Positions 1 through 64,000 of a DNA stretch of 64,000 bases are shown in pieces (the first letter of the stretch is position 1; each line of letters begins with the position of its first letter). Source of the DNA: Bacteroidota bacterium (GTDB lineage Bacteria; Bacteroidota; Bacteroidia; Flavobacteriales_D; Sanyastnellaceae); assembly GCA_027621555.1 (NCBI GenBank), contig JAQCBJ010000003.1:1-64000 (forward strand), read 5' to 3'. The position numbers were made by a program, and so were the translations under genes. Under the pieces are notes generated by a model. The model was not told the origin of the DNA, made no database searches, and worked only from the letters and a program-made list of their open reading frames with translations.

Positions 1-281
1 AGATCTACGAGTGCGGATGTTCTGACATCCCTGCTGGCGACTGCGACTGCGACGGCAACCAGCTCGACGCTTTGGGCGTGTGTGGCGGTGACTGCACGGC
101 TGACGCTGACGCCGATGGCATCTGCGACGACGTCGACGATTGCGTGGGCGCTCTTGACGCTTGCGGCGTTTGCAACGGACCAGGTGAGATCTACGAGTGC
201 GGCTGTTCTGACATCCCTGCTGGCGACTGCGACTGTGACGGCAACCAGCTCGACGCCCTGGGCGTGTGTGGCGGTGACTGC
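1..281 (+). repeat. 186-bp period imperfect tandem duplication inside the first gene
   Basis: Bases 1-95 recur at 187-281 with about four substitutions, giving a 62-codon period that keeps the frame. The repeated protein module runs from an EIYECGCSD start to a GVCGGDC end. The copies diverge after base 281, where the second leads into a different spacer. Mostly synonymous differences suggest a fairly recent duplication. Its upstream limit lies outside the window. Confidence 0.85.
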
Positions 282-2363
282 GAAGCAGACACCAACGACA
301 ACGGCATTTGTGACTCTGAAGAGATTGGCGGCTGCACGGATCCGATGAACCCAGGGTTCGATCCTAACGCAACGTTCGACGACGGTTCTTGTCTCGTGGG
401 AGGCTGTTTGATCGCTGACGCGTGCAACTACGACGCGAATGCAGATTACCAGCTCCCTGGCGCTTGCGAATTCGAATCTTGTGCTGGATGTACGGACAGC
501 ATGGCGTGCAACTACGACATGGATGCCACCATCGACAACGGTACGTGTGAATACGCAGAAGAGTACTACGCTTGTGACGGCACATGCTTGAACGATGCGG
601 ATGGTGACGGCGTGTGTGACGAATTGGAAGTGTTGGGTTGCACTGATATGGACAACCCCGCTTACGATCCAACTGCAACGGAAGACGATGGCAGCTGCTT
701 GGTGGCAGGTTGCTTGTTGCCCTTCGCGTGCAACTACAACCCTGATGCAGATTACATCGTGGTGAGCTTGTGTGACTTCTCAAGCTGTGTGGGATGTACG
801 GATGCAGATGCTTGCAACTACGACCCAGAAGCGACGTTGGGCAGCGCCAGCCAGTGTGACTACCCAGCCGTTCCGTTCTTGGATTGCGATGGCAATTGCA
901 TCAACGACGACGACGGTGACGGGGTGTGCAACGAACAGGAAATTCCAGGTTGCACAAACCCAGACGCTGTCAACTTCAACCCATACGCAACAGACGACAA
1001 TGGCAACTGCATTGTTCTGACTGGAGGTTGTGTGTTGCCATTTGCTTGCAACTACGATGCTGATGCGGATTACTACCTCCCAGGTTCTTGTGACTTCAGC
1101 TGCTTGTACGGAACGGGAGAAAGTGATTGCAACAATGAAATGGCTTGCAACTTCGGTGCAGAAGACGAGCCTTGCGTGTTCTTCGATGCTGAAGGCAACA
1201 CGTGTGTGCCTGGTGGATGCATGGTGGAAGCTGCTTGCAACTACGACGTGGACGCTGTGTACAACGACGGGTCATGTGAATTCACGACGTGTCAAGTGTT
1301 TGGCTGCAACGTTGAAGCTGCTTGCAACTATGATGCGAGTGTGACTGTGAACAATGGAAGCTGCGACTTCGCAACGTGCTACAGCAACGATGTAGAAGGC
1401 TGCACCAACCCATTGGCCTGCAACTTCGACGCCAACGCCAACTTGAACGACGGCAGCTGTGACTTCACGAGCTGTGCAGGTTTGGGTTGCACGGATGAAA
1501 GCGCTTGCAACTACGACGCAGACGCCACCATCAACGATGGCAGCTGCGTGTCAGCCACGACCGGATACGATTGCTTCGGCAGCTGCATCATGGATGTGGA
1601 CGGTGACGGTGTGTGCGACATGGACGAAGTGGGAGGCTGCACCGACATGGGCGCCAACAACTACGACCCAGCGGCGACCGACAACAACGGCACGTGCACG
1701 TACGACGCTGAAGGATGCACGGACATCTACGCTTGCAACTTCAACTACCAGGCGACGACTGACAACGGTTCTTGTGACTTCGGTTGCTACGGCTGCATGA
1801 ACGAAAATGCTTGCAACTTCAACGCTGACGCCACGCTGCACGACGCGAACGAGTGCTCATTCTTGTACAGTTACGAGCTCACGGGTGCCACGGACGTGGT
1901 TCTTGAAGAAGCCACCGACTACATCTACGCGTTCACTGCGGGATCCGAATACAACTGGACCGTGGAAGGAGGTGTGATTGTCGACGGCCAGGGCACGAGC
2001 GCAGTAAGTGTGGTTTGGCTGCTCGAAGAGGGTGTCATTGCGGTTCAGGAAATCAACAGCGACGGTTGTGAAAGTGACCTCGTAAGCTTGATTGTGTCTG
2101 GAACGGCTTCTGACATCGACGAAGCAACGGTGGCCTTCACGGCCTTCCCGAACCCTGCCAACGACGTGGTCATCGTGAACACCAACGGATTTGAAGCTCA
2201 CGCCTTCCAGGTGTTGGATGCTGCCGGCCGTGTGGTGATCAGCGAGCGTCTCGTGGCAGGCCGCAACGTGATCGATGTGGCTCACCTCGCGAATGGCACC
2301 TACCGCATGGTCCTTGACCAAGCGAATGGTCGTGCCGTGAAGCAGTTGGTGATTGCGCACTAA
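3..2363 (+). CDS. Secreted Cys-rich repeat protein with T9SS sorting domain, 5' end outside window
   Basis: The frame is already open at base 3, so the gene starts upstream; 786 residues are visible. Roughly fifteen copies of a Cys-rich unit (GCTD..ACNYD..AT..DGSC) occupy visible residues 110-620, broken by Asp-rich D-x-D-x-DG stretches likely to bind calcium. A PKD-like beta-sandwich segment with a Y-x-W-x-V-x-GG core follows (about 620-705); the gene at 3809-6271 carries the same module. The last 75 residues begin with FPNPANDV and form a typical type A C-terminal sorting domain of the type IX secretion system, so the mature protein should be exported and anchored at the surface or released. 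The repeats carry no catalytic motif; adhesion or matrix building is a guess. The family assignment of the sorting domain is firm, the function is unknown. Confidence 0.85.
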   Translation: MYECGCSDIPAGDCDCDGNQLDALGVCGGDCTADADADGICDDVDDCVGALDACGVCNGPGEIYECGCSDIPAGDCDCDGNQLDALGVCGGDCEADTNDNGICDSEEIGGCTDPMNPGFDPNATFDDGSCLVGGCLIADACNYDANADYQLPGACEFESCAGCTDSMACNYDMDATIDNGTCEYAEEYYACDGTCLNDADGDGVCDELEVLGCTDMDNPAYDPTATEDDGSCLVAGCLLPFACNYNPDADYIVVSLCDFSSCVGCTDADACNYDPEATLGSASQCDYPAVPFLDCDGNCINDDDGDGVCNEQEIPGCTNPDAVNFNPYATDDNGNCIVLTGGCVLPFACNYDADADYYLPGSCDFSCLYGTGESDCNNEMACNFGAEDEPCVFFDAEGNTCVPGGCMVEAACNYDVDAVYNDGSCEFTTCQVFGCNVEAACNYDASVTVNNGSCDFATCYSNDVEGCTNPLACNFDANANLNDGSCDFTSCAGLGCTDESACNYDADATINDGSCVSATTGYDCFGSCIMDVDGDGVCDMDEVGGCTDMGANNYDPAATDNNGTCTYDAEGCTDIYACNFNYQATTDNGSCDFGCYGCMNENACNFNADATLHDANECSFLYSYELTGATDVVLEEATDYIYAFTAGSEYNWTVEGGVIVDGQGTSAVSVVWLLEEGVIAVQEINSDGCESDLVSLIVSGTASDIDEATVAFTAFPNPANDVVIVNTNGFEAHAFQVLDAAGRVVISERLVAGRNVIDVAHLANGTYRMVLDQANGRAVKQLVIAH

Positions 2364-2417
2364 AGACTTCTATACGGAGCGCTCTTAGGAGCGACCCACT
2401 CTAACCAAAACCCCGTT

Positions 2418-2448
2418 AAGGCCTCACCCGCAAGGGTGGGGCCTTTTT
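2418..2448 (+). terminator. Intrinsic terminator with GCAA tetraloop
   Basis: A 12-bp stem (2418-2429 with 2434-2445, one G-T wobble) closes on a GCAA tetraloop and runs into five T residues. It lies 55 bp downstream of the stop of the first gene and should end its transcript before the next gene. Confidence 0.85.
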
Positions 2449-2493
2449 CGTGGTCGCAAGAAGGGTATTATCTTAGTGGAACAAGTTGACGCG

Positions 2494-3666
2494 ATGACAC
2501 GCTTTTTCTTACTTTCGACGCTCGTCTGCTTTGCGGGCGCTCTTTCCGCCCAAACCTCTTGCCCCAACCCTTACGACGGCAATGGTGACGGGGCGGTGAC
2601 GATCAACGACTTGTTGGACCTTCTGGGCCTGTTTGGCGATGCGGACACGGACCAAGACGGGATTTGGGACAGCGTGGACGCGTGCGTCGACACCGGTGCG
2701 TGCAACTACGCGGCTGACCCGACGGAGTCTTGCGCCTACATCGACGTGCTGGGCATCTGTGGTGGGGGCTGTGAAGGCGACGGCGACGGCGACGGCGTCT
2801 GCGACGACGTGGACACGTGCGTCGGCGATCTCGACGAGTGCGGGGTCTGCAACGGGCCTGGCCCGACGGAAATCGTGATCGAAAGCATCACCATTCTTTA
2901 CGACAGCGTGTATGCTCCGCAGATTGACACGTGGTTTGTGTTTGAAGTAGGTGCTGACACAACCTTCAGCTACACCTGCGCGCCGTTCTTCGGCGCCTGC
3001 GGTGATCCTGTGAGCTACCAAGGCTACGACTACGCCACGGTGCTTATTGGCGATCAATGTTGGTTCGCGGAAAACCTGCGCAACGAATACTACGAGAACG
3101 GCGACGGGATCCCTGCGAACCTGAGCGACGGCGAGTGGTCGTCCACCACTTCCGGCGCGTTGGCGGTCTACGGAGAGGACCTAGGTTGCGAGACCTACTC
3201 ACCAGACATCGATGCCTGCGAGCCCGCCCCATCCTTGAACGAATACGGCCGGCTGTACAATTGGTATGCTGTGGACGATTCTCGTGGCCTTTGCCCAAGC
3301 GGTTGGCACGTTCCCACGGACGGGGAGTGGATAACGATGGAAATGGCCCTTGGGATGAGCGAGGCGGAGGCGAACGGCACGGGCTGGCGAGGCACCGACC
3401 AAGGAGCGCAGATGAAAACGGACTACGGGTGGTACAACGGGGGCAACGGCACGAATTCGAGCGGCTTTTCAGGTTTGCCGGGCGGCTACCGCTACGACAG
3501 TGGCCTCTTCAACGGCGCTGGTTACCTCGGCTTCTGGTGGAGTTCCTCGCCCTATGGATTCCTCGCATGGGACCATTACCTGGGCAGCAGCAGCGAGTAT
3601 GTCAACCGCAACATCAACGATCGACGAGTCGGCTTTTCTGTTCGTTGCGTTCGGGATGCCGAGTGA
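2494..3666 (+). CDS. Secreted FISUMP-domain protein with N-terminal EF-hand loop
   Basis: The ATG at 2494 is preferred over an in-frame GTG at 2476 because it opens directly with a signal peptide ending in SAQ. Immediately after the cleavage site is a single dockerin-like calcium loop (DGNGDGAVTINDLLDLL, residues about 27-43), then a Cys/Asp-rich module (about 60-125) almost identical in style to the start of the previous gene (CGVCNGPG). Residues 160-390 form a Fibrobacter succinogenes major paralogous (FISUMP) domain, seen in IG.QCWFAENLR, YGRLYNWYA, CPSGWHVPTD and the closing GFSVRCVRD. FISUMP proteins are surface or secreted proteins of unknown biochemical role. No T9SS tail is present, so the export route after the Sec step is unclear. 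It is 390 residues long and probably a single-gene unit. Confidence 0.85.
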   Translation: MTRFFLLSTLVCFAGALSAQTSCPNPYDGNGDGAVTINDLLDLLGLFGDADTDQDGIWDSVDACVDTGACNYAADPTESCAYIDVLGICGGGCEGDGDGDGVCDDVDTCVGDLDECGVCNGPGPTEIVIESITILYDSVYAPQIDTWFVFEVGADTTFSYTCAPFFGACGDPVSYQGYDYATVLIGDQCWFAENLRNEYYENGDGIPANLSDGEWSSTTSGALAVYGEDLGCETYSPDIDACEPAPSLNEYGRLYNWYAVDDSRGLCPSGWHVPTDGEWITMEMALGMSEAEANGTGWRGTDQGAQMKTDYGWYNGGNGTNSSGFSGLPGGYRYDSGLFNGAGYLGFWWSSSPYGFLAWDHYLGSSSEYVNRNINDRRVGFSVRCVRDAE

Positions 3667-3808
3667 GCGCAGCGAGCGAGTGTTGAACTCTTCAATCTTG
3701 GCCTTGCGCAGCAAGGCTCGAGGGAACGTGAAAGCGTGTCGAGAACATCACAGCGGCGCGAGCCGCTTCCCGCGGCCTTCGCGTGAGCGGAGGCCACGAG
3801 TGCAGCCG
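3667..3808. other. Convergent intergenic region rich in short inverted and direct repeats
   Basis: This 142-bp gap between two convergent genes has repeated GAGCGAGTG-like words next to the first stop codon, a CCTTG/CAAGG hairpin around 3700-3715, and several GCGG/CCGC complementary words at 3750-3800. No T-tract terminator is obvious on either strand. It may act as a structured 3' end for both genes or be a dispersed intergenic repeat. Confidence 0.4.
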
Positions 3809-6271
3809 TCACCGGGTCACGACCAAAGACAGGATCACCCGCGTGTCAACAACAAATGTGTATGTCCCTTGGGGAAGGTGGTCAAGCGGCAAGCGTTGTT
3901 CGAGGGTTTCGATTTTGCCACGGAGCACCGCAGCTCCTTGGCCATCGACGAGCACATAGGAAGTCCCCACCAGTTCAGGGCCCACACTCACGGTCACCAT
4001 GTCGGAGGCGGGGTTGGGGTAGGCCACGATGCGAGGAAGCATAGGAGATTCGCCGACGCTCCACACGTCATCAAGGACGATGACGTCCATGCACACGGAG
4101 TCGCCCACGCATCCGTCTTGGTTGGTTTCCCGCACGCAGACATAGCCTGTGGTGTCCCAAAGCACAGAGATGGCAAACGTGGCCAAAACCTGCTCCTCGA
4201 TGGCTCCTTCAAACCACCACTCGTAGGTGCTCCCCAACGTGTACTCGTAGTAGTAGGCTGCGCTGTCGCCTTGCACCACTTCGTCGTTGCCGGTGAGCTC
4301 CAACGACTCTGGGATGTCCGCAGGAGGGACCACCACGGTGGCCATGGCTTCACATCCCAAGGCATCGGTGGCCGTCGCCGCGTAGGTTCCAGCTTCGACG
4401 CTGTTGGGGTTGATGCCGCCCCAGTCAAGGCTCACGTTGCCTGATCCTCCGTTGATGTCAGCGGCAATGGACCCGCTCATCGGGTCGTTGCACTCCGGCA
4501 CCGTCGCCTCGAGGTCCAAGGTGAAGGGGGAGGGCTCGGTGATGAGGAACTCCATTTCCACGCTGCACAGGTTGGCGTCGTTGACTTCGACCGTGTACGG
4601 TCCAGCGGGGAGGGCGCTCGGGTTGTACCCGCCCCAGTCGACGGTGTAGGGGGCAACGCCGCCTTCGTACGTGACCTCAGCCGTGCCGTCGTTTCCGTCG
4701 TGGCAATTGACCGCGGTGTATTCAACGTCGGCGGTGAGGTCGGTGGCTTCTGTGATGGTCTGGATGAACGGCGCCGAGGTGTTGCCACACTGGTCGGTGG
4801 CCACAAAGGTGCGCGTGAGAACCACGGAAAGCGGGCACAGGCCGTCCTGGTACGTCGACGTCATGTTGACCTCGAAGTCCGAGCAGATGTCGTCGGCGAC
4901 AGGGACGTCAAAGACCTCGCCGTCGAGGTTGTTCGTCACGATTTGCTCGTCGGGCTCATTCAACCAAAACGGCGCGTCGTTGTCCTCGATCACGAGCACC
5001 TGTTGCACGGTGGTCTGGTTGCCGCATTGGTCCTTGATCGTCGTGTATTTCTTTTCCACGGACTCCCCGTCGCAGGATCCTGGCAGGGACACAAACGAAG
5101 GCTCGCCCACCACCGTCACGGTCCCGCCGCACGCGTCCTGGGCAATGAGGGGCTCGAACACCACCGGGTCGTTGCAATCCAACGTGTCGGCGTCGAGGTT
5201 GGTCAACACCACAGGAGGGAGGTTGTCCACCACCGTGATGGTCTGCAGCATGGAGTTTTGGTGTCCGTGGCAGTCGGTGATCAACCAAAACCGGTCAATC
5301 GTGTAGTTGCCCGGGCAGCTGCCTGCGAAAACCGTCTCGGAGTACTGGATATCCACCCCGTCGTTGTCGTCGTAACAGTCCACGGGAAACAGCCCGTGAT
5401 AAAGGAGCGCAGCAGGGGCCGGCTGGGCCGAGATGACCGGGGCGACAGGCACGCTGCTGCAAGAAACCGTGGCGTTCTGAGGTTGCGTCAAGAACTGGGG
5501 CAACAGGCTGTTGCCGTCGCAGTCCACGTCGTCGTTTTCGGGGTAAACGCACGGTTGCCCTGCGAGAGGGGGGTCCGTGGCGTTGGGGTTGTAGTTGCAC
5601 GCCCATTCTTCCTGGCATCCAGGAACCTCCAGCGCGTTGCAAATGCCGTCTCCGTCGAAGTCGAGGTAGCAATTCCCGTCGCAATCGTACAAGCCGCTTG
5701 GGTACCAATCGATGGCGTATTCGCACAAATCGTTGTACGGGTATGTCGCATCGGGCACGTAGTTGCACGCCAGCGGGTCGAAGCAATCACCGGCACACAC
5801 CCCTCCCAAGGTGATGTCCATGTCGTAATTGGCCCATTGGCTCCAAGTATTGCTGAAGGAAATGGTCCATTCACCTGAGCCACTCAAGTTGGCTGGAAGG
5901 GAGGGGTTTCCTGAGGTGTTGATGAAGAAGCTGTAATTGCCCCAGGCGGTGGTCATCTGCCAGGGTGGAGGCCAAATGTCACCCAAATTGTTGCAACCCG
6001 GCGGAATACCTGTGGGTGCCCAGCCCCACCAGGCGACGCACTGGCCATTGGGAGCTTCAATGACGATGGCCAAGTCCTCAGGCCAACTCGAGAAGCCTCC
6101 TGACCAATCCAGATCAATATCGACAAATTGCAGGTTGCCAGACAAGGTAAACGAGTTGGATATCGTGGTATTTCCGGCGACATATTCGTCAATGTCCAAT
6201 TCAGCATTGCATTGTGCAAGTGCTTGACTCATTAACACGGCGAAGGTTGCAAATAGGGTAATGTGCTTCAT
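3809..6271 (-). CDS. Large secreted multidomain protein (P-domain-like, SprB/HYR repeats) with T9SS sorting domain
   Basis: The start at 6271 (MKHITLF) gives a clean signal peptide ending ALAQ; longer in-frame starts would precede it with a basic stretch that crosses the upstream terminator. The product is 820 residues. Residues 20-145 resemble a proprotein-convertase P-domain fold. Two GCTD-like Cys repeats and a DFDGDGIC loop follow (about 150-240). Then come HYR-like beta domains with paired cysteines (about 255-520), two SprB-like repeats with VNC.DGNDGTA and YTVDWGG signatures (about 525-670), the PKD-like module shared with the first gene, and a C-terminal T9SS type A sorting domain starting YPNPASD. 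SprB-type repeats are known from gliding adhesins, so a surface adhesion role is plausible but not shown. Confidence 0.83.
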   Translation of the reverse strand: MKHITLFATFAVLMSQALAQCNAELDIDEYVAGNTTISNSFTLSGNLQFVDIDLDWSGGFSSWPEDLAIVIEAPNGQCVAWWGWAPTGIPPGCNNLGDIWPPPWQMTTAWGNYSFFINTSGNPSLPANLSGSGEWTISFSNTWSQWANYDMDITLGGVCAGDCFDPLACNYVPDATYPYNDLCEYAIDWYPSGLYDCDGNCYLDFDGDGICNALEVPGCQEEWACNYNPNATDPPLAGQPCVYPENDDVDCDGNSLLPQFLTQPQNATVSCSSVPVAPVISAQPAPAALLYHGLFPVDCYDDNDGVDIQYSETVFAGSCPGNYTIDRFWLITDCHGHQNSMLQTITVVDNLPPVVLTNLDADTLDCNDPVVFEPLIAQDACGGTVTVVGEPSFVSLPGSCDGESVEKKYTTIKDQCGNQTTVQQVLVIEDNDAPFWLNEPDEQIVTNNLDGEVFDVPVADDICSDFEVNMTSTYQDGLCPLSVVLTRTFVATDQCGNTSAPFIQTITEATDLTADVEYTAVNCHDGNDGTAEVTYEGGVAPYTVDWGGYNPSALPAGPYTVEVNDANLCSVEMEFLITEPSPFTLDLEATVPECNDPMSGSIAADINGGSGNVSLDWGGINPNSVEAGTYAATATDALGCEAMATVVVPPADIPESLELTGNDEVVQGDSAAYYYEYTLGSTYEWWFEGAIEEQVLATFAISVLWDTTGYVCVRETNQDGCVGDSVCMDVIVLDDVWSVGESPMLPRIVAYPNPASDMVTVSVGPELVGTSYVLVDGQGAAVLRGKIETLEQRLPLDHLPQGTYTFVVDTRVILSLVVTR

Positions 6272-6335
6272 CCCACGGAGATTGAGGATGCAAGATACAC
6301 CCCAACGATTGTCTTGGATAAGGTAAGGACGCAAC

Positions 6336-6361
6336 AAGGCCCGGCTTGGTTGCCAGGCCTT
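6336..6361 (-). terminator. Hairpin between two secreted-protein genes
   Basis: A 10-bp stem (6336-6345 with 6352-6361, one wobble) with a 6-base loop lies just past the stop of the 6388-7173 gene on its strand. The T-tract is poor (GTTGCG), so it may attenuate rather than fully terminate before the next minus-strand gene. Confidence 0.55.
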
Positions 6362-6387
6362 GTCGAGTACGTTCAATCTTTCCCGAT

Positions 6388-7173
6388 TTAAGCGCAACTC
6401 GAACCAAAGACGCTCAACAACTCGAGCAAGTCCGCAACGGTGGTCAAGCCGTCGCCGCTGATGTCCGTAGTGCATCCTTCGGTGCATCCAAATTCAGCAA
6501 GAATTTCAAGCAGATCGCCCACGGTGACCGAGTTGTCGCCGTTGACGTCTCCAAAGCATGTGTCCAAGATGCAGCTCCCGTCGTCCACCACCGCTGCGGG
6601 GTTGTAGTTGAGAGCAGTGGCATCTGTGCAGCCTTCCTCACCCAGGTCAATCACAAAGGAGCCAAAGACCTGCTCCTGGCTGAATGGAAAACCAAACACC
6701 GTCACCCATCCGTTTACGCTGATGTCCACACGGTAAGAACCTTGCACGGTGGGAATGCCAGTGAGGGCGGCGCAATATTGGTTGCCCCCCAAGAACGAGC
6801 ATGGGTTTCCAGAGTCGCCATTGTTGTTGCACGTCACGCCTAGACCAACGGCATCGAGTGTCGTCGTCACCAACGTGTCACTCAAATCCACCAACGTGAT
6901 TGTGGCAAGCGAAACGCTGTCTAGGGGTGTGGTTGGGGAGAAGGGAAGGGTCGAGTCGATGTCGAGCACGTATTGCGGAAGCAGAATGTGCAGCACATCC
7001 TCGTAAGGCATGCCGACAACTCCGGGTTCAAATTGTTCCCCGAGCTCAGGATTGGGAGAAACCCCCAACGTTTCGGTGCCAAAATCAAAGTCGGAGGTGC
7101 ACTGAGCGTTCGACTCCAAGGAATTCAAGGCTCCCACAAAGGCAAGAGCGGCAAAGAGAAATGCTTTTTTCAT
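6388..7173 (-). CDS. Secreted protein with N-terminal beta domain and C-terminal Cys-framed dockerin-like pair
   Basis: The start at 7173 (MKKAFLF) gives a signal peptide ending SNAQ; the product is 261 residues. Residues 30-165 are a beta-rich domain with a G-x-PYE...LP entry, which resembles the N-terminus of the next upstream gene (7200-8933). A single GCTDATALNYNP unit follows. The last 57 residues hold two EF-hand-type loops, DVNGDNSVTVGD and DISGDGLTTVAD. Each loop is followed by LLE-L and FG, and each is framed by cysteines. This layout matches dockerin pairs in spacing, with four added cysteines. No T9SS tail is present. It lies 27 bp after its upstream neighbour and is probably cotranscribed with it. 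Partner and function are unknown. Confidence 0.82.
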   Translation of the reverse strand: MKKAFLFAALAFVGALNSLESNAQCTSDFDFGTETLGVSPNPELGEQFEPGVVGMPYEDVLHILLPQYVLDIDSTLPFSPTTPLDSVSLATITLVDLSDTLVTTTLDAVGLGVTCNNNGDSGNPCSFLGGNQYCAALTGIPTVQGSYRVDISVNGWVTVFGFPFSQEQVFGSFVIDLGEEGCTDATALNYNPAAVVDDGSCILDTCFGDVNGDNSVTVGDLLEILAEFGCTEGCTTDISGDGLTTVADLLELLSVFGSSCA

Positions 7174-7199
7174 GGTGTTGAGAATCATTTGGTTCAAGG

Positions 7200-8933
7200 T
7201 CATTCAGGACATTCAAGTCCAAAGTTGGCGAGCAAGGCGAGCAAGTCTTCGACACTTACGCTGCCGTCTCCGGTCAAATCGGCGAAGCAATCTCCAAGGC
7301 ATCCGTATTCGCCAAGAATTTCAAGAATGTCGGCCACAGACACGAGCAAATCGGAGTTCAAATCACCCAAGCAAATGGGGAATTCGCAGGTTCCGTCGTC
7401 CACCGTCGCCGTCGGATCGAAGTTGGTGGCTCCAGGGTCTGTGCATCCGGTGCACGTCGAGCCATCGCCACCACATACCCCACATTGGTCCGTGGTCGCC
7501 GTGCCACCGCAGGTGCCTTCGCAATCCACTCCGGCGATGCAGTTCCCGTCACAATCGAGGTTGGGCTCGGGGTAGGCACAGGAACCGTCATCCGTGTTTG
7601 CGGCTTGGTCGAAGTTGCACGCATTCAAATCAGTGCATCCAAGCACCGTAAGCACCTCTGCGCCATCCACCACGCCATCGCAGTTGTTGTCGACGTTCTC
7701 ACCCGTTCCCGCAGCACCAAAGTAGACTGCTGCGTTCGCATCATCGCAATCTTGGTCGTTGAAGGCATAGGGGGTTGCGTTGGCCGGATCGCAAGCGTTG
7801 ACTGGAACGGCAGGATCGCCGTATCCGTCTCCATCCAAATCGGCAAACACGTCCAGGCCTTCAAAGACCACCACCTGTGTGCTTTCATTGAAACTGGCCA
7901 CAACCGTTTCCGTAAGGGTCAAAATGGCTGTGGTGCTGTTCGAGACCGTGATGTCTCCGCCGCCGGTTGGCGTAAAGTCACTCGACCCTAAGAAGTCGTC
8001 CGCCGTGATCACACCATCGCTGTCGTAAAACGCAATGTTGTACGTTGTTCCTGCGTCAAGGGGAATGTTGAACCCTCCAAACGTCGGCGTTTGGTTTCCG
8101 TCCACGTACCCTGAAGTGTAAATTCCACCTTGCGGGCCACTCAGCACAAAGTAGGGGTCAGGCTGACCAAAGAAGTCCTCAATGTCGCCGCCCCAGCCGC
8201 CACCGAGCGAAGTGATGTTCACTTGAGTCAACGACAATTCCGTGATTTCAGTCAACACCGACACCGTGTAGGTGCCGGGCGAATCGTACGTGAAGACAGG
8301 GTTGAACGCATTGGAAGTTTGGCCATTCCCAAAATCCCAGCTGTACGTCGCACCCGCATCCGTGATCAGGTTGGTTCCTTCCACAGTCAGTGGCGCGCAA
8401 CCTTGAGTGGTGCTCAAGCTGAAGCTGGTTGGGTCCCCGCCTCCAGCACCTGGTTCAATGACCAAGGGCAAGCTGAAACTCTCGTTGACCGTTTGTTGAA
8501 ACCCAAACGCCGAGACCAACACCGTCACGTTGATGTCCACAAAAAAGGAACCACTGACGAGCGGCGTGCCACAGACGATAGAACATCCATAGTACTCTCC
8601 GTTTCCGGGTTGGTACACCCCGTCGGGGTTGTTTGGCGTGAATTCCAACCCAAACGGCAAACCCGTGACGGAGGAAATGGTCACAGTCAGGAGCGTGGCT
8701 TCCAATCCCGATCCGGGGTCAACCACGGAGGGAGGGAGGTTGAACGTTGCCGTGGCTTCGTAAGGCTCACCTTGCGTCCCATTTGGGAGTTGTTCAGGGC
8801 AAAGCACAGGGAAGTCGACTGCCACGCAAGACAGGTCAGGGGTGCAAGTAGAACATTGCGCCCAGGCACTCAAGGATTGAGCCGCTCCGAGGAGCAAGGC
8901 CATGGAAAGTTTGGTCAGGTTACTCATGTTCAT
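7200..8933 (-). CDS. Secreted PKD/MopE-motif protein with C-terminal dockerin-like pair
   Basis: A 577-residue product with a signal peptide ending AWAQ; ATG codons at 8933 and 8927 are both possible starts. Residues 30-170 are paralogous to the N-terminal domain of the downstream gene. A PKD domain (about 180-240, with YSWDFGNG) and a C2-like beta segment follow. Next comes a MopE-type putative metal-binding motif with DLDGDGYGD, DCDD and DNNCDGV (about 365-430). GCTD Cys repeats come next, then a C-terminal pair of EF-hand loops (DLNSDLLVSVAD and DLTGDGSVSVED) with the same four-cysteine frame as its neighbours. There is no T9SS tail. It sits 15 bp after the protease gene and 27 bp before the next gene, so a three-gene operon from 11285 to 6388 is likely. 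Confidence 0.82.
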   Translation of the reverse strand: MNMSNLTKLSMALLLGAAQSLSAWAQCSTCTPDLSCVAVDFPVLCPEQLPNGTQGEPYEATATFNLPPSVVDPGSGLEATLLTVTISSVTGLPFGLEFTPNNPDGVYQPGNGEYYGCSIVCGTPLVSGSFFVDINVTVLVSAFGFQQTVNESFSLPLVIEPGAGGGDPTSFSLSTTQGCAPLTVEGTNLITDAGATYSWDFGNGQTSNAFNPVFTYDSPGTYTVSVLTEITELSLTQVNITSLGGGWGGDIEDFFGQPDPYFVLSGPQGGIYTSGYVDGNQTPTFGGFNIPLDAGTTYNIAFYDSDGVITADDFLGSSDFTPTGGGDITVSNSTTAILTLTETVVASFNESTQVVVFEGLDVFADLDGDGYGDPAVPVNACDPANATPYAFNDQDCDDANAAVYFGAAGTGENVDNNCDGVVDGAEVLTVLGCTDLNACNFDQAANTDDGSCAYPEPNLDCDGNCIAGVDCEGTCGGTATTDQCGVCGGDGSTCTGCTDPGATNFDPTATVDDGTCEFPICLGDLNSDLLVSVADILEILGEYGCLGDCFADLTGDGSVSVEDLLALLANFGLECPE

Positions 8934-8948
8934 TCAGTTTCAGCAGTT

Positions 8949-11285
8949 TCAGCAATTTCCTCCAAATGCGGCAAGAAGCGCCAACACGTCAGCGACGTTG
9001 ACGTTGCCGTCCGAATCCACGTCCGCCGTGCATCCAGAGCCGCAGCCAAACTCGGCCAAAACGGCAAGGACATCAGCCACAGTCACGGACCCATCTTGGT
9101 TCAAATCTTCTGGGCAAGTTGCTGGGGTCTCTTCGTCGAGGTCCAGGGTGCCGTTGCAGTTGTTGTCTAAGCCGACGCCCGTCCCTGATGCTCCGGGATA
9201 CATGGTGGAGTTGGCGTCGTTGCAATCGCCGGACACAAAAGTGTGTCCCGCAGGTGCCACGCTCAAGCAGGTGTTTCCTCCAAGGCTTCCGCCGTAACCA
9301 TCTTGGTCTGCGTCCAAATAGTACGCTTGGCCGTACACGCAAGAACCGTCGTCAGATGTAGCCGCAGCGTCGTAGTTGCATGCCGTGCCATCTGTGCATC
9401 CTGGTGTGTCTGGCCCGGTGGCTTCAACACAGAAATTGTGGGTGGCCTGCGAACCAAAGTTTCCGCCCGCAACCATGGAAGCGAGCACGTTGCCGTCACC
9501 GTCGGTGAGCGTGTAGTTCCCCACCACGCCCCCGTATTGAAGGCCGTCGCCATAGCTGTCGTTCACCGTCAACGTGTAGCATCCAGTCGCCACGCATGCC
9601 GTAGCGTTGTAGTTGGTTTGGCTTCCTGAATAGGGGCCTCCTTCCAGGATGACGTTTCCTGCGTCATCCGTCACATTCCACGTCGTTTCACCGGGGTAAT
9701 TGTCCGTCAACAAGGCCATCGAAATGTTGACGCCGTTCAAGACACAGGAACCGTCGTCCACGAGCGCAGATGGGTCGTAGTTGCAAGCCGCAGGGTTGGT
9801 GCAACCACCACACGTGCTGTTGTCACCACCACACACGCCACAATCGTCATTGACCGTGCAGCTGCCGTCATCAAAAATGGCCTGAGGGCTGTAGTTGCAT
9901 GCGGTTGGGTCCGTGCAGCCGTTGTCGGGATTGAATCCTGTGGGGTAGCCATCGAGAACGAGGGTTCCTGATCCCGTAGGATCCAAGTATTGACTCACGC
10001 CAAGACCCCAGCTGATGTCGAAACGGCCGTAATAGTCGTATTGTCCGTTGTTCGACGTGCCTGAACAGGCGGCGGCACCGCCGTAGAGTTGGCCAATGAT
10101 TCGATGATCTTGGTTGAAAAGGGGTGAGCCGGAAGATCCGGGCTCCGTGACACCGGCTTCCCATTGGCTGATCCACCAAACCTGTGCGCCACCCGCTGTG
10201 CTGGTGTACGGCGCGTTGTTTTCGAAACAAATTTTCTTGACGTCCCCTGAAGGGTGGTGGATGCCTACCGCGCTCGAGTGCGCCGCGCTTGATGCGTCCC
10301 ATCCAGCGTATTCCACACCCCAGCTTGCAGGAGGAGCAGAGCTGAGCTGAATCAAGGCGACGTCAGACCCGCCGTTGTTCACCAGGAGGCTTCCGCCTGA
10401 GATGCTGTTGTTCGTCGGGCCAGTGCTTCCCGAGCAAGTGCTGCTCTCGTGGTTGAAGTAGTAGGTCCACGTGTTGGGCGTGCCCAAACAGTGGTTGGCC
10501 GTCAAGAAATACGGCGTCCCGTCGTTGGCCGTGTTGTTCACCATGGACCCCGTGCAAGTGGCGAAACCGCCGTTTACAATCAAGGCCACAGCTTGTTTTT
10601 CCACGACCCAATCGGCACCTTCAGGACAATTCACGTTGATGTTGCAAGCACCGCTGTTGCCGAAGGGACCTTGCGAGGCATTGGCCTGCAATTCAGCTTC
10701 TCGACGAAGCAAGGACCGGTAGCCCTGCACGACTTGAGAAACTTCGATTTCGCCCGTGGCTGGAATGCCAAGGGGTTCACGGTATTCCAGCACGACCTGA
10801 TCCCCTTCGACCAAGCTCAGGGCCAGACCTTCCCATTCTTTGACGTTGTCATGCGTAAAGCCGCCGATGAAGTGATCCCGCTCGGCAGTCCACACGAACA
10901 ACTCGCCTCCTTTCGGCACCACAAATCGAGAGAGGTAGAAACTCAAGCTCGTGGCTCCCACAGCGCGAACGGGAAGCCGCCACACCCGAAACCCTTGCTC
11001 CTCGGTCCAGGCTCCAGCATTTTCCATGGTCCAATTGACCTCGTGTTCGACACCAAAACGCCAAGGCGCATCCTTCATGGTCGCCGTCACGGCGTCCTCG
11101 GTTTCCAACGCCTCGACATCAAGGGCATCAAACGTGTTCCAAATCAGGTTGTAATTCACTTCATTCCCCCAGTTCAGAGGCTGTCCTCCTCGGCCGATTT
11201 GGGCTATGGCCGACGAAACAACGAGGAAGGAAAGCAGAAGTGACAGCGCGGCTTTAGGCATTGAAAATGAAAGGGTTCGCTTCAT
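8949..11285 (-). CDS. Secreted lysyl-endopeptidase-like serine protease with MopE motif and dockerin-like pair
   Basis: The 778-residue product has a signal peptide ending AIAQ, a propeptide-like region to about 205, and a trypsin-fold (S1-type, Achromobacter lysyl-endopeptidase-like) domain at about 210-430. The triad is visible: His265 in TANHC, Asp308 in SDVALI and Ser385 in GSSGSPLF. After it come three GCTD Cys repeats around a beta domain of the type that follows such proteases (about 515-610). A MopE-like metal motif with DADQDGYGG and DNNCNGT (about 655-715) follows, then a terminal pair of EF-hand loops (DLNQDGSVTVAD and DVDSDGNVNVAD). Usual lysyl endopeptidases of this phylum end in a T9SS tail; this one does not. 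It is the first gene of a probable three-gene minus-strand operon. Confidence 0.85.
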   Translation of the reverse strand: MKRTLSFSMPKAALSLLLSFLVVSSAIAQIGRGGQPLNWGNEVNYNLIWNTFDALDVEALETEDAVTATMKDAPWRFGVEHEVNWTMENAGAWTEEQGFRVWRLPVRAVGATSLSFYLSRFVVPKGGELFVWTAERDHFIGGFTHDNVKEWEGLALSLVEGDQVVLEYREPLGIPATGEIEVSQVVQGYRSLLRREAELQANASQGPFGNSGACNINVNCPEGADWVVEKQAVALIVNGGFATCTGSMVNNTANDGTPYFLTANHCLGTPNTWTYYFNHESSTCSGSTGPTNNSISGGSLLVNNGGSDVALIQLSSAPPASWGVEYAGWDASSAAHSSAVGIHHPSGDVKKICFENNAPYTSTAGGAQVWWISQWEAGVTEPGSSGSPLFNQDHRIIGQLYGGAAACSGTSNNGQYDYYGRFDISWGLGVSQYLDPTGSGTLVLDGYPTGFNPDNGCTDPTACNYSPQAIFDDGSCTVNDDCGVCGGDNSTCGGCTNPAACNYDPSALVDDGSCVLNGVNISMALLTDNYPGETTWNVTDDAGNVILEGGPYSGSQTNYNATACVATGCYTLTVNDSYGDGLQYGGVVGNYTLTDGDGNVLASMVAGGNFGSQATHNFCVEATGPDTPGCTDGTACNYDAAATSDDGSCVYGQAYYLDADQDGYGGSLGGNTCLSVAPAGHTFVSGDCNDANSTMYPGASGTGVGLDNNCNGTLDLDEETPATCPEDLNQDGSVTVADVLAVLAEFGCGSGCTADVDSDGNVNVADVLALLAAFGGNC

Positions 11286-11439
11286 GGTTCAGTGATTTGA
11301 GGCTTTAGCTGAGGTTAAACTCACCTGACAAGTTAAGACATTCATCCTTGAAAAGTTGGTATTGTCGAGGGAATATGCTTTTTTGTAGACAAGTTTGCGC
11401 AATTCGTCGCATCCCCATCCTGATTTCACCTACTCAATC
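11286..11439. other. Divergent promoter region between two secreted-protein genes
   Basis: This 154-bp, comparatively AT-rich gap drives genes in both directions. It contains T-runs and several TTG and TA-rich words (for example around 11356-11396) but no full TTG-N19-TAnnTTTG match on either strand, so promoters are inferred only from position. Confidence 0.4.
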
Positions 11440-13233
11440 ATGTCTCCCTCCAGGCACAGCATTCGAAGGGCTCTCGCCATGTTGTTGATGTTTCGCTTCG
11501 CGACGTTGACGGTAGCTCAAACCTTTACGGATGGCGACCCAGATGGGGTCTTGTACACACAGCATGTGGGAGGATTTTTGGGTCATGGCGTGAGCTTCGC
11601 CGATTTCAACAATGACGGATTTGACGATTTGTGTTTTGCCCAATTCGAGGGCGAAATTTTTGCTTACCAAGGAGATGGTGAAGGAGGATTTGAATCCATT
11701 GACTTGGGCATTGGCAACACCAACGGAGAGCCCAAAAGCGTGCTTTGGGCCGATTTTGACAACGACGGGGACCAAGACTTGTTGATCACCCAGAGACTCG
11801 CAGAAAATCGGCTGTACGCCAGGATGCCAAGTGGATCTCTCCAAGAGGTCCCAAGCGCAGGCGGGGTGGCGGGGACAAATCTCGAGCGAACGTTTGGTGC
11901 AGCCGTGGCAGATTTCGACAAGGACGACCGTCTCGACATTTACCTCTGCAACTATCATTCACCGCAAACCAATTCGGAAGAGAACCATCTCTTTCGTTCA
12001 ATCGGCGGAATGGATTTGGCGATGCAATTCGAAGAGGTGACATCGCTGGCAGGGGTCGGAAATGGGGTCAAACAATCGTTTCAAGCCACGTGGATTGACA
12101 TCGACCGGGACGGTTGGCTCGACTTGCACGTGATCAACGACCGGACATTCTGGCCTGATGCGATGTACCGCAACCAGGGTGATGGCACGTTTGTGGACAT
12201 GGCCGCTACCTGGGGCATTGGCATTGGGGAATATTCGATGAGCTCCACGTTTGCAGATTTCGACAAAGACCACGATTGGGACATCGTGGTGGCCAACGGG
12301 GCGAGTGAGGGAAACAACTTTTTGATGTGCATGGGGCATCCGTTCCTCGATTCCGCCGGCGAGACTCCATCGTTGAACTACGCCAACGTGGCTTCGGAAG
12401 CGAACATTTTGCTCGACAATTTGGCGTGGGGAGCGTTGTTTTTCGACGCCGACAACAACGGTTGGCTTGACCTTTTCATCGGAACAGGGACGTCCTTTTA
12501 CACGGATTTCCCGTCCATTCTAGACGTGTATGACGACAACTTGAACGGGTTCTTTTTGAACAACGGCGGCACCTTTCCTTTGGAAGCAGCGCCAGAAAAC
12601 GTGTACACGGACAAAGAGTTGACATTCTCCTCCGCTTTTGCTGACCACAACCGTGACGGGGCGATGGACTTCGTGTCCCATCGCATTGGGGCTCGCGCTC
12701 GACTTTTAAACGGTGTTCCCAACGGCAATCACTGGGTTCAAGTCACCTTGGAGTCAAGCAGTGGAAACAAGGATGCCATAGGCGCGGTAGTGACAGCATG
12801 GAAGGATGGGGTCGGGGACATGCGCACGGTGACCTGCGGATCGGAGTACCTCAATCAAAACAGCCGGCGCCTCCATTTTGGGCTGGGCGCTTCTCCAACG
12901 GTGGACAGTTTGACCGTGGATTGGCCTTCCGGGACCCACACGTCCTTTGCCAGCCCCCCCGCCAACGTCATTCATCACCTTCTGGAGAATGGGGGGGATG
13001 GTGGCGTCATCACCTCGGGGTGCACGTATCCGCTGGCGTGCAATTACCTCGATTCCGCCCAAGAGGACAACGGCTCGTGTGATTTCTCTTGCGCATGTGG
13101 TGAAGGAACGGTTTGGGACAGCAACGTGTCGCAATGCATTGCCTCTTGCACGGCAGACCAAAATGGCGACGGAGAAATTGGAACGGGGGATTTGATCCTG
13201 TTCCTAACCTTCTTTGGCAACACGTGCGAATGA
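11440..13233 (+). CDS. Secreted FG-GAP/VCBS propeller protein with UnbV domain and one EF-hand loop
   Basis: The ATG at 11440 is chosen over a TTG 45 bp upstream because it begins the signal peptide (ends TVAQ). The product is 597 residues. Residues 30-420 contain repeated calcium-binding blades of FG-GAP/VCBS type, seen in ADFNNDGFDD, ADFDNDGDQD, VDIDRDGWLD-like and ADFDKDHDWD words. An ASPIC/UnbV domain follows (about 435-525), with H-WVQV...N-DAIGA and LHFGLG. One GCTYPLACNY unit precedes a single terminal EF-hand loop (DQNGDGEIGTGD), which looks like half of the dockerin-like pair of its neighbours. Such CRTAC1-like proteins are extracellular; ligand unknown. Confidence 0.85.
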   Translation: MSPSRHSIRRALAMLLMFRFATLTVAQTFTDGDPDGVLYTQHVGGFLGHGVSFADFNNDGFDDLCFAQFEGEIFAYQGDGEGGFESIDLGIGNTNGEPKSVLWADFDNDGDQDLLITQRLAENRLYARMPSGSLQEVPSAGGVAGTNLERTFGAAVADFDKDDRLDIYLCNYHSPQTNSEENHLFRSIGGMDLAMQFEEVTSLAGVGNGVKQSFQATWIDIDRDGWLDLHVINDRTFWPDAMYRNQGDGTFVDMAATWGIGIGEYSMSSTFADFDKDHDWDIVVANGASEGNNFLMCMGHPFLDSAGETPSLNYANVASEANILLDNLAWGALFFDADNNGWLDLFIGTGTSFYTDFPSILDVYDDNLNGFFLNNGGTFPLEAAPENVYTDKELTFSSAFADHNRDGAMDFVSHRIGARARLLNGVPNGNHWVQVTLESSSGNKDAIGAVVTAWKDGVGDMRTVTCGSEYLNQNSRRLHFGLGASPTVDSLTVDWPSGTHTSFASPPANVIHHLLENGGDGGVITSGCTYPLACNYLDSAQEDNGSCDFSCACGEGTVWDSNVSQCIASCTADQNGDGEIGTGDLILFLTFFGNTCE

Positions 13234-13270
13234 CCATTGGTTTTCCTCCATGAAACCTTCATAACGCGAG

Positions 13271-13302
13271 TTGCGCGGGGAGGCTTCCGACAAATATCTT
13301 CG
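13271..13302 (+). promoter_or_regulatory. Candidate promoter for yebC
   Basis: A TTG at 13271-13273 is followed after 21 bases by TATCTTCG (13295-13302), one mismatch from the Bacteroidota -7 consensus TAnnTTTG. The box ends 15 bp before the chosen ATG, which supports the start at 13318 over a longer frame beginning at 13237. Confidence 0.55.
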
Positions 13303-13317
13303 CGAGAAACTACAAGC

Positions 13318-14049
13318 ATGGGACGCGCATTTGAATTCCGGAAAGAGCGTAAAATGAAACGCTGGGCAGCCATGTCCAAGATTTTCGCTCGTCTGAACAA
13401 AGACATCATCCTTGCCATCAAGGAAGGTGGGGGGATTTCTGACCCTGACACGAACGCTCGGCTTCGAGCTGTTTTGCAAAACTGCAAGGCAGCCAACATG
13501 CCCAAAGACAATGTCGAGCGCGCCATCAAGAAGGCCACGGACAAGGATACTTCGGACTACAAAGAGGTCACGTTTGAGGGTTACGGTCCTCATGGAATTG
13601 CCGTATACGTCGAGACGGCCACGGACAACAACAACCGCACCGTCGCCAACGTGCGATCCCACTTCAACCGCAGTGGAGGCCAGTTGGGCACCACGGGGTC
13701 AGTCGAATTCATGTTCAATCGGATGTGCTTTTTCAACATCGTGGACACGGGCCTCGATTTGGACGACTTGACCTTGGAGTTGATTGACGTCGGGGCGGAA
13801 GAGGTGGAGCGCGACGACGAAGCCAATCAAATCATCATTTCCGCGCCGTTCGAGTCCTTCGGGGGCTTGCAATCCAAACTCGAATCGGACGGCTACGAAA
13901 TCGTGGAATCGGGCCTCGAACGGGTTCCCACGACCACCAAGGCGTTGAGCCCCGAACAGGTGGAAGAAGTGGAGGGGTTGATTGAAAGGCTGGAAGGGGA
14001 TGAAGACGTGCAAGCCGTCTTCCACACGATGGAGCCTGCCATCGGCTAA
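13318..14049 (+). CDS. yebC: YebC/PmpR-family (TACO1) regulatory protein
   Basis: The 243-residue product matches the YebC/TACO1 family throughout. It has a basic N-terminus (MGRAFEFRKERKMKRWA), the NARLR and NMPKDNVERAIKKA region, the YEGYGPHG-like motif (here FEGYGPHGIAVYVE), the NRT..VRS.FNR.GG.LG..GSV segment, and a C-terminal EL...LE...DVQ..FH pattern. The family is cytoplasmic; members act as transcription regulators or as translation factors that help ribosomes through proline-rich stretches. The start is fixed by the conserved N-terminus and by the promoter box upstream. It is a single gene in a block of secreted-protein genes. Confidence 0.93.
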   Translation: MGRAFEFRKERKMKRWAAMSKIFARLNKDIILAIKEGGGISDPDTNARLRAVLQNCKAANMPKDNVERAIKKATDKDTSDYKEVTFEGYGPHGIAVYVETATDNNNRTVANVRSHFNRSGGQLGTTGSVEFMFNRMCFFNIVDTGLDLDDLTLELIDVGAEEVERDDEANQIIISAPFESFGGLQSKLESDGYEIVESGLERVPTTTKALSPEQVEEVEGLIERLEGDEDVQAVFHTMEPAIG

Positions 14050-14138
14050 ATCGCTCAGATTGAGTTGGTGATGCCCAGGATTGGGTGGTTTTCATCTCGA
14101 AGTGAAACCCAACCGCCTTTCTTGCGTAAATTCAAGGA

Positions 14139-17100
14139 ATGCGCGCACTCCATCCGCACAAATCCCGCCTCCGTGGTAGCGTGACCATCCTCAAAGGATG
14201 GGTCGTGTTTGCCTTCCTGCAGTGCAGTCTGACGGCGGAGTTGGGGGCGCAGCATTGGTCGAGTTGGATGGCCGGAGACAGCTGCGACTTGGTCACCGCA
14301 CGGCAGCAATTCGACGCGCAGCGCGTCCTCCGAACAGAACCACGATCGGTTGGAGTCAAGCCCTTCGAACGCTGGGCATGGTGGATGCAGGAGCGAGGAG
14401 GTCTCGCGAAAACGCCACGCCCTGAAAGTTGGTGGGCCGCCACCGAGAGTTGGCGCGTTTCTTCCGCCACCATGTCGGCGATGCCGATCAACGGTCCCGC
14501 CTGGCAATACGTTGGGCCTGACGAAATTCCCGTTCACGGCGGGGCCGGGCGCGTCAATCGCGTGAGGTTGGACCCCAACGATTGGCAGCATTGGCTGGCA
14601 TGCGCTCCCTCTGGCGGGCTGTGGCAGTCATTCGACTCAGGGCTGACATGGGAGGTCCTTGGCGTGGACGCCCTGAGCCCCATTGGAGCCACGGACGTGT
14701 GGATGGACCCCACCGACAACCAGCATCTGTGGCTGGCCACCGGGGATGGAAATGGCGGAGATACCTACAGCATCGGTCTTCTTGAAACGTGGGACGGAGG
14801 CCAATCTTGGCTTCCCTTGGAGTTGGCTTTTGAAGCGAATCAAGGTCGCCGCATCCAAACCATGGCGCATCACCCCACGGGATTGGACACGGTGCTCGTG
14901 GCCACGGACCTTGGCTTGTTTTTCACGACGGACGGCGGAACGACGTTTGAACTCGTCCAATCGGGATCGGCCCGCGACGTGGTGTGGATGAATGATTCCA
15001 CGGCAGTGGCCGCCTTTGACAACCAAGGCGTGAGACGATCCACGGATGGTGGACAAACTTGGGTTGTGGCTGAACTTCCGGAGTCCACCAACAGCGTGGG
15101 TCGGATTCAATTGGCGGCTGAATCCATGGGGGTGAGCTTTGAGCGCGACACCCTTTACGCCGTCGCAGGACATTACTTCCAACAAAATTTCTTGGCCGTT
15201 TGGCGAAGCACGGACGCAGGCCTCACATGGTCTGTTCAGAGCACACGATTGACCGGCCCCAACCTTCTGGGCTACACCGTAAGTGGAGCGGACAACGGAG
15301 GGCAAGCGTTTTGGGACCTTTGCCTGGAAGTGGATCCGGAGAATGCGCACAGGCTTCTCGTTGGTGGGGTGAACCTCTGGGAATCTCTAGATGGAGGTGT
15401 GTCTTGGAATTGCGTTGTGCATTGGCAGGGAGCTGGGGAAGCGCATTATGCGCACGCCGACCAGCACGACATCCAGTTCCTGCCTTCTGGGGATGTGCTT
15501 TTGGCCAACGACGGAGGGGTCTTCCAATGGTCGAACGAAGGCGTGGAGGACAAATCCGACGGCTTGGACATCGCCCAAGGATACGCCTTGAGTTGCCACC
15601 CCGCGAAAGCCGCAACGTGGATGTTGGGCACGCAAGACAACGGCACCAACCTTGTGTCGCCGCCATTTGATGCTCGGATCTTGGATGGCGACGGCTTCCA
15701 CAGCCTTTTCGACACGACAACGTCTGACCGCCTTTATGCTTCTGCTTATTACGGATTGCTCTACCGAAGCGACGACGGTGGCCGAACCATGACGAACATC
15801 GCAAACTACTACCAGAGTTCAGGGCCCAACGAATTGGGAGCCTGGCAAACGCCTTTTCAAATGCATCCGGCTGTTTCTGGACGCATCGTGGCGGCGAAAA
15901 AATTGCTCCACTGGTCGGAAGATGGAGGCGAAACGTGGAATTCGGCAGGGGGCATGGGTACGCTTCGCAGCACGGCTCTTGCGCTTTCGCCGGTGCATTC
16001 TGAAGTGGCGCTTGTGGCGAAAAATGCTCAGTTGCACTTCAAAGACGAAGGCGCATCGGAATTCACGCAGGTGGAAGGACCTTCCTCCGATTACGTCGGC
16101 GACGTCGCGCTATCCCAAGACAGCGCCTGCACGTGGTGGGTGGCGTATGCCAGCTACGACCCTCTGGCCCAGATGTGGCGTTCCTCGGACCAAGGCGAAA
16201 CGTGGGAAAACGTCAGTTCTGGCTTGCCGCAACTTCCTGTGCACCGCGTCATCCAATTGCAAGACGGGACGTGGATGTGTGGGTCGGACATGGGCGTGCA
16301 TCGTTGGAACGAAGCCGATTTGGTTTGGGAGCTCTACGGCACGGGATTGCCCTTGTCGCCGGTCGTGGACCTGGTGGAAGACGCGTTGTTGAATAGACTG
16401 CTCGTGTCGACCTACGGTCGTGGTGTGTGGTCGGCGTCGTTGCCCGAGGCCCCACAAACGGAGGCGACGATCATCCACCTTTTGGCTCCTCCGACACAAT
16501 GCATGGTGAGTCTGACGGGCTCTCCTCAGGTCCAAAACACGGGGACAGACCCCATTTCCCACATCTCGTACAGAATTGCCGCCACGCAAGGAGCCTGGGT
16601 GGTTGTCGATACCGTGGTCGCGACGTTTGCAACGCCCCTCGCCCCACAGGCCAGGGAAGTCTTGCCAGCCTTCGACATTTCCGTTCCCACGGCGGGAAGG
16701 TGGGAGGTCAGTGTCGACGCGTGGAGCCAGGGACAAGTTGCCATTGGGCCGACGTACAAGACAGAGCTTTGGGCTTCTGGACTGGGGCACCAAATGACCC
16801 TCGAGTGGTGGGGAGATTGTGAGAGCGTGGACCTTCGTTGGGAATTGCGACAGACGGCAACGGAAGAAACGATTTTGAGGAGTGCGCCAACTTGGCCTGG
16901 AGACACGTTATCAAGCACGTGGTGTCTTTCAGCGGGATGCTATGAAATCTTTTGGGAGGACGAGGGGGAAGACGGTTTTTCCGGCTCCTATTGCGGGGAA
17001 GCAGGAGGCTTCTCGCTCCGCGGCCCCTTCGGAGATGTCGTGCAAGAGGAGGCAGGGACGGATTTTGGGGCTTCATTGAGCACGGAGTTCTGCATCAGCC

Positions 17101-17288
17101 TCCCATGGTGCTATGCCGACTACAACGGTGACGGAATGCGGTCGGTGAACGACTTGCTTACGTTGCTCTCTGACTTTGGGTGCAGCACGACCTGCTTCGC
17201 AGACAACAACCAGGATGGCAGCGTGGGTGTCAACGACCTCATGAACATGCTGTCGGTCTACGGGTCCGGATGTGAGGTTTCTGAATGA
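14139..17288 (+). CDS. Secreted BNR/sortilin-like propeller protein with C-terminal dockerin-like pair
   Basis: The product is 1049 residues, with a signal peptide whose hydrophobic core lies at residues 19-34 and which ends GAQ. Residues 120-770 carry many Asp-box/BNR repeats (S-x-DGG-x-TW, for example STDGGQTW, STDAGLTW, SEDGGETW and SSDQGETW), the hallmark of sialidase- and sortilin-type beta propellers. Beta-rich domains follow to about 985. The tail holds two EF-hand-type loops, DYNGDGMRSVND and DNNQDGSVGVND, in the same four-cysteine frame as the three operon genes at 6388-11285. No sialidase RIP motif was noticed, so binding rather than hydrolysis is likelier. An imperfect -7 box (TAAATTCA, 14127-14134) lies four bases before the ATG. 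Confidence 0.82.
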   Translation: MRALHPHKSRLRGSVTILKGWVVFAFLQCSLTAELGAQHWSSWMAGDSCDLVTARQQFDAQRVLRTEPRSVGVKPFERWAWWMQERGGLAKTPRPESWWAATESWRVSSATMSAMPINGPAWQYVGPDEIPVHGGAGRVNRVRLDPNDWQHWLACAPSGGLWQSFDSGLTWEVLGVDALSPIGATDVWMDPTDNQHLWLATGDGNGGDTYSIGLLETWDGGQSWLPLELAFEANQGRRIQTMAHHPTGLDTVLVATDLGLFFTTDGGTTFELVQSGSARDVVWMNDSTAVAAFDNQGVRRSTDGGQTWVVAELPESTNSVGRIQLAAESMGVSFERDTLYAVAGHYFQQNFLAVWRSTDAGLTWSVQSTRLTGPNLLGYTVSGADNGGQAFWDLCLEVDPENAHRLLVGGVNLWESLDGGVSWNCVVHWQGAGEAHYAHADQHDIQFLPSGDVLLANDGGVFQWSNEGVEDKSDGLDIAQGYALSCHPAKAATWMLGTQDNGTNLVSPPFDARILDGDGFHSLFDTTTSDRLYASAYYGLLYRSDDGGRTMTNIANYYQSSGPNELGAWQTPFQMHPAVSGRIVAAKKLLHWSEDGGETWNSAGGMGTLRSTALALSPVHSEVALVAKNAQLHFKDEGASEFTQVEGPSSDYVGDVALSQDSACTWWVAYASYDPLAQMWRSSDQGETWENVSSGLPQLPVHRVIQLQDGTWMCGSDMGVHRWNEADLVWELYGTGLPLSPVVDLVEDALLNRLLVSTYGRGVWSASLPEAPQTEATIIHLLAPPTQCMVSLTGSPQVQNTGTDPISHISYRIAATQGAWVVVDTVVATFATPLAPQAREVLPAFDISVPTAGRWEVSVDAWSQGQVAIGPTYKTELWASGLGHQMTLEWWGDCESVDLRWELRQTATEETILRSAPTWPGDTLSSTWCLSAGCYEIFWEDEGEDGFSGSYCGEAGGFSLRGPFGDVVQEEAGTDFGASLSTEFCISLPWCYADYNGDGMRSVNDLLTLLSDFGCSTTCFADNNQDGSVGVNDLMNMLSVYGSGCEVSE

Positions 17289-17305
17289 CCTTAAACTCAC
17301 AGTTG

Positions 17306-17341
17306 TTCACGCCGTTTGTGGATAAAACGAAACGGCGTGAA
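17306..17341. repeat. Perfect 12-bp inverted repeat
   Basis: Bases 17306-17317 are the exact reverse complement of 17330-17341 with a 12-base loop. It begins 18 bp after the stop of the propeller gene. No T-tract follows on the plus strand, so it looks like a 3'-end stabilising stem or part of a structured RNA rather than a simple terminator. Confidence 0.8.
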
Positions 17342-17444
17342 GAGCCCATGCCTTGATTGATGTTCTTTCAAGTTTCAACTTGGAACTCGATTGGATGCAT
17401 CAGTCCGTTTGGACAGCGTTCGGTTAAGTTTAGTTGTTAGTTAG
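17342..17444 (+). ncRNA. Possible structured small RNA or long 3' UTR
   Basis: No gene is seen between the inverted repeat at 17306-17341 and the terminator at 17445. The stretch contains small hairpins (CAAGT/ACTTG near 17370, GTCC/GGAC near 17403-17414) and repeated TTAGTT words. Its position, framed by a strong stem and an intrinsic terminator, fits a small RNA or a processed 3' UTR. No known RNA family was recognised. Confidence 0.25.
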
Positions 17445-17478
17445 AGAGGCTTCTGCAACGGCGGGGGCCTCTTTTTTT
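17445..17478 (+). terminator. Intrinsic terminator
   Basis: A stem formed by AGAGGC (17445-17450) and GCCTCT (17467-17472) runs into seven T residues. It ends whatever is transcribed from the propeller gene or from the structured region upstream. Confidence 0.7.
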
Positions 17479-17519
17479 GTTTGCGTTGGGCTTGGGGGTC
17501 ATGGCACGGCCGTCGGGCG

Positions 17520-17527
17520 TACTTTCG
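17520..17527 (+). promoter_or_regulatory. -7 box four bases before the RluA-like start
   Basis: TACTTTCG matches TAnnTTTG with one mismatch and is separated from ATG 17532 by four bases (CGCC). No TTG lies at the ideal -33 spacing. Transcription would begin at or next to the start codon. Confidence 0.5.
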
Positions 17528-17531
17528 CGCC

Positions 17532-18488
17532 ATGCAACAGTTCACTGCTTCCCATCCCGTCGAGTTGATCGAGGCCCTGATGACCCACGTTGGGTATGCC
17601 ACGAGAACCCGAGCCCGGAACGCGCTCAAACGGGGTGAGATTTTGGTCAATGGCCAGGTCGTGTCTCGCGGAAGCGACATCCTCGAGCCCGGCGCGGAAG
17701 TTTCGGTGCTCTCCCAAGCGGAAATGGCGAAGCGTGAGCGCACCGGAGGGGTGTCCCCTAAACGTCAGGAAGCAGTGAAATCTCCGGCCTTGCTTCGCGC
17801 TCCCTTCCCGGTGGTTTACGAAGACGACAACGTCTTCATTTACGAGAAGCCTGCCGGTTGGGTGTGTGCTTCACCCAACCCCAAGGTGAAAACCACCTAT
17901 TCTGCGGTCAAGGCCTATTTGGAGTCGAAGGCTCAGGAGCGCGTGGATGTTCATTTCGTCAACAAACTCCCTCGCGAAGCGAGTGGGCTCCTCGTTGTGA
18001 CCAAATCCATGGAGTGGCGGCAGCACCTCCAAACGCACTGGGCGTCCTTTGCCAAGGGCTTGTACGTGATGATCCAGGGACACTTGCCCGCCGACGACGA
18101 TCTGTACTTGCGGCCTGAAAACGCCGAGCCTTATGCGTTGGAATACCGCACCATGCGTGCCACCAACCTCTTTACGTTGCTCAAGTTTAAGGCGGGGTAC
18201 GAAGTGATCAAGGACATGCTCCCGGCCTTGAGGAAAGAAGACTGTTTGCTGATTGGCGTGGGGAAAACGGCACCAGACCCCATCAAGCGAGGCGGCATTC
18301 ACCTCTTTGCCTTGGCCCTTACCGGACCTCAGGGCGAGGTCATCAACGTCAAAACCCGTGTACCGAACGAGTTCTTGAAGCTGGTTCGTGGCGGTTCCTC
18401 ACCCAAGCCGGCTCCGCGCAGCAAATCCCCACAGGGCCCGCGTCAGGGTCGACCCGCACAACAGGGTGGGGAACAAAAAAAGCGCTGA
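17532..18488 (+). CDS. RluA-type pseudouridine synthase-like protein lacking the catalytic aspartate
   Basis: The 318-residue product has an N-terminal S4 RNA-binding domain (RTRARNALKRGEILVNGQ, about residues 25-42) and an RluA-like domain that opens with IYEKPAGWV. The family's catalytic HRLD-x-x-TSGL motif reads NKLPREASGL (residues 144-153): the essential Asp is Pro147 and the His is Asn144. The later HQIRVHL motif is also missing. The C-terminus is a basic, proline-rich tail. The protein probably keeps the fold and RNA binding but not the isomerase reaction, unless it uses other residues. It is possibly a ribosome or rRNA chaperone. The start is set by the adjacent -7 box and by the S4 domain. 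Confidence 0.72.
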   Translation: MQQFTASHPVELIEALMTHVGYATRTRARNALKRGEILVNGQVVSRGSDILEPGAEVSVLSQAEMAKRERTGGVSPKRQEAVKSPALLRAPFPVVYEDDNVFIYEKPAGWVCASPNPKVKTTYSAVKAYLESKAQERVDVHFVNKLPREASGLLVVTKSMEWRQHLQTHWASFAKGLYVMIQGHLPADDDLYLRPENAEPYALEYRTMRATNLFTLLKFKAGYEVIKDMLPALRKEDCLLIGVGKTAPDPIKRGGIHLFALALTGPQGEVINVKTRVPNEFLKLVRGGSSPKPAPRSKSPQGPRQGRPAQQGGEQKKR

Positions 18489-18491
18489 TTC

Positions 18492-18677
18492 TCAGAGAGA
18501 GAACCGGCGCTCGACCCAGTCGCGAAGCGTTTGTGCTTCTTGGACGGGCAATTCTTTGAAGGCCAACCTGAGTGCCCGCCGCATTTGCGTGGGCTGTTGG
18601 TGTACGTGGCGGATCAAGGTTTGGAATTCTCTCAGGCGATCTGGTTCATGCTGGAGAGGAATACCGTTGAGTGCCAT
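18492..18677 (-). CDS. Small hypothetical protein, helical and basic
   Basis: A 61-residue frame in an otherwise empty gap, ending 4 bp from the convergent RluA-like gene. The product is Arg/Leu/Gln-rich and looks mostly helical, with a C-terminal LRDWVERRFSL. There is no signal peptide, Cys motif or recognised domain. Its reality rests on placement and sensible composition; no promoter box was seen. Confidence 0.5.
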   Translation of the reverse strand: MALNGIPLQHEPDRLREFQTLIRHVHQQPTQMRRALRLAFKELPVQEAQTLRDWVERRFSL

Positions 18678-18772
18678 AGTTTGTTTGATTGCAGGATGGT
18701 CTTGGTACGGGATTGGTTATGGAAAGTTTCACACCTCGGAAGAATGCTTCACGGAAACGGTCTGAAACGCCC

Positions 18773-18780
18773 TAATTTCG
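18773..18780 (+). promoter_or_regulatory. Candidate -7 box for the thiolase gene
   Basis: TAATTTCG matches TAnnTTTG with one mismatch, 28 bases before the thiolase ATG. No TTG at -33 spacing was found. Confidence 0.4.
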
Positions 18781-18808
18781 CGGGGTATTTCAACGAAAAA
18801 CTCCATCC

Positions 18809-19987
18809 ATGTCACGTCCCGTCTACATCGTTTCTGCCGTCCGAACGCCCATGGGCAGTTTTCAAGGAGCCTTGTCTTCTGTGCCCGCCCCTCAACTCGG
18901 CGCCACCGCCATCGCGGGGGCATTGAAAGCTGCAGGCGTGGCACCCGACGCGGTGGAGGAGGTGTACATGGGGAACGTGTTGCAGGCAGGAGTGGGGCAG
19001 GCTCCTGCTCGTCAGGCTGCGCTCGGCGCCGGTTTGGGCCCCAACGTCCCTTGCACCACAGTGAACAAGGTATGTGCGAGCGGAATGAAGGCCATTGCTT
19101 TGGCAGCCCAAACCATTGCGCTCGGCGACGCCGACGTGGTGATCGCTGGTGGGATGGAAAACATGAGCTCCGTGCCGCATTACCTCGACGGCCGGAAAGG
19201 CGTGAAGTTTGGCAACATCAAGGTTCAGGACGGCATGCTCCTCGACGGCCTAACTGACGTCTACAACGCGACGCACATGGGAAATTGCGCAGAGTTGTGC
19301 GCACGTGAGAAGAACGTGACGCGTGAGGAGCAAGACGCGTTCGCTGTGGAGAGTTACCGACGCGCGACCGAAGCATGGGACGCCGGCAAATTCAATGCCG
19401 AAGTGGTTCCGGTGAATGTGCCACAGCGACGTGGTGACGACGTCGTGGTGGACCGCGATGAAGAATACACGAACGTCCGTCTGGACAAGATTCCCTCGTT
19501 GCGCCCCGCCTTTGACAAAGACGGAACGGTCACAGCCGCCAATGCGTCCACGCTGAATGACGGGGCTTCTGCCTTGGTTTTGGCTTCCGAGGAGGCCGTC
19601 GCCAAGCACGGACTGAAGCCCTTGGCTAAAATCTTGGCCACCGCCGACGCTGCCCAAGCACCGGAGTGGTTCACTACGGCACCTTCGCTCGCGATTCCTA
19701 AAGCCTTGAACAAGGCGGGCATGTCGACGGGCGATGTGGATTTGTGGGAATTGAACGAAGCCTTCAGCGTGGTTGGAATTGCCAACAACCGAGAATTGGG
19801 GTTGGATCCGGCCAACGTCAATGTGCACGGTGGAGCTGTGGCGTTGGGACACCCGCTCGGATCGAGCGGCTCACGCATTGTGGTGACGCTTCTTCACGCC
19901 CTTCGTGACCGAGGCTTGTCCAAAGGGGCAGCCGGCATCTGCAATGGAGGAGGAGGCGCATCGGCCATTGTGATCGAGCTGGCCTGA
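18809..19987 (+). CDS. Acetyl-CoA C-acetyltransferase / 3-ketoacyl-CoA thiolase
   Basis: This 392-residue, cytoplasmic, full-length thiolase condenses or cleaves acyl-CoA with acetyl-CoA. The nucleophile is Cys89 in VNKVCASGMK. The other motifs are GGMENMS, NEAF, the catalytic His in GGAVALGHPLGSSG near the C-terminus, and the second Cys in GICNGGGGASA. Length and motifs suit AtoB/FadA-type degradative thiolases; the chain-length preference cannot be read. The 3-hydroxyacyl-CoA dehydrogenase gene 0.8 kb away (opposite strand) supports a role in beta-oxidation or short-chain acyl-CoA metabolism. The next gene starts 5 bp after the stop and is probably cotranscribed. Confidence 0.93.
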   Translation: MSRPVYIVSAVRTPMGSFQGALSSVPAPQLGATAIAGALKAAGVAPDAVEEVYMGNVLQAGVGQAPARQAALGAGLGPNVPCTTVNKVCASGMKAIALAAQTIALGDADVVIAGGMENMSSVPHYLDGRKGVKFGNIKVQDGMLLDGLTDVYNATHMGNCAELCAREKNVTREEQDAFAVESYRRATEAWDAGKFNAEVVPVNVPQRRGDDVVVDRDEEYTNVRLDKIPSLRPAFDKDGTVTAANASTLNDGASALVLASEEAVAKHGLKPLAKILATADAAQAPEWFTTAPSLAIPKALNKAGMSTGDVDLWELNEAFSVVGIANNRELGLDPANVNVHGGAVALGHPLGSSGSRIVVTLLHALRDRGLSKGAAGICNGGGGASAIVIELA

Positions 19988-19992
19988 TTCCT

Positions 19993-20763
19993 ATGGCACG
20001 ACCTCTGGGACAGGCGTGGGCGTTTCTCAGCCACGTGCCCTTGCGGGCAGAAGCTTACGACCGTTCCGAATGCGTGAACGAAGTGTTGGCAGGCGAAACC
20101 GTCATGGAGTTGGCGTTGGGTGCCGGAAACTGGGTTGAAGTTGAGTTGCCGGACGGGTACAGAGGTTGGATGGACCGCCGTCAGCTTCGTCCGGTCACCA
20201 CGATGTGGGTGGGGCAGCCCCTGCGATTGGCAGAACTGAGCTCCGCTTGGGATAATGTGGCCGGAGGGTGGCTTCCTGCAGGAGCTTGCGTTCGGCAATC
20301 GGGTTCGACATGGTTTTTGGGGGAAGATGAAATTCGCCCCACGAGCAAGGTGCCTTCACCGTTTGACGGCGGAATGGCGGATTGGGCACTCACCATGTTG
20401 GGGGTTCCCTACCATTGGGGTGGCCGTACAGGGTGGGGCTTCGATTGCAGCGGGCTGGTTTCGCTTGCGGCGGCCCTCGTCGGCATCCAAGTGCCACGCG
20501 ACGCGTCCCAACAATTCAAGGTTGGAATCGACGTGGACTTGAAGGAAATCCAACGCGACGACGTCGCTTTTTTCCAAAACGAAGAGGGCCGAATCACCCA
20601 CGTCGGCCTTTGCGACGGGTCGGGAAAAGTCATCCACGCGTCAGGCGAAGTTCGAGTGGATGTGCTCGACGGCCAGGATTTGCGGCGACATGAAGACGGC
20701 GTAGTCAGTCACCGGCTTGCGGGCGTAAAGCGTTGGCGCCGTTTGGACGGCCAACCTCAATAA
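19993..20763 (+). CDS. NlpC/P60 cysteine peptidase with SH3-like domain
   Basis: The 256-residue product has an N-terminal SH3-type region (about 15-120, with GNWVEVEL and RGWMDRRQL) and a C-terminal C40 peptidase domain (125-250). The catalytic residues are visible: Cys152 in FDCSGLV, His203 in THVGL and His215 in VIHASG. The family cuts D-Glu/meso-diaminopimelate bonds in cell-wall peptides. No signal peptide is visible, so it may recycle muropeptides in the cytoplasm, like YkfC-type enzymes. Its end overlaps the convergent dehydrogenase gene by 7 bp, leaving no room for a terminator. Confidence 0.88.
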   Translation: MARPLGQAWAFLSHVPLRAEAYDRSECVNEVLAGETVMELALGAGNWVEVELPDGYRGWMDRRQLRPVTTMWVGQPLRLAELSSAWDNVAGGWLPAGACVRQSGSTWFLGEDEIRPTSKVPSPFDGGMADWALTMLGVPYHWGGRTGWGFDCSGLVSLAAALVGIQVPRDASQQFKVGIDVDLKEIQRDDVAFFQNEEGRITHVGLCDGSGKVIHASGEVRVDVLDGQDLRRHEDGVVSHRLAGVKRWRRLDGQPQ

Positions 20764-21911
20764 AAGGTCTTGCCCAACCTTGCCATGTCTCGCAGGAGCG
20801 GAGACACGCGATAGCGCTCTTCTCCGTAGCGCTGGTGAAAGGAGTCCAAGATGTTGGTGAGCTCTTGAATGCCCCATTCGTCGGCCCATGCCAGAAGCCC
20901 CTTGGGGTAGTTGACCCCTTTTTGCATGGCGAGGTCAATGTCTTCGACGGAGGCCACTTGCCAAAACACCGCATCAGCCGCTTCATTCATCAACATGGAG
21001 AGAATGCGCTCGGCAACTCCCTCAACAACCTGACCTTCTGTCGCCGCTCCAATTGCGTGGTTGTGCTGGTAAAACCCGCGCCCCGTTTTTCGTCCCAGCC
21101 AATTTGCTGCGACCAGTTGGCGCTGGGTGTGGCTGGGCCGGTAGCGTGAGTCGCCGTAAAAAGCCTGGTGGACCGTGGACGTGACCGCGTAATTGACGTC
21201 GTGGCCAATGAGGTCCATCAATTCAAACGGGCCCATTCTGAACCCCTGTGCCCGCATGGAAGCGTCGATGTCCGCAACGGAAGCCACGCCTTCCTCCAGA
21301 AGCCGAATGCCCTCGCTGTAAAACGGGCGTGCCACGCGATTCACAATGAACCCTGGCGTGTCTTTCGCCGAGGCGGGCGACTTGCCCCAAGCCGCCATTT
21401 CCTCGACGCCGTGTTGAGCAAGCTCGGTCGGGGTTTGCAACGCTGGAACCACTTCCACAAGAGCCATTAAAGGCGCAGGATTGAAGAAGTGCAGCCCCAA
21501 AACGCGCTCGGGATGTCGGCAGGCGCGAGCCAACGCTGTGACCGAAAGGGAGGAGGTGTTGGTCGCCAACACGGTTTCCGTGGTCACAAGGTCCTCAAGT
21601 TGTCGAAACAAGGTGGATTTCACATCGAGGTCTTCCACGATCGCTTCGATGACCACGTCGCAGTTGGACAACGCATCGAGGTTGGCAACGCGCTGGATAC
21701 GTTGGGCTATAGATTGGGAGGCCTCTTCGGTCATTCGACCTTTCTCTACGAGACGAGCAAGGACTTTGGACAAGGCGCGTTCACTCCGCTCCAAGGCCTC
21801 CTCAGAGGCGTCAACGAGAACCACCTCTCGGCCTGCTTGGGCCGCTACTTGAGCAATGCCGCTGCCCATGGTGCCTGCACCAACAATGCCTACTCTTTGC
21901 CACTTCTTCAT
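20757..21911 (-). CDS. 3-hydroxyacyl-CoA dehydrogenase, NAD-dependent
   Basis: The start at 21911 (MKKWQRVGIVGAGTMG) is fixed by the N-terminal Rossmann motif GAGTMGSGIA and by a -7 box four bases upstream; a longer frame to 22139 is rejected. The 384-residue product oxidises 3-hydroxyacyl-CoA to 3-ketoacyl-CoA. Conserved parts are HFFNPAP-LM-LVEVV, the NRVARPFY helix, GPFELMDLIGHDVN, and a C-terminal repeat of the dimerisation domain (MNEAADA...DIDLAMQKGVNYPKG), a two-domain architecture like PaaH/PaaC-type enzymes. It pairs functionally with the nearby thiolase. Confidence 0.9.
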   Translation of the reverse strand: MKKWQRVGIVGAGTMGSGIAQVAAQAGREVVLVDASEEALERSERALSKVLARLVEKGRMTEEASQSIAQRIQRVANLDALSNCDVVIEAIVEDLDVKSTLFRQLEDLVTTETVLATNTSSLSVTALARACRHPERVLGLHFFNPAPLMALVEVVPALQTPTELAQHGVEEMAAWGKSPASAKDTPGFIVNRVARPFYSEGIRLLEEGVASVADIDASMRAQGFRMGPFELMDLIGHDVNYAVTSTVHQAFYGDSRYRPSHTQRQLVAANWLGRKTGRGFYQHNHAIGAATEGQVVEGVAERILSMLMNEAADAVFWQVASVEDIDLAMQKGVNYPKGLLAWADEWGIQELTNILDSFHQRYGEERYRVSPLLRDMARLGKTFY

Positions 21912-21915
21912 GTTG

Positions 21916-21923
21916 CGAAGGTA
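21916..21923 (-). promoter_or_regulatory. -7 box four bases before the dehydrogenase start
   Basis: On the minus strand TACCTTCG is followed by CAAC and the ATG at 21911. It has one mismatch to TAnnTTTG. At 19-base spacing the -33 triplet is GTG instead of TTG. Confidence 0.55.
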
Positions 21924-22008
21924 GTGGCGAACGACGGCGATGCACCGAACGATGGCACTGGCAAATTCAGGGGCTTGACCCAAGTAAACTGCCGCGACAT
22001 TCCATTTC

Positions 22009-22284
22009 ATGAAAACACAGAAGAACTCGGTCTTTGCCTGGAAGGGAACGACATGGAAGGTCAAACGAACGCTGGACAGGAACCGCGCCTTGCTGAAAGC
22101 GCTGCGTTTGGAGACTTTGCAAGCGGCGGAGGAGGCCAACGAATGGCTCGCTCGAAGGGGGTTTGACTTTGATTACCACACGCATGTCGCCACCACCGAA
22201 GAAGGGAAGTTGGCGGTCATGTGTTTTGATGAAGGCTACGTGCTTGAAGCTGGAGGGGTAGTGCCTGTTCAACAGCAACCGTGA
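22009..22284 (+). CDS. Small hypothetical protein, 91 residues
   Basis: The frame fills the gap between the dehydrogenase promoter and the convergent helicase gene, ending 1 bp from the helicase stop. The product reads like a real soluble protein: a basic start (KGTTWKVKRTLDRNRALLK), a helical middle (ETLQAAEEANEWLARRG) and a C-terminal beta stretch (GKLAVMCFDEGYVLEAGG). No domain was recognised. The start could also be a little further in; no promoter match is clear. Confidence 0.55.
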   Translation: MKTQKNSVFAWKGTTWKVKRTLDRNRALLKALRLETLQAAEEANEWLARRGFDFDYHTHVATTEEGKLAVMCFDEGYVLEAGGVVPVQQQP

Positions 22285-22285
22285 T

Positions 22286-23578
22286 TCAGCGCCGGCGTTT
22301 GGGTCGGTTGGTTGGCTTGGAAGATGAGTTTCCTTTTCGCTTTTTCTCGTGAAAGGCCCCCTTGTAGGTTGGATCCGCCTTTCGCTTTTGAAAGTCGATC
22401 GTTCTCGCCATGGCTTTGGCTTCCCACGGTGGGGTTTCTGGAATCTCCACGTCAGATGGGATGGCGAGGTCTTCTGGCCGGTTGTCTCCGGCAAGGTGCT
22501 TCAACACTTTGGACCAACTCACTTCGTCTGTGGGGTCAACCAACGTGTAGGCGGTCCCTTCGCGATCGGCTCGGCCTGTTCGGCCAATGCGATGCACGTA
22601 ATCGTCCGACATGCGCGGCACCGTGAAATTGATGACGAGTTCAGTTTCAGGAACGTCAATGCCTCGTGCGCTCACGTCGGTGCTGACCAGGACACGTGCA
22701 TCACCCGATCGAAACTTACCCATCGCGGCAAGGCGAGTGTGTTGGGCCTTGTTGGAGTGAATCTCTGCCACCTCACCAGGCAACGCTTCCTCCAAGGCCT
22801 GTCGGACTCGCTTTGCGTCGTCTTTGGTCCTGACAAACAAGAGGGCCCTAGAAGCTGGATGGCTTTGGGTCAGCCAATGCAGCACCACATTGATCTTGGT
22901 CTGCACGTTGGGAGCCCGGAGGACATGTTGTTTGACTGTGGCCACGGGGGTTCCTTCCGGCGTGACTTCAATGCGCGTGGGCCAAAGCAAAAATTCGTCG
23001 GCCAATTTCTCCACGCGAGTGGGGAATGTCGCGCTGAAAAGAAGGTTTTGTCGTTTTCGAGGAATCACTTCGAGGATGTCCCGAAGCTGGGGCATGAACC
23101 CCATGTCCATCATCCGGTCGGCCTCGTCCAGCACCATGGAATGGATCTTTTTGGTGACCAACGCGCCGCGCAGGTACAGCTCCAGAAAGCGCCCGGGGGT
23201 GGCCACCACCACGTCCACGCCGTCATCAAGCGCGGCAATCTGGGTCTTGGGACCAACGCCGCCTACCAAGGCCAGCGAACGAATGTCTGTGTGGACGGCA
23301 AAATCCAAGACTGCGCTGTGCACTTGCAACGCCAGTTCCTTGGTGGGAACAAGGATGGCGATCCTTGGAGCTCCGTCTTGACGTCCTTTCATCTTTTGCA
23401 GGAGGGGCACGACGTAGGCTGCCGTCTTGCCTGTGCCTGTTTGGGCCACGCCAATGACATCTTGACCCGCCAAAATTTTAGGAATGGCTTGAACCTGAAT
23501 TGGGGTCGGTATTCGAAACCCCAAATCCTCAAAAGCATTCAAAAATTGCCGTTTCAACTTGAGCTCCTCGAACTGCAT
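22286..23578 (-). CDS. DEAD-box ATP-dependent RNA helicase, RhlE-like
   Basis: The 430-residue product has all core motifs in order: the Q-motif region (GFRIPTPIQ), motif I AQTGTGKTA, Ia PTKELALQ, GG, Ib TPGR, motif II VLDEADRM, motif III SAT, motif V STDVSARGID and motif VI HRIGRTGRA. A basic tail (KKRKGNSSSKPTNRPKRRR type) probably aids RNA binding. Cytoplasmic; unwinds RNA in ribosome assembly or decay. The gene is divergent from the acyltransferase with only 33 bp between start codons, and its own -7 box lies four bases upstream. Confidence 0.94.
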   Translation of the reverse strand: MQFEELKLKRQFLNAFEDLGFRIPTPIQVQAIPKILAGQDVIGVAQTGTGKTAAYVVPLLQKMKGRQDGAPRIAILVPTKELALQVHSAVLDFAVHTDIRSLALVGGVGPKTQIAALDDGVDVVVATPGRFLELYLRGALVTKKIHSMVLDEADRMMDMGFMPQLRDILEVIPRKRQNLLFSATFPTRVEKLADEFLLWPTRIEVTPEGTPVATVKQHVLRAPNVQTKINVVLHWLTQSHPASRALLFVRTKDDAKRVRQALEEALPGEVAEIHSNKAQHTRLAAMGKFRSGDARVLVSTDVSARGIDVPETELVINFTVPRMSDDYVHRIGRTGRADREGTAYTLVDPTDEVSWSKVLKHLAGDNRPEDLAIPSDVEIPETPPWEAKAMARTIDFQKRKADPTYKGAFHEKKRKGNSSSKPTNRPKRRR

Positions 23579-23608
23579 TGGCCAAAGGTAGGGGGCAACC
23601 TATCTTGC
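23578..23608 (+). promoter_or_regulatory. Promoter of the acyltransferase gene, abutting its start codon
   Basis: TTG at 23578-23580, 20 bases, then TATCTTGC (23601-23608), three bases before ATG 23612. The TTG overlaps the helicase start codon on the other strand, so two promoters are interleaved in 33 bp. Confidence 0.55.
23583..23590 (-). promoter_or_regulatory. -7 box four bases before the helicase start
   Basis: TACCTTTG on the minus strand is a perfect TAnnTTTG, followed by GCCA and the ATG at 23578. No TTG is present at -33 spacing. Confidence 0.6.
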
Positions 23609-23611
23609 GGC

Positions 23612-24784
23612 ATGATTGAACGGGAAGTCAGCTTGTCTGAATTTGCAGACATGGCGCCGCTCAAGGGCTCAGAGGCGAAGGCCGCGCTGGAACGATTGAG
23701 GGTGTCGCGCAATTGGGAGGGCGATTTGAGTCGAATGATCCCAGAAGAAGATGCCCGTCGCTTGATGGAGCGTTGGGCTCAAGTTTCTGACACCATCGGT
23801 TTTCAGTCGAACGTGGTGAAGCCTTTCTTGGAGAGCCTTATGGCCCAAACCACACAGGGAGTCTCCTGGAACGCCGCTCCGAACTCGATGGACCGCGGCA
23901 TGTTGTTTCTGAGCAACCACCGAGACATTGTGCTCGACCCTTCTCTGGTCAATGTGGCGTTGTTGGACCACGGACGTGGGTCCACCGAGATTGGCATTGG
24001 TTCGAATTTGCTCGGATCTCCATGGGTCAGTGACCTGGTGAGGCTCAACCGTTGTTTTGTCGTCGAACGATCGGGGTCAGCGCGCGAGCGTTACGAGCAC
24101 AGCCAGCGAACCGCCCGGTACATCCGTCACGTCGTCCGACAAGACGTGCCAGTTTGGTTGGCGCATCGAGAAGGCCGGGCCAAGGATGGCATGGATGCGA
24201 CGGCACCAGCATTGATGCGCACCCTTTCAGACGGTTGCCAACCTGAGGTTTGGAACAACTTGAATGCGGTTCCTGTCTCCATCAGTTACGAGTGGGACCC
24301 GTGCGACGTCCTCAAGGTGAATGAATTGCTTCACACCGAGAAAACGGGGCAATACCATAAAGCCCCAGGCGAGGACGAACGGAGCATGTGGACGGGTTTG
24401 GTCGGCCAAAAGGGAAGGGTTCACCTTGAATTCGGGAAAATCCTCGAATGGGAAGAGAACGAGGGCGCAAAAAAGGCGGAGCGTGACATGGCAACCACGT
24501 TTGACCGGCACCTCATGAGCGGAATGAAGCCTTGGCCCAACCAGGGTTTGGCAGCGAGTCACTTGGGCTTGGATGCAAGCATTGTGGCCTTGGCTGACGT
24601 CCCGACGGATGACGAGAAAGAAGCGTTTCAACAGCGCATGAATCACGTCTCCTCCCAATTGGAGGGGCTTGGTTGGTCGAAAGAAGAAGCCACTGAAAAG
24701 TGGTGCCAAATCTTGTCGGCTCCCTTAACCCAACGCCACGCGCTGTTGGATCAAGCTGGCCACAGCCACGGCGCCAGCCACTGA
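23612..24784 (+). CDS. PlsC-like acyltransferase
   Basis: The 390-residue product carries a glycerolphosphate-acyltransferase-type core with the motif FLSNHRDIVLDPSL (His103, Asp109), followed by EIGIGSNLL and a basic FVVERSGSARER segment and VWLAHREGRAKDG. The His-to-Asp spacing is one longer than the usual H-x4-D, but the context (NHRD-I-V-L-D) is compact and probably a family variant. Likely role: adding an acyl chain to lysophosphatidate or a related lipid at the inner face of the membrane. A 1.2-kb open extension upstream of 23612 is antisense to the helicase and is rejected. The last 60 bp overlap the convergent SpoU gene. Confidence 0.8.
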   Translation: MIEREVSLSEFADMAPLKGSEAKAALERLRVSRNWEGDLSRMIPEEDARRLMERWAQVSDTIGFQSNVVKPFLESLMAQTTQGVSWNAAPNSMDRGMLFLSNHRDIVLDPSLVNVALLDHGRGSTEIGIGSNLLGSPWVSDLVRLNRCFVVERSGSARERYEHSQRTARYIRHVVRQDVPVWLAHREGRAKDGMDATAPALMRTLSDGCQPEVWNNLNAVPVSISYEWDPCDVLKVNELLHTEKTGQYHKAPGEDERSMWTGLVGQKGRVHLEFGKILEWEENEGAKKAERDMATTFDRHLMSGMKPWPNQGLAASHLGLDASIVALADVPTDDEKEAFQQRMNHVSSQLEGLGWSKEEATEKWCQILSAPLTQRHALLDQAGHSHGASH

Positions 24785-25492
24785 CGCATTCAGAGATTCG
24801 GCACGACCGGCGCCGGGGATGGACGCGATGGCGTTGCAAGACTTCCGGACCTCATCAGACAACCCGTGCGATTCGGATCCGACCACGAGCAGGGTGGGGG
24901 CGGTGATGTTTCCAGGTTGAAACAAGTTCTCCCCTCCGGCATCCAAGCCGACCACGTTGCCCTTCAAATCGGTCGGGACCTCGTCCCACTCACACACGCA
25001 AATGGGCACGTGAAACACCGAGCCCATGGCGCTCTGTATCGTCTTGGGTGACAACGGGTCTGCGGATAGTGCACTTACAACGATTCCAGACAACCCAAAC
25101 CAATCGGCAACCCTGATCAAGGTGCCAACGTTGCCTGGGTCAGAGAGGTTGTCGAGGTAGAGCAGCATGCCGTTCTTTTCAGGCAACTGGTTGAAATGAT
25201 CCGGAACATGAGCCACCGCCAACAGGCCTGGGGGCGACTTGAATGCCGACATCATTTCCATGTCCTTGGCGGAAACCTCCAACCGTGGAGTGGACGCCAC
25301 GCTCTCAGAGGATTCCCAAAAATTCGAGTCTTTCCAGGGTGGCGTGAAGTAGATTCGTTCCACCTCCCAAGTACTTTCGCACAATTCACGAATGCACTTT
25401 TCTCCCTCAACCATGGCTTTGCGCGTTTCCCACCGCGCGCTTCTTCGCTTCAATTGGCGGACTTCTTGCCGAAGGCTTTTAGGCATGGTCAT
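24725..25492 (-). CDS. SpoU/TrmH-family RNA 2'-O-methyltransferase
   Basis: The 255-residue SPOUT-fold enzyme methylates ribose 2'-OH in rRNA or tRNA using S-adenosylmethionine. The N-terminal substrate-binding part has R-x-x-RKAMVEGEKCIREL. The catalytic domain shows LDNLSDPGNVGTLIR, SAMGSVFH-P, LVVGSESHGLS and IPGAGRAESLNASVAGAV, the knot motifs. An ATG at 25486 would also serve as start. It overlaps the acyltransferase 3' end by 60 bp and its 5' end lies inside the divergent Omp85 gene's N-terminal coding region. Confidence 0.92.
   Translation of the reverse strand: MTMPKSLRQEVRQLKRRSARWETRKAMVEGEKCIRELCESTWEVERIYFTPPWKDSNFWESSESVASTPRLEVSAKDMEMMSAFKSPPGLLAVAHVPDHFNQLPEKNGMLLYLDNLSDPGNVGTLIRVADWFGLSGIVVSALSADPLSPKTIQSAMGSVFHVPICVCEWDEVPTDLKGNVVGLDAGGENLFQPGNITAPTLLVVGSESHGLSDEVRKSCNAIASIPGAGRAESLNASVAGAVAVASLIQQRVALG
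25372..25379 (+). promoter_or_regulatory. Candidate -7 box for the Omp85 gene, inside the SpoU coding region
   Basis: TACTTTCG (one mismatch) ends 12 bases before ATG 25392 and 33 bases before ATG 25413. It supports a start well inside the oppositely transcribed SpoU gene. Confidence 0.4.
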
Positions 25493-27713
25493 GGTGGTTG
25501 CAAGTTACGTCGGCACGCTGTGGGGCCAAGAGGAAAATCGGGAATTGGTTTGGCGAAAGACCCGCGTCTTTTTGGCCACGTCCGTTGAGGAAGCGCCAAC
25601 CCGAGCCTTGAAGGACGAGTGGATAGGGTTGCTTCCCCATGCCCCTGCAAAACGAGGGGTGCGTTTGCCGTGGTCTACATCGTTGGAGGAACGCTCCATC
25701 CACAAAAAGGCTCCGAACCAAGAAGAGGGGCTTCGCAACGCTCGGGCACTTGAAAACCGGCTTCGGCGAGCGGGGTGGCTCGGGGGCGAAGTGCAGGCTT
25801 CTTGGTCCAACAAGAAGCGCAGCAGCGAACTCCACTTGCTCATCCTGCCCGGGCCTCGGTGGCATCTCGATTCGGTGGTTTGGGTGGCCACAGGCTCTGG
25901 ATTGCCCCAGCAGCGTATCGAAGAAGTTGGAGGCATTCTTCCGGGAGACCCTTTCGAACTGTCGAGGCTTCAGGATGCTCAAGACAGAATCGCCTCTTAC
26001 GCCCGTTCCCTGGGGCACTCCACCTTTCACTCGGGGCACATTCAATTGGATGCAGACACGCTTGGCCGAAGTGCCACGCACTCTGTGGTGTTGACCGTGA
26101 CTTGCCAGCCTTGGAATCCTACAACGGCCGGCTGGAGCGCTGCGGCAGGACTGGTCCCTGGCACCACCCTTCCTCACCCCATGGTGCGGATTGGGTCGGT
26201 CACTTGGAACGGTCAGGAGCCAGGTGAAGTGGCGAGGCCTGGTGGGTTGCGGGAGGAGGTCTGGCAACACCTTGTTCGGGTTCAGCCTGGTCAAGTCTAC
26301 AAACCCCAAAACCTCTCAAACACCTACGCTGACCTGTCCCGGCTTCGAGCCGTCAACCAGGTGGACTTGAGCGAAGCCATGAGGTGGGACAGCACCGCGA
26401 ATGAAGTCGAGGTGGGCCTGCCTGGTCGGGCGCTGATGGATGTCGATTTTGCCGTGAACCCCAAGCCATCGCACGACTTGGGGCTGGGACTCGACATGGT
26501 GCGAAACGACGCTCGCTATGGCCCCAAAGTCAGCACGACGCTTCATCATCGCAACCCGCGAGGCTGGGGTGCAGAAAACGCTTGGGAGGTCGCGTTTGGG
26601 TACGTGGCCGTTTCTCCTTTTTCTTCTCTCAACCGCCAAACCATCCTGAACAGCGGAGAATGGACGGTCCGTTGGAAGACGTCCCAACTCGGCATCGCTC
26701 CCTTGAAACTGAATCGCTTCAAGCCGTCGGCTTCGCCATTTACGTCCATGGATGTGGGGTGGGACCGCGAGGTTTGGCCTGAATTCACGCGTTCGCAGTT
26801 CCACTTTCAACACGACGTCGGATTTACGGAAAATCCAGAGCGTGGGTCCACGGTGAGATGGAGCCCTTTCAATGTCTCCTTTGTCAATTTGTCCAACCGA
26901 GACAGCACGTTTGTCTCTTGGCTGGAGAACCAAAACAACCCCCTGATCCAGGCGCGATTCAACAACCACTTGACGTTAGGTTCTTCCGCGGCTTGGGAAA
27001 CAGGGTGGGCCAGAAATGAGGCTTCTGGGCGAGTTCAGATTCAGGCCAGTTGGGCGGGCATGTTGGCCCAAAAAATCGCAGAGGCTGTCGCCCCTGACAA
27101 CCAATTGGACCCTGAAACCGGTGCCTGGCTGGTGGCGGAAAACGTCCCGTTGGTCCAACACCAGCGAATCATGACGAGTTGGAGCGCACGGCGAGAATCC
27201 AGGCGCGACATTCGTTCCGTCTGGGCTGGGCACATCTTGTTGGGATGGGCCAACGCAGGGGCCAACACGCCCTCGCTTCCGCTCGAGCAGGCCTTTTTCA
27301 CAGGTGGAGCGAACGGCGTCCGCGGGTGGCGGTTGCGGACTCTGGGCCCCGGAAACGTGAGCTCACTCGATTCTTCCGTGGCCATCTTGGGCGTCGGCGA
27401 CGTCCGCCTGGACGTGCAATTGGAATGGCGGCGGGCTCTTAATAAAACGTGGAGTCTGGCGGCATTTACGGATGCCGGAAACGTTTGGCTCCACGGGGAC
27501 GAAGCCCCAGAAATCGCTGCGTTTCAATGGGGGAAATGGGAAAGCTTGGCTTGGAGCCTTGGTGCAGGAGTGAGGTACGATTTGGAATTTTTCCTTCTTC
27601 GCCTTGACGCGGCCTTGCGATTGCACGACCCCGCCGCAGCACCCTCGGAGAGGTGGGTCGGCAGCAACGGGATCAAAGGGGCACTGCACTTGGGGCTTGG
27701 CGTCCCATTCTGA
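25392..27713 (+). CDS. Omp85-family (BamA/TamA-like) outer-membrane protein
   Basis: The product has up to 773 residues. Starts at 25392 or 25413 give an Arg-rich n-region followed by the hydrophobic stretch LLGMVMVVASYVGTLWG; a start at 25485 would leave that stretch without positive charges. Residues 100-340 contain POTRA-like segments (for example IEEVGGILPGDPF and VQPGQVYKPQNLSNTYADLSRL). The C-terminal 400 residues form a D15/Omp85 barrel with the family motif GGANGVRGWRL and alternating aromatic strands ending in a phenylalanine. It should sit in the outer membrane and help insert or export proteins or lipids. The 5' end overlaps the divergent SpoU gene by up to 101 bp. Confidence 0.82.
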   Translation: MHFSPSTMALRVSHRALLRFNWRTSCRRLLGMVMVVASYVGTLWGQEENRELVWRKTRVFLATSVEEAPTRALKDEWIGLLPHAPAKRGVRLPWSTSLEERSIHKKAPNQEEGLRNARALENRLRRAGWLGGEVQASWSNKKRSSELHLLILPGPRWHLDSVVWVATGSGLPQQRIEEVGGILPGDPFELSRLQDAQDRIASYARSLGHSTFHSGHIQLDADTLGRSATHSVVLTVTCQPWNPTTAGWSAAAGLVPGTTLPHPMVRIGSVTWNGQEPGEVARPGGLREEVWQHLVRVQPGQVYKPQNLSNTYADLSRLRAVNQVDLSEAMRWDSTANEVEVGLPGRALMDVDFAVNPKPSHDLGLGLDMVRNDARYGPKVSTTLHHRNPRGWGAENAWEVAFGYVAVSPFSSLNRQTILNSGEWTVRWKTSQLGIAPLKLNRFKPSASPFTSMDVGWDREVWPEFTRSQFHFQHDVGFTENPERGSTVRWSPFNVSFVNLSNRDSTFVSWLENQNNPLIQARFNNHLTLGSSAAWETGWARNEASGRVQIQASWAGMLAQKIAEAVAPDNQLDPETGAWLVAENVPLVQHQRIMTSWSARRESRRDIRSVWAGHILLGWANAGANTPSLPLEQAFFTGGANGVRGWRLRTLGPGNVSSLDSSVAILGVGDVRLDVQLEWRRALNKTWSLAAFTDAGNVWLHGDEAPEIAAFQWGKWESLAWSLGAGVRYDLEFFLLRLDAALRLHDPAAAPSERWVGSNGIKGALHLGLGVPF

Positions 27714-27784
27714 ATTCCCCAGTCGGCCTTTGGGCTATTCACGAAACGCGTGGATACAACGTGAAGAACTGCACTTTCATCTGA

Positions 27785-27814
27785 TTGCCAAGGTCCTTGC
27801 GCGGCGTAGATTTG
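27785..27814 (+). promoter_or_regulatory. Full-consensus promoter abutting the accD start codon
   Basis: TTG (27785-27787), exactly 19 bases, then a perfect TAnnTTTG box (TAGATTTG, 27807-27814). Only four bases (CGGC) separate the box from ATG 27819, so the mRNA should have no 5' leader or almost none. Confidence 0.75.
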
Positions 27815-27818
27815 CGGC

Positions 27819-28670
27819 ATGGGATGGTTCAAAAGAAACGCCGAGGGAATCACCACCTCAAGCGCAGAGAAGAAGGAGATACCTGAAGGCGCGTGGTACA
27901 AGTGCCCCAACTGCAAAACGGTGGTCTCCAACCAAGAGCACGCCAACACCCTTTGGGTATGTGCCATATGCGATCACCACGAACGCATTGGAAGTGAGGA
28001 GTATTTTGATTTGCTCTTTGATGAAGGTAAGTACCGCGAAGTGGCCCCTAAGCTTCACGCGGCTGACCCACTCGAATTTGTGGACACCAAAGCGTACACT
28101 GATCGACTGGTGGCCGCGCAGAAGAAGACAGGACTAACGGATGCGATCCGCGTTGCTTCAGGCGAAATGAATTCGCATGGCGTCGTGGTCGCTTGCATGG
28201 ATTTTTCATTCATCGGCGGAAGCATGGGTTCTGTGGTGGGAGAGAAGATTGCGAGAGGGATTGACCACGCCATTAAGAAAGGGGTTCCCTTCATCTGCAT
28301 CAGCAAATCTGGAGGGGCGAGGATGATGGAAGCAGGCTTGAGCTTGATGCAAATGGCCAAAACCAGCGCCAAGCTCTCTTTGCTCGCCAAAGAGGGATTG
28401 CCATTCATTAGCGTTCTCACCGACCCCACGACAGGAGGGGTGACCGCTTCGTTTGCCATGCTCGGAGATTTGAACATCAGCGAACCCAATGCGCTCATCG
28501 GATTTGCCGGTCCTCGGGTGGTGAAGGAAACGATTGGCAAAGACCTGCCAGAGGGATTTCAGCGCGCTGAGTTTGTCCTCGAGCACGGCTTTCTCGACGC
28601 CATTGTATCGCGTTCTGAACTCAAGGAGCAGTTGTCCTTCGCATTGAAGATGCTGCACACGCAGGAGTGA
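27819..28670 (+). CDS. accD: Acetyl-CoA carboxylase carboxyltransferase subunit beta
   Basis: The 283-residue product transfers the carboxyl group from carboxybiotin to acetyl-CoA, the committed step of fatty-acid synthesis, together with AccA (not in this window). The N-terminal zinc ribbon has Cys29, Cys32, Cys48 and Cys51 (KCPNC...VCAIC). The crotonase-fold core shows FSFIGGSMGSVVGEK, SGGARMMEAGLSLMQM, DPTTGGVTASFAMLGD and EPNALIGFAGPRVV. The start is certain from the conserved MGWFKR opening. Single gene with its own promoter. Confidence 0.97.
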   Translation: MGWFKRNAEGITTSSAEKKEIPEGAWYKCPNCKTVVSNQEHANTLWVCAICDHHERIGSEEYFDLLFDEGKYREVAPKLHAADPLEFVDTKAYTDRLVAAQKKTGLTDAIRVASGEMNSHGVVVACMDFSFIGGSMGSVVGEKIARGIDHAIKKGVPFICISKSGGARMMEAGLSLMQMAKTSAKLSLLAKEGLPFISVLTDPTTGGVTASFAMLGDLNISEPNALIGFAGPRVVKETIGKDLPEGFQRAEFVLEHGFLDAIVSRSELKEQLSFALKMLHTQE

Positions 28671-28696
28671 AGTGGTGGACGGGGCGGCTTCTGTCG

Positions 28697-28704
28697 TATC
28701 TTTA
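28697..28704 (+). promoter_or_regulatory. Candidate -7 box for rpsO-pnp
   Basis: TATCTTTA differs from TAnnTTTG at the last base and lies 45 bases before the rpsO ATG. No TTG at -33 spacing. The AT-rich leader between box and gene is unlike the surrounding GC-rich DNA. Confidence 0.4.
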
Positions 28705-28749
28705 CACCTCAATTTTATTCGCATCACGAACATCTAAACGATTTCGCAC

Positions 28750-29019
28750 ATGTATCTCGACGCAGAAAAGAAGAAGGAATTCTTCACCAAGCACGGAAAA
28801 AGTGCTTCTGACACGGGCTCACCTGAGGGCCAAATTGCCATGTTCTCCTTCCGAATTGCTCACCTCACTGAGCACTTGAAGCAGAACCGCAAAGACTACA
28901 ACACGCAGCGCGCTCTGATCAACTTGGTAGGCAAGCGTCGTAAGCTGTTGAATTACCTCGCGGACAAAGACATCACGCGCTACCGTGCGATTGTCAAGGA
29001 ACTTGGCCTGCGTCGCTGA
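28750..29019 (+). CDS. rpsO: 30S ribosomal protein S15
   Basis: The 89-residue full-length S15 binds 16S rRNA in the platform of the small subunit. It has the expected DTGSPEGQIA, RI-HLTEHLKQNRKDY, R-LINLVGKRRKLLNYL and RYR-IVKELGLRR segments. It is followed by pnp, the widespread rpsO-pnp order, with a strong hairpin in the 94-bp spacer. Confidence 0.97.
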   Translation: MYLDAEKKKEFFTKHGKSASDTGSPEGQIAMFSFRIAHLTEHLKQNRKDYNTQRALINLVGKRRKLLNYLADKDITRYRAIVKELGLRR

Positions 29020-29039
29020 TTCCATTTGAAGATTCTCTG

Positions 29040-29064
29040 AAGGCGGTTGAAGGTCAACCGCCTT
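29040..29064 (+). terminator. Perfect hairpin between rpsO and pnp
   Basis: An 11-bp perfect stem (29040-29050 with 29054-29064) with a 3-base loop follows the rpsO stop. Only three T residues occur at its 3' side. It may partly terminate rpsO mRNA, or serve as a processing stem upstream of pnp, as the RNase III site does in enterobacteria. Confidence 0.6.
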
Positions 29065-29113
29065 TGGCATATTGGGGCTTGCCGGCCCGTACACACGTAG
29101 AAGAAGAGGCAAA

Positions 29114-31357
29114 ATGAACATTCACAACCAAACCATCGATCTCGGCAATGGGCGCGAGATCACCATCGAAACCGGCAAGCTCGCCAAGCAAGCACACGGT
29201 TCTGTCGTCGTCCGTTCGGGCGACACCATGCTCCTCGCAACCATCGTCTCAAGCTACGAGCCGATGGACGTGGACTTCCTTCCCTTGACGGTCGACTACC
29301 GTGAGAAGTACGCTGCTGCAGGTCGATTCCCAGGCGGTTTCTTCAAGCGCGAAGCTCGCCCATCCGACACCGAAGTGTTGGTGATGCGTCTCGTCGACCG
29401 AGCGCTCCGCCCCATGTTCCCGAGCGACTACCACGCGGGAACCCAGGTCATGATTCAACTCATGAGCGCGGACGCCGAAGTTCTTCCAGACAGCCTTGCA
29501 GGATTCGCTGCAAGCGCCGCCATCGCCGTTTCTGACGTTCCATTTGACGGCCCCATCTCAGAGGTTCGCGTTGCACGTGTGGGAGGCGAATTCATCATCA
29601 ACCCACTTCGCTCTGAACTTGAAGAGGCCGACATGGACATCATGGTGGCTGGAACCCTGGACAGCATTGTCATGGTGGAAGGGGAAATGAAGGAAGTCAG
29701 CGAAGGCGAGATGGTGGATGCCATTGAGAAGGCGCACGAAGCCATCAAGGCGCAATGCGAGGCCCAGAATGAATTGGCCAAAAAGGTGGGTGCGTTCGGC
29801 AACAAGCGCGAGTACAGCCACGAAACGCACGACGAAGAACTTCGCACTCGCATCTCAAACGAGATGTACCCCAAATTCTACGAGGCCGGCAAAACCGGTG
29901 CCACGAAAGAAGAGCGCAAGACTCGCTTTGCAGAATTGAAGGAAGCGTTCATGGGAACCATGAGCGACGAAGAAAAGGAAGAAAAGGGCGGGTTGGCCAG
30001 CGACTACATCAAGTCAGCCCAAAAGAAAGCCGTTCGCGACTTGATCCTCAACGAAGGTCTCCGCCTCGACGGACGGAAGACCACGGAAATTCGCCCCATT
30101 TGGACAGAAGTGGATTACCTCCCTGGTTGCCACGGCTCGTCCATCTTCACACGTGGTGAAACACAAAGCTTGACCACCTTGACGTTGGGCACGAAGCTCG
30201 ATGAGCAATTGATTGACGGCGCACTCGTTCGGAAGACGGAGAAGTTCTTGCTTCACTACAACTTCCCGCCATTCAGCACGGGGGAGGAGCGCCCGTTGCG
30301 TGGCACAAGCCGACGCGAAGTGGGTCACGGGAACCTCGCCCTTCGTGCGTTGAAGCCTGTCCTTCCTCCCGTTGAGGAATGCCCCTACACGATTCGTTTG
30401 GTTTCTGAAATCCTCGAATCGAACGGTTCGTCTTCCATGGCAACCGTTTGCGCAGGCACCCTCGCATTGATGGATGGCGGAGTAAAAATCAAGGCGCCCG
30501 TTTCTGGCATCGCCATGGGCTTGATCACCGACCAGGAAAGCGGCAAGTACGCCATCCTTTCCGACATCCTTGGTGATGAAGACCACCTCGGTGACATGGA
30601 CTTCAAAGTCACAGGAACGGCCGAAGGCATCACGGCATGCCAGATGGACATCAAAATCAAGGGCCTCAGCTTCGATCAGCTTCGCGAAGCATTGGAGCAA
30701 GCCTGCGAAGGACGTCATCACATCCGCAAAGCAATGCTTACTGAAATTGCAGAGCCACGTGATGACTACAAGGATCACGCGCCACGCATCGTGGGTCTGG
30801 AGGTTCCAGGCGACAGCATTGGCGCGATCATCGGCCCAGGTGGTAAAATCATCCAGGAAATCCAAGCCGACACCAACACCACCATCAGCATTGAAGATGT
30901 CGACGGCAAAGGAATGGTGGAGATCGCTGCCTCTGACAAAGCCGCCATTGAAGCAGCTTTGACGCGCATCAAGCAAATCGCATTCCCACCAACCGTTGAA
31001 ATTGGAGAGGAATATGAAGGAAAGGTCAAGACCATCATGCCTTACGGGGCCTTTGTGGAAGTGTTGCCTGGCATTGACGGATTGTTGCACGTGAGCGAAC
31101 TTGACTGGAAGCGTGTTGAGAACGTGGAAGATGTGTTGAAGGAGGGTGAGTTGGTCAAGTTCAAGGTGGTTGGTCGCGACCCCAAAACCGGAAAGATCAA
31201 ACTCAGCCGCAAAGTCCTTCTTCCCAAGCCAGAGGGCTACGTCGAGCGTCCACCTCGCGGCGATCGCGGAGACCGTGGTCCACGTCGTGACCGAGGCGAT
31301 CGCGGAGATCGCGGTCCACGTCGTGACCGTGGTCCACGACCAGAAGCCAACGACTGA
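29114..31357 (+). CDS. pnp: Polynucleotide phosphorylase
   Basis: The start at 29114 ([13 protein letters not shown]) is the family N-terminus; an in-frame ATG 42 bp upstream is not supported. The 747-residue product degrades RNA 3'-5' by phosphorolysis. Visible parts are: first RNase PH domain with [14 protein letters not shown]; helical linker; second RNase PH domain with [23 protein letters not shown] and the active-site region [22 protein letters not shown] domain with [14 protein letters not shown] (about 565-620); S1 domain with [18 protein letters not shown] (about 630-700). The C-terminal tail is an [13 protein letters not shown]-type repeat, likely RNA-binding or a disordered docking site. 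Confidence 0.97.
31259..31330 (+). repeat. 36-bp tandem repeat encoding the basic RGD-type tail of pnp
   Basis: Two 12-codon units at 31259-31294 and 31295-31330 are nearly identical at the DNA level. The reading frame is kept and encodes [12 protein letters not shown] twice. Copy number could vary between strains. Confidence 0.8.
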
Positions 31358-31369
31358 GGAAGGTTAAAG

Positions 31370-31400
31370 AAGGTGTTAGGACAAACCTTTTCACCTTTTC
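31370..31400 (+). terminator. Weak hairpin after pnp
   Basis: AAGGTG at 31370-31375 can pair with CACCTT near 31392-31397, with an inner AGG/CCT pairing, then TTTCC follows. The stem is interrupted, so only partial termination before the sigma factor gene is suggested. Confidence 0.4.
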
Positions 31401-31438
31401 CTTCGTTACCATCCTGTTGAACCCTTTGAATTGCACCT

Positions 31439-32308
31439 ATGAGGCAGCTAAAAATCACCAAGCAGGTCACCAACCGTGAGACCGCTTCGCTTGACAAATA
31501 CCTTCAGGAAATTGGCCGTGTTGATCTCATCACAGCTGAAGAGGAGGTGGAACTCGCGCGCAAAATCAAGGCGGGCGACCAGGCGGCGTTGGAAAAACTC
31601 ACCAAGGCCAACCTCCGTTTCGTGGTTTCTGTGTCGAAGCAATATCAAAACCAAGGCTTGTCCCTTCCTGACTTGATCAACGAAGGCAACCTCGGTTTGA
31701 TCAAGGCCGCACAGCGTTTTGACGAGACTCGAGGTTTCAAGTTCATCTCCTACGCCGTGTGGTGGATTCGTCAATCCATCCTTCAAGCGTTGGCCGAGCA
31801 AAGCCGCATCGTGCGTTTGCCGTTGAACAAGATTGGCTCCATCAACAAAATCAACAAGGCCTTTGCGCGACTGGAGCAGGAGTTCGAGCGACCTCCAACG
31901 GCCGCAGAGCTCGCGGAAACGCTCGACATGACCTTGGACGAGGTGAAGCAGAGCATGAAAAATGCTGGGCGCCACGTGTCCATGGATGCTCCCCTCAAGG
32001 ACGGAGACGAGAGCTCAAGCAACATGTACGATGTCTTGCAGACAGGGGACACCCCTAGCCCAGACACCGACTTGATGACCGAATCGCTTCGCAAGGAGAT
32101 CGAGCGCTCGTTGCGCACCTTGACGCCAAGGGAAGCGGACGTTGTGCGCTTGTACTTCGGCTTGAATGGTGAGCACCCGATGACCCTCGAGGAAATTGGA
32201 GAACGGTTTGACCTCACCCGTGAACGGGTACGTCAGATCAAGGAGAAGGCCATCCGCCGTCTCAAGCACACCAGCCGTAGCCGCATCCTGAAAGGATACC
32301 TCGGTTGA
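31439..32308 (+). CDS. rpoD: Primary RNA polymerase sigma factor, short Bacteroidota type
   Basis: The 289-residue sigma-70 lacks the long region 1.1 of proteobacterial RpoD, as is usual in Bacteroidota, whose primary sigma recognises TTG / TAnnTTTG. Region 1.2 starts with MRQLKITKQ...LDKYLQEIG. Region 2 has [42 protein letters not shown] and [10 protein letters not shown]. Region 3 follows with [11 protein letters not shown]. Region 4 has [15 protein letters not shown] and the helix-turn-helix [19 protein letters not shown]. This factor should read the promoter boxes listed in this window. Confidence 0.95.
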
Positions 32309-32309
32309 T

Positions 32310-32936
32310 TCAACGAGCGTACCGCTCGTGGTCTGGCTTCAAGCTGTGCCACAGGTGGAGTGACGCAAGTGTTCGATAAGGACTCCAACACAAAGCCCGC
32401 TGGTCGTAGACCGCGGGTTTTTGTTTGGGCAACATTCCCAAATGAAGCTCCATAGCCACCCGAAGTCCGAGATCTCCTGAGGAGAACACGTCCGGATTGC
32501 CCAGCCCAAACATGGCGTACATGTCGACGCTCCAAGGGCCTATCCCACGGATTTGGAGCAGCTCTTCTCGCGCGACAGGCCAAGGCTGTTCCAAAAATTG
32601 AAGCAGGCGAGCTTCGTCCTTTCCTGCGAATTCTGCCAGTGCAAATGCCGTAGCAGACTTGGCTCCACTGAGGCCAGCGGCTCGAAGTTGATCGGGAGAG
32701 GCTTGAGAAAGGGATGAAGCGGAAACCTCACCCCCAAGGGCGTGTTGGACGCGGCGGAAAACCGTGGCTGCGGCCTTGACGCTGAGTTGCTGTCCCGCCA
32801 CAATTCGGACGAGAGCCTCGAAGGGAGGGCGCGGTGTTGGCAAAGTCAACACCGGATGATCTTGCATCATCTTGAAGAAATCGAGGTCGTGCTGCTGCAT
32901 GTGGGCACGAAACTCCTGGTCCATTCGTTCATTCAT
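32310..32936 (-). CDS. DNA-3-methyladenine glycosylase II-like, HhH-GPD family
   Basis: The 208-residue product removes alkylated bases from DNA by cleaving the N-glycosidic bond. The helix-hairpin-helix is seen in EELLQIRGIGPWSVDMYAMF and the catalytic aspartate in VFSSGDLGLR. The N-terminal part has LVRIVAGQQLSVKAA, typical of compact AlkA-type enzymes. No iron-sulfur cluster cysteines are present. An ATG at 32924 is an alternative start. It is convergent with rpoD (1 bp between stops) and divergent from the beta-helix lipoprotein. Confidence 0.88.
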   Translation of the reverse strand: MNERMDQEFRAHMQQHDLDFFKMMQDHPVLTLPTPRPPFEALVRIVAGQQLSVKAAATVFRRVQHALGGEVSASSLSQASPDQLRAAGLSGAKSATAFALAEFAGKDEARLLQFLEQPWPVAREELLQIRGIGPWSVDMYAMFGLGNPDVFSSGDLGLRVAMELHLGMLPKQKPAVYDQRALCWSPYRTLASLHLWHSLKPDHERYAR

Positions 32937-32950
32937 GGCCGTAAGTTGGA

Positions 32951-32958
32951 CATCTTTG
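32951..32958 (+). promoter_or_regulatory. -7-like box four bases before the beta-helix lipoprotein start
   Basis: CATCTTTG differs from TAnnTTTG only in the first base and is separated from ATG 32963 by CACC. The divergent glycosylase has a weaker CAACTTAC at the same four-base distance on the other strand, within a 26-bp intergenic gap. Confidence 0.4.
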
Positions 32959-32962
32959 CACC

Positions 32963-34522
32963 ATGACCCAATCGTTGTTGTTTCAAAAGGCCTTCTGGAC
33001 GGCGTGTGTGGTGGTGAGCTTGAGCCTGATCAGCGGTGTTTGGTCAGGTTGCCAAAGGGAGGTGTGGGATTCCAATCCCGATCATGCTCTGCGCTTCTCC
33101 GCTGACACGCTGTTCTTTGACACTGTGTTTGCCACCGTGGGAAGTGTGACCTTGCCTCTCAAAGTGTACAACGACTTCGACGGCACCTTGCTGATTGATG
33201 AAATCGAACTTGAATCGGGCATCGTCAGCCAGTACCGAGTGAACGTCAACGGCTCACCTGTCACCAATCTGACCCAACCTGTTCGAGACGTGGCACTTCA
33301 CGCCGGCGACAGCATGTATGTCTTTGTGGAAGTGACCGTGGATCCCAACAGCGCTGCAGGCAATGTGCCGTTTTGGGTCATTGAAAATTTGCGGTTCCTC
33401 ACAAACGGCAACGAACAAGTTGTGAAGCTTATGGCGCGCGGCCAAAATGCCATCTTTCATGGCGGTCCCAATGAGTTGTCTGTCTTGGCCTGCGATGAAA
33501 CTTGGACTTCGGAACTTCCGCATGTCATTTACGGCCAAGTCGTCGTGGACTCCGCCTGCACTTTGACCTTGGAGCCAGGCACAACGGTCTATGGTCACGA
33601 CGGTTCAGGGATTCTCGTGTACCAAGGATCCTTGGTGGCAGAAGGCACACTGGACGAGCCCATTGTCTTCCGAGGAGATCGACTGGACGACGACTACATC
33701 GGGTCGCCGGGACAATGGGGGTTGGCGTTCGAACTGACCGACACGTTGTCAGGCAATTTGGTAAACGCGACTGCTTTTCGCGGAGGCATTTGGTTGTATC
33801 GGGCCGTGGAAAGCGAATTCAATCACGTGGTGTTGTCGGATGCTACAGTTGGGATTTGGGTTGATAGCGTAGGCTTTGGCGCGGAATACAGCTTGCAACT
33901 TCGAAACTCCATCATCACCAACGCGGAGTCCATTGGCCTTTTGTCTCAAGGAGGACACATCGTAGGATACAACAACCTCATCTCCAACTGTGGTCAGGCC
34001 TGTGGCTATTTCGCGCTCGGCGGGAACATCCAAATGCATCTCAGCACATTCGCCAATTACAGCACAGCGGGAGGGGGACTTCGCCAATTCCCCACGTTGT
34101 ACGTGAACGATTGGTATGAAGCCAGTGACGGTTCTGTGCAATGGCGGCCGTTCTCACAAACCACGGAATTCCGGAATTGCATCGCTTACGGCAACAACGC
34201 CACCTTGAACGACTTCAGCGAAGTGATCGTAGACCTTTGGGATGCAAGCTTTTACGCGGCCCCCATGTTCACGTCTTCGGCCATCCATCACCAAGAAGAG
34301 GAGTTCCCGGAGTCGGTGTACGACGGAAACACGTCCGTCAACGCTGCGCCACCTTTTGTCAACGCGGTGTTGGAAGACTTCCGGATCGAGGGCACGGCCG
34401 ACCTTTGGACGGGGATTCCTTCTTCGCCTCCTTTTGACGTGTTCGATGTAAGTGTGGATTTGGCCGGGGAATCCCGGAACACCCAAGCACCCACCAAGGG
34501 GTGCTACGAGCGAATTCCCTGA
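32963..34522 (+). CDS. Right-handed beta-helix surface lipoprotein
   Basis: The 519-residue product has a long hydrophobic signal peptide ending in a lipobox-like WSGC (Cys30 predicted to be lipidated). An N-terminal beta domain (35-160, with ADTLFFDTVFATVGS...LKVYNDFDG) is followed by solenoid-like repeats at about 185-440 (N-x-I-x-x-N and HVVLSDATVGIW-type rungs). This N-terminal domain plus beta-helix layout recurs in Bacteroidota lipoproteins. No pectate-lyase catalytic set was recognised. Possible role in polysaccharide binding at the cell surface; substrate unknown. Confidence 0.75.
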   Translation: MTQSLLFQKAFWTACVVVSLSLISGVWSGCQREVWDSNPDHALRFSADTLFFDTVFATVGSVTLPLKVYNDFDGTLLIDEIELESGIVSQYRVNVNGSPVTNLTQPVRDVALHAGDSMYVFVEVTVDPNSAAGNVPFWVIENLRFLTNGNEQVVKLMARGQNAIFHGGPNELSVLACDETWTSELPHVIYGQVVVDSACTLTLEPGTTVYGHDGSGILVYQGSLVAEGTLDEPIVFRGDRLDDDYIGSPGQWGLAFELTDTLSGNLVNATAFRGGIWLYRAVESEFNHVVLSDATVGIWVDSVGFGAEYSLQLRNSIITNAESIGLLSQGGHIVGYNNLISNCGQACGYFALGGNIQMHLSTFANYSTAGGGLRQFPTLYVNDWYEASDGSVQWRPFSQTTEFRNCIAYGNNATLNDFSEVIVDLWDASFYAAPMFTSSAIHHQEEEFPESVYDGNTSVNAAPPFVNAVLEDFRIEGTADLWTGIPSSPPFDVFDVSVDLAGESRNTQAPTKGCYERIP

Positions 34523-34574
34523 GAGGGCAACCTTTTGGTGACGAATGTCGTAGGGGAACGTGCACACGTAGGCC

Positions 34575-37535
34575 ATGACGACCAGCATTCTCGAAGCACT
34601 CATCCAATTGTTTGCCTTGTTCGCCGCAGGACGCGGACAAGAGGGCATTGCACTTGGGCGTACGCATGCCACGAGGTACATGCGGAATCAGCTCCCTAAA
34701 AAATGGGCCGACGAGAGTTTGGAGCGATTTGACGAGTTGGTGGACCAATTCCAGCGCATGCCGGCAAGGGGCGAGGACATGCATGCCAAGCGCCTTGCCA
34801 AATTGAGTGTCAAGTTGCTACGCACATGCAGCCAAATCAACAAGGGACTGGAGTGGCACGAAAAACACGTGGTGGTAGTCCGCTTGATGGAATACCTGCA
34901 TCAAGTCCCCGATCTGGAAACCGGCCGCCTTTTTCTCAAAACGGTCAGCGAAAGCTTCAACATTGACGGAGAAACGCTTTCAGCCATGCAGAGCATGGTC
35001 TCGGATGCTGTAGAACATTCACGGTCGGAGGTCGCCGGATTGTTTGAGATGAACGACGAGTTCCTTGGCCGACGCTTCGGTGGACGATTGATTGGCTTGC
35101 ACCTCGAAGAGGGCAACCTCTTTTTGCTCCGCTCTGCGGATCAAGGGGAGATGCGTGTCAATCACCAGGACATGCAAGCCGGGATGGTGGCGCTTCTCGC
35201 CCCAGGGGGAACGCTCCGCGACAGCATGGGAGGGACGTTGTTCCACAGCGAACTCGTGGCCCACCGGCAAAAAGCGAAGACCCATCGCCACCCCTTGGTG
35301 CTTCGAGCAGAAGACGTCAGCCACTACTTCAAGTTCCCCAACGAGCAAGCGCTCCACCAATTCAACCTTCGCGCAGAAGGTGGGCAACTGGTGGGAATCA
35401 TGGGAGGGAGTGGATCTGGCAAATCCACTTTGCTCGGCGTGTTGAACGGAAGCACGAGACCGACGTTTGGAGCGGTGACGCTGAACGGCAAAGACATTTA
35501 CGCCGAGTCCAAAGAAGTGGTGGGCTGGATTGGACACGTTCCTCAAGAAGACGTTTTGATTGCTGAACTCACCGTCCGAGAAAACCTCGAATTCAACGCG
35601 GAATTGAGCCTTGGTCAGTTGCCTGCTTCCGATCGCGCTGATCGAATCGACGAGGTGCTCCAACAATTGGGACTTTGGGAAGTGCAAGATCTTCGCGTGG
35701 GGTCAGTCTTGGACAAAGTCATTTCTGGCGGCCAGCGAAAGCGCGTCAACATCGGACTTGAATTGCTCCGGAAGCCCCCCGTGTTGTTCCTCGATGAGCC
35801 GACAAGTGGGCTGTCGAGCCGAGACAGCGAACAGATCATGGACATCCTGAAGGAATTGACCTACGCCGGCCAGCTTGTCTTTGCCGTGCTCCATCAGCCC
35901 TCCTCTGATTTGTTCAAAATGTTGGACCGGTTGTTCCTTTTGGATCACGGTGGGCACCCCATCTATTGGGGGAACCCCCTTGATTCAGTCCGGCACTTCA
36001 ATTCTTTGGCCAGCCGTGTTCACGCGGACCAGTGCGAGTGCAGCTCTTGTGGAAACGTCAATCCAGAACAGCTCTTTGACGTCATCGAGGCCAAAACGGT
36101 GGACGAATACGGCCGAAAGACGCCCACGCGGCGAACCTCACCGAAGGAGTGGAACGACTTCTACACCATCATGATTGGCAACGCGTTGCCACCGGAGCAC
36201 ATCGAAGTTCGCCCTCGGAAGAGGGCAACACAAGTTGCGGGAGCGTGGGCCCAATGGAAAACGTACCTCACAAGGGACGTGCTGACCAAACTGCGGAACA
36301 AGCAATACCTCATCGTCAACGCTTTAGAGGCTCCGGCCCTTGCGTTCCTCTTGGCCGGATTCATGAGGTTCACCGAGCCCGGAACGGAGTACACATTCCG
36401 AGCCAGTGAAAACCTTCCTCCGTTCCTGTTCATCTCGGTCATCGTTGCACTCTTCCTTGGACTGAGCGTCAGCGCTGAAGAAATTTTACGCGATCGGAGC
36501 TTGCTGAAGCGAGAGCGGTTTTTGAACCTCAAGTGGCATCACTACGTGCACGCGAAGATGGCCGTCGTGGCCGCTGTCTCCATGGTGCACGCCGTGGGAT
36601 TTGCCCTTGTCTCTCATGCAATCTTGGAAATCCCTGCTTTCCTCCCGACGCACATCTTGGTGTTGTTTGTAGTGGCGCTTTTCGGCAACGTCCTCGGGTT
36701 GATCATTTCTGCCTGGTTCAAGACAGCCAAGGTCATTTACATTGTCATTCCGCTGCTTGTAATCCCGCAAATCATCTTCGGAGGGGCCATCATCCGATTC
36801 GAACGATTCAACGCCCTGTTTTCGGAACCCGATGCCGTTCCTTGGTTCGGTAACGTGATGGCGTCGAGGTGGGGCTTTGAGGCGGTAGCGGTGGATTTGG
36901 CGCGAAAAAACCCCTTCGACACCCACTTTAGTCCTTGGGAAGACCGCATTTATCGCGCCGCTTGGCGACGTGATTTTTGGTTGGCAGAAATGCGTCGGTC
37001 TTCCGATACGCTCTCCGTCAGACGCGAACTTGAGGCAACTGCTCGGGAATTGTCGGAATGGGAAGGAAAGCCGTTCGAATGGGAGTGGAAGTACGCATCC
37101 GAGGTCGATTGGGACAAAGTGAAGCAGCGCTACAACACCCACTATGGCGAAGCCTTTGCCGCCAGAAACCAAATGCGCGGGCAGGTTGCCCGCTCGCAAG
37201 ATTTGGTGGTGCTCAAAAACACATCGCACAACGATGAGCTTTGGGAATGGGTCTTGCAGGACGATCGCAAGGACAGGGCCGTGATGATTGGTGGGGATTT
37301 GGTCCAAAAATCCGGGCCCATCCACCGCTACAACGATGGAACATCGGGACGCCATGCCACGATGTACATGCCTTTCAAGACCTTTGGCCCACTTACACTG
37401 ACCACTCTGGCGTACAATGTTTTCGCACTGCTCGCGATGAGTGCGTGTCTGTGGCTTCTGTTGCTGGCCACGCCTTGGTTGAAGGAAAAGGGGTGGAGCA
37501 GGCTCAGTCGTCAGACGTCATCTCCACAAGTTTGA
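34575..37535 (+). CDS. ABCG-type half-transporter with extra N-terminal regulatory domain
   Basis: The product is 986 residues. Residues 1-160 are helical and TerB-like in character; 165-240 are a beta-rich linker. The ATPase domain (240-470) has Walker A GGSGSGKST (277-285), signature SGGQRKR, Walker B VLFLDEPTSGL and a switch histidine in AVLHQPSSD. A short Cys pair (CECSSC, near 487-492) follows. The membrane domain (about 575-770) has six hydrophobic segments, and a large charged soluble insert (about 770-940) precedes the last membrane helix. The White/ABCG order (ATPase before membrane domain) suggests an exporter acting as a homodimer; substrate unknown. Its last 32 bp overlap the convergent siaC-like gene. 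Confidence 0.85.
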   Translation: MTTSILEALIQLFALFAAGRGQEGIALGRTHATRYMRNQLPKKWADESLERFDELVDQFQRMPARGEDMHAKRLAKLSVKLLRTCSQINKGLEWHEKHVVVVRLMEYLHQVPDLETGRLFLKTVSESFNIDGETLSAMQSMVSDAVEHSRSEVAGLFEMNDEFLGRRFGGRLIGLHLEEGNLFLLRSADQGEMRVNHQDMQAGMVALLAPGGTLRDSMGGTLFHSELVAHRQKAKTHRHPLVLRAEDVSHYFKFPNEQALHQFNLRAEGGQLVGIMGGSGSGKSTLLGVLNGSTRPTFGAVTLNGKDIYAESKEVVGWIGHVPQEDVLIAELTVRENLEFNAELSLGQLPASDRADRIDEVLQQLGLWEVQDLRVGSVLDKVISGGQRKRVNIGLELLRKPPVLFLDEPTSGLSSRDSEQIMDILKELTYAGQLVFAVLHQPSSDLFKMLDRLFLLDHGGHPIYWGNPLDSVRHFNSLASRVHADQCECSSCGNVNPEQLFDVIEAKTVDEYGRKTPTRRTSPKEWNDFYTIMIGNALPPEHIEVRPRKRATQVAGAWAQWKTYLTRDVLTKLRNKQYLIVNALEAPALAFLLAGFMRFTEPGTEYTFRASENLPPFLFISVIVALFLGLSVSAEEILRDRSLLKRERFLNLKWHHYVHAKMAVVAAVSMVHAVGFALVSHAILEIPAFLPTHILVLFVVALFGNVLGLIISAWFKTAKVIYIVIPLLVIPQIIFGGAIIRFERFNALFSEPDAVPWFGNVMASRWGFEAVAVDLARKNPFDTHFSPWEDRIYRAAWRRDFWLAEMRRSSDTLSVRRELEATARELSEWEGKPFEWEWKYASEVDWDKVKQRYNTHYGEAFAARNQMRGQVARSQDLVVLKNTSHNDELWEWVLQDDRKDRAVMIGGDLVQKSGPIHRYNDGTSGRHATMYMPFKTFGPLTLTTLAYNVFALLAMSACLWLLLLATPWLKEKGWSRLSRQTSSPQV

Positions 37536-37881
37536 AAGGAAGCTGAATGATCGCGGCGTAATCTTCGCCTGCTTCTTGCATGTCCTCATCTTCCTCCTCG
37601 TAATACCAAAAGACTTCTGACTTGCAATCGCATTGCTCGAGACGCTTCAGAAGATCCATGAGGCATTTGGACGAACTCGTGTTGAAGTATTCGAGTTTGA
37701 CATGCACTTCGACCTGTCCGGGATCGCTCGCACAAAAGGCATTCGTCCAAGCCAAAAGCTGATCGTAGAATTGAATGGAATTCTCGGGGATGCTTCGCCC
37801 CGCCAGCGTCAGCTTCTTGTCCAGTGCCAAGAACTCAACGTGGGGTGTTTTTGCGGTGCGTTCGATGATCAAATCCTCCAT
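37504..37881 (-). CDS. siaC: SiaC-family regulatory phosphoprotein (DUF1987)
   Basis: The 125-residue product matches DUF1987 along its length: VEFLALDKKLTLAGRSIPENS, FYDQLL-W, and VEVHVKLEYFNTSSSKCLMDLL. Thr68, in EYFNTSS, aligns with the threonine reported as phosphorylated in Pseudomonas aeruginosa SiaC. In that system the phosphorylation state, set by SiaB kinase and SiaA phosphatase, controls a diguanylate cyclase and aggregation. Here the kinase-like partner lies immediately upstream (9 bp). The gene's 3' end overlaps the ABC transporter gene by 32 bp. Confidence 0.88.
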   Translation of the reverse strand: MEDLIIERTAKTPHVEFLALDKKLTLAGRSIPENSIQFYDQLLAWTNAFCASDPGQVEVHVKLEYFNTSSSKCLMDLLKRLEQCDCKSEVFWYYEEEDEDMQEAGEDYAAIIQLPFKLVEMTSDD

Positions 37882-37890
37882 GGCTGTGGA

Positions 37891-38418
37891 CTAGGGGTGA
37901 ATTCTCACGGTGAGTACAAAATCAGACTGTTCGTTGCCGCAAGGTATAAATTCTGAGTGGACCTGGTCGTTGGAACACGCCCTCAGGTCCATGAATCCCA
38001 ATCCAGCTCCTCCGAGCTTGGTTCGTTCTCCATCAGCAAGTTTGTCCAACCGAGAATCCCTCAAGGCTTCCAAGCTTGGCTCGTTGGCCTGCTGCAAAGC
38101 CAATTCAATGGTGTTTTGTTCAGAACGAGACACCACGTTCATCGACCGAATCAAGAAGGCACCCTCGTCATCCCAGCGGCACTCGTAAAACCCGTTGCTG
38201 GCGTGTTTCGAGAGATTCTGCAACAATTCAATGATGCAACGCATGGCGCGTTTGTGCTGCTGAAGTGGCCATTGGTTGGCTTCCAACACCTGCTCACTCC
38301 AGCCAAGAAGCACCTCGCTCTGTTTCTCCGACAAAGGCCCGTTGTAATGAACCGATGCACCTGCGCACAGCTTGCGATTCAATTCAAGTGAATTCTCGTG
38401 GAAGGACGTGTCAACCAT
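37891..38418 (-). CDS. siaB: SiaB-family protein kinase
   Basis: The 175-residue GHKL-like protein belongs to the SiaB family, seen in the helix RCIIELLQNLSKHA, the G-x-GLGFMDLR motif near residues 138-146, and a terminal beta strand. It is expected to phosphorylate the downstream SiaC. No SiaA phosphatase or SiaD diguanylate cyclase gene is present nearby, so the output pathway is not visible. Two-gene operon on the minus strand. Confidence 0.82.
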   Translation of the reverse strand: MVDTSFHENSLELNRKLCAGASVHYNGPLSEKQSEVLLGWSEQVLEANQWPLQQHKRAMRCIIELLQNLSKHASNGFYECRWDDEGAFLIRSMNVVSRSEQNTIELALQQANEPSLEALRDSRLDKLADGERTKLGGAGLGFMDLRACSNDQVHSEFIPCGNEQSDFVLTVRIHP

Positions 38419-38473
38419 GGTTCTGGGCCTCTCTTGTCAAAGAACGAAAGTTCTGACGCAATTTTGCCGGGCG

Positions 38474-39259
38474 ATGCGGTCAAAATTGAAATCGGACCTG
38501 TGGATAACCGACCCCGAGTGGTTTAGGCCTTGGTTCAACACGGAGGCTTACCACGTGCTTTATGGACACCGTAGCGAAGACGAGGCGTCGGATTTGGTCC
38601 AAAGGCTGATCTCCGTGAAGGAACTGAATGAGCCAGGCCGCCTTCTTGACGCAGGATGCGGCGCAGGACGCCATGCTCGAGCCTTCGCCAAGGCCGGTTG
38701 GGACGTAGAGGCATTTGACCTCAGCGAGGGAAGCATTGATGCTGCAAAAAGCCATTCGCAATCTCCCAGTCCTTCGTACCGCGTTCTTGATTTGAGAGAC
38801 CTCCTCGATGTGGAAGAGTGGTTTGGTCGTTTTGACCTCGTGACCAATTTCTTCACGAGCCTGGGTTATTTCAGTGCAGAGGAAGAACAAAAGCAAGTGG
38901 TGGCTGGATTTGCACGGGCCCTTCGACCAGGCGGTTGGTTGTTCGTCGATTACCTCAATGTCGAACACGTTCAATCTCATTTGATTCCCTCGGAGACGAT
39001 TCTGAAAGGAGGGATTGAATTTGACATTCATCGTCGCATCGCCGATGGTTGGATTGAGAAATCCATCCGCTACCAGTGGCAGGGGGAAGAGCAACATCAC
39101 GTGGAACGCGTTCAGGCCCTTCATCGTGACAACTTCATCGACTTGTTGTCCAAGCATCAATTGGAAGTCAAGTACACTTGGGGCAATTATGCGCTGGACC
39201 CTTGGAGTGGGGATTCCCCCCGTTGCATGCTCTTGGCCCAAAAAACAACCTCAGTCTGA
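38474..39259 (+). CDS. Class I SAM-dependent methyltransferase
   Basis: The start at 38474 (MRSKLKSDLWITD) is chosen because the domain begins there and an AT-rich CAATTTTG box sits just upstream; a longer frame would run into the divergent siaB gene. The 261-residue product has motif I LLDAGCGAGRHA, an acidic strand end (VEAFDLS), and the DLVTNFFTSLGYF and ALRPGGWLFVDYLN segments. Substrate unknown. The ZIP transporter gene follows after 4 bp, suggesting cotranscription. Confidence 0.85.
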   Translation: MRSKLKSDLWITDPEWFRPWFNTEAYHVLYGHRSEDEASDLVQRLISVKELNEPGRLLDAGCGAGRHARAFAKAGWDVEAFDLSEGSIDAAKSHSQSPSPSYRVLDLRDLLDVEEWFGRFDLVTNFFTSLGYFSAEEEQKQVVAGFARALRPGGWLFVDYLNVEHVQSHLIPSETILKGGIEFDIHRRIADGWIEKSIRYQWQGEEQHHVERVQALHRDNFIDLLSKHQLEVKYTWGNYALDPWSGDSPRCMLLAQKTTSV

Positions 39260-39263
39260 CCCC

Positions 39264-40046
39264 ATGCTTCTCACCACTGTCATCTTTCTTGCCGCAACCT
39301 TGCTTGGAGGCTGGGCGTTCGTCCTGCTTGGGCAACGCGGGCTCGACAATCTGAGTGTCATTCTCTCCTTTGGAGGGGCCTTCATCATCGGGATGTGTTT
39401 TCTGCACTTGGTGCCCGAATCTTTCAGTGCAAGCGCGTTTGCCGGGGTTTGGGTGCTCGCGGGCTTTCTCGTTCAAGGGCTGCTTGAATACTTGAGCAAG
39501 GGCATAGAGCATGGGCATTTTCACGCACACGAACACGATGAACATTGCGACAGTGGTTTCCAATGGAATCGCTTGCCTTGGGCAGCCTTGGCCAGTTTGG
39601 CCCTCCATGCCGCTCTCGAAAGCATGCCGGTCATGGATCACAGCCATCACGTTCACCACGAGGGGCACGTGCACGGCCCATTGGCATTGAACATGATCGA
39701 TTGGGGACTTGTTGTTGGACTTGTGCTCCACAAAGTCCCCGTGGCCATGGTGTTGATGGCCATGATGATTGAGCAACACGTGCCTAGACGAACAGCTTGG
39801 ATCGTCCTCATCGCTTTTGGCCTCTCACCACTCGTGGGCATGCTGGCGTTTGAGGGATTGTTTCACAACCTTCCGCACGATGTAGCCTTGGTCTTTCCTG
39901 CTTGGATGCAGGCCCTTGTGGTCGGCATCCTCTTGCACATTGGCACAACTGTGCTCTTCGAGGCCGGAGACGGCCATGCATTCAACCGCAAAAAATTCGT
40001 CGCGACGTGCGTAGGGGTGGGGGTGAGCCTTCTGGCTTTCTTGTGA
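39264..40046 (+). CDS. ZIP-family metal transporter
   Basis: The 260-residue integral membrane protein has about eight hydrophobic segments. Metal-site motifs are HLVPES in an early helix, ALHAALESMPV in TM4, and a later LHKVPVAMVL helix replacing the usual HK/E-P-EG. A histidine-rich loop lies at about 76-91 (HGHFHAHEHDEH) and a second (HSHHVHHEGHVHG) between TM4 and TM5; both are typical zinc-binding loops. It should import zinc or a similar divalent cation across the inner membrane. The start at 39264 begins exactly at the first helix, just after the methyltransferase stop. Confidence 0.9.
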   Translation: MLLTTVIFLAATLLGGWAFVLLGQRGLDNLSVILSFGGAFIIGMCFLHLVPESFSASAFAGVWVLAGFLVQGLLEYLSKGIEHGHFHAHEHDEHCDSGFQWNRLPWAALASLALHAALESMPVMDHSHHVHHEGHVHGPLALNMIDWGLVVGLVLHKVPVAMVLMAMMIEQHVPRRTAWIVLIAFGLSPLVGMLAFEGLFHNLPHDVALVFPAWMQALVVGILLHIGTTVLFEAGDGHAFNRKKFVATCVGVGVSLLAFL

Positions 40047-40121
40047 ACTCGCTGTCGTCGAATTTCAAAGAAAACTCGACAAACGCAACCTTTCTCCTGT
40101 CGGGACGTACTCACCTCCGAC

Positions 40122-40223
40122 ATGAGACACTACCGCATTCACATCAGCACCTCCAAAGTCGAAACCATTGAATTGGCGACGTCCACGTTTTGTTTCAAAT
40201 TGATGTCTTACGGACTGAACTGA
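40122..40223 (+). CDS. Possible 33-residue microprotein
   Basis: A short frame (MRHYRIHISTSK...SYGLN) in the gap between the ZIP gene and the convergent HMG-CoA lyase-like gene. A CTGAAC/GTTCAG hairpin overlaps its stop. No promoter box was seen and nothing similar is recognised; it may be chance. Confidence 0.2.
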   Translation: MRHYRIHISTSKVETIELATSTFCFKLMSYGLN

Positions 40224-40236
40224 GTTCAGCGTAGAC

Positions 40237-41115
40237 TTAGGCAAACAGGTCGGCGGCCAAACTTTGGGCTTGATCCAAAGAGACGACGTTTCCAACGCTC
40301 CACAACCCCTCTGATTCCGCCCACTCCACCAGCCTCTCGGTGGGAGCATTTCCCACCAAATCATCTTGGGCCATCGGGCAACCTCCAACGCCGCGCAACG
40401 CCCCATCAAAGCGAAAGCAGCCACCTCGGTGAGCTGCTTTGATTTTTTCCAGTCCTTCCAATGGATGCAAATGAAGGTGCGCACCCAAGAGATCCGACCC
40501 CAATTCCTCGGCGGCGACTGCAAAAACGCGCTCCACGAGCTGAGGCGTGGCGGCTCCAACCGTATCGGCCAAAGAAACGACAGACGGGGAGAGGCGATCC
40601 ACCAAGTTCTTGGCCCAAGTCGTCGGCATTTCTTCGGACCAGGCATCGCCATATGGATTGCCAAAACCCATGCTCAAATACACCACGAGATCCTTGTTTC
40701 GTTTCGCGCAATGGTTCGCAACAACATCCAGTCTTTTCCAAGCTTCCTCGACACTGGCTTTGGTGTTCCGTTCTTGGAAGGTGGGAGAGAGGCTCAGTGG
40801 GAATCCCACTGCAGAGACCGAATCGTATTCGACGGCATCCCGTGCTCCACGTTCGTTGGCCACAATCACCAAGGCTCGGGTGGGCACCTGATCCCAAATG
40901 CCTTCGGCCTCCAACTGGTCCAACACCTTTCCCGTATCGGCCATGGCTGGGATGGCTTTGGGGGAGACAAAACTTCCCAAATCCAACGTGTCAAATCCCA
41001 CGCGCAACAGCACGCGGTAATAGGCCAGTTTGTCTTCCGTGGAAATGGGGTGGGGCCATCCTTGTATCGCATCTCTGGGGCATTCGACCAGATGCAGTCG
41101 CCTTGGGGCATTCAT
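40237..41115 (-). CDS. HMG-CoA lyase-like enzyme
   Basis: The 292-residue TIM-barrel protein of the DRE-TIM superfamily starts at 41115 (MNAPRRLHLVECPRDA). The family motifs are LVECPRDAIQ (catalytic Arg-Asp), SFVSPKAIPAMADT, YLSMGFGNPYG, SLADTVGAATP, HLHLHPLEG and GVGGCPMAQDDLVGN with the active-site Cys. The reaction expected is cleavage of 3-hydroxy-3-methylglutaryl-CoA to acetoacetate and acetyl-CoA in leucine breakdown. A -7 box lies four bases upstream, supporting this start over one 15 bp earlier. Confidence 0.88.
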   Translation of the reverse strand: MNAPRRLHLVECPRDAIQGWPHPISTEDKLAYYRVLLRVGFDTLDLGSFVSPKAIPAMADTGKVLDQLEAEGIWDQVPTRALVIVANERGARDAVEYDSVSAVGFPLSLSPTFQERNTKASVEEAWKRLDVVANHCAKRNKDLVVYLSMGFGNPYGDAWSEEMPTTWAKNLVDRLSPSVVSLADTVGAATPQLVERVFAVAAEELGSDLLGAHLHLHPLEGLEKIKAAHRGGCFRFDGALRGVGGCPMAQDDLVGNAPTERLVEWAESEGLWSVGNVVSLDQAQSLAADLFA

Positions 41116-41119
41116 GACT

Positions 41120-41127
41120 GAAAAATA
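41120..41127 (-). promoter_or_regulatory. -7 box four bases before the HMG-CoA lyase-like start
   Basis: TATTTTTC on the minus strand (one mismatch to TAnnTTTG), then AGTC and the ATG at 41115. At 19-base spacing the -33 triplet is TTT. Confidence 0.5.
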
Positions 41128-41209
41128 CACGACATGCGACGAATTGAAACCTTATGTGAACCGACGCCGTAGAGAAGAAAGACATTGAACCACCACATCC
41201 TCTCAGTCC

Positions 41210-41464
41210 ATGAAACTCGACACTTTCAATCGGCTCCCTTTAGACCAAAAGACAAGCTACATGTGGGACCACGGCGTGTGCCTGGCCCAACGAATCATCG
41301 AAAATCGCTACATCCTCTGCATTTTCGAAGTCAATGGCTTTTTCGTTGAGGCCATCTACTCGCGTCGCAACAACCGCGTCAACGCCATTTTGCCCATCGC
41401 CGACATTCCTGAATGGGAAGGTTACGTCGATCAAGTGCTGACCAACCTCTTGAAATTGAACTGA
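41210..41464 (+). CDS. Small conserved hypothetical protein
   Basis: An 84-residue protein with LDQKTSYMWDHGVCLAQRI, then a beta segment YILCIFEVNGFFVEAIYSRRNNRV and a C-terminal helix YVDQVLTNLL. Short proteins with this pattern (a helix, then YxLYxxxGFYVEV-x-Y) are common in Bacteroidota and have no assigned role. It ends 1 bp before the convergent comEC stop. Confidence 0.75.
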   Translation: MKLDTFNRLPLDQKTSYMWDHGVCLAQRIIENRYILCIFEVNGFFVEAIYSRRNNRVNAILPIADIPEWEGYVDQVLTNLLKLN

Positions 41465-41465
41465 C

Positions 41466-43184
41466 TTACTCCAGGGGAACGGGTTCACTCGTCATCTTGG
41501 ACACATTCTGATGGATCCACGCTTGCAAAGGCGGTTGGATCCATTTTTTTTGAAGGCTATCCGCCTCATGCCAAGGCATCACCCTCACGGGCCCTTCCAA
41601 GCCAAGCGAAGTGGCGGCATGGAGAGCTTGGTGTTGCATTCCTTCGGCACACCACGCCACGCCTCCGTAACCGTCGGTCACCAAGGCACACGGTTTTCTC
41701 GACTTCAACGACCACAGCCGAAGCGGCAGGGAATCGTCACGCGTCTCGACATGCTTCCAAGCCGACAACATCACGCACGAGATGCATGATCCGCACAGCG
41801 CTAAGCGCAACAACGACCGTCGACGTTGCCCGGGAATCAAGCGGATGATCCAAAACGCACCCAGCGGCAGAAGCAACAGCCGCCCAGATCCCCCTGACCA
41901 CCGCCGGCCATCGCTCCAAAGCTTCCACCGTCCATCCACCCCAACGGCAAGATCCCCAATCCACTGTGACATCTGAATCGGGATGTCTATCCCGCTCGGT
42001 GGGCCGAGCAGGCCCAAGGCGACCGTGGCCCCAAATAGCAGCATCAACGGACCGGCCAACAGGTTTGCCGGGTAAAATGCCCAGGGCAAAATTTGGAACG
42101 TCGGCACGGTGAGGAATGCCGTGGACATCTGTGCTCGCAGCGGCACACGCCACCAGGAACTTCGATGCCCCAATGCCAAGAGACTGCCTGTGGCGAGAAA
42201 ACTCAACTGAGCTCCCAAGCCATTCGGCACATGGACGTCACGAAACACGGCGAAGCAAGCCGCCGCTCCCCAAGCACTCCACACATCCGACCGCCTTCCA
42301 CGAACCACCAACCACCACGTCAACACAACCATCACCCCGGCTCGAATTCCGGAGACTGGTGCACCACAGGCCATGACAAATGCCGAGCAGAGCGCGATGC
42401 CCAGTGCACTCAGTCGCCTCAACCAACGGTTCTGGGTTCGTAGCAGCAACAAAAACGGACCGGCCACCAACCCTACGTGATACCCACTGACGGCTAAGAG
42501 ATGGGCCAATCCCAGGTGTTCGAATGCCTCACGGATCTCCCTCGGCACCGCCTTGCGATCTCCTGCAAACATGCCGAGAATGAGTCCTTGACCTCGGCCA
42601 GAAAACCGTGAGGCCAACCAGGTCCTCCAGCGCCATGCCATTTCGCGAACCTGAACGTCCAACGATTGGCGACTGTGTTCTTCCGACTCTTCCCACGACA
42701 AGAATTCAGCACGGCTGTACACCCGGCTCGATTTCAGATACGACTCAAACGAGAAGGCATCCGCCAAATCGGAATGGGGAATGGGGTGGAGGACCACGAA
42801 CGCCCTTTGGGGAAAGCATGCCTTGGAAGGCGACTCCGCTTCCATCCAAATGCGAAAACGACAACCTCGATCATCCATCGCTTCCCAGATGCCACGCATG
42901 TTGGAGCCTCGTTCTGCTTCAGTGCTGCCAACGAATTGAGGACTTACGACAACCTGACTCCACGCAGGAGCTCGAGCCATGGGTGGACGAGAAGCCCTTT
43001 GGTCAGCCCAGAGCAAACCTGTCGAAGCAACCCAACCTAAAAGGACCCAGCGCACCGCCTTTTCCCACTCTCCCAAAGTCAGGCAGAGCATCAGCCCGCC
43101 GAGCAACCACCACAAAAGCAAAGCGTTGCCGTCCATCAGAACACAGCTCCACATGCCAACACCGAGTGCTACAGGCCAATTCAC
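41466..43184 (-). CDS. comEC: ComEC/Rec2-family DNA uptake channel, membrane part
   Basis: The 572-residue product starts at a GTG (43184). Residues 1-70 hold N-terminal membrane helices; 75-180 form an OB-like soluble region (DUF4131-like). The competence domain (about 205-450) contains GLILGMFAGDR, the signature HLGLAHLLAVSGYHVGLV, and several helices including PVSGIRAGVMVVL. It ends with a short soluble tail and lacks the C-terminal metallo-beta-lactamase nuclease domain seen in Firmicutes ComEC, as is common in this phylum. It should form the inner-membrane channel for single-stranded DNA in natural transformation. Probably last in a unit with the two upstream minus-strand genes. Confidence 0.87.
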   Translation of the reverse strand: MNWPVALGVGMWSCVLMDGNALLLWWLLGGLMLCLTLGEWEKAVRWVLLGWVASTGLLWADQRASRPPMARAPAWSQVVVSPQFVGSTEAERGSNMRGIWEAMDDRGCRFRIWMEAESPSKACFPQRAFVVLHPIPHSDLADAFSFESYLKSSRVYSRAEFLSWEESEEHSRQSLDVQVREMAWRWRTWLASRFSGRGQGLILGMFAGDRKAVPREIREAFEHLGLAHLLAVSGYHVGLVAGPFLLLLRTQNRWLRRLSALGIALCSAFVMACGAPVSGIRAGVMVVLTWWLVVRGRRSDVWSAWGAAACFAVFRDVHVPNGLGAQLSFLATGSLLALGHRSSWWRVPLRAQMSTAFLTVPTFQILPWAFYPANLLAGPLMLLFGATVALGLLGPPSGIDIPIQMSQWIGDLAVGVDGRWKLWSDGRRWSGGSGRLLLLPLGAFWIIRLIPGQRRRSLLRLALCGSCISCVMLSAWKHVETRDDSLPLRLWSLKSRKPCALVTDGYGGVAWCAEGMQHQALHAATSLGLEGPVRVMPWHEADSLQKKWIQPPLQAWIHQNVSKMTSEPVPLE

Positions 43185-43259
43185 ATCGCAAGGCTCGGGG
43201 AAATCAACCCTCGCCTTCGTGAAAATTCATCGGTGTCTGTCGTTCGTTGACGAGAAGAC

Positions 43260-44303
43260 TCAATGCCCTGGGAGTCCCAAATCTCGAGCCCTTCGACGTC
43301 GTTGGACGAAATAGGCCCAAACCACGCTGTGATTCCACCAACCCACAAGATCATTCTGGGCAGTTCGCATGTTTGACAATTCACGACGCACCCGCAAGGT
43401 GGAACGCAACCGGAGGTAGAATGCCCCATGTGCCTGCCCCACAGCCCAGAATTGGCGAACGTTTCCTGAAAGCAACATCTTCCATGCTGCGATGCCGTCG
43501 AGTGCCATGCGACGGAACATGAAGCCAGGCCAAAAGCCCGGACGGTTCTTGAGCATGACGACAAGGTTGTTTCTGAAATTCAGATACGTCTTGAATGGAC
43601 TCGTGGTTTGGAGGGTGCCTCCCCCAAGATGCCGAACCTCAACTGTGCCTGCACAGCCGACCCGCTTCCCCGCGTTTTTCAACCGCCAACACAAGTCGAT
43701 TTCTTCCATGTGAGCAAACAAGGAGCCGTCAAATCCTCCAGCTGCAGCCCAAGCCTCACGACGGATGAAAAAACACGCGCCGGATGCCCAAAACACTTCC
43801 CGATCTTGGCGGTGCCAGTCGTCCACCTCCTCGACCGATTCGAAAAGACGACCGAGGCAGAAGGGGTAGCCGTCCACGTCCATCCAGCCCCCAGCTGCCC
43901 CTGCGTGCTCGCAGAACGATGGATTCACATCCTGAACCACCCGCGGACTTGCCACATCCCATCCTTCACGATCCATGACGGCCAACATTGGCTCCAACCA
44001 GGGACCGTCTATGCGTACATCCGAATTGAGCAGGACAAAGACGTCCGCTTTTACCTGGTTCAAGGCCCGGTTGTATCCTTCGGCAAACCCCCAATTCTCA
44101 CCCAACGCCAAGGTGCGAATGCGCTGGCCATGCGTGCCACTGACCCATTCCAAGCTGCCATCCGTGCTTCCGTTGTCGGCCACCCACACCTCTGCCCAAG
44201 CAGGCGTGTTTGACAACACGCTGGGCAAATACGTCTTCAAGTGGTCCAATCCGTTCCAATTGAGGACCACCACAGCGACGGAGGGCGAGGTCTTGTCAAG
44301 CAT
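43260..44303 (-). CDS. Family 2 glycosyltransferase
   Basis: The 347-residue GT-A enzyme opens with VAVVVLNWNGLDHL, then VADNGSTDGS, GENWGFAEGYN and VLLNSDVRID (the metal-binding D-x-D region), and ASGACFFIRREAW with MEEIDLCWRLK. It resembles rhamnosyl- or N-acetylglucosaminyl-transferases of polysaccharide assembly. The C-terminal 90 residues are basic and may touch the membrane. The start codon overlaps the stop of the upstream GWxTD-like gene by one base (TGATG), so translation is probably coupled. Confidence 0.9.
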   Translation of the reverse strand: MLDKTSPSVAVVVLNWNGLDHLKTYLPSVLSNTPAWAEVWVADNGSTDGSLEWVSGTHGQRIRTLALGENWGFAEGYNRALNQVKADVFVLLNSDVRIDGPWLEPMLAVMDREGWDVASPRVVQDVNPSFCEHAGAAGGWMDVDGYPFCLGRLFESVEEVDDWHRQDREVFWASGACFFIRREAWAAAGGFDGSLFAHMEEIDLCWRLKNAGKRVGCAGTVEVRHLGGGTLQTTSPFKTYLNFRNNLVVMLKNRPGFWPGFMFRRMALDGIAAWKMLLSGNVRQFWAVGQAHGAFYLRLRSTLRVRRELSNMRTAQNDLVGWWNHSVVWAYFVQRRRRARDLGLPGH

Positions 44304-45775
44304 CAGCGCGGATTAAAAAAGAGATCTTCTGGCTCCTCTCGGGAAAAGGAATCCCGGGGATTCAGACGATTTTCCATGGACTCAGTGACGCGCAATCGGT
44401 TTTCTCTTGAACGCAATTGGGAAAGCCAATCCTCGTTTTGGCGTTCACCAAGCATGTCGGAGTGAAGCAATTCGAAACACTCGCCCACCACGTGTGGCGC
44501 ATAGAACAGAAAGCGCTTGTTGTTGAATCGCCCCGCTTTGTGGTAATGCCAGATTTCGTAGGGATAGTACTCGGTTTCATGGTGGCGTTGCACCACTGTA
44601 TTCGGCTTCCCAAACCGCAGGTAAATGTTGCCCATCTCGGTCAGGCTCCCTTGACCTCGTTTGCAATCGCCAAACGTCTCGTCAACGTATGCAATGCGTT
44701 CCGCATATTGTTTGTGCCGGGCTTCAGCCTCAGGCACTGAAAACGAGCTGCGGTCCAACCAAAACCCCGTCAAATACTGCTGCATTTCCATCACCGTACC
44801 TTGGGGGATCAACGTGTTTTGGATGGTGCTTTGCTCGTTCGTCGTGGCCACGGGCAGGTGATCCTCAAGATGGCGTGCCAACGCATCTCGATCACGAATG
44901 GACGCCAATGAAGGCAGGGGCGAGGACACGTCTCGGTGGTCCAAGCCATCCTCTTGGGCGATCCTCCGAGTCCCCAACGACACATCTCGCGACACCACAA
45001 CGTGACCATCGCGTGTTCTCGCTTCCAATTTCAACACCGCGTTCTCTACGTTCGGAGAGCTCGGGGAACAGGGGAGGGATTCAAAAACAGGAATCACCGT
45101 CGCCGCTTTAAGTCGTGCATATTTTGTGGAAGCAGGATCCCACGAGCCATCACCCCGTGCCCATCCCTGGACCAACAAAAACAACGAATCTTGGCCCACA
45201 ACGTCCGCCATGCCATGCAATTCGGTGTAAAAAAGAGCACTTGACACGTCCATGGGAATGCGCCTGGCAACCGAAGGAATCAAATCCAAGCCACTGTGCA
45301 CCATTTCAGGCTGACTCATTGCAGTGGCCGGGGCATGGGTTTGGACGAGAATGGGGTCTGTGAATTCTGGAAGCCCAGCAATTGGCACACGCACCCCTTC
45401 ATTATGTAACCAAATGGGTTGGTCAAATTGTTCAACTCGCCACTCCACAACGACGTTTCCTGAAGGCACGGGCAACCGACGAACGTGGACGTGCTGCAAA
45501 TCAACCGTGTCTTCAACAGCTGGGCGGGCGAGAATGTCATCCTTTTCGAAGGACAACACGTCGCCATCCTGCAAGGCCAAAACCGTGACGGTCAAAGGTT
45601 CTTGGGATGTCGTGCTCGTGGAGATCCAGGACGTCTGAACCTCCAAATACGCTTGACCGTCTGGCAGCCTTTGGACCAACGCCTTGGCACGCCAATCCGT
45701 TTGGGCATTCATTTCAGGGCATGTCCATGCGCTCAAAACAAAAAACAAGAGACCAACCAACTTGGGTGCCAACAT
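44303..45775 (-). CDS. GWxTD-like periplasmic or secreted protein
   Basis: The start at 45775 gives a signal peptide (MLAPKLVGLLFFVLSA...NAQ); a longer frame to 45853 is rejected. The 490-residue product has an N-terminal beta region and a C-terminal domain that fits the GWxTD family: MQQYLTGFWLDRS, an RI-YVDETFGD helix, then LTEMGNIYLRFGKPN, YPYEIWHYH and NKRFLFY. The name-giving Trp appears replaced (GSLTEMG where GWxTDRG is usual), so it is a diverged member. Function of the family is unknown. Coupled to the glycosyltransferase downstream. Confidence 0.75.
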   Translation of the reverse strand: MLAPKLVGLLFFVLSAWTCPEMNAQTDWRAKALVQRLPDGQAYLEVQTSWISTSTTSQEPLTVTVLALQDGDVLSFEKDDILARPAVEDTVDLQHVHVRRLPVPSGNVVVEWRVEQFDQPIWLHNEGVRVPIAGLPEFTDPILVQTHAPATAMSQPEMVHSGLDLIPSVARRIPMDVSSALFYTELHGMADVVGQDSLFLLVQGWARGDGSWDPASTKYARLKAATVIPVFESLPCSPSSPNVENAVLKLEARTRDGHVVVSRDVSLGTRRIAQEDGLDHRDVSSPLPSLASIRDRDALARHLEDHLPVATTNEQSTIQNTLIPQGTVMEMQQYLTGFWLDRSSFSVPEAEARHKQYAERIAYVDETFGDCKRGQGSLTEMGNIYLRFGKPNTVVQRHHETEYYPYEIWHYHKAGRFNNKRFLFYAPHVVGECFELLHSDMLGERQNEDWLSQLRSRENRLRVTESMENRLNPRDSFSREEPEDLFFNPR

Positions 45776-45897
45776 GAGACGCTCTGAGAATCGCGCAGAG
45801 CATTCAACATCGACCCACGGGGAATTCATCGAAAAATGAGAAGCTCGTTTCATTCAAGTCACAAATTAGCGCGCAGATGTTGTGTTCAGTGCAACGC
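45776..45897. other. Leader or promoter region of the GWxTD-like gene
   Basis: About 120 bp between the tRNA terminator and the GWxTD-like start. It holds a 6-bp GCTCTG/CAGAGC hairpin at 45781-45801 and an imperfect TAATTTGT word on the minus strand near 45870. No complete promoter was found. Confidence 0.3.
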
Positions 45898-45924
45898 ACA
45901 AAAAAACCGACACACGTGCCGGTT
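45898..45924 (-). terminator. Intrinsic terminator of tRNA-Ser
   Basis: On the minus strand an 8-bp stem (45917-45924 with 45905-45912, one wobble) is followed by a run of T residues. It lies 8 bases past the tRNA 3' end. Confidence 0.85.
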
Positions 45925-45931
45925 CTTTTCG

Positions 45932-46017
45932 CGGAGGCTGAGGGATTCGAACCCCCGGTACCTTGCGGTACGCCGGTTTTCAAGACCGGTGCAATCGACC
46001 AACTCTGCCAAACCTCC
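45932..46017 (-). tRNA. tRNA-Ser (anticodon UGA)
   Basis: 86 bases fold as a class II tRNA. The 7-bp acceptor stem is GGAGGTT (46011-46017) with AGCCTCC (45933-45939) and a G discriminator. The anticodon stem is CCGGT/ACCGG with loop CTTGAAA. There is a long variable arm with a GTACC/GGTAC-like stem, and the T-loop is GGTTCGAATCC. The 3' CCA is not encoded. It reads UCA and, by wobble, other UCN codons. Confidence 0.96.
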
Positions 46018-46024
46018 AGAGGTG

Positions 46025-46032
46025 CAAATTTA
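46025..46032 (-). promoter_or_regulatory. Perfect -7 box of tRNA-Ser
   Basis: TAAATTTG on the minus strand ends eight bases before tRNA position 1. The -33 triplet at 19-base spacing is GTG. Because the tRNA 5' end is fixed, this limits the transcription start to within about eight bases of the box. Confidence 0.7.
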
Positions 46033-46145
46033 GCGCAACCGTTTCAAACTGCACGACAATCCGGTCATTTCTCACAAATCACACAGAATCAGCAATTCGA
46101 CCCTATTGAATGATAATATACATTATGTCAAGTCATATTGAAAAA

Positions 46146-46167
46146 GGAAAAGGGACGACACGTCCCT
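46146..46167 (-). terminator. Intrinsic terminator of the TPR gene
   Basis: A perfect 7-bp AGGGACG/CGTCCCT stem (46151-46157 with 46161-46167) with a 3-base loop is followed on the minus strand by TTTTCCTTTTT. It starts 11 bp past the TPR gene stop. Confidence 0.85.
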
Positions 46168-46177
46168 CTTCACTCAA

Positions 46178-47329
46178 TCAGTTGGAAAGCGCCTTGATCT
46201 TGGCATTCATATCCAAGAGTTTGTCGTCTTCCCCAGTGCGTGCGTAGATGTCACGCAACGAACGCATGGTTTCCAAATCGTTCGCGTCCGAAACATGGGC
46301 AGCCTCCAAGTACGGCTTGGCCGTTTCGAACAAAGCCTTCGCCTCATTTTCCAATCGCTTTTGTTCAGCTGATTCCGCTTTGGTCATGCGAGGCTTCCAC
46401 ATGTCGTTGGCCGCGTTGATGCCCTGAACCGCCTGGTTGAAGTACAGCGCGCCAAGGTTGTAGTTGGCGTCGAAATAATCAGCCTTGACTTCAAGCGCCT
46501 TCTTGTAGGCCTCAATTGCTTCATCCGCATTGCCCAAATTGTCCAAGACGCTGCCCAGGCTAAACCAGAGGATTTCGTTCGTGGGATCTTGTTCTGCGGC
46601 CAGCGACAAATTCTCCTTCGCCTTGTCAAATTCTTCGTTGCTGAGGTAAATGTTGAGCTCCTCAATGATCAAGCTCTGCTCGCGCGGATAGAGTCCGCGG
46701 GCTTCGGCCAACGTCTGCAACGCCTCGGCTTCTCGGCCGTTCTCACGGTAAAGGTTGCTGATGAACAAGAACACGTTGGGCACTTGATATTCGATCTCCG
46801 CACAAGCACGGTATCGAGCCACTGCGAGGTCCACCTCCCCTGCTTTCTCATAGCACAAGGCCGAATTGTAGATGGCCATCGTGTCGACGGCATCGAATGC
46901 TTTCGCGATCTCTGCACTCAAGTCGAAGAAAGACCCTGCACTTCCAAACTCGCCGGTGTTGTAGTGGCCAATTCCAGCATTGCTTGCCGCCATTTGAACT
47001 TGACCGAGACCAATTTGGATTTCTTGAGCATACGAACCTTTGGTGTCGAGCTCTTGAGCCTTCATGTAGCTGTCCTTGGAGCGAACCAAGGCATCGGGAA
47101 AGGCGGCGAACAGCGCACTGTCTCGGCTGATGTTCAAATATATCTCCCCGCGGTAGCGCCAGGTCTTGTTCTTGACATTGGCCTTGGGATTTTCAATGGC
47201 CTGCTCGATGTAGGTCGCCGCCGACGCGAAGTCGCCTTCTTTGTTGGCGTTGTACGCGGACACCACTTCTTTTTGGCCAAAACCTTGAACGCAAATGGCC
47301 AAGGCAAGCAGAGTTGCTGTTTTGTGCAT
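46178..47329 (-). CDS. Exported tetratricopeptide-repeat protein
   Basis: The 383-residue product has a signal peptide ending GFGQ. TPR-like helix pairs run through most of the protein, clearest at 205-300 (W-x-LG-x-x-x-x-LGN-x-x-EAIEAYKKAL-x-x-x-x-x-x-x-x-NYNLGALYFN). A charged helical segment rich in Glu/Lys/Ala follows. It is probably periplasmic, a scaffold for a protein complex; partner unknown. It lies 85 bp downstream of gyrA on the same strand with its own perfect -7 box. Confidence 0.85.
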   Translation of the reverse strand: MHKTATLLALAICVQGFGQKEVVSAYNANKEGDFASAATYIEQAIENPKANVKNKTWRYRGEIYLNISRDSALFAAFPDALVRSKDSYMKAQELDTKGSYAQEIQIGLGQVQMAASNAGIGHYNTGEFGSAGSFFDLSAEIAKAFDAVDTMAIYNSALCYEKAGEVDLAVARYRACAEIEYQVPNVFLFISNLYRENGREAEALQTLAEARGLYPREQSLIIEELNIYLSNEEFDKAKENLSLAAEQDPTNEILWFSLGSVLDNLGNADEAIEAYKKALEVKADYFDANYNLGALYFNQAVQGINAANDMWKPRMTKAESAEQKRLENEAKALFETAKPYLEAAHVSDANDLETMRSLRDIYARTGEDDKLLDMNAKIKALSN

Positions 47330-47369
47330 GATTTCGTGTTTCGTTTCCTTCAGGTGTGTGAATCAGGGA

Positions 47370-47377
47370 CAAAAGTA
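47370..47377 (-). promoter_or_regulatory. Perfect -7 box upstream of the TPR gene
   Basis: TACTTTTG on the minus strand lies in the 85-bp gyrA-TPR spacer, 40 bases before the TPR ATG. A TTTG occurs upstream but at 14-base spacing, shorter than normal. Confidence 0.5.
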
Positions 47378-47414
47378 CATTCAGGCGTTTTCAAACGTCG
47401 TGCCAACCTCGTCG

Positions 47415-49964
47415 TCACGAATCTTCTCCTTCACCTTCTGGCTTTGAACCATCGGCTTCAGGGGCTTCCGTCGAGCCGCCTTCCATTCCGTTTTCTAGGC
47501 CTTCTGCCAATTCGTCCTCTTCGTCTGACTTGGGCACCTTGCACACCGCAGCGATGGCATCCTTGCCACGCAGGCTGATCAGTCGAACGCCTTGCGTCGC
47601 CCGACCCATCACTCGAAGTTCCTCCACCGCCATGCGAATGGCGATGCCTGACTTGTTGATGATCATCAGGTCGTTCTCGTCCGTGACGTTGAGGATGGAG
47701 ATCAGTTCGCCCGTTTTGTCCGTGACTTGGAGCGTCTTCACACCCTTTCCCCCGCGATTCGTGATCCGGTAGTCGTCCACAGCAGAACGTTTTCCGTAGC
47801 CGTTTTCGGAAACCACAAGAATGTCGCTGCTGGCGTCGTTGATGCACACCATTCCAATGACTTCGTCTTTCGGTCCGCCGAGAGTCACCCCCTTCACCCC
47901 CATGGCCGTACGTCCCACAGCACGGGCCGTGGATTCGTGAAAGCGGATGGCTTTCCCTGAACGGAGACCCATGATGATTTCAGAATCGCCGGTGGTCAAG
48001 CGAGCGGACAACAACTCGTCGCCTTCGCGAATCGTCACGGCATTGATGCCGTTGGAACGCGGGCGGCTGTACGCTTCAAGGCTCGTCTTTTTGATGAGTC
48101 CTTTTTTGGTGCACAGAATGACGTAGTTGCCATTGACGTACTCCTCGTCTTTCAAGTCTTTGACGGGGATGTAGGCCAACACCTTGTCGTCCCCTTCGAG
48201 GTTGATGAGGTTGACAATGGCCCGGCCCTTGCTTTGCTTGCTTCCTTCAGGCACTTCGAAAATGCGCATCCAGAAGCACCTGCCTTTGGCTGTGAAGATG
48301 AGCAACCAGTTGTGGTTGGTGGCTGTAAAGATGCTTTCGAGGAAGTCCTCGTCTCTCGTGGTGCTTCCCTTCGATCCCACTCCACCACGGCCTTGGGCGC
48401 GGTATTCCGCGAGGCGCGTGCGCTTGATGTACCCCGCGTGGCTGATGGTGACCACCACCTGCTCGTCAGGAATCATGTCCTCAATGCTGAGGTCGGCGCT
48501 GCTGTACTCAATGGTGGAGCGACGGTCGTCGCCAAAGCTTTCCCTGACTTCAAGAAGTTCCGTCTTGATGATTTCCATCCGACGCTCCACGCGGTCGAGG
48601 ATGTCTTTCAAGTCGGCAATCACGGCCATCAACTCGTCGTACTCCGCGCGCAACTTGTCGCGTTCGAGCCCCGTGAGCTTTTGAAGACGCATGTCCAAGA
48701 TGGCACGAGCTTGGATTTCGCTCAATTCGAACTTGTCCATCAAGCCATTGCGGGCTTCTTCAGGCGTTTTGCTCGCCCGAATCAAGGCAATGACAGCATC
48801 GATGTTGTCGAGCGCAATGATGAGACCTTGAAGGATATGCGCGCGCTCCTCTGCCTTGCCCAAATCGTATTGGGTCCTGCGAACGACCACCTCATGGCGG
48901 TGCTCGACGTAGTGCGCCATCATTTGCTTGAGGTTGAGGAGCTCAGGACGCCCCTTCACCAAGGCAATGTTGTTGACTGAGAATGAGGTCTGTAGCTGCG
49001 TGTACTTGTACAGCTTGTTAAGCACCACGTTGGGGATGGCGTCGCGCTTCAATTCATACACGATGCGCATGCCGTTCCGGTCACTCTCGTCCCGGATTTC
49101 AGAAATGCCCTCGATCCTCTTTTCGTTGACGAGTTCAGCAGTCTTGCGGACCATGTCCGCTTTGTTGACCTGGTACGGGATTTCTTCTACGATGATCATT
49201 TCGCGCCCCGTCTTCGTCTCTTCGAAACGAGCGCGGCCACGCATGACAATACGGCCCCGGCCGGTGTGGAAGGCATCGCGGACGCCTTCGATGCCGTGAA
49301 TCACCCCACCCGTGGGGAAATCTGGCGCCTTCACGTATTCCATGAGGTCATCCACCGTGCAGTCCGGGTTGTCCACCAAGTGCACCATGCCGTCCACCAC
49401 CTCGCTGAGGTTGTGAGGTGGCATGTTGGTCGCCATACCTACGGCGATGCCCGCAGCGCCATTGACCAAGAGGTTAGGGATTTTGGCAGGGAGAACCGTA
49501 GGTTCCTTCAGGCTCTCGTCGAAGTTGGGCCGGAATTCCACGGTTTCCTTGTCCAAATCGGCCAACATGTCCTCGGCCACTTTCCGCAGACGCGCCTCCG
49601 TGTAACGCATGGCTGCAGGGTTGTCTCCGTCGATGGAGCCAAAGTTCCCTTGCCCGTCCACCATAGGGTAACGGAGCGACCAATGCTGGGCCATACGGAC
49701 CATGGTGTCGTACACCGAGCTGTCACCGTGAGGGTGGTATTTACCCAGCACCTCCCCAACAATCCTCGCCGACTTCTTGTACGGGCGGTTGGAAAGGACC
49801 CCGAGGTCCAGCATGCCGTAAAGCACACGGCGGTGCACCGGCTTTAAGCCATCTCTCACATCGGGCAATGCCCGGCTCACAATCACGGACATCGAGTAAT
49901 CGATGTACGCGGACTTCATCTCATCTGAGATGTTGATCTGTATGATTTTTTCTCCTTCAGCCAT
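47415..49964 (-). CDS. gyrA: DNA gyrase subunit A
   Basis: The start at 49964 ([12 protein letters not shown]) is the family N-terminus; GTG/ATG codons further up are not needed. The 849-residue product breaks and rejoins DNA through Tyr121 ([10 protein letters not shown]). The quinolone-determining region has the susceptible residues Ser82 and Asp86 (E. coli 83 and 87) in [10 protein letters not shown]. The C-terminal pinwheel domain includes the gyrase-specific GyrA box ([11 protein letters not shown]), which separates it from ParC. An acidic Glu/Gly-rich tail ends the protein. The gyrB partner is not in this window. Confidence 0.96.
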
Positions 49965-50065
49965 GGGATCCATTGGCGCGCCCTCACGGGTGCATTTCAC
50001 TCTCTCTTGACCTTGCGTCTCCCCCGTTGATTTTCGTGGGGAAATGCTGCGTCTCGACGAACACT

Positions 50066-50073
50066 CAAAAATA
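50066..50073 (-). promoter_or_regulatory. Candidate -7 box for gyrA
   Basis: TATTTTTG on the minus strand, a perfect TAnnTTTG, about 100 bases before the gyrA start. No TTG at -33 spacing. Confidence 0.45.
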
Positions 50074-50185
50074 CTTCGTGCCGCGTCGTTGCTGATGTTT
50101 GGGGCCGATTCACTTACTCACAATTGATGCCAAACCCATGTGGAAAACATTGCCCCCCGCTCAGGCACCCCTTGGAGGTGACCTG

Positions 50186-50193
50186 TAGCTTTG
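50186..50193 (+). promoter_or_regulatory. Candidate -7 box for clpC
   Basis: TAGCTTTG, a perfect TAnnTTTG, 99 bases before the clpC ATG. No TTG at -33 spacing. Confidence 0.45.
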
Positions 50194-50292
50194 GTGACAC
50201 AGGATGGTTTGGGCTTCTCATTGCATTCGAAAACGCCTACCTTCCTGACAAACACCCGTTTGGCCCAGCGCCAATCTTGACGAAAACTGACT

Positions 50293-52986
50293 ATGGACGC
50301 AAAATTCTCACCCCGTGTACGCGAAGTCATCTCGCTTAGCCGAGAGGAAGCTCTTCGATTGGGACACAACTACATCGGAGTTGAACACCTTTTGTTGGGC
50401 ATCATCAAAGAAGGCGAAGGCACGGCTGTCCGGATCCTGGAGGGGCTGAACTGCGACCTGCAGAAATTGCGCAAGTTGGTCGAGGGGTCGGTTCGTCCCA
50501 GCACTGCAAAGCCTGGCGGTTCTTCTGGGAACATTCCCCTGGTGAAGCAAGCCGAGAAGATTTTGAAGATCACCTACCTCGAGGCTAAAATCTTCAAGAG
50601 CGGTGTTATCGGGACAGAGCACCTGTTGCTGAGCATTTTGAAAGACGAAGACAACGTAGCAACCAAGAGCATTCACGCATTCAACATCGATTACGACGTG
50701 GCGAAAGAAGAATTTGAAAACCTCCTGTCCGAGAGCGGAGGCAACAAGGCCCCTCGGGCAGATCACAGCTTGTCCGACGACGACTCCCCTGCGGAAGGAG
50801 GTGGCGATTACGGAGGATCCTCTGGGTCTGGAGGCCCTGCAAGTCGGAAAGGCGACCCCAAGTCGAAGACGCCTGTGCTGGACAATTTTGGGCGGGACCT
50901 CACTCGAATGGCAGAGGAAGGTCGCCTCGATCCCATCGTGGGTCGCGCCAAGGAAATTGAACGCGTCAGCCAAATCCTGAGTCGCCGGAAAAAGAACAAC
51001 CCCATCCTCATGGGTGAGCCTGGAGTAGGAAAAAGCGCGATCGCGGAGGGTTTGGCCTTGCGCATCGTGGAGAAGAAGGTGAGCCGCGTCCTGTTCAACA
51101 AGCGAATCGTGACGTTGGATGTGGCCTCTTTGGTTGCAGGAACCAAATACCGCGGCCAATTCGAAGAACGCATGAAGGCCGTGATGAATGAGTTGGAAAA
51201 GTCGCCCGACGTCATCTTGTTCATTGACGAAATCCACACCATTGTGGGTGCCGGAGGCGCGAGCGGATCGCTGGACGCTTCCAACATGTTCAAACCCGCC
51301 CTGGCACGAGGCGAGATTCAGTGCATCGGTGCCACAACGTTGGACGAGTACCGGCAGTACATTGAGAAGGACGGGGCGTTGGAACGTCGTTTCCAAAAAG
51401 TCCTTGTCGAGCCCACCTCGGTTGAAGAGACGGTGCAAATCCTGAACAACATCAAAGACAAGTATGAGGAGCACCACAGCGTTCGGTACACCGAAGAAGC
51501 CATCAAAGCTTGCGTGAACTTGACGAGTCGTTACATCACCGACCGCCACTTGCCCGACAAAGCCATCGACGCCTTGGACGAGGTGGGAAGCCGTGTTCAC
51601 CTGACCAACATCAACGTCCCCGAAGAAATCGTCAAGATCGAGGAAGAAATCGAGCAGGTCAAGGACGAGAAAAGCCGCGTTGTGCGCTCCCAGCGCTACG
51701 AAGAGGCAGCTCGGTTGCGCGATCAGGAACGCATCTTGAACGACAAGCTCGAAAAGGCGAAGCGTGCTTGGGAAGAGGAATCCAAAAACCACCGTGTGAC
51801 GGTCACCGTGGACCACGTCGGTGACGTCGTGGCGATGATGACGGGCATCCCTGTTCAGCGCATTGCAGAGAAAGAGAGCGGCAAGCTCGCTCGAATGAAC
51901 ACCGACCTCGAAGGCAAGGTGATTGGGCAAGACGATGCCATCCAAAAAGTGGTCAAGGCCATCAAGCGCAACCGCGCGGGACTCAAGGATCCCAACAAGC
52001 CCATTGGTTCCTTCATCTTCCTTGGCCCTACGGGCGTCGGAAAGACGCAACTTGCCAAGGTCTTGTCCAAGTTCATGTTTGACTCGGAGGAATCGCTCAT
52101 TCGAATTGACATGTCCGAGTACATGGAAAAGTTTGCTGTCACGCGTTTGATCGGGGCACCTCCGGGTTACGTGGGCTACGAAGAAGGGGGGCAATTGACG
52201 GAAAAGGTGCGTCGTCGCCCCTACTCCATTGTCCTGCTCGACGAAATCGAAAAAGCTCACCCCGACGTATTCAACCTGTTGCTCCAAGCCCTGGATGACG
52301 GGCAATTGACCGACAGCCTCGGTCGCAAGGTGGACTTCCGGAACACGATCATCATCATGACCTCAAACATCGGCGCTCGTCAATTGGCCGAGTTTGGAAC
52401 GGGTGTTGGATTTGGCACTGCCGCGAAACAGGCAAACGTGACCTCGGACCGGGACAACGTCATTCAGACTGCGCTCAAACGTGCATTCGCTCCCGAATTC
52501 CTCAACCGAATCGACGACGTCATTTTGTTCCAGAGCTTGAAGCGCGAACACATTCACAGCATCATCAACATTGAACTCGATGCGTTGAAAAAGCGTGTGG
52601 TGGATCTCGGATACGACCTTGAAATCACCCCAGCCGCTTCCGACTTCATTGCGGACAAGGGATACGATGAAAAATACGGAGCGCGCCCTTTGAAGAGGGC
52701 CATCCAGAAGTACCTCGAAGACCCTTTCGCAGAAGAAATCATCAACAGCGAAGTATCCGAAGGCGACCTGTTGCGTGCGGACCTTCCTCAGGATGCCACA
52801 GAGTTGACCATCGAGGTCATCAAAGGCGGCCTGCTGCAAATGCCCGAAGGCGCGGAGGAAGCCTTGACACCAGGCGAGACAGCCGAAGCGACAGAAGGAT
52901 CGGACAAACCCACCAAAAAGAACACGCGCAAAAAGGGTTCGACCAAGTCAGAACCTGACACTTCCGACGACAACAAGGAAGAATGA
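50293..52986 (+). CDS. clpC: ClpC AAA+ unfoldase of the ClpCP protease
   Basis: The 897-residue Hsp100 protein has two Clp_N repeats (1-140: FSPRVREVISLSREEA, GHNYIGVEHLLLGI, GTEHLLLSIL). A Ser/Gly-rich linker follows (about 155-190). The first AAA+ domain has Walker A GEPGVGKSA and Walker B VILFIDEIHT. A UVR-type middle coiled coil (EEIEQVKDEKSRVVRSQRYEEAARLRDQE region) marks it as ClpC rather than ClpA. The second AAA+ domain has GPTGVGKTQ, VLLDEIEKAHPDVFN and the pore GYVGYEEGG. The acidic/basic tail (TKKNTRKKG) is low-complexity. It unfolds substrates for ClpP. Its stop overlaps the next gene by four bases. Confidence 0.95.
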   Translation: MDAKFSPRVREVISLSREEALRLGHNYIGVEHLLLGIIKEGEGTAVRILEGLNCDLQKLRKLVEGSVRPSTAKPGGSSGNIPLVKQAEKILKITYLEAKIFKSGVIGTEHLLLSILKDEDNVATKSIHAFNIDYDVAKEEFENLLSESGGNKAPRADHSLSDDDSPAEGGGDYGGSSGSGGPASRKGDPKSKTPVLDNFGRDLTRMAEEGRLDPIVGRAKEIERVSQILSRRKKNNPILMGEPGVGKSAIAEGLALRIVEKKVSRVLFNKRIVTLDVASLVAGTKYRGQFEERMKAVMNELEKSPDVILFIDEIHTIVGAGGASGSLDASNMFKPALARGEIQCIGATTLDEYRQYIEKDGALERRFQKVLVEPTSVEETVQILNNIKDKYEEHHSVRYTEEAIKACVNLTSRYITDRHLPDKAIDALDEVGSRVHLTNINVPEEIVKIEEEIEQVKDEKSRVVRSQRYEEAARLRDQERILNDKLEKAKRAWEEESKNHRVTVTVDHVGDVVAMMTGIPVQRIAEKESGKLARMNTDLEGKVIGQDDAIQKVVKAIKRNRAGLKDPNKPIGSFIFLGPTGVGKTQLAKVLSKFMFDSEESLIRIDMSEYMEKFAVTRLIGAPPGYVGYEEGGQLTEKVRRRPYSIVLLDEIEKAHPDVFNLLLQALDDGQLTDSLGRKVDFRNTIIIMTSNIGARQLAEFGTGVGFGTAAKQANVTSDRDNVIQTALKRAFAPEFLNRIDDVILFQSLKREHIHSIINIELDALKKRVVDLGYDLEITPAASDFIADKGYDEKYGARPLKRAIQKYLEDPFAEEIINSEVSEGDLLRADLPQDATELTIEVIKGGLLQMPEGAEEALTPGETAEATEGSDKPTKKNTRKKGSTKSEPDTSDDNKEE

Positions 52987-53276
52987 ACCTCCCAGAATGG
53001 CTACGGACTGGGCTTCAAAACAAGTACGTCGCTGTGACTGTGCTTGCCTTCGTGTGGGCCACGTTCATCCACGATTTGGGACTTCCCTTTGTAGTGCGTG
53101 AGTCGTACGCTTTGTCCCAAGCCAAACAGGAACTCGCTGACGTGGAGGCTCGCAACGAAGCCCTTCGACAAAAGCAGGCCACCCTTCTCTCCGATCCGCA
53201 GGCACTCGAGCGCTTTGCTCGAGAACGCTATTTCATGAGAAGGGCCAACGAAGAGGTCTACCGAATCGTTGACTAA
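52983..53276 (+). CDS. FtsB/DivIC-type septum formation protein
   Basis: The 97-residue bitopic membrane protein has one N-terminal helix (about 15-33, VAVTVLAFVWATFI) and a coiled coil (45-75, QAKQELADVEARNEALRQKQ). A short conserved end follows (LERFARERYFMRRANEEVYRIV), the DivIC/FtsB signature. It belongs to the cell-division complex. An ATGA overlap with clpC suggests coupled translation; the clpC-divIC order is unusual enough to note but no direct link is known to me. Confidence 0.88.
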   Translation: MNLPEWLRTGLQNKYVAVTVLAFVWATFIHDLGLPFVVRESYALSQAKQELADVEARNEALRQKQATLLSDPQALERFARERYFMRRANEEVYRIVD

Positions 53277-53279
53277 ACC

Positions 53280-53882
53280 TTACTGAAGAAGCGCCTGAAG
53301 GCTTTCCACGAAGGCCGGCCACGAACCGGGCACCAAGGCAAAGACCCAGAGCACTCCTACCAAGGCCCCACCCAAGTGCGCGTCGTGAGCAATGCGCGTG
53401 GTGGAACGTTGTTGCATCCGGCTTTCATACCAAAAAAACAACACTCCGGCCAACACGGCAGGCACGGGCACCACAAAGAACAAGAGCAGGGTTCTTGTGG
53501 GGTGAAGGCAGATGAAGGCAAGAAGAATGGCACTCACGGCGCCTGAAGCACCCAAGCTTCGGTAGTTGGGGTTGTCCCCATGCTTTCGAAGGGCAGGGAT
53601 CGCCCCACCGACAATTCCTGCGAGGTACAACGCAGGAAAGCCCATCCACCCAAGAAAACCAAGGTCGCGGCCAACGGTTTGGCCAAATTCATAAAGCACG
53701 AACATGTTGAAGACCAAGTGCATCCAGTCGGCGTGGATGAACGCGTGGGTCAAGATGCGCCAGGATTCACGGCCGTGTTTGACGGCGTAGGGAGACAGCA
53801 TCCACGTTTCCTTATCTCGGCGCTCCATGACTTGCCACGAAACGAGCACCGTCACCAACACCACGAGGGTCACCACATTCAT
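53280..53882 (-). CDS. Rhomboid-family intramembrane serine protease
   Basis: The 200-residue product has six membrane helices. The start at 53882 (MNVVTLVVL) begins the first helix and leaves 4 bp to the upstream gene; an ATG at 53906 would overlap it. Family motifs are HADWMHLVFNMFVL (H-x-x-x-N), GASGAVSA with the catalytic Ser, and the catalytic His in HDAHLGGALVG. It cleaves membrane-spanning segments; substrates unknown. Confidence 0.9.
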   Translation of the reverse strand: MNVVTLVVLVTVLVSWQVMERRDKETWMLSPYAVKHGRESWRILTHAFIHADWMHLVFNMFVLYEFGQTVGRDLGFLGWMGFPALYLAGIVGGAIPALRKHGDNPNYRSLGASGAVSAILLAFICLHPTRTLLLFFVVPVPAVLAGVLFFWYESRMQQRSTTRIAHDAHLGGALVGVLWVFALVPGSWPAFVESLQALLQ

Positions 53883-53886
53883 CGGC

Positions 53887-54357
53887 TCACGAACTGTGGT
53901 CGGCAACGATCACCCAACGCCCCTTCAGCTTGCGCCATAGCAACGTGTACATGCCTTGGGCATCCTCCAACCCCTCCTTGTCCAAATGCCAGGAACCCAA
54001 GAGCCAACCAGCCTCTTCTCCAAGTGAGATCCATTCCTGGTTGACAAATGTAAGCTTCCCCATGGCCTGGGCATCGGGATATCCCTTGATGTAGCGCTCG
54101 AGCGTCGCACGATGCCCACGGGTCGCTCCACTCGCCCCCACAAACCTCAACGAATCGCTTTCCCAATAGCCCTTCATGAAGCCCACGAGGTCTGCCGCAT
54201 TCCATGCTTCGAGTTGGTGCGCCATGACTTCGGCCACCTCGACAGGCATTCCCTCGACGTGAAACACGGCATCTGGCTGTTCTGACGACTGGCTAAAGCA
54301 AGTCGAGGCAACTGCCAAGAACGAACCCAAGACGGCCAAAAAACGCGTCTTACACAT
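53887..54357 (-). CDS. Exported SnoaL/DUF4440-like protein
   Basis: The 156-residue product has a signal peptide (MCKTRFLAVLGSFLAVAS...SQS). The rest is a NTF2-like fold of DUF4440 type (EVMAHQLEAWNAADLVGFMKGYWESDSL, TRGHRATLERY and VNQEWISL...WLLGSWHL with GMYTLLWRKLKGRWVIVADHSS). This fold binds small ligands; no catalytic set can be assigned. It overlaps the 3' end of ychF by 8 bp and is followed by rhomboid, so a ychF-DUF4440-rhomboid transcript is likely. Confidence 0.8.
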   Translation of the reverse strand: MCKTRFLAVLGSFLAVASTCFSQSSEQPDAVFHVEGMPVEVAEVMAHQLEAWNAADLVGFMKGYWESDSLRFVGASGATRGHRATLERYIKGYPDAQAMGKLTFVNQEWISLGEEAGWLLGSWHLDKEGLEDAQGMYTLLWRKLKGRWVIVADHSS

Positions 54358-55447
54358 TGAAGCGGAAGTGCATGATGTCCCCATCCTGGACTTCGTACTC
54401 CTTGCCTTCCACGCTCAGCTTGCCGGATTCCTTGACCGCCAATTCCGAGCCGAGAGACACGAAGTCCTCGTATTTGATCACCTCTGCACGGATGAAGCCC
54501 TTTTCAAAGTCCGTGTGGATAACCCCGGCCGCTTGAGGCGCTGTGTAGCCACGACGAATGGTCCAGGCTCGAACTTCCTTGACCCCTGCTGTGAAGTAGG
54601 TTTGAAGGTCGAGCAAGGCGTACGCCGCGCGGATCAACTTGGCGACACCGGGTTCGTCCAACCCCAAATCCGCCAAAAACATTTCTCGCTCTTCCGGATC
54701 TTCGAGTTCCGCGATGTCTGCCTCAATGGCGGCACCGAGAACCAAAACGCCCGCACCCTCCTCTTCCGCCACGGCCTTCACGCGGTCCACATGCGCGTTG
54801 CCACTGACCACAGATGCCTCGTCCACGTTGCACACGTAGAGGATGGGCTTGGAGGTCAGCAATTGCATCTCCTGCATCAACGGCTCTTCAAATTCTTCCA
54901 ACTCCAATCCACGCGCACTTTTGCCTTGCTCGAGATACGCGACCAAGCGGCTGTAGAACGTCATCTGCTTCACCGCGTCCTTGTCCCCGGTTTGGGCCGC
55001 TTTCTTGACCTTTTGCATGCGTGCCTCGACGGTTTCGAGGTCCTTCAACTGCAGTTCCGCGTCGATGACTTCTTTGTCTCGAATGGGGTCAATGCTTCCG
55101 TCCACATGGACGATGTTGTCGTCCTCAAAACAACGGAGAACATGCAAAATGGCGTCCGTCGTCCGGATGTTTCCCAAGAATTTGTTTCCGAGTCCCTCCC
55201 CTTTGCTTGCGCCTTTCACCAATCCCGCGATGTCCACGATTTCCACCGTCGTCGGAACCACGTTTTGAGGTTGTACCAGCTCCGTCAACTTGTTCAAGCG
55301 TGGATCGGGCACTGTGATGACGCCGAGGTTTGGCTCGATGGTGCAGAACGGGAAATTTGCGCTTTGCGCCTTCGCGTTGGAAAGACAATTAAAGAGGGTC
55401 GATTTGCCGACGTTGGGCAGGCCGACGATGCCGCATTGCAAGGCCAT
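54350..55447 (-). CDS. ychF: Redox-responsive GTPase/ATPase YchF
   Basis: The 365-residue Obg-family P-loop protein starts at 55447 (MALQCGIVGLPNVGKST, P-loop residues 9-16). It has G3 DIAGLVKGASKGEGLGNKFL, a helical insert, NVDE as the G4-like element, and a C-terminal TGS domain ending GKEYEVQDGDIMHFRFNV. YchF prefers ATP, binds ribosomes and affects translation and stress responses. A perfect -7 box lies 24 bases upstream. Confidence 0.95.
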   Translation of the reverse strand: MALQCGIVGLPNVGKSTLFNCLSNAKAQSANFPFCTIEPNLGVITVPDPRLNKLTELVQPQNVVPTTVEIVDIAGLVKGASKGEGLGNKFLGNIRTTDAILHVLRCFEDDNIVHVDGSIDPIRDKEVIDAELQLKDLETVEARMQKVKKAAQTGDKDAVKQMTFYSRLVAYLEQGKSARGLELEEFEEPLMQEMQLLTSKPILYVCNVDEASVVSGNAHVDRVKAVAEEEGAGVLVLGAAIEADIAELEDPEEREMFLADLGLDEPGVAKLIRAAYALLDLQTYFTAGVKEVRAWTIRRGYTAPQAAGVIHTDFEKGFIRAEVIKYEDFVSLGSELAVKESGKLSVEGKEYEVQDGDIMHFRFNV

Positions 55448-55471
55448 GGTTTGGGTTCTAAATGAGAAGCC

Positions 55472-55479
55472 CAAAGGTA
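55472..55479 (-). promoter_or_regulatory. Perfect -7 box for ychF
   Basis: TACCTTTG on the minus strand, 24 bases before the ychF ATG, so this gene has a short leader rather than none. Useful as an internal contrast to the four-base cases. Confidence 0.5.
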
Positions 55480-55558
55480 GCGTCTCCCCGCCCTCCTTTT
55501 TGCCCAATCGATTTTCCAAAGTTTATGCACAAGGAGCAGGGTCCCTTCCTCCTTCAGG

Positions 55559-55566
55559 TAATTTTG
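55559..55566 (+). promoter_or_regulatory. -7 box four bases before the transketolase N-half start
   Basis: TAATTTTG, a perfect TAnnTTTG, then CGGC and ATG 55571, the same CGGC spacer as accD. No TTG at -33 spacing. Confidence 0.6.
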
Positions 55567-55570
55567 CGGC

Positions 55571-56413
55571 ATGAATTCCTCCGAGCTTTCGTCGATGGCG
55601 ACCCAAGTGCGCCGAGACATTGTACGCATGGTGCACGCCGTGCAGAGCGGTCACCCTGGCGGTTCCCTGGGCTGCACGGACCTTCTGGTCAAACTGTATT
55701 TCGACACCATGACGGTTTCTCCTCAGAAATTCGAGATGGACGGAACGCAAGAAGACCTCTTCTTCCTCTCAAACGGGCACATCAGCCCGGTGTGGTACAG
55801 CGTTCTTGCGAGACGAGGTTTCTTCCCCGTGTCGGAGCTTGCCACTTTCCGAAAGCTCAACAGCCGATTGCAGGGTCACCCCGCGACCGAGGAAGGTTTG
55901 CCAGGCATTCGCGTGGCCTCCGGATCGTTGGGCCAAGGGCTGAGCGTGGCGATCGGTGCGGCACAGACCAAAATTCTCAACGGCGAGTCCACGTGGGTCT
56001 ACTCGCTTCACGGCGATGGCGAATTGCAAGAAGGACAGATTTGGGAAGCTGCGATGTACGCCGCTCACCATAAGGTGGACAACCTCATCTCCTTTGTCGA
56101 TTGCAATGGGCAGCAGATTGACGGAAGCACAGACGACGTCATGTCCCTCGGAGACCTCGAGGGGAAGTGGCGCGCGTTCGGCTGGCACGTGCTCACATGC
56201 GACGGCCACGATTTCAACGACCTCGACCGTGTGATTGGCCAAGCCCAAAGCCGTCGTGGCTCAGGCGTACCTACGGTCGTGTTGATGAAAACCGAAATGG
56301 GCAAAGGCGTGGACTTCATGGAGGGCACGCACAAGTGGCACGGCATTGCGCCGAATGACGACCAACTTGCAGACGCACTGAATCAGCTTGAATCGACGTT
56401 GGAGGATTACTGA
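55571..56413 (+). CDS. Transketolase, N-terminal (thiamine-binding) subunit
   Basis: The 280-residue half-enzyme binds thiamine diphosphate and works with the C-terminal subunit (57836-58801) in the pentose phosphate pathway. Motifs: VHAVQSGHPGGSLG, LSNGHISPVWY, GSLGQGLSVAIGAA, and the diphosphate-binding SLHGDGELQEGQIWEAAM with VDCNGQQIDG. Split transketolases are common in Bacteroidota; here the two halves are separated by a VWA gene in the same direction. Confidence 0.95.
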   Translation: MNSSELSSMATQVRRDIVRMVHAVQSGHPGGSLGCTDLLVKLYFDTMTVSPQKFEMDGTQEDLFFLSNGHISPVWYSVLARRGFFPVSELATFRKLNSRLQGHPATEEGLPGIRVASGSLGQGLSVAIGAAQTKILNGESTWVYSLHGDGELQEGQIWEAAMYAAHHKVDNLISFVDCNGQQIDGSTDDVMSLGDLEGKWRAFGWHVLTCDGHDFNDLDRVIGQAQSRRGSGVPTVVLMKTEMGKGVDFMEGTHKWHGIAPNDDQLADALNQLESTLEDY

Positions 56414-56430
56414 TCCACCAACCGAGTCCC

Positions 56431-57843
56431 ATGACATCTTTCCCTCACCTGCCCTATGATTTGCGTCGCCTCTTCGCGCTGCCTGTCCTCATCTTGCTCG
56501 CTTTTGGGGGATGGGGTCAAGTGTCCGCGGAGGGTGAAGAAGAACCGACGCGCATCTTGTTTGTGTTTGATGCGTCGAACAGCATGAATGCGTTTTGGGG
56601 GGGCAGTCGCAAGATCGAAACCGCCTCTAACCTCCTCAGTGAGACCCTCCGTGGCCTTCACCAAGGGGGTCAATTGGAATTGGGGTTGCGGGTGTATGGG
56701 CATGGGACCAAGCATGTTCAAGGCCAGCAAGATTGTGACGATACGGAGTTGGTGGTGCCGTTCAGCACGTACAACAACCTCATCATCAAGCAAACGTTGG
56801 GGCGCATCCGAGCCCAAGGGACCACCCCCATTGCTCGCTCACTCGAGCAAGCGGCTTACGATTTCCCAGACACGCCTGGCCGAAACGTGATCGTGTTGAT
56901 CACTGACGGCATCGAAGCCTGTGACGAAGACCCCTGTGCCGTCAGTCGCGCACTGCAGGCGAAAGGCATTGTGGTGAAGCCCTTTGTCATCGGCATGGGC
57001 ATCGAAGACGCCATGGCAGAAAGCCTGCGCTGCATCGGCAATTTTTACGACGCTGCAGATCCCGAAGCCTTTGAACATGTTCTTCAATTGGTTTTGGAAC
57101 AAGCCCTCCACAACACCACCGTCCACATCGACTTGCTCGATTCTTCCGGTGAAGCAAAAGTGACGAACGTGGCATACACCTTTACGGACTTGCGGACGGA
57201 GACCCACGACCCGCAATGGTTCCACACCATGCGCTGGGGGAATGCCCCAGATACCGTTTATGTCGATCCTCTTCCGACGTACCGTTTGACGGTGCACAGC
57301 TTGCCTCCGGCCACACTAGACTCCGTCGTATTGAAGCCTGGAATGCATAACGCCATCCAAGTGCCGGACATGGGGCAAGGCCATGTGCAACCGCAATTTG
57401 CACGAGGAATCCGGACGGATTACGGCTCCTTTGATGTCAGCTGGCATCGCTCGGGCGAGTGCCTTCCCTTTTTCACGAGTCCCGTTGGCGAGGAGTTACG
57501 ACTTCGAACTGGTTCGTACGACGTGTTCTTTCCAACGCATCCTCCCACGTGGGTGCGGAACGTGGAAGTGCGAGAAAACAAGCATGACCTCGTGGAAATT
57601 CCATCGCCAGGTTCGTTGGTGCTGACCGTGGCCACCGCGGGATACGCCGTGATCTTGGACCGTGAAACATTGGCCTCAGTTCTCCAATTTGAACCGGGCC
57701 AAACCAACGGCAAACACACCCTCCAACCCGGAGAATACACCTTCTTATTTCGTGCACGAAATGCTCGAGGCACCCTCTACAGCATCACGGAACATTTCAG
57801 CATCACCTCAGGTAACACCACCAACCTCAAAATCCATGGTTGA
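56431..57843 (+). CDS. Exported von Willebrand factor A domain protein
   Basis: The 470-residue product has a signal peptide (core LFALPVLILLAFGG, ends VSA). The VWA domain (about 38-220) has a complete MIDAS: DASNS (44-48), the Thr in GTTPIARSL, and the Asp in LITDGIEACDED. The C-terminal 250 residues are beta-rich repeats without a recognised name. It lies 17 bp after the transketolase N-half and overlaps the C-half by 8 bp, so it is embedded in that operon. VWA domains bind protein partners through a metal; the target is unknown. Confidence 0.82.
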   Translation: MTSFPHLPYDLRRLFALPVLILLAFGGWGQVSAEGEEEPTRILFVFDASNSMNAFWGGSRKIETASNLLSETLRGLHQGGQLELGLRVYGHGTKHVQGQQDCDDTELVVPFSTYNNLIIKQTLGRIRAQGTTPIARSLEQAAYDFPDTPGRNVIVLITDGIEACDEDPCAVSRALQAKGIVVKPFVIGMGIEDAMAESLRCIGNFYDAADPEAFEHVLQLVLEQALHNTTVHIDLLDSSGEAKVTNVAYTFTDLRTETHDPQWFHTMRWGNAPDTVYVDPLPTYRLTVHSLPPATLDSVVLKPGMHNAIQVPDMGQGHVQPQFARGIRTDYGSFDVSWHRSGECLPFFTSPVGEELRLRTGSYDVFFPTHPPTWVRNVEVRENKHDLVEIPSPGSLVLTVATAGYAVILDRETLASVLQFEPGQTNGKHTLQPGEYTFLFRARNARGTLYSITEHFSITSGNTTNLKIHG

Positions 57844-58801
57844 CACGCAACACATCACCCTCGAACCGTCGGAAAAAAAGGACACCCGGTCTGGATTCGG
57901 GCAAGGCTTGCTCGAGGCAGGTCAAGCCAACAACAACGTGGTAGGCCTCTGTGCAGACTTGACAGGCTCGTTGAAGATGAACGCTTTTCAAGACGCCTTC
58001 CCAGAGCGGTTTTTTCAAGTCGGCATCGCCGAAGCCAACATGATGGGCGTCGCGGCGGGCATGACGGTTGGAGGAAAAATTCCGTTCACAGGAACCTTCG
58101 CCAACTTTTCAACGGGTCGTGTCTACGACCAGATTCGTCAGAGCATCGCCTACTCTGAGAAGAACGTGAAGATTTGCGCCTCTCACGCTGGGCTCACGCT
58201 GGGTGAAGACGGTGCAACTCACCAAATCCTCGAGGACATTGGCATGATGAAAATGTTGCCGAACATGACGGTCGTCGTTCCTGCAGACTACGAGCAGACC
58301 CGTCAGGCCACCTTGGCCATTGCAAAGCACCACGGTCCGGTTTACTTGAGGTTTGGCCGCCCCAAAGTGCCTGTGTTCATTCAACCTGAAGCTCCCTTTG
58401 AACTTGGGAAGATCCAGCGAATTGTCTCGGGCAAAGACGTCACGCTTGTGGCTTGCGGCCACTTGGTTTGGGAAGCTGTGCAAGCCTCGGTGGAACTCGC
58501 CAAAAACGGCATCCAAGCCGAGGTGCTCAACGTCCACACGATCAAGCCGCTGGACGAGGCAACCCTGATCGAATCAGCAAAGCGCACCGGAGCTGTGTTG
58601 GTCGCCGAGGAGCATCAACGCGCAGGCGGATTGGGGGAAAGCGTGGCTCAAGTTCTTGCCACTCACCATCCCACCCGCATGGCCTTTGTCGCCGTGGATG
58701 ATTCCTTCGGTGAAAGCGGAACGCCTGCTCAATTGATGGAGAAATACGGTTTGGATGCCAAATCCATCGTGGCCAAAACCAAAGCCTTGCTCGCCTCCTG
58801 A
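57836..58801 (+). CDS. Transketolase, C-terminal subunit
   Basis: The 321-residue product has the pyrimidine-binding and C-terminal domains: GLCADLTGSLKMN, FFQVGIAEANMMGVAAGMTVGGKIPF with the catalytic Glu, ASHAGLTLGEDGATHQ and VPADYEQTRQA, then a transketolase C domain with VLNVHTIKPLDE. The start at 57836 is fixed by the conserved domain; an earlier ATG lies inside the VWA gene in another frame. It ends before a strong bidirectional terminator. Confidence 0.94.
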   Translation: MVDTQHITLEPSEKKDTRSGFGQGLLEAGQANNNVVGLCADLTGSLKMNAFQDAFPERFFQVGIAEANMMGVAAGMTVGGKIPFTGTFANFSTGRVYDQIRQSIAYSEKNVKICASHAGLTLGEDGATHQILEDIGMMKMLPNMTVVVPADYEQTRQATLAIAKHHGPVYLRFGRPKVPVFIQPEAPFELGKIQRIVSGKDVTLVACGHLVWEAVQASVELAKNGIQAEVLNVHTIKPLDEATLIESAKRTGAVLVAEEHQRAGGLGESVAQVLATHHPTRMAFVAVDDSFGESGTPAQLMEKYGLDAKSIVAKTKALLAS

Positions 58802-58803
58802 TT

Positions 58804-58839
58804 CGATCGCCTTCCAAAAGTCCGATCGCCTTCCAAAAG
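58804..58839. repeat. 19-bp period direct repeat after the transketolase gene
   Basis: The 17-base word beginning CGATCGCC occurs at 58804-58820 and again at 58823-58839. It sits between the transketolase stop and the terminator. It may be a slippage duplication of no consequence. Confidence 0.8.
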
Positions 58840-58848
58840 GAAGAGCAC

Positions 58849-58877
58849 AAAAAAGGGCCCTGAGAGGGCCCTTTTTT
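58849..58877. terminator. Bidirectional intrinsic terminator
   Basis: A perfect 13-bp stem (58849-58861 with 58865-58877) with a 3-base loop carries an A-run on one arm and a T-run on the other. It ends transcription of the transketolase operon from the left and of dapA from the right. Confidence 0.92.
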
Positions 58878-58896
58878 AATTGAAGTCACACTTTCT

Positions 58897-59799
58897 TCAT
58901 TTGGTGGCTGGCACATCCATCGCCGCAATGGCGGCATACATGTGATCGGTCAGTGCTTTGCTCGCTTCCATCAACGGGAGACGCACCTTGGGTGTGCAGA
59001 TTCCGAGGTGATTCAGAGCGCACTTGATCCCGGCAGGGTTCCCCTCCTCGAAGGCGAGCTTCACAAGGTTGGTGAGCGAAGTGTGCGTAGCTCGGGCTTC
59101 ATGCATTTGGCCAAAAGCGGCTTGCTGAATCATGGACGACATGGCGCTCGGAAAGGCATTTCCAACGACGGAAATCACACCCTCCGCGCCCATCGCCACG
59201 GTGGACATGGCCAACGCGTCGTCACCGGACCACACCGCAAACCCTTCCGGCCGATTCGCCAGGATTTGGCCAATCTGAGTCAGGTCACCGCTGGCTTCTT
59301 TGACCCCACAAATGTTGCTGTGCTTCGAAAGAGCCAGTGTCGTTTCTGCCGTCATGTTGCTTCCTGTACGGGCAGGAACGTTGTAAAGCATCACGGGACG
59401 GGGAGCCGCGTCAGCTACGCGCTCAAAATGACAAATGATGCCCTGTTGTGAGGGCTTGTTGTACGCAGGAGAAGCCACCAAAAACGCAGCCACCCCCGTG
59501 GCGTCAAACGAGGCGATCCGTTCGCACAACGCATCCGTAGCATTGCCCGTGACACCGACCACCACGGGCAGTCGGTTGGCATTCACTTCCAGCACAAAAT
59601 CGACAATGCGACGCTGCTCTTCCACAGTCAGCGTAGGCGTTTCTCCCGTCGTGCCAAGAACCACCAGGAAATCCGTGCTCCCCTTGATTTGGTGCTCCAC
59701 CAATCGTTGCAAGGCCGGAAAATCCACCTTCCCATCGGAGTGAAACGGGGTCACCAAGGCCACACCAAGGCCACGGAGTGTCGATGCGAGCTGATTCAT
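58897..59799 (-). CDS. dapA: 4-hydroxy-tetrahydrodipicolinate synthase
   Basis: The 300-residue TIM-barrel aldolase condenses pyruvate with aspartate semialdehyde in lysine and diaminopimelate synthesis. Catalytic residues are visible: Thr-Thr in VLGTTGETPTL, Tyr139 in VMLYNVPARTG and the Schiff-base Lys167 in GVKEASGD. Cytoplasmic tetramer. Its ATG overlaps the stop of the DUF6913-like gene by four bases, so the two are cotranscribed. Confidence 0.96.
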   Translation of the reverse strand: MNQLASTLRGLGVALVTPFHSDGKVDFPALQRLVEHQIKGSTDFLVVLGTTGETPTLTVEEQRRIVDFVLEVNANRLPVVVGVTGNATDALCERIASFDATGVAAFLVASPAYNKPSQQGIICHFERVADAAPRPVMLYNVPARTGSNMTAETTLALSKHSNICGVKEASGDLTQIGQILANRPEGFAVWSGDDALAMSTVAMGAEGVISVVGNAFPSAMSSMIQQAAFGQMHEARATHTSLTNLVKLAFEEGNPAGIKCALNHLGICTPKVRLPLMEASKALTDHMYAAIAAMDVPATK

Positions 59800-60350
59800 T
59801 GCAAATCAATTTGATTCAAAAAGGCGATGGTTCGCGCGGTGTGCTCGCGCCACGATTCCATGGGGTCTTGAAGGATGACATCCACTTCTTCCATGTCGTC
59901 CTCGTCCTCGTCCACAACTTCTGTGACAAGGCGAACGTCGAGATCTCGATTCCAATCCGGGTGATCCACCCCGACTTTCATGGAAGCCACGCTGGCGCGC
60001 ATCACAAATTTGAGCGGCAACACAGGCTCCAATTCCAAGTCAATGAGGATGTCAAAAGGCGTGTCGACAAAGGCTTCGTATTCCTTGGTTGGCCACCCAA
60101 ACCAATTCAGGTCGCTGTTGCAGAAATACCCTGAATCCAACTTCTTTACGAGCCAAGTTGGCGTGTCCTTCATCTCCTCAGATACGAAGCTCATCATGCC
60201 CACACGGCGCACACCAAACTCGTCCTTCAATCGCTTCGCCAACTCCTTGATTTCTCGAAAATGTGCATGGTCCCGTTCCAAATAGACCAGTCCTACGCTC
60301 GACGCATGTTGCAGCGAACACCCCTTCCGCTCACGTTCTGAGGCAGGCAT
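59796..60350 (-). CDS. DUF6913-like conserved Bacteroidota protein
   Basis: The 184-residue product has ELAKRLKDEFGVRRVGMMSF, WFGWPTKEYEAFVDTPFDILIDL and LPLKFVMRASVASMKVG. This pattern resembles DUF6913, a Bacteroidota family of unknown role that I recall as a frequent neighbour of dapA. The acidic C-terminus is rich in Glu and Asp. The start at 60350 (MPASERERKG) is chosen because a perfect -7 box lies at 60399-60406, inside the longer open frame. ATGA overlap with dapA. Confidence 0.68.
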   Translation of the reverse strand: MPASERERKGCSLQHASSVGLVYLERDHAHFREIKELAKRLKDEFGVRRVGMMSFVSEEMKDTPTWLVKKLDSGYFCNSDLNWFGWPTKEYEAFVDTPFDILIDLELEPVLPLKFVMRASVASMKVGVDHPDWNRDLDVRLVTEVVDEDEDDMEEVDVILQDPMESWREHTARTIAFLNQIDLQ

Positions 60351-60398
60351 GCGATTCAACTTCCAACGGAATATGCGTTCTTTCCAAGTCACGACCCC

Positions 60399-60406
60399 CA
60401 AAAATA
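60399..60406 (-). promoter_or_regulatory. Perfect -7 box for the DUF6913-dapA operon
   Basis: TATTTTTG on the minus strand, 48 bases before the ATG at 60350. No TTG at -33 spacing. Confidence 0.45.
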
Positions 60407-60542
60407 CAGGGGCGCTTGGCCTGGACGCACTTCCAATCCCCCCAAAACCTCCCAAAGTTTCCAACACCGTCGGAAAAATGCTTCAGGTTTGGCATGATTC
60501 CTGCCATTCCATGCAGAAATTCACCACCAAACCACAACACTC

Positions 60543-61100
60543 ATGACGATTCGCATCTTTCACGCTGCTCTCCTGAGCACCCTCTTCCTTGGTGTGCTTG
60601 GACTCCATTCTTGTTCCAATTCCAACGGAACACAAGTGAAGACTCCCTTCTCTGGGAAGAAATACATGTCCGATGCGCGCCATTTCCGCGCGGTGGGAAT
60701 GGGGCAAAGTGCCAACCTCAACATCGCCAAAAGCAAAGCCGAACTCGAAAGCAAAAAGGCTCTCGCACAGCAAGTGCAAACCAACCTGAAGGTGGTCACG
60801 GACAATTACGCACAAGAAATGGTAGGCAATCAAGCATCAGAAGCCATCCAACGGTTTGAAACGCTTGCCCGTGAAGTCACGAACACCACCATTGGAGACA
60901 TCCGCTCGCTCGGCGAAGAAACTCGTCAGATGGAAGACCAGAGCTACCGGGTTTACGTCGCGATCGAGGTGAAGAAAAAAGCCATGTTCCGGTTCTTGAA
61001 GGACAAGGCGAAAAACGACACGAAGATTTCTGAGTTGGTCCGAGCCCAAATGGTCATGGTTCTGGACAAAGAGATCGAACGACTTGACGCTGAAGAATGA
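60543..61100 (+). CDS. LPP20-like lipoprotein
   Basis: The 185-residue product has a lipoprotein signal peptide (LLSTLFLGVLGLHSC, Cys24 lipidated). The rest matches the LPP20 family: RAVGMGQSANLNIAKSKAELESKKALAQ, a helical centre, then DQSYRVYVAIEVKK. Family members are envelope lipoproteins of unknown function related to FlgO. Convergent with msrA (9 bp between ends). Confidence 0.75.
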   Translation: MTIRIFHAALLSTLFLGVLGLHSCSNSNGTQVKTPFSGKKYMSDARHFRAVGMGQSANLNIAKSKAELESKKALAQQVQTNLKVVTDNYAQEMVGNQASEAIQRFETLAREVTNTTIGDIRSLGEETRQMEDQSYRVYVAIEVKKKAMFRFLKDKAKNDTKISELVRAQMVMVLDKEIERLDAEE

Positions 61101-61109
61101 GCTGAGCCC

Positions 61110-61733
61110 TCAATCGAGACTTAGCTTGGCCGCAAATTCCTTGCGGAACTTGGCCATTTTCGGCGCGATGACGGCTCGGCAATACGGAGCTTCTCGGTTG
61201 AGCTCGTAATACGCTTGGTGATAATCTTCCGCGGGATAAAAAACGTCGAACGCCGTGACTTCCGTCACAATTGGCTTGTCCCAATCGGCTTGGGCACGCC
61301 GAAGTGCGGCCTCTACAATGGCTTCTTGACTTTCCTCGTGAAAGTAGATCGCGCTGCGGTACTGCGTCCCAACATCCGCACCTTGGCGGTTCAAGGTCGT
61401 GGGGTCGTGGGTCGCAAAGAACACGTCCAAGATGACCTCCAACTTCACGATGTCCGAGTCAAACGTGACTTGAACCACCTCAGCATGCCCGGTTCGTCCC
61501 GTGCACACTTCACGGTAACCCGGGTTCTTAATGTTTCCACCTGAATAGCCTGACACTGCAGAAATCACCCCAGGGATGGACTCAAAAACAGCCTCGACGC
61601 ACCAAAAGCATCCCGCTCCGAGTGTGACGGTTTGTACGTTGGAAGAAATCATGTGATTCTGAGAAATGGGGGAAACGAGGACCGATGCAAAACACAACCA
61701 CAAAACAGACCACATTGAAAAAGGTTGAAGCAT
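61110..61733 (-). CDS. msrA: Peptide methionine-S-sulfoxide reductase MsrA, probably exported
   Basis: The 207-residue product has the active-site GCFWCVEAVFE, then YSGG, GRTGHAEVVQVTFD, FFATHDPTTLNRQGADVGTQYRSAI and a typical C-terminus. It repairs methionine sulfoxide in proteins. The first 26 residues contain a hydrophobic stretch (MWSVLWLCFASVLV) that looks like a signal or anchor, suggesting periplasmic action. A -7-like TAACCTTG sits four bases before the ATG at 61733, favouring this long start over an internal ATG at 61652. Confidence 0.92.
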   Translation of the reverse strand: MLQPFSMWSVLWLCFASVLVSPISQNHMISSNVQTVTLGAGCFWCVEAVFESIPGVISAVSGYSGGNIKNPGYREVCTGRTGHAEVVQVTFDSDIVKLEVILDVFFATHDPTTLNRQGADVGTQYRSAIYFHEESQEAIVEAALRRAQADWDKPIVTEVTAFDVFYPAEDYHQAYYELNREAPYCRAVIAPKMAKFRKEFAAKLSLD

Positions 61734-61791
61734 GCAGCAAGGTTAACGCTTCGAGTGGCTTGTTGATGTCACGTTGGCTTCCTTTGGCCAA

Positions 61792-63270
61792 TCACGGGGC
61801 ATTCACCCTGTAACGGAAGAAGCACGTCTGCATGGAAAGTTCGGGCTGGGATCCTTCCCACAGTGCGGAAATGTCACCCGTCCGAAAACCGATTTCCCAA
61901 CCGTTTTCGAAGCTGATTCGCGTGGATGCGGGGAACCGCCATACATCGGACGTTCCGCGTTGCACGCCCGTTTCGACGATCCAAGCATTCGTAATGCGGA
62001 GTCCTCCACTGACTCCCCCAGTCCAGCCCCCGTTCGTCAAGGCCTCACGGCTGCGGACAGTGAGGTTTCCCGCAAGGACAACTGGAGCGGCGGGGCGAAA
62101 TCCTGCTCCGAGCGCCAAGATCGGGCGATTCGACACCCTTCGCGTGACCTGTTCGCTGGTCTGAAACCACGTTTCAGCATCGAGAACGTCCACCGCACCT
62201 GACAACCAATTTTCAGGATCAATCGCCCCATCAGAAGAGCCGAAGGACGACAATTCCAAATCGATGTCGTTCACCCTGTACTCCTCTCCTTCCCAAGTCA
62301 TTCTCCCCAAATCCACGAGGGAAGCAGACAACCAGAGGCCATCTCCACGCGAAAGGACCGCGCCCGCATCCAAGCCCCAACCGTAGCCCGTTGGACTCAA
62401 CACACGAATCCATTCTGCGGATGGTGAGCTTCCAAACAACGAATCCAAACTCTGGAGATTGCGGATGGAGAAACCGTCGGACCGTGCTCCAAACGCCACC
62501 ACACTTCCGTCCTCGGTGTGGACGTCAAAGTAAGAGGTGCCAAGCAGGACTCGCCCACCGAGGCCCGTGTGAAGTGCCCAACCATCAACGACGTCACCCC
62601 ACGCACGTGACAAGCCCACCTCGTGGGTCCGCATGGCTTGGTAGCGAAGCGAAGTCCCTTCTAGCAAATTCGCCAGCGTCGCATCCCCAGCTACGGTGAC
62701 ACCTTCCCACAAATCTCCCATCGAAAAGTCGTAATCGCTCACGGAGACAGTATCTCCTGTTTGGACGAGTTGAACCTCAGAAAACAAGTCCAACCCGCCG
62801 TCCGTAAACAATTTGGCGGTCTTGGAGCTCAACGTGATGTGGGCCGACACACCGCGTCGGTTGGCGTAGGCAATCCCCCACTTCCCAATTCGCCTGGCAT
62901 ACGCCGCAGTCAAAAACGACATGTTGAACGCGAGCTCTTCGTCCGTCAACGCGTTCAGCCATTCATCCGCGGTCCAAGTGTCTTCCTCACTGTCTCCACC
63001 ACGTCCCAAGACTTGATCCCACATGGAGGATTTGTCGAGCAGGTTGGAGCGAAGAGAAAAGCCTCCTTCAATCCCGCCCGTCACTTTTTGGTATTCTCCA
63101 GCCCAGCCCGCATGAGTTAACAAGGCGGGATTGTAGCCGAGCGCTCGGTAATCAGAACTGAGCACATAAGGGCTTGCGGCTCCCTGAATGTGCGTGCGAT
63201 TCAATTGGGCAAGGACATCGGTGTGTGCCAGACTAGCCCAAACAAGCGTCAAGAAAATCCTCTGGGTCAT
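61792..63270 (-). CDS. Outer-membrane beta-barrel-like protein, DUF5723-type
   Basis: The 492-residue product starts at 63270 (MTQRIFLTLVWASLAHTDVLAQ signal peptide). The body has alternating aromatic strands, an opening SSDYRALGYNPALL and a terminal YRV-x-x-P. This fits the DUF5723/FadL-like surface proteins of Bacteroidota, which are outer-membrane proteins of unknown role. Assignment to DUF5723 is by overall pattern only. It lies 17 bp downstream of the aminotransferase gene on the same strand. Confidence 0.6.
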   Translation of the reverse strand: MTQRIFLTLVWASLAHTDVLAQLNRTHIQGAASPYVLSSDYRALGYNPALLTHAGWAGEYQKVTGGIEGGFSLRSNLLDKSSMWDQVLGRGGDSEEDTWTADEWLNALTDEELAFNMSFLTAAYARRIGKWGIAYANRRGVSAHITLSSKTAKLFTDGGLDLFSEVQLVQTGDTVSVSDYDFSMGDLWEGVTVAGDATLANLLEGTSLRYQAMRTHEVGLSRAWGDVVDGWALHTGLGGRVLLGTSYFDVHTEDGSVVAFGARSDGFSIRNLQSLDSLFGSSPSAEWIRVLSPTGYGWGLDAGAVLSRGDGLWLSASLVDLGRMTWEGEEYRVNDIDLELSSFGSSDGAIDPENWLSGAVDVLDAETWFQTSEQVTRRVSNRPILALGAGFRPAAPVVLAGNLTVRSREALTNGGWTGGVSGGLRITNAWIVETGVQRGTSDVWRFPASTRISFENGWEIGFRTGDISALWEGSQPELSMQTCFFRYRVNAP

Positions 63271-63287
63271 GCCCCCAAGTACGGAAA

Positions 63288-64000
63288 TTAAACGGGAATG
63301 TTCCAACCAAACGGGTCTTCACCCGTGCCGTAGCGCACCCCATCGAGGGATTTTTTCACGGTTGGAGCCACCGTCCAAGTCGCGAAATCAGGCAAATCCC
63401 AATCCTTGCCAGGCAAACCCAAAGTGCAAATCGGTGAAACTGTTGCCGCGGTGCCCAAGCCAAAAGCTTCCGTCAACGATCCTGCCTCTGCAGCATCCAC
63501 AAGTTCTTGCACGGTCACACGACGTTCCTCCACATCGATTCCCTCGTGTTGCATGAGGTGAATGGCGCTTGCTCGAGTCACACCTGACAGCACCGTATCG
63601 CTTGTCTTCGGGACCACCATTTTGCCATCGATGACGAAGGCGACATTCATCGTGCCGCATTCTTCCACCGCGGTGTGCGTGGAGGCATCGGTCCACAGGA
63701 TTTGATCGTACCCTTCGGATTTGGCCAATTCCGTGGGGTACAAGGACCCCGCATAATTGCCTGCGGCTTTGGCGGCACCTGTCCCTCCATGAGCTGCTCG
63801 CGTGAAATGCTGCTCCACCTTCACCCGCACGGCTTTGGTGTAATATGCGCCAACGGGACACGTGAAGATGCAGAAGCGGTATCTCTGGCTTGGCCGAACC
63901 CCCACGTGCGCTTCAGTCGCGAACATGAAAGGTCGGATGTACAAGGCACTGTCTGCCTTGGAGGGCACCCACCCTTGATCGAGCTTCAACATCTCCACCA
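63288..64000 (-). CDS. ilvE: Branched-chain amino acid aminotransferase, 5' part outside window
   Basis: The frame is open to the window edge, so the N-terminal part is missing; about 237 residues are visible. It is a class IV PLP enzyme: LYIRPFMFATE, KAAGNYAGSLYPTELAKSEGYDQILWTDA with the PLP lysine just before AGNY, EECGTMNVAFV, VLSGVTRASAI and LTEAFGLGTAA. It moves amino groups between leucine, isoleucine or valine and 2-oxoglutarate. An internal GTG near the window edge is not a start. Confidence 0.93.
   Translation of the reverse strand, partial: VEMLKLDQGWVPSKADSALYIRPFMFATEAHVGVRPSQRYRFCIFTCPVGAYYTKAVRVKVEQHFTRAAHGGTGAAKAAGNYAGSLYPTELAKSEGYDQILWTDASTHTAVEECGTMNVAFVIDGKMVVPKTSDTVLSGVTRASAIHLMQHEGIDVEERRVTVQELVDAAEAGSLTEAFGLGTAATVSPICTLGLPGKDWDLPDFATWTVAPTVKKSLDGVRYGTGEDPFGWNIPV

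Follow-up and report, generated by a model that had tools for sequence, protein, structure and literature searches.

Known dockerins and anchoring tags

Anchoring of secreted proteins in Bacteroidota is usually explained by the T9SS or by lipidation. Dockerins have been described in other systems, and in clostridial dockerins the ends of the domain are held by a non-covalent clasp (PMC4728124). The 'planctosome' is a proposed dockerin/cohesin peptidase complex of freshwater Planctomycetes (PMC6461901). In NCBIfam, the model NF041540 (cut-off of 29 bits) describes a 'GC-type dockerin domain-anchored protein'. Since NCBI curators already call the domain 'domain-anchored', tails of this kind are known. 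A literature search revealed no paper using the name 'GC-type dockerin', and searches on dockerins together with T9SS, Flavobacteriales or sorting listed no description of such a tail. Relative to the sources searched, four features described below are new: the pattern of cysteines, the occurrence of half units, the absence of a detectable cohesin and an expansion accompanied by a T9SS trade-off.

Dockerin-ended proteins in the window

We analyzed a stretch of 64,000 nucleotides (the window), in which an earlier note had described four secreted proteins ending in the same dockerin-like tail framed by cysteines. The four tails are located at the places given there, and the equal cysteine spacing is borne out by a gap-free alignment, with Cys at unit positions 1, 25, 29 and 55 in all four. 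A half unit at the end of the FG-GAP/ASPIC protein and another one right behind the signal peptide of the FISUMP protein were likewise found as described. The loops of the tails are of the EF-hand type, but the pattern D-x-N-x-D-G is not strict, e.g., DLNSDL in the PKD protein. All features are listed in Table 1.

Table 1. Tail units, tail-bearing genes and T9SS sorting domains in the window
Feature	Position	Strand	Remark
Full GC-type dockerin tail of the 6388-7203 protein	6391..6558	-	
Secreted protein, one GCTD-type Cys repeat, tail at end	6388..7203	-	
Full GC-type dockerin tail of the 7200-8933 protein	7203..7373	-	
Secreted PKD / MopE-metal-binding protein, tail at end	7200..8933	-	
Full GC-type dockerin tail of the protease	8952..9116	-	NF041540 above cut-off; predicted dockerin structure
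Secreted trypsin-like protease (PF13365), tail at end	8949..11285	-	
Half unit (single loop-helix, two Cys), C-terminus of FG-GAP/ASPIC protein	13141..13230	+	
Secreted FG-GAP / UnbV-ASPIC propeller protein, half unit at end	11440..13233	+	
Full GC-type dockerin tail of the sortilin-like propeller protein	17109..17285	+	
Secreted Sortilin/BNR propeller protein, tail at end	14139..17288	+	
Half unit right behind signal peptide of FISUMP protein (2494-3666), without closing Cys	2575..2661	+	
T9SS type A sorting domain of the 3-2363 protein (contrast)	2145..2354	+	
T9SS type A sorting domain of the 3809-6271 protein (contrast)	3842..4021	-	

Pfam and NCBIfam models place T9SS tails on the two contrast proteins and none on the dockerin-ended proteins of the window, as had been claimed. 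The sorting domain of the 3-2363 protein reaches 37.3 bits in Pfam (above cut-off) and that of the 3809-6271 protein 25.4 bits, slightly below the cut-off of 27. The dockerin-ended proteins of the window show no match to PF18962 or TIGR04183 and are not of T9SS type A.

The 3-2363 protein also contains tandem cysteine repeats of the form GCTDxxACNYDxxAxxDDGSC, for which no Pfam match was obtained. Repeats of this type are shared by many proteins with either kind of tail, dockerin or T9SS. An ORF that looks YebC-like by eye (13237-14049, +) separates two of the tail-bearing genes.

The tails are predicted to be dockerins

The likeness to dockerins held up in structure prediction, in fold and profile matches in the PDB and with the NCBIfam model, and we are confident that the window tails represent dockerin domains as judged from the predicted fold. 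An AF2 prediction from 29 full tails has a mean pLDDT of 95.7, with helices at 13-21 and 41-49. In a Foldseek search of the PDB, the 28 best hits were without exception entries that contain a dockerin, headed by 2y3n_B, a type II dockerin (rmsd 1.0-1.1, Z 9.8), which was also matched in a PDB profile search with the tails (E = 5e-8). The single-motif half unit was predicted as one loop and one helix with a pLDDT of 89.6. Pfam Dockerin_1 (PF00404) gave weak matches below cut-off in the window proteins. NF041540 was exceeded by the tail of the window protease, and the other three window tails reach 20-23 bits, under its cut-off. In the whole genome NF041540 has 26 matches at E < 1e-3, 9 of them above cut-off, and none above cut-off in 14 control genomes. 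With these counts from an independent model, the tails are not a chance similarity. The acidic loop residues are conserved in full tails as well as in half units, and we infer that the tail would bind calcium.

In a set of 175 distinct full tails from all loci analyzed, loss of C25 goes along with loss of C29 (Fisher p = 3.6e-8, ignoring kinship). C1 is kept in 139 of 139 and C55 in 169 of 169 full tails where these positions are aligned. Half units at C-termini retain exactly the first and the last cysteine. Because both inner cysteines are lost together, a C25-C29 disulphide is suggested, and C1-C55 would then pair by elimination. The alternative pairing of C1-C25 and C29-C55 was ruled out, since C25 and C29 vanish together while C1 and C55 stay.

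Number, position and cargo of the tails

A profile built from the four window tails was searched against the genome and gave 74 matches. The tail is overwhelmingly C-terminal, as the earlier note had it, with 57 units at the C-terminus (30 full and 27 half units), and it sits on signal-peptide proteins: a simple rule detected a signal-like N-terminus in 46 of the 48 tail proteins with a complete 5' end. In a scan of ORF C-terminal ends, in which internal units are under-counted, 169 of the 175 distinct full tails from all loci analyzed end at most 4 residues from the stop codon. Many copies per genome, a signal peptide and the extreme C-terminal position, as expected of a C-terminal sorting tag, are thus found together. 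A check for other positions, however, gave 10 units right behind a signal peptide and 5 internal ones (the remaining 2 are cut by the end of a contig or stretch). With these 15 units, the tail looks more like a binding module than like a secretion signal confined to the C-terminus. A lipobox-like motif occurs in 2 tail proteins compared to 3 of 45 T9SS-tailed proteins.

In most of the N-terminal half units the closing Cys is missing. This arrangement was seen in FISUMP-type proteins on contigs C15, C17, C28 and C43, where the half unit follows the signal peptide. At C107:50125 and C109:2151, an internal half unit stands ahead of an end that appears FISUMP-like by eye.

The tail-bearing proteins comprise proteases, including reprolysin domains, a GSDH-like enzyme, GH16, amylase-like, ASST-like and vanadium-peroxidase-like proteins, LTD proteins and FG-GAP/ASPIC proteins. 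Several match the NCBIfam choice-of-anchor families B, V and I. Cys-rich stretches of 80 or more residues were found in 34 of 57 tail proteins versus 15 of 48 T9SS-tailed proteins. A plasmid search gave no match.

Exchange with the T9SS sorting domain

Depending on the threshold, 45-55 T9SS domains were detected in this genome. The tail had been proposed to stand in place of the T9SS tail, and indeed none of the 48 T9SS-tailed ORFs read coincides with one of the 57 dockerin-ended ORFs. This mutual exclusion alone is partly automatic because both domains sit last in the protein. Tag swapping among homologues is more telling. With the Cys-rich repeats left out, a paralogue that ends in a T9SS domain exists within this genome for 24 of the 57 tail proteins. 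Six of these pairs share 43-68% identity over 283-618 residues: the GSDH-like pair (68% over 355 aa), the M43 proteases (63% over 283 aa), the window trypsin-like protease and its T9SS-tailed paralogue (60% over 413 aa), the LVIVD/choice-of-anchor-B-like pair (50% over 389 aa), the ASST-like pair (46% over 435 aa) and the alpha-amylase-like pair (43% over 618 aa). The family of the window trypsin-like protease, collected as relatives from other genomes and from named contigs, contains 34 dockerin-ended and 32 T9SS-ended members and none with both. A quick tree of this family, with some long branches, places T9SS-ended members around both dockerin groups, which corresponds to at least two switches of the tag.

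Distribution across genomes

The expansion of the tail is nearly restricted to the window's own family of marine Flavobacteriales, and the named relatives are marine Flavobacteriales bins, some of them filed as Crocinitomicaceae. In genera such as g1, g7, g12 and g13, nearly all genomes have 16 to 23 tails among the matches listed, most of them at least 22. Genus g8 has 1-2 tails per genome, and no tail was found in the seven sampled genomes of genus g16. Within the order, only 12 genomes outside the family have matches (1-4 each), and in a phylum sample of 395 genomes 3 match at E <= 1e-8, 2 of which belong to this family. As dozens of tails in some genera stand against none in the g16 genomes, the receptor should be findable by comparative genomics.

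T9SS domains number 35-69 per genome (1.9-2.7 Mb) in tail-rich genera versus 75 to at least 89 in tail-poor genera, and the two ranges are disjoint. Over eight genus means the Spearman rho between tails and T9SS domains is -0.86, but the genera are related, the T9SS counts are lower bounds and the tail measure is a loose first-look count, so that the anticorrelation is supporting and not decisive.

The same observations could be read in another way, namely that the T9SS machinery itself recognises the tail and exports the protein, in which case the tail would be a T9SS signal of a new class. The translocon SprA is present, so the T9SS is in place, at least for this part, and both the swapping on homologous enzymes and the smaller number of T9SS domains in tail-rich genera would fit. 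However, fold and size of the tail are unlike those of the known sorting domain, the N-terminal and internal units do not agree with such a signal, and the definition of NF041540 makes no reference to T9SS. We therefore regard this reading as improbable.

Search for a receptor

The earlier note had suggested a cohesin-like receptor elsewhere in the genome. This part was not borne out: Pfam Cohesin (PF00963) has no match at E <= 1, and a cohesin profile from this bacterial family none at E <= 0.05, in a genome that is 92% complete and at the sequence level, where a highly divergent cohesin could escape. A cohesin as the general partner of the tail was rejected on the basis of the Pfam profile, run on this genome and its family, and of the G049-derived and the family-wide cohesin profiles. 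The tail receptor, as far as these profiles reach, is not a cohesin detectable by sequence.

Cohesin-like domains do occur in the family. In genome G049, of the tail-rich genus g5, a 618-aa signal-peptide protein (L156:436-2289, -) combines four cohesin-like domains in tandem with a GC-type dockerin tail behind them; the whole protein scores 52.2 bits with Pfam Cohesin. In tail-poor genera, large proteins were observed (L155, L158, L159 and L160) in which a dockerin-like motif (DVNLDGVISAGDISQ) lies internally, between two cohesin-like domains. At the end of L155 there is a T9SS domain; L158, L159 and L160 run past the end of the stretch analyzed.

A true cohesin-dockerin scaffold, in which divergent cohesins on a scaffoldin gather the enzymes in a cellulosome- or planctosome-like manner, would be in line with the dockerin fold, with the tail on the G049 protein and with the dockerin peptidases of Planctomycetes with LTD/cohesin anchors (PMC6461901), as LTD and reprolysin domains are also found among the tail-bearers here. 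However, this genome yielded neither the cohesin-bearing partner of a cellulosome-type system nor a planctosome-type anchor or adaptor. With the G049-derived profile, the scaffoldin-like layout was found in 1 of 114 family genomes, and cohesin-like domains are mostly located in the tail-poor genera g4, g8, g10 and g19 and not in the tail-rich genera g1, g7 and g12. Such a scaffold is rather unlikely.

Repeats that bind calcium are a common feature of marine secreted proteins. The tail might accordingly be a cap without a partner, stabilised by calcium and disulphides, which protects secreted proteins that are periplasmic or leaked. The cohesin searches gave no receptor, and the abundant single-loop half units may lack the size needed for an interface of the dockerin type. 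From a passive cap, however, one would expect neither the near-uniform position at the extreme C-terminus nor the repeated exchange with a sorting tag nor the numerical trade-off with T9SS domains, and we give this explanation little credit.

A probable dockerin tag as an alternative to the T9SS domain

The reading we favor, and hold to be somewhat probable, is that the GC-type dockerin tail is used instead of the T9SS C-terminal sorting domain and serves for anchoring at the surface or outer membrane via a receptor other than a detectable cohesin. The role as a tag is suggested by swapping, position and numbers, all of them features of the sequences. The tail-bearing proteins would leave the cytoplasm with their Sec-type signal peptide, and the tail would fold into two calcium-loop/helix motifs locked by the predicted disulphides, C25-C29 between the motifs and C1-C55 joining the ends. 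A receptor would then bind the tail and retain the enzyme on the cell surface or at the outer membrane; receptor, anchoring and final location are what we infer here. A more far-reaching version, for which we would argue only tentatively, is a second, dockerin-based surface-sorting pathway beside the T9SS, in which a non-cohesin receptor captures disulphide-clasped tails, including half dockerins, and which has taken on much of the T9SS cargo.

If a dockerin tag has indeed taken T9SS cargo, this would be a further anchoring route in Bacteroidota. The 27 C-terminal single-motif half dockerins would represent a pared-down version of the domain. Where no cohesin is detectable, one may also ask which other partners the dockerin fold is able to bind.

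Comparison with known systems

The closest described family is NF041540, which shares the C-terminal domain, the GC motif after the first helix and the closing Cys. In contrast, most of the 30 full tails score too low for its cut-off, and the model makes no provision for the 27 half units as such. With the type I/II dockerins of cellulosomes (PF00404; 2y3n, Bacteroides cellulosolvens) the tails share the fold and the two loop-helix repeats, but they have four framing cysteines and a shorter linker, the cargo does not consist of cellulases and no cohesin partner was detected in the genome. Compared with the non-covalent clasp of clostridial dockerins, the putative C1-C55 bond would be a covalent version. 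In the planctosome, too, dockerins occur in a setting other than cellulose degradation, on peptidases that have LTD/HYR-type domains (PMC6461901), but the cohesin anchors and adaptors proposed for it (PMC6461901) were not detected in this genome. Like the T9SS type A sorting domain (PF18962 / TIGR04183), the tail is the last domain of signal-peptide proteins, is present in dozens per genome and has a similar cargo; it is unrelated in fold and sequence, and the sorting domain never occurs on a tail protein among those read. The choice-of-anchor families of NCBIfam also combine homologous cores with different anchor domains, whereas the swapped pairs described here mostly belong to other enzyme families and carry both tags within one genome.
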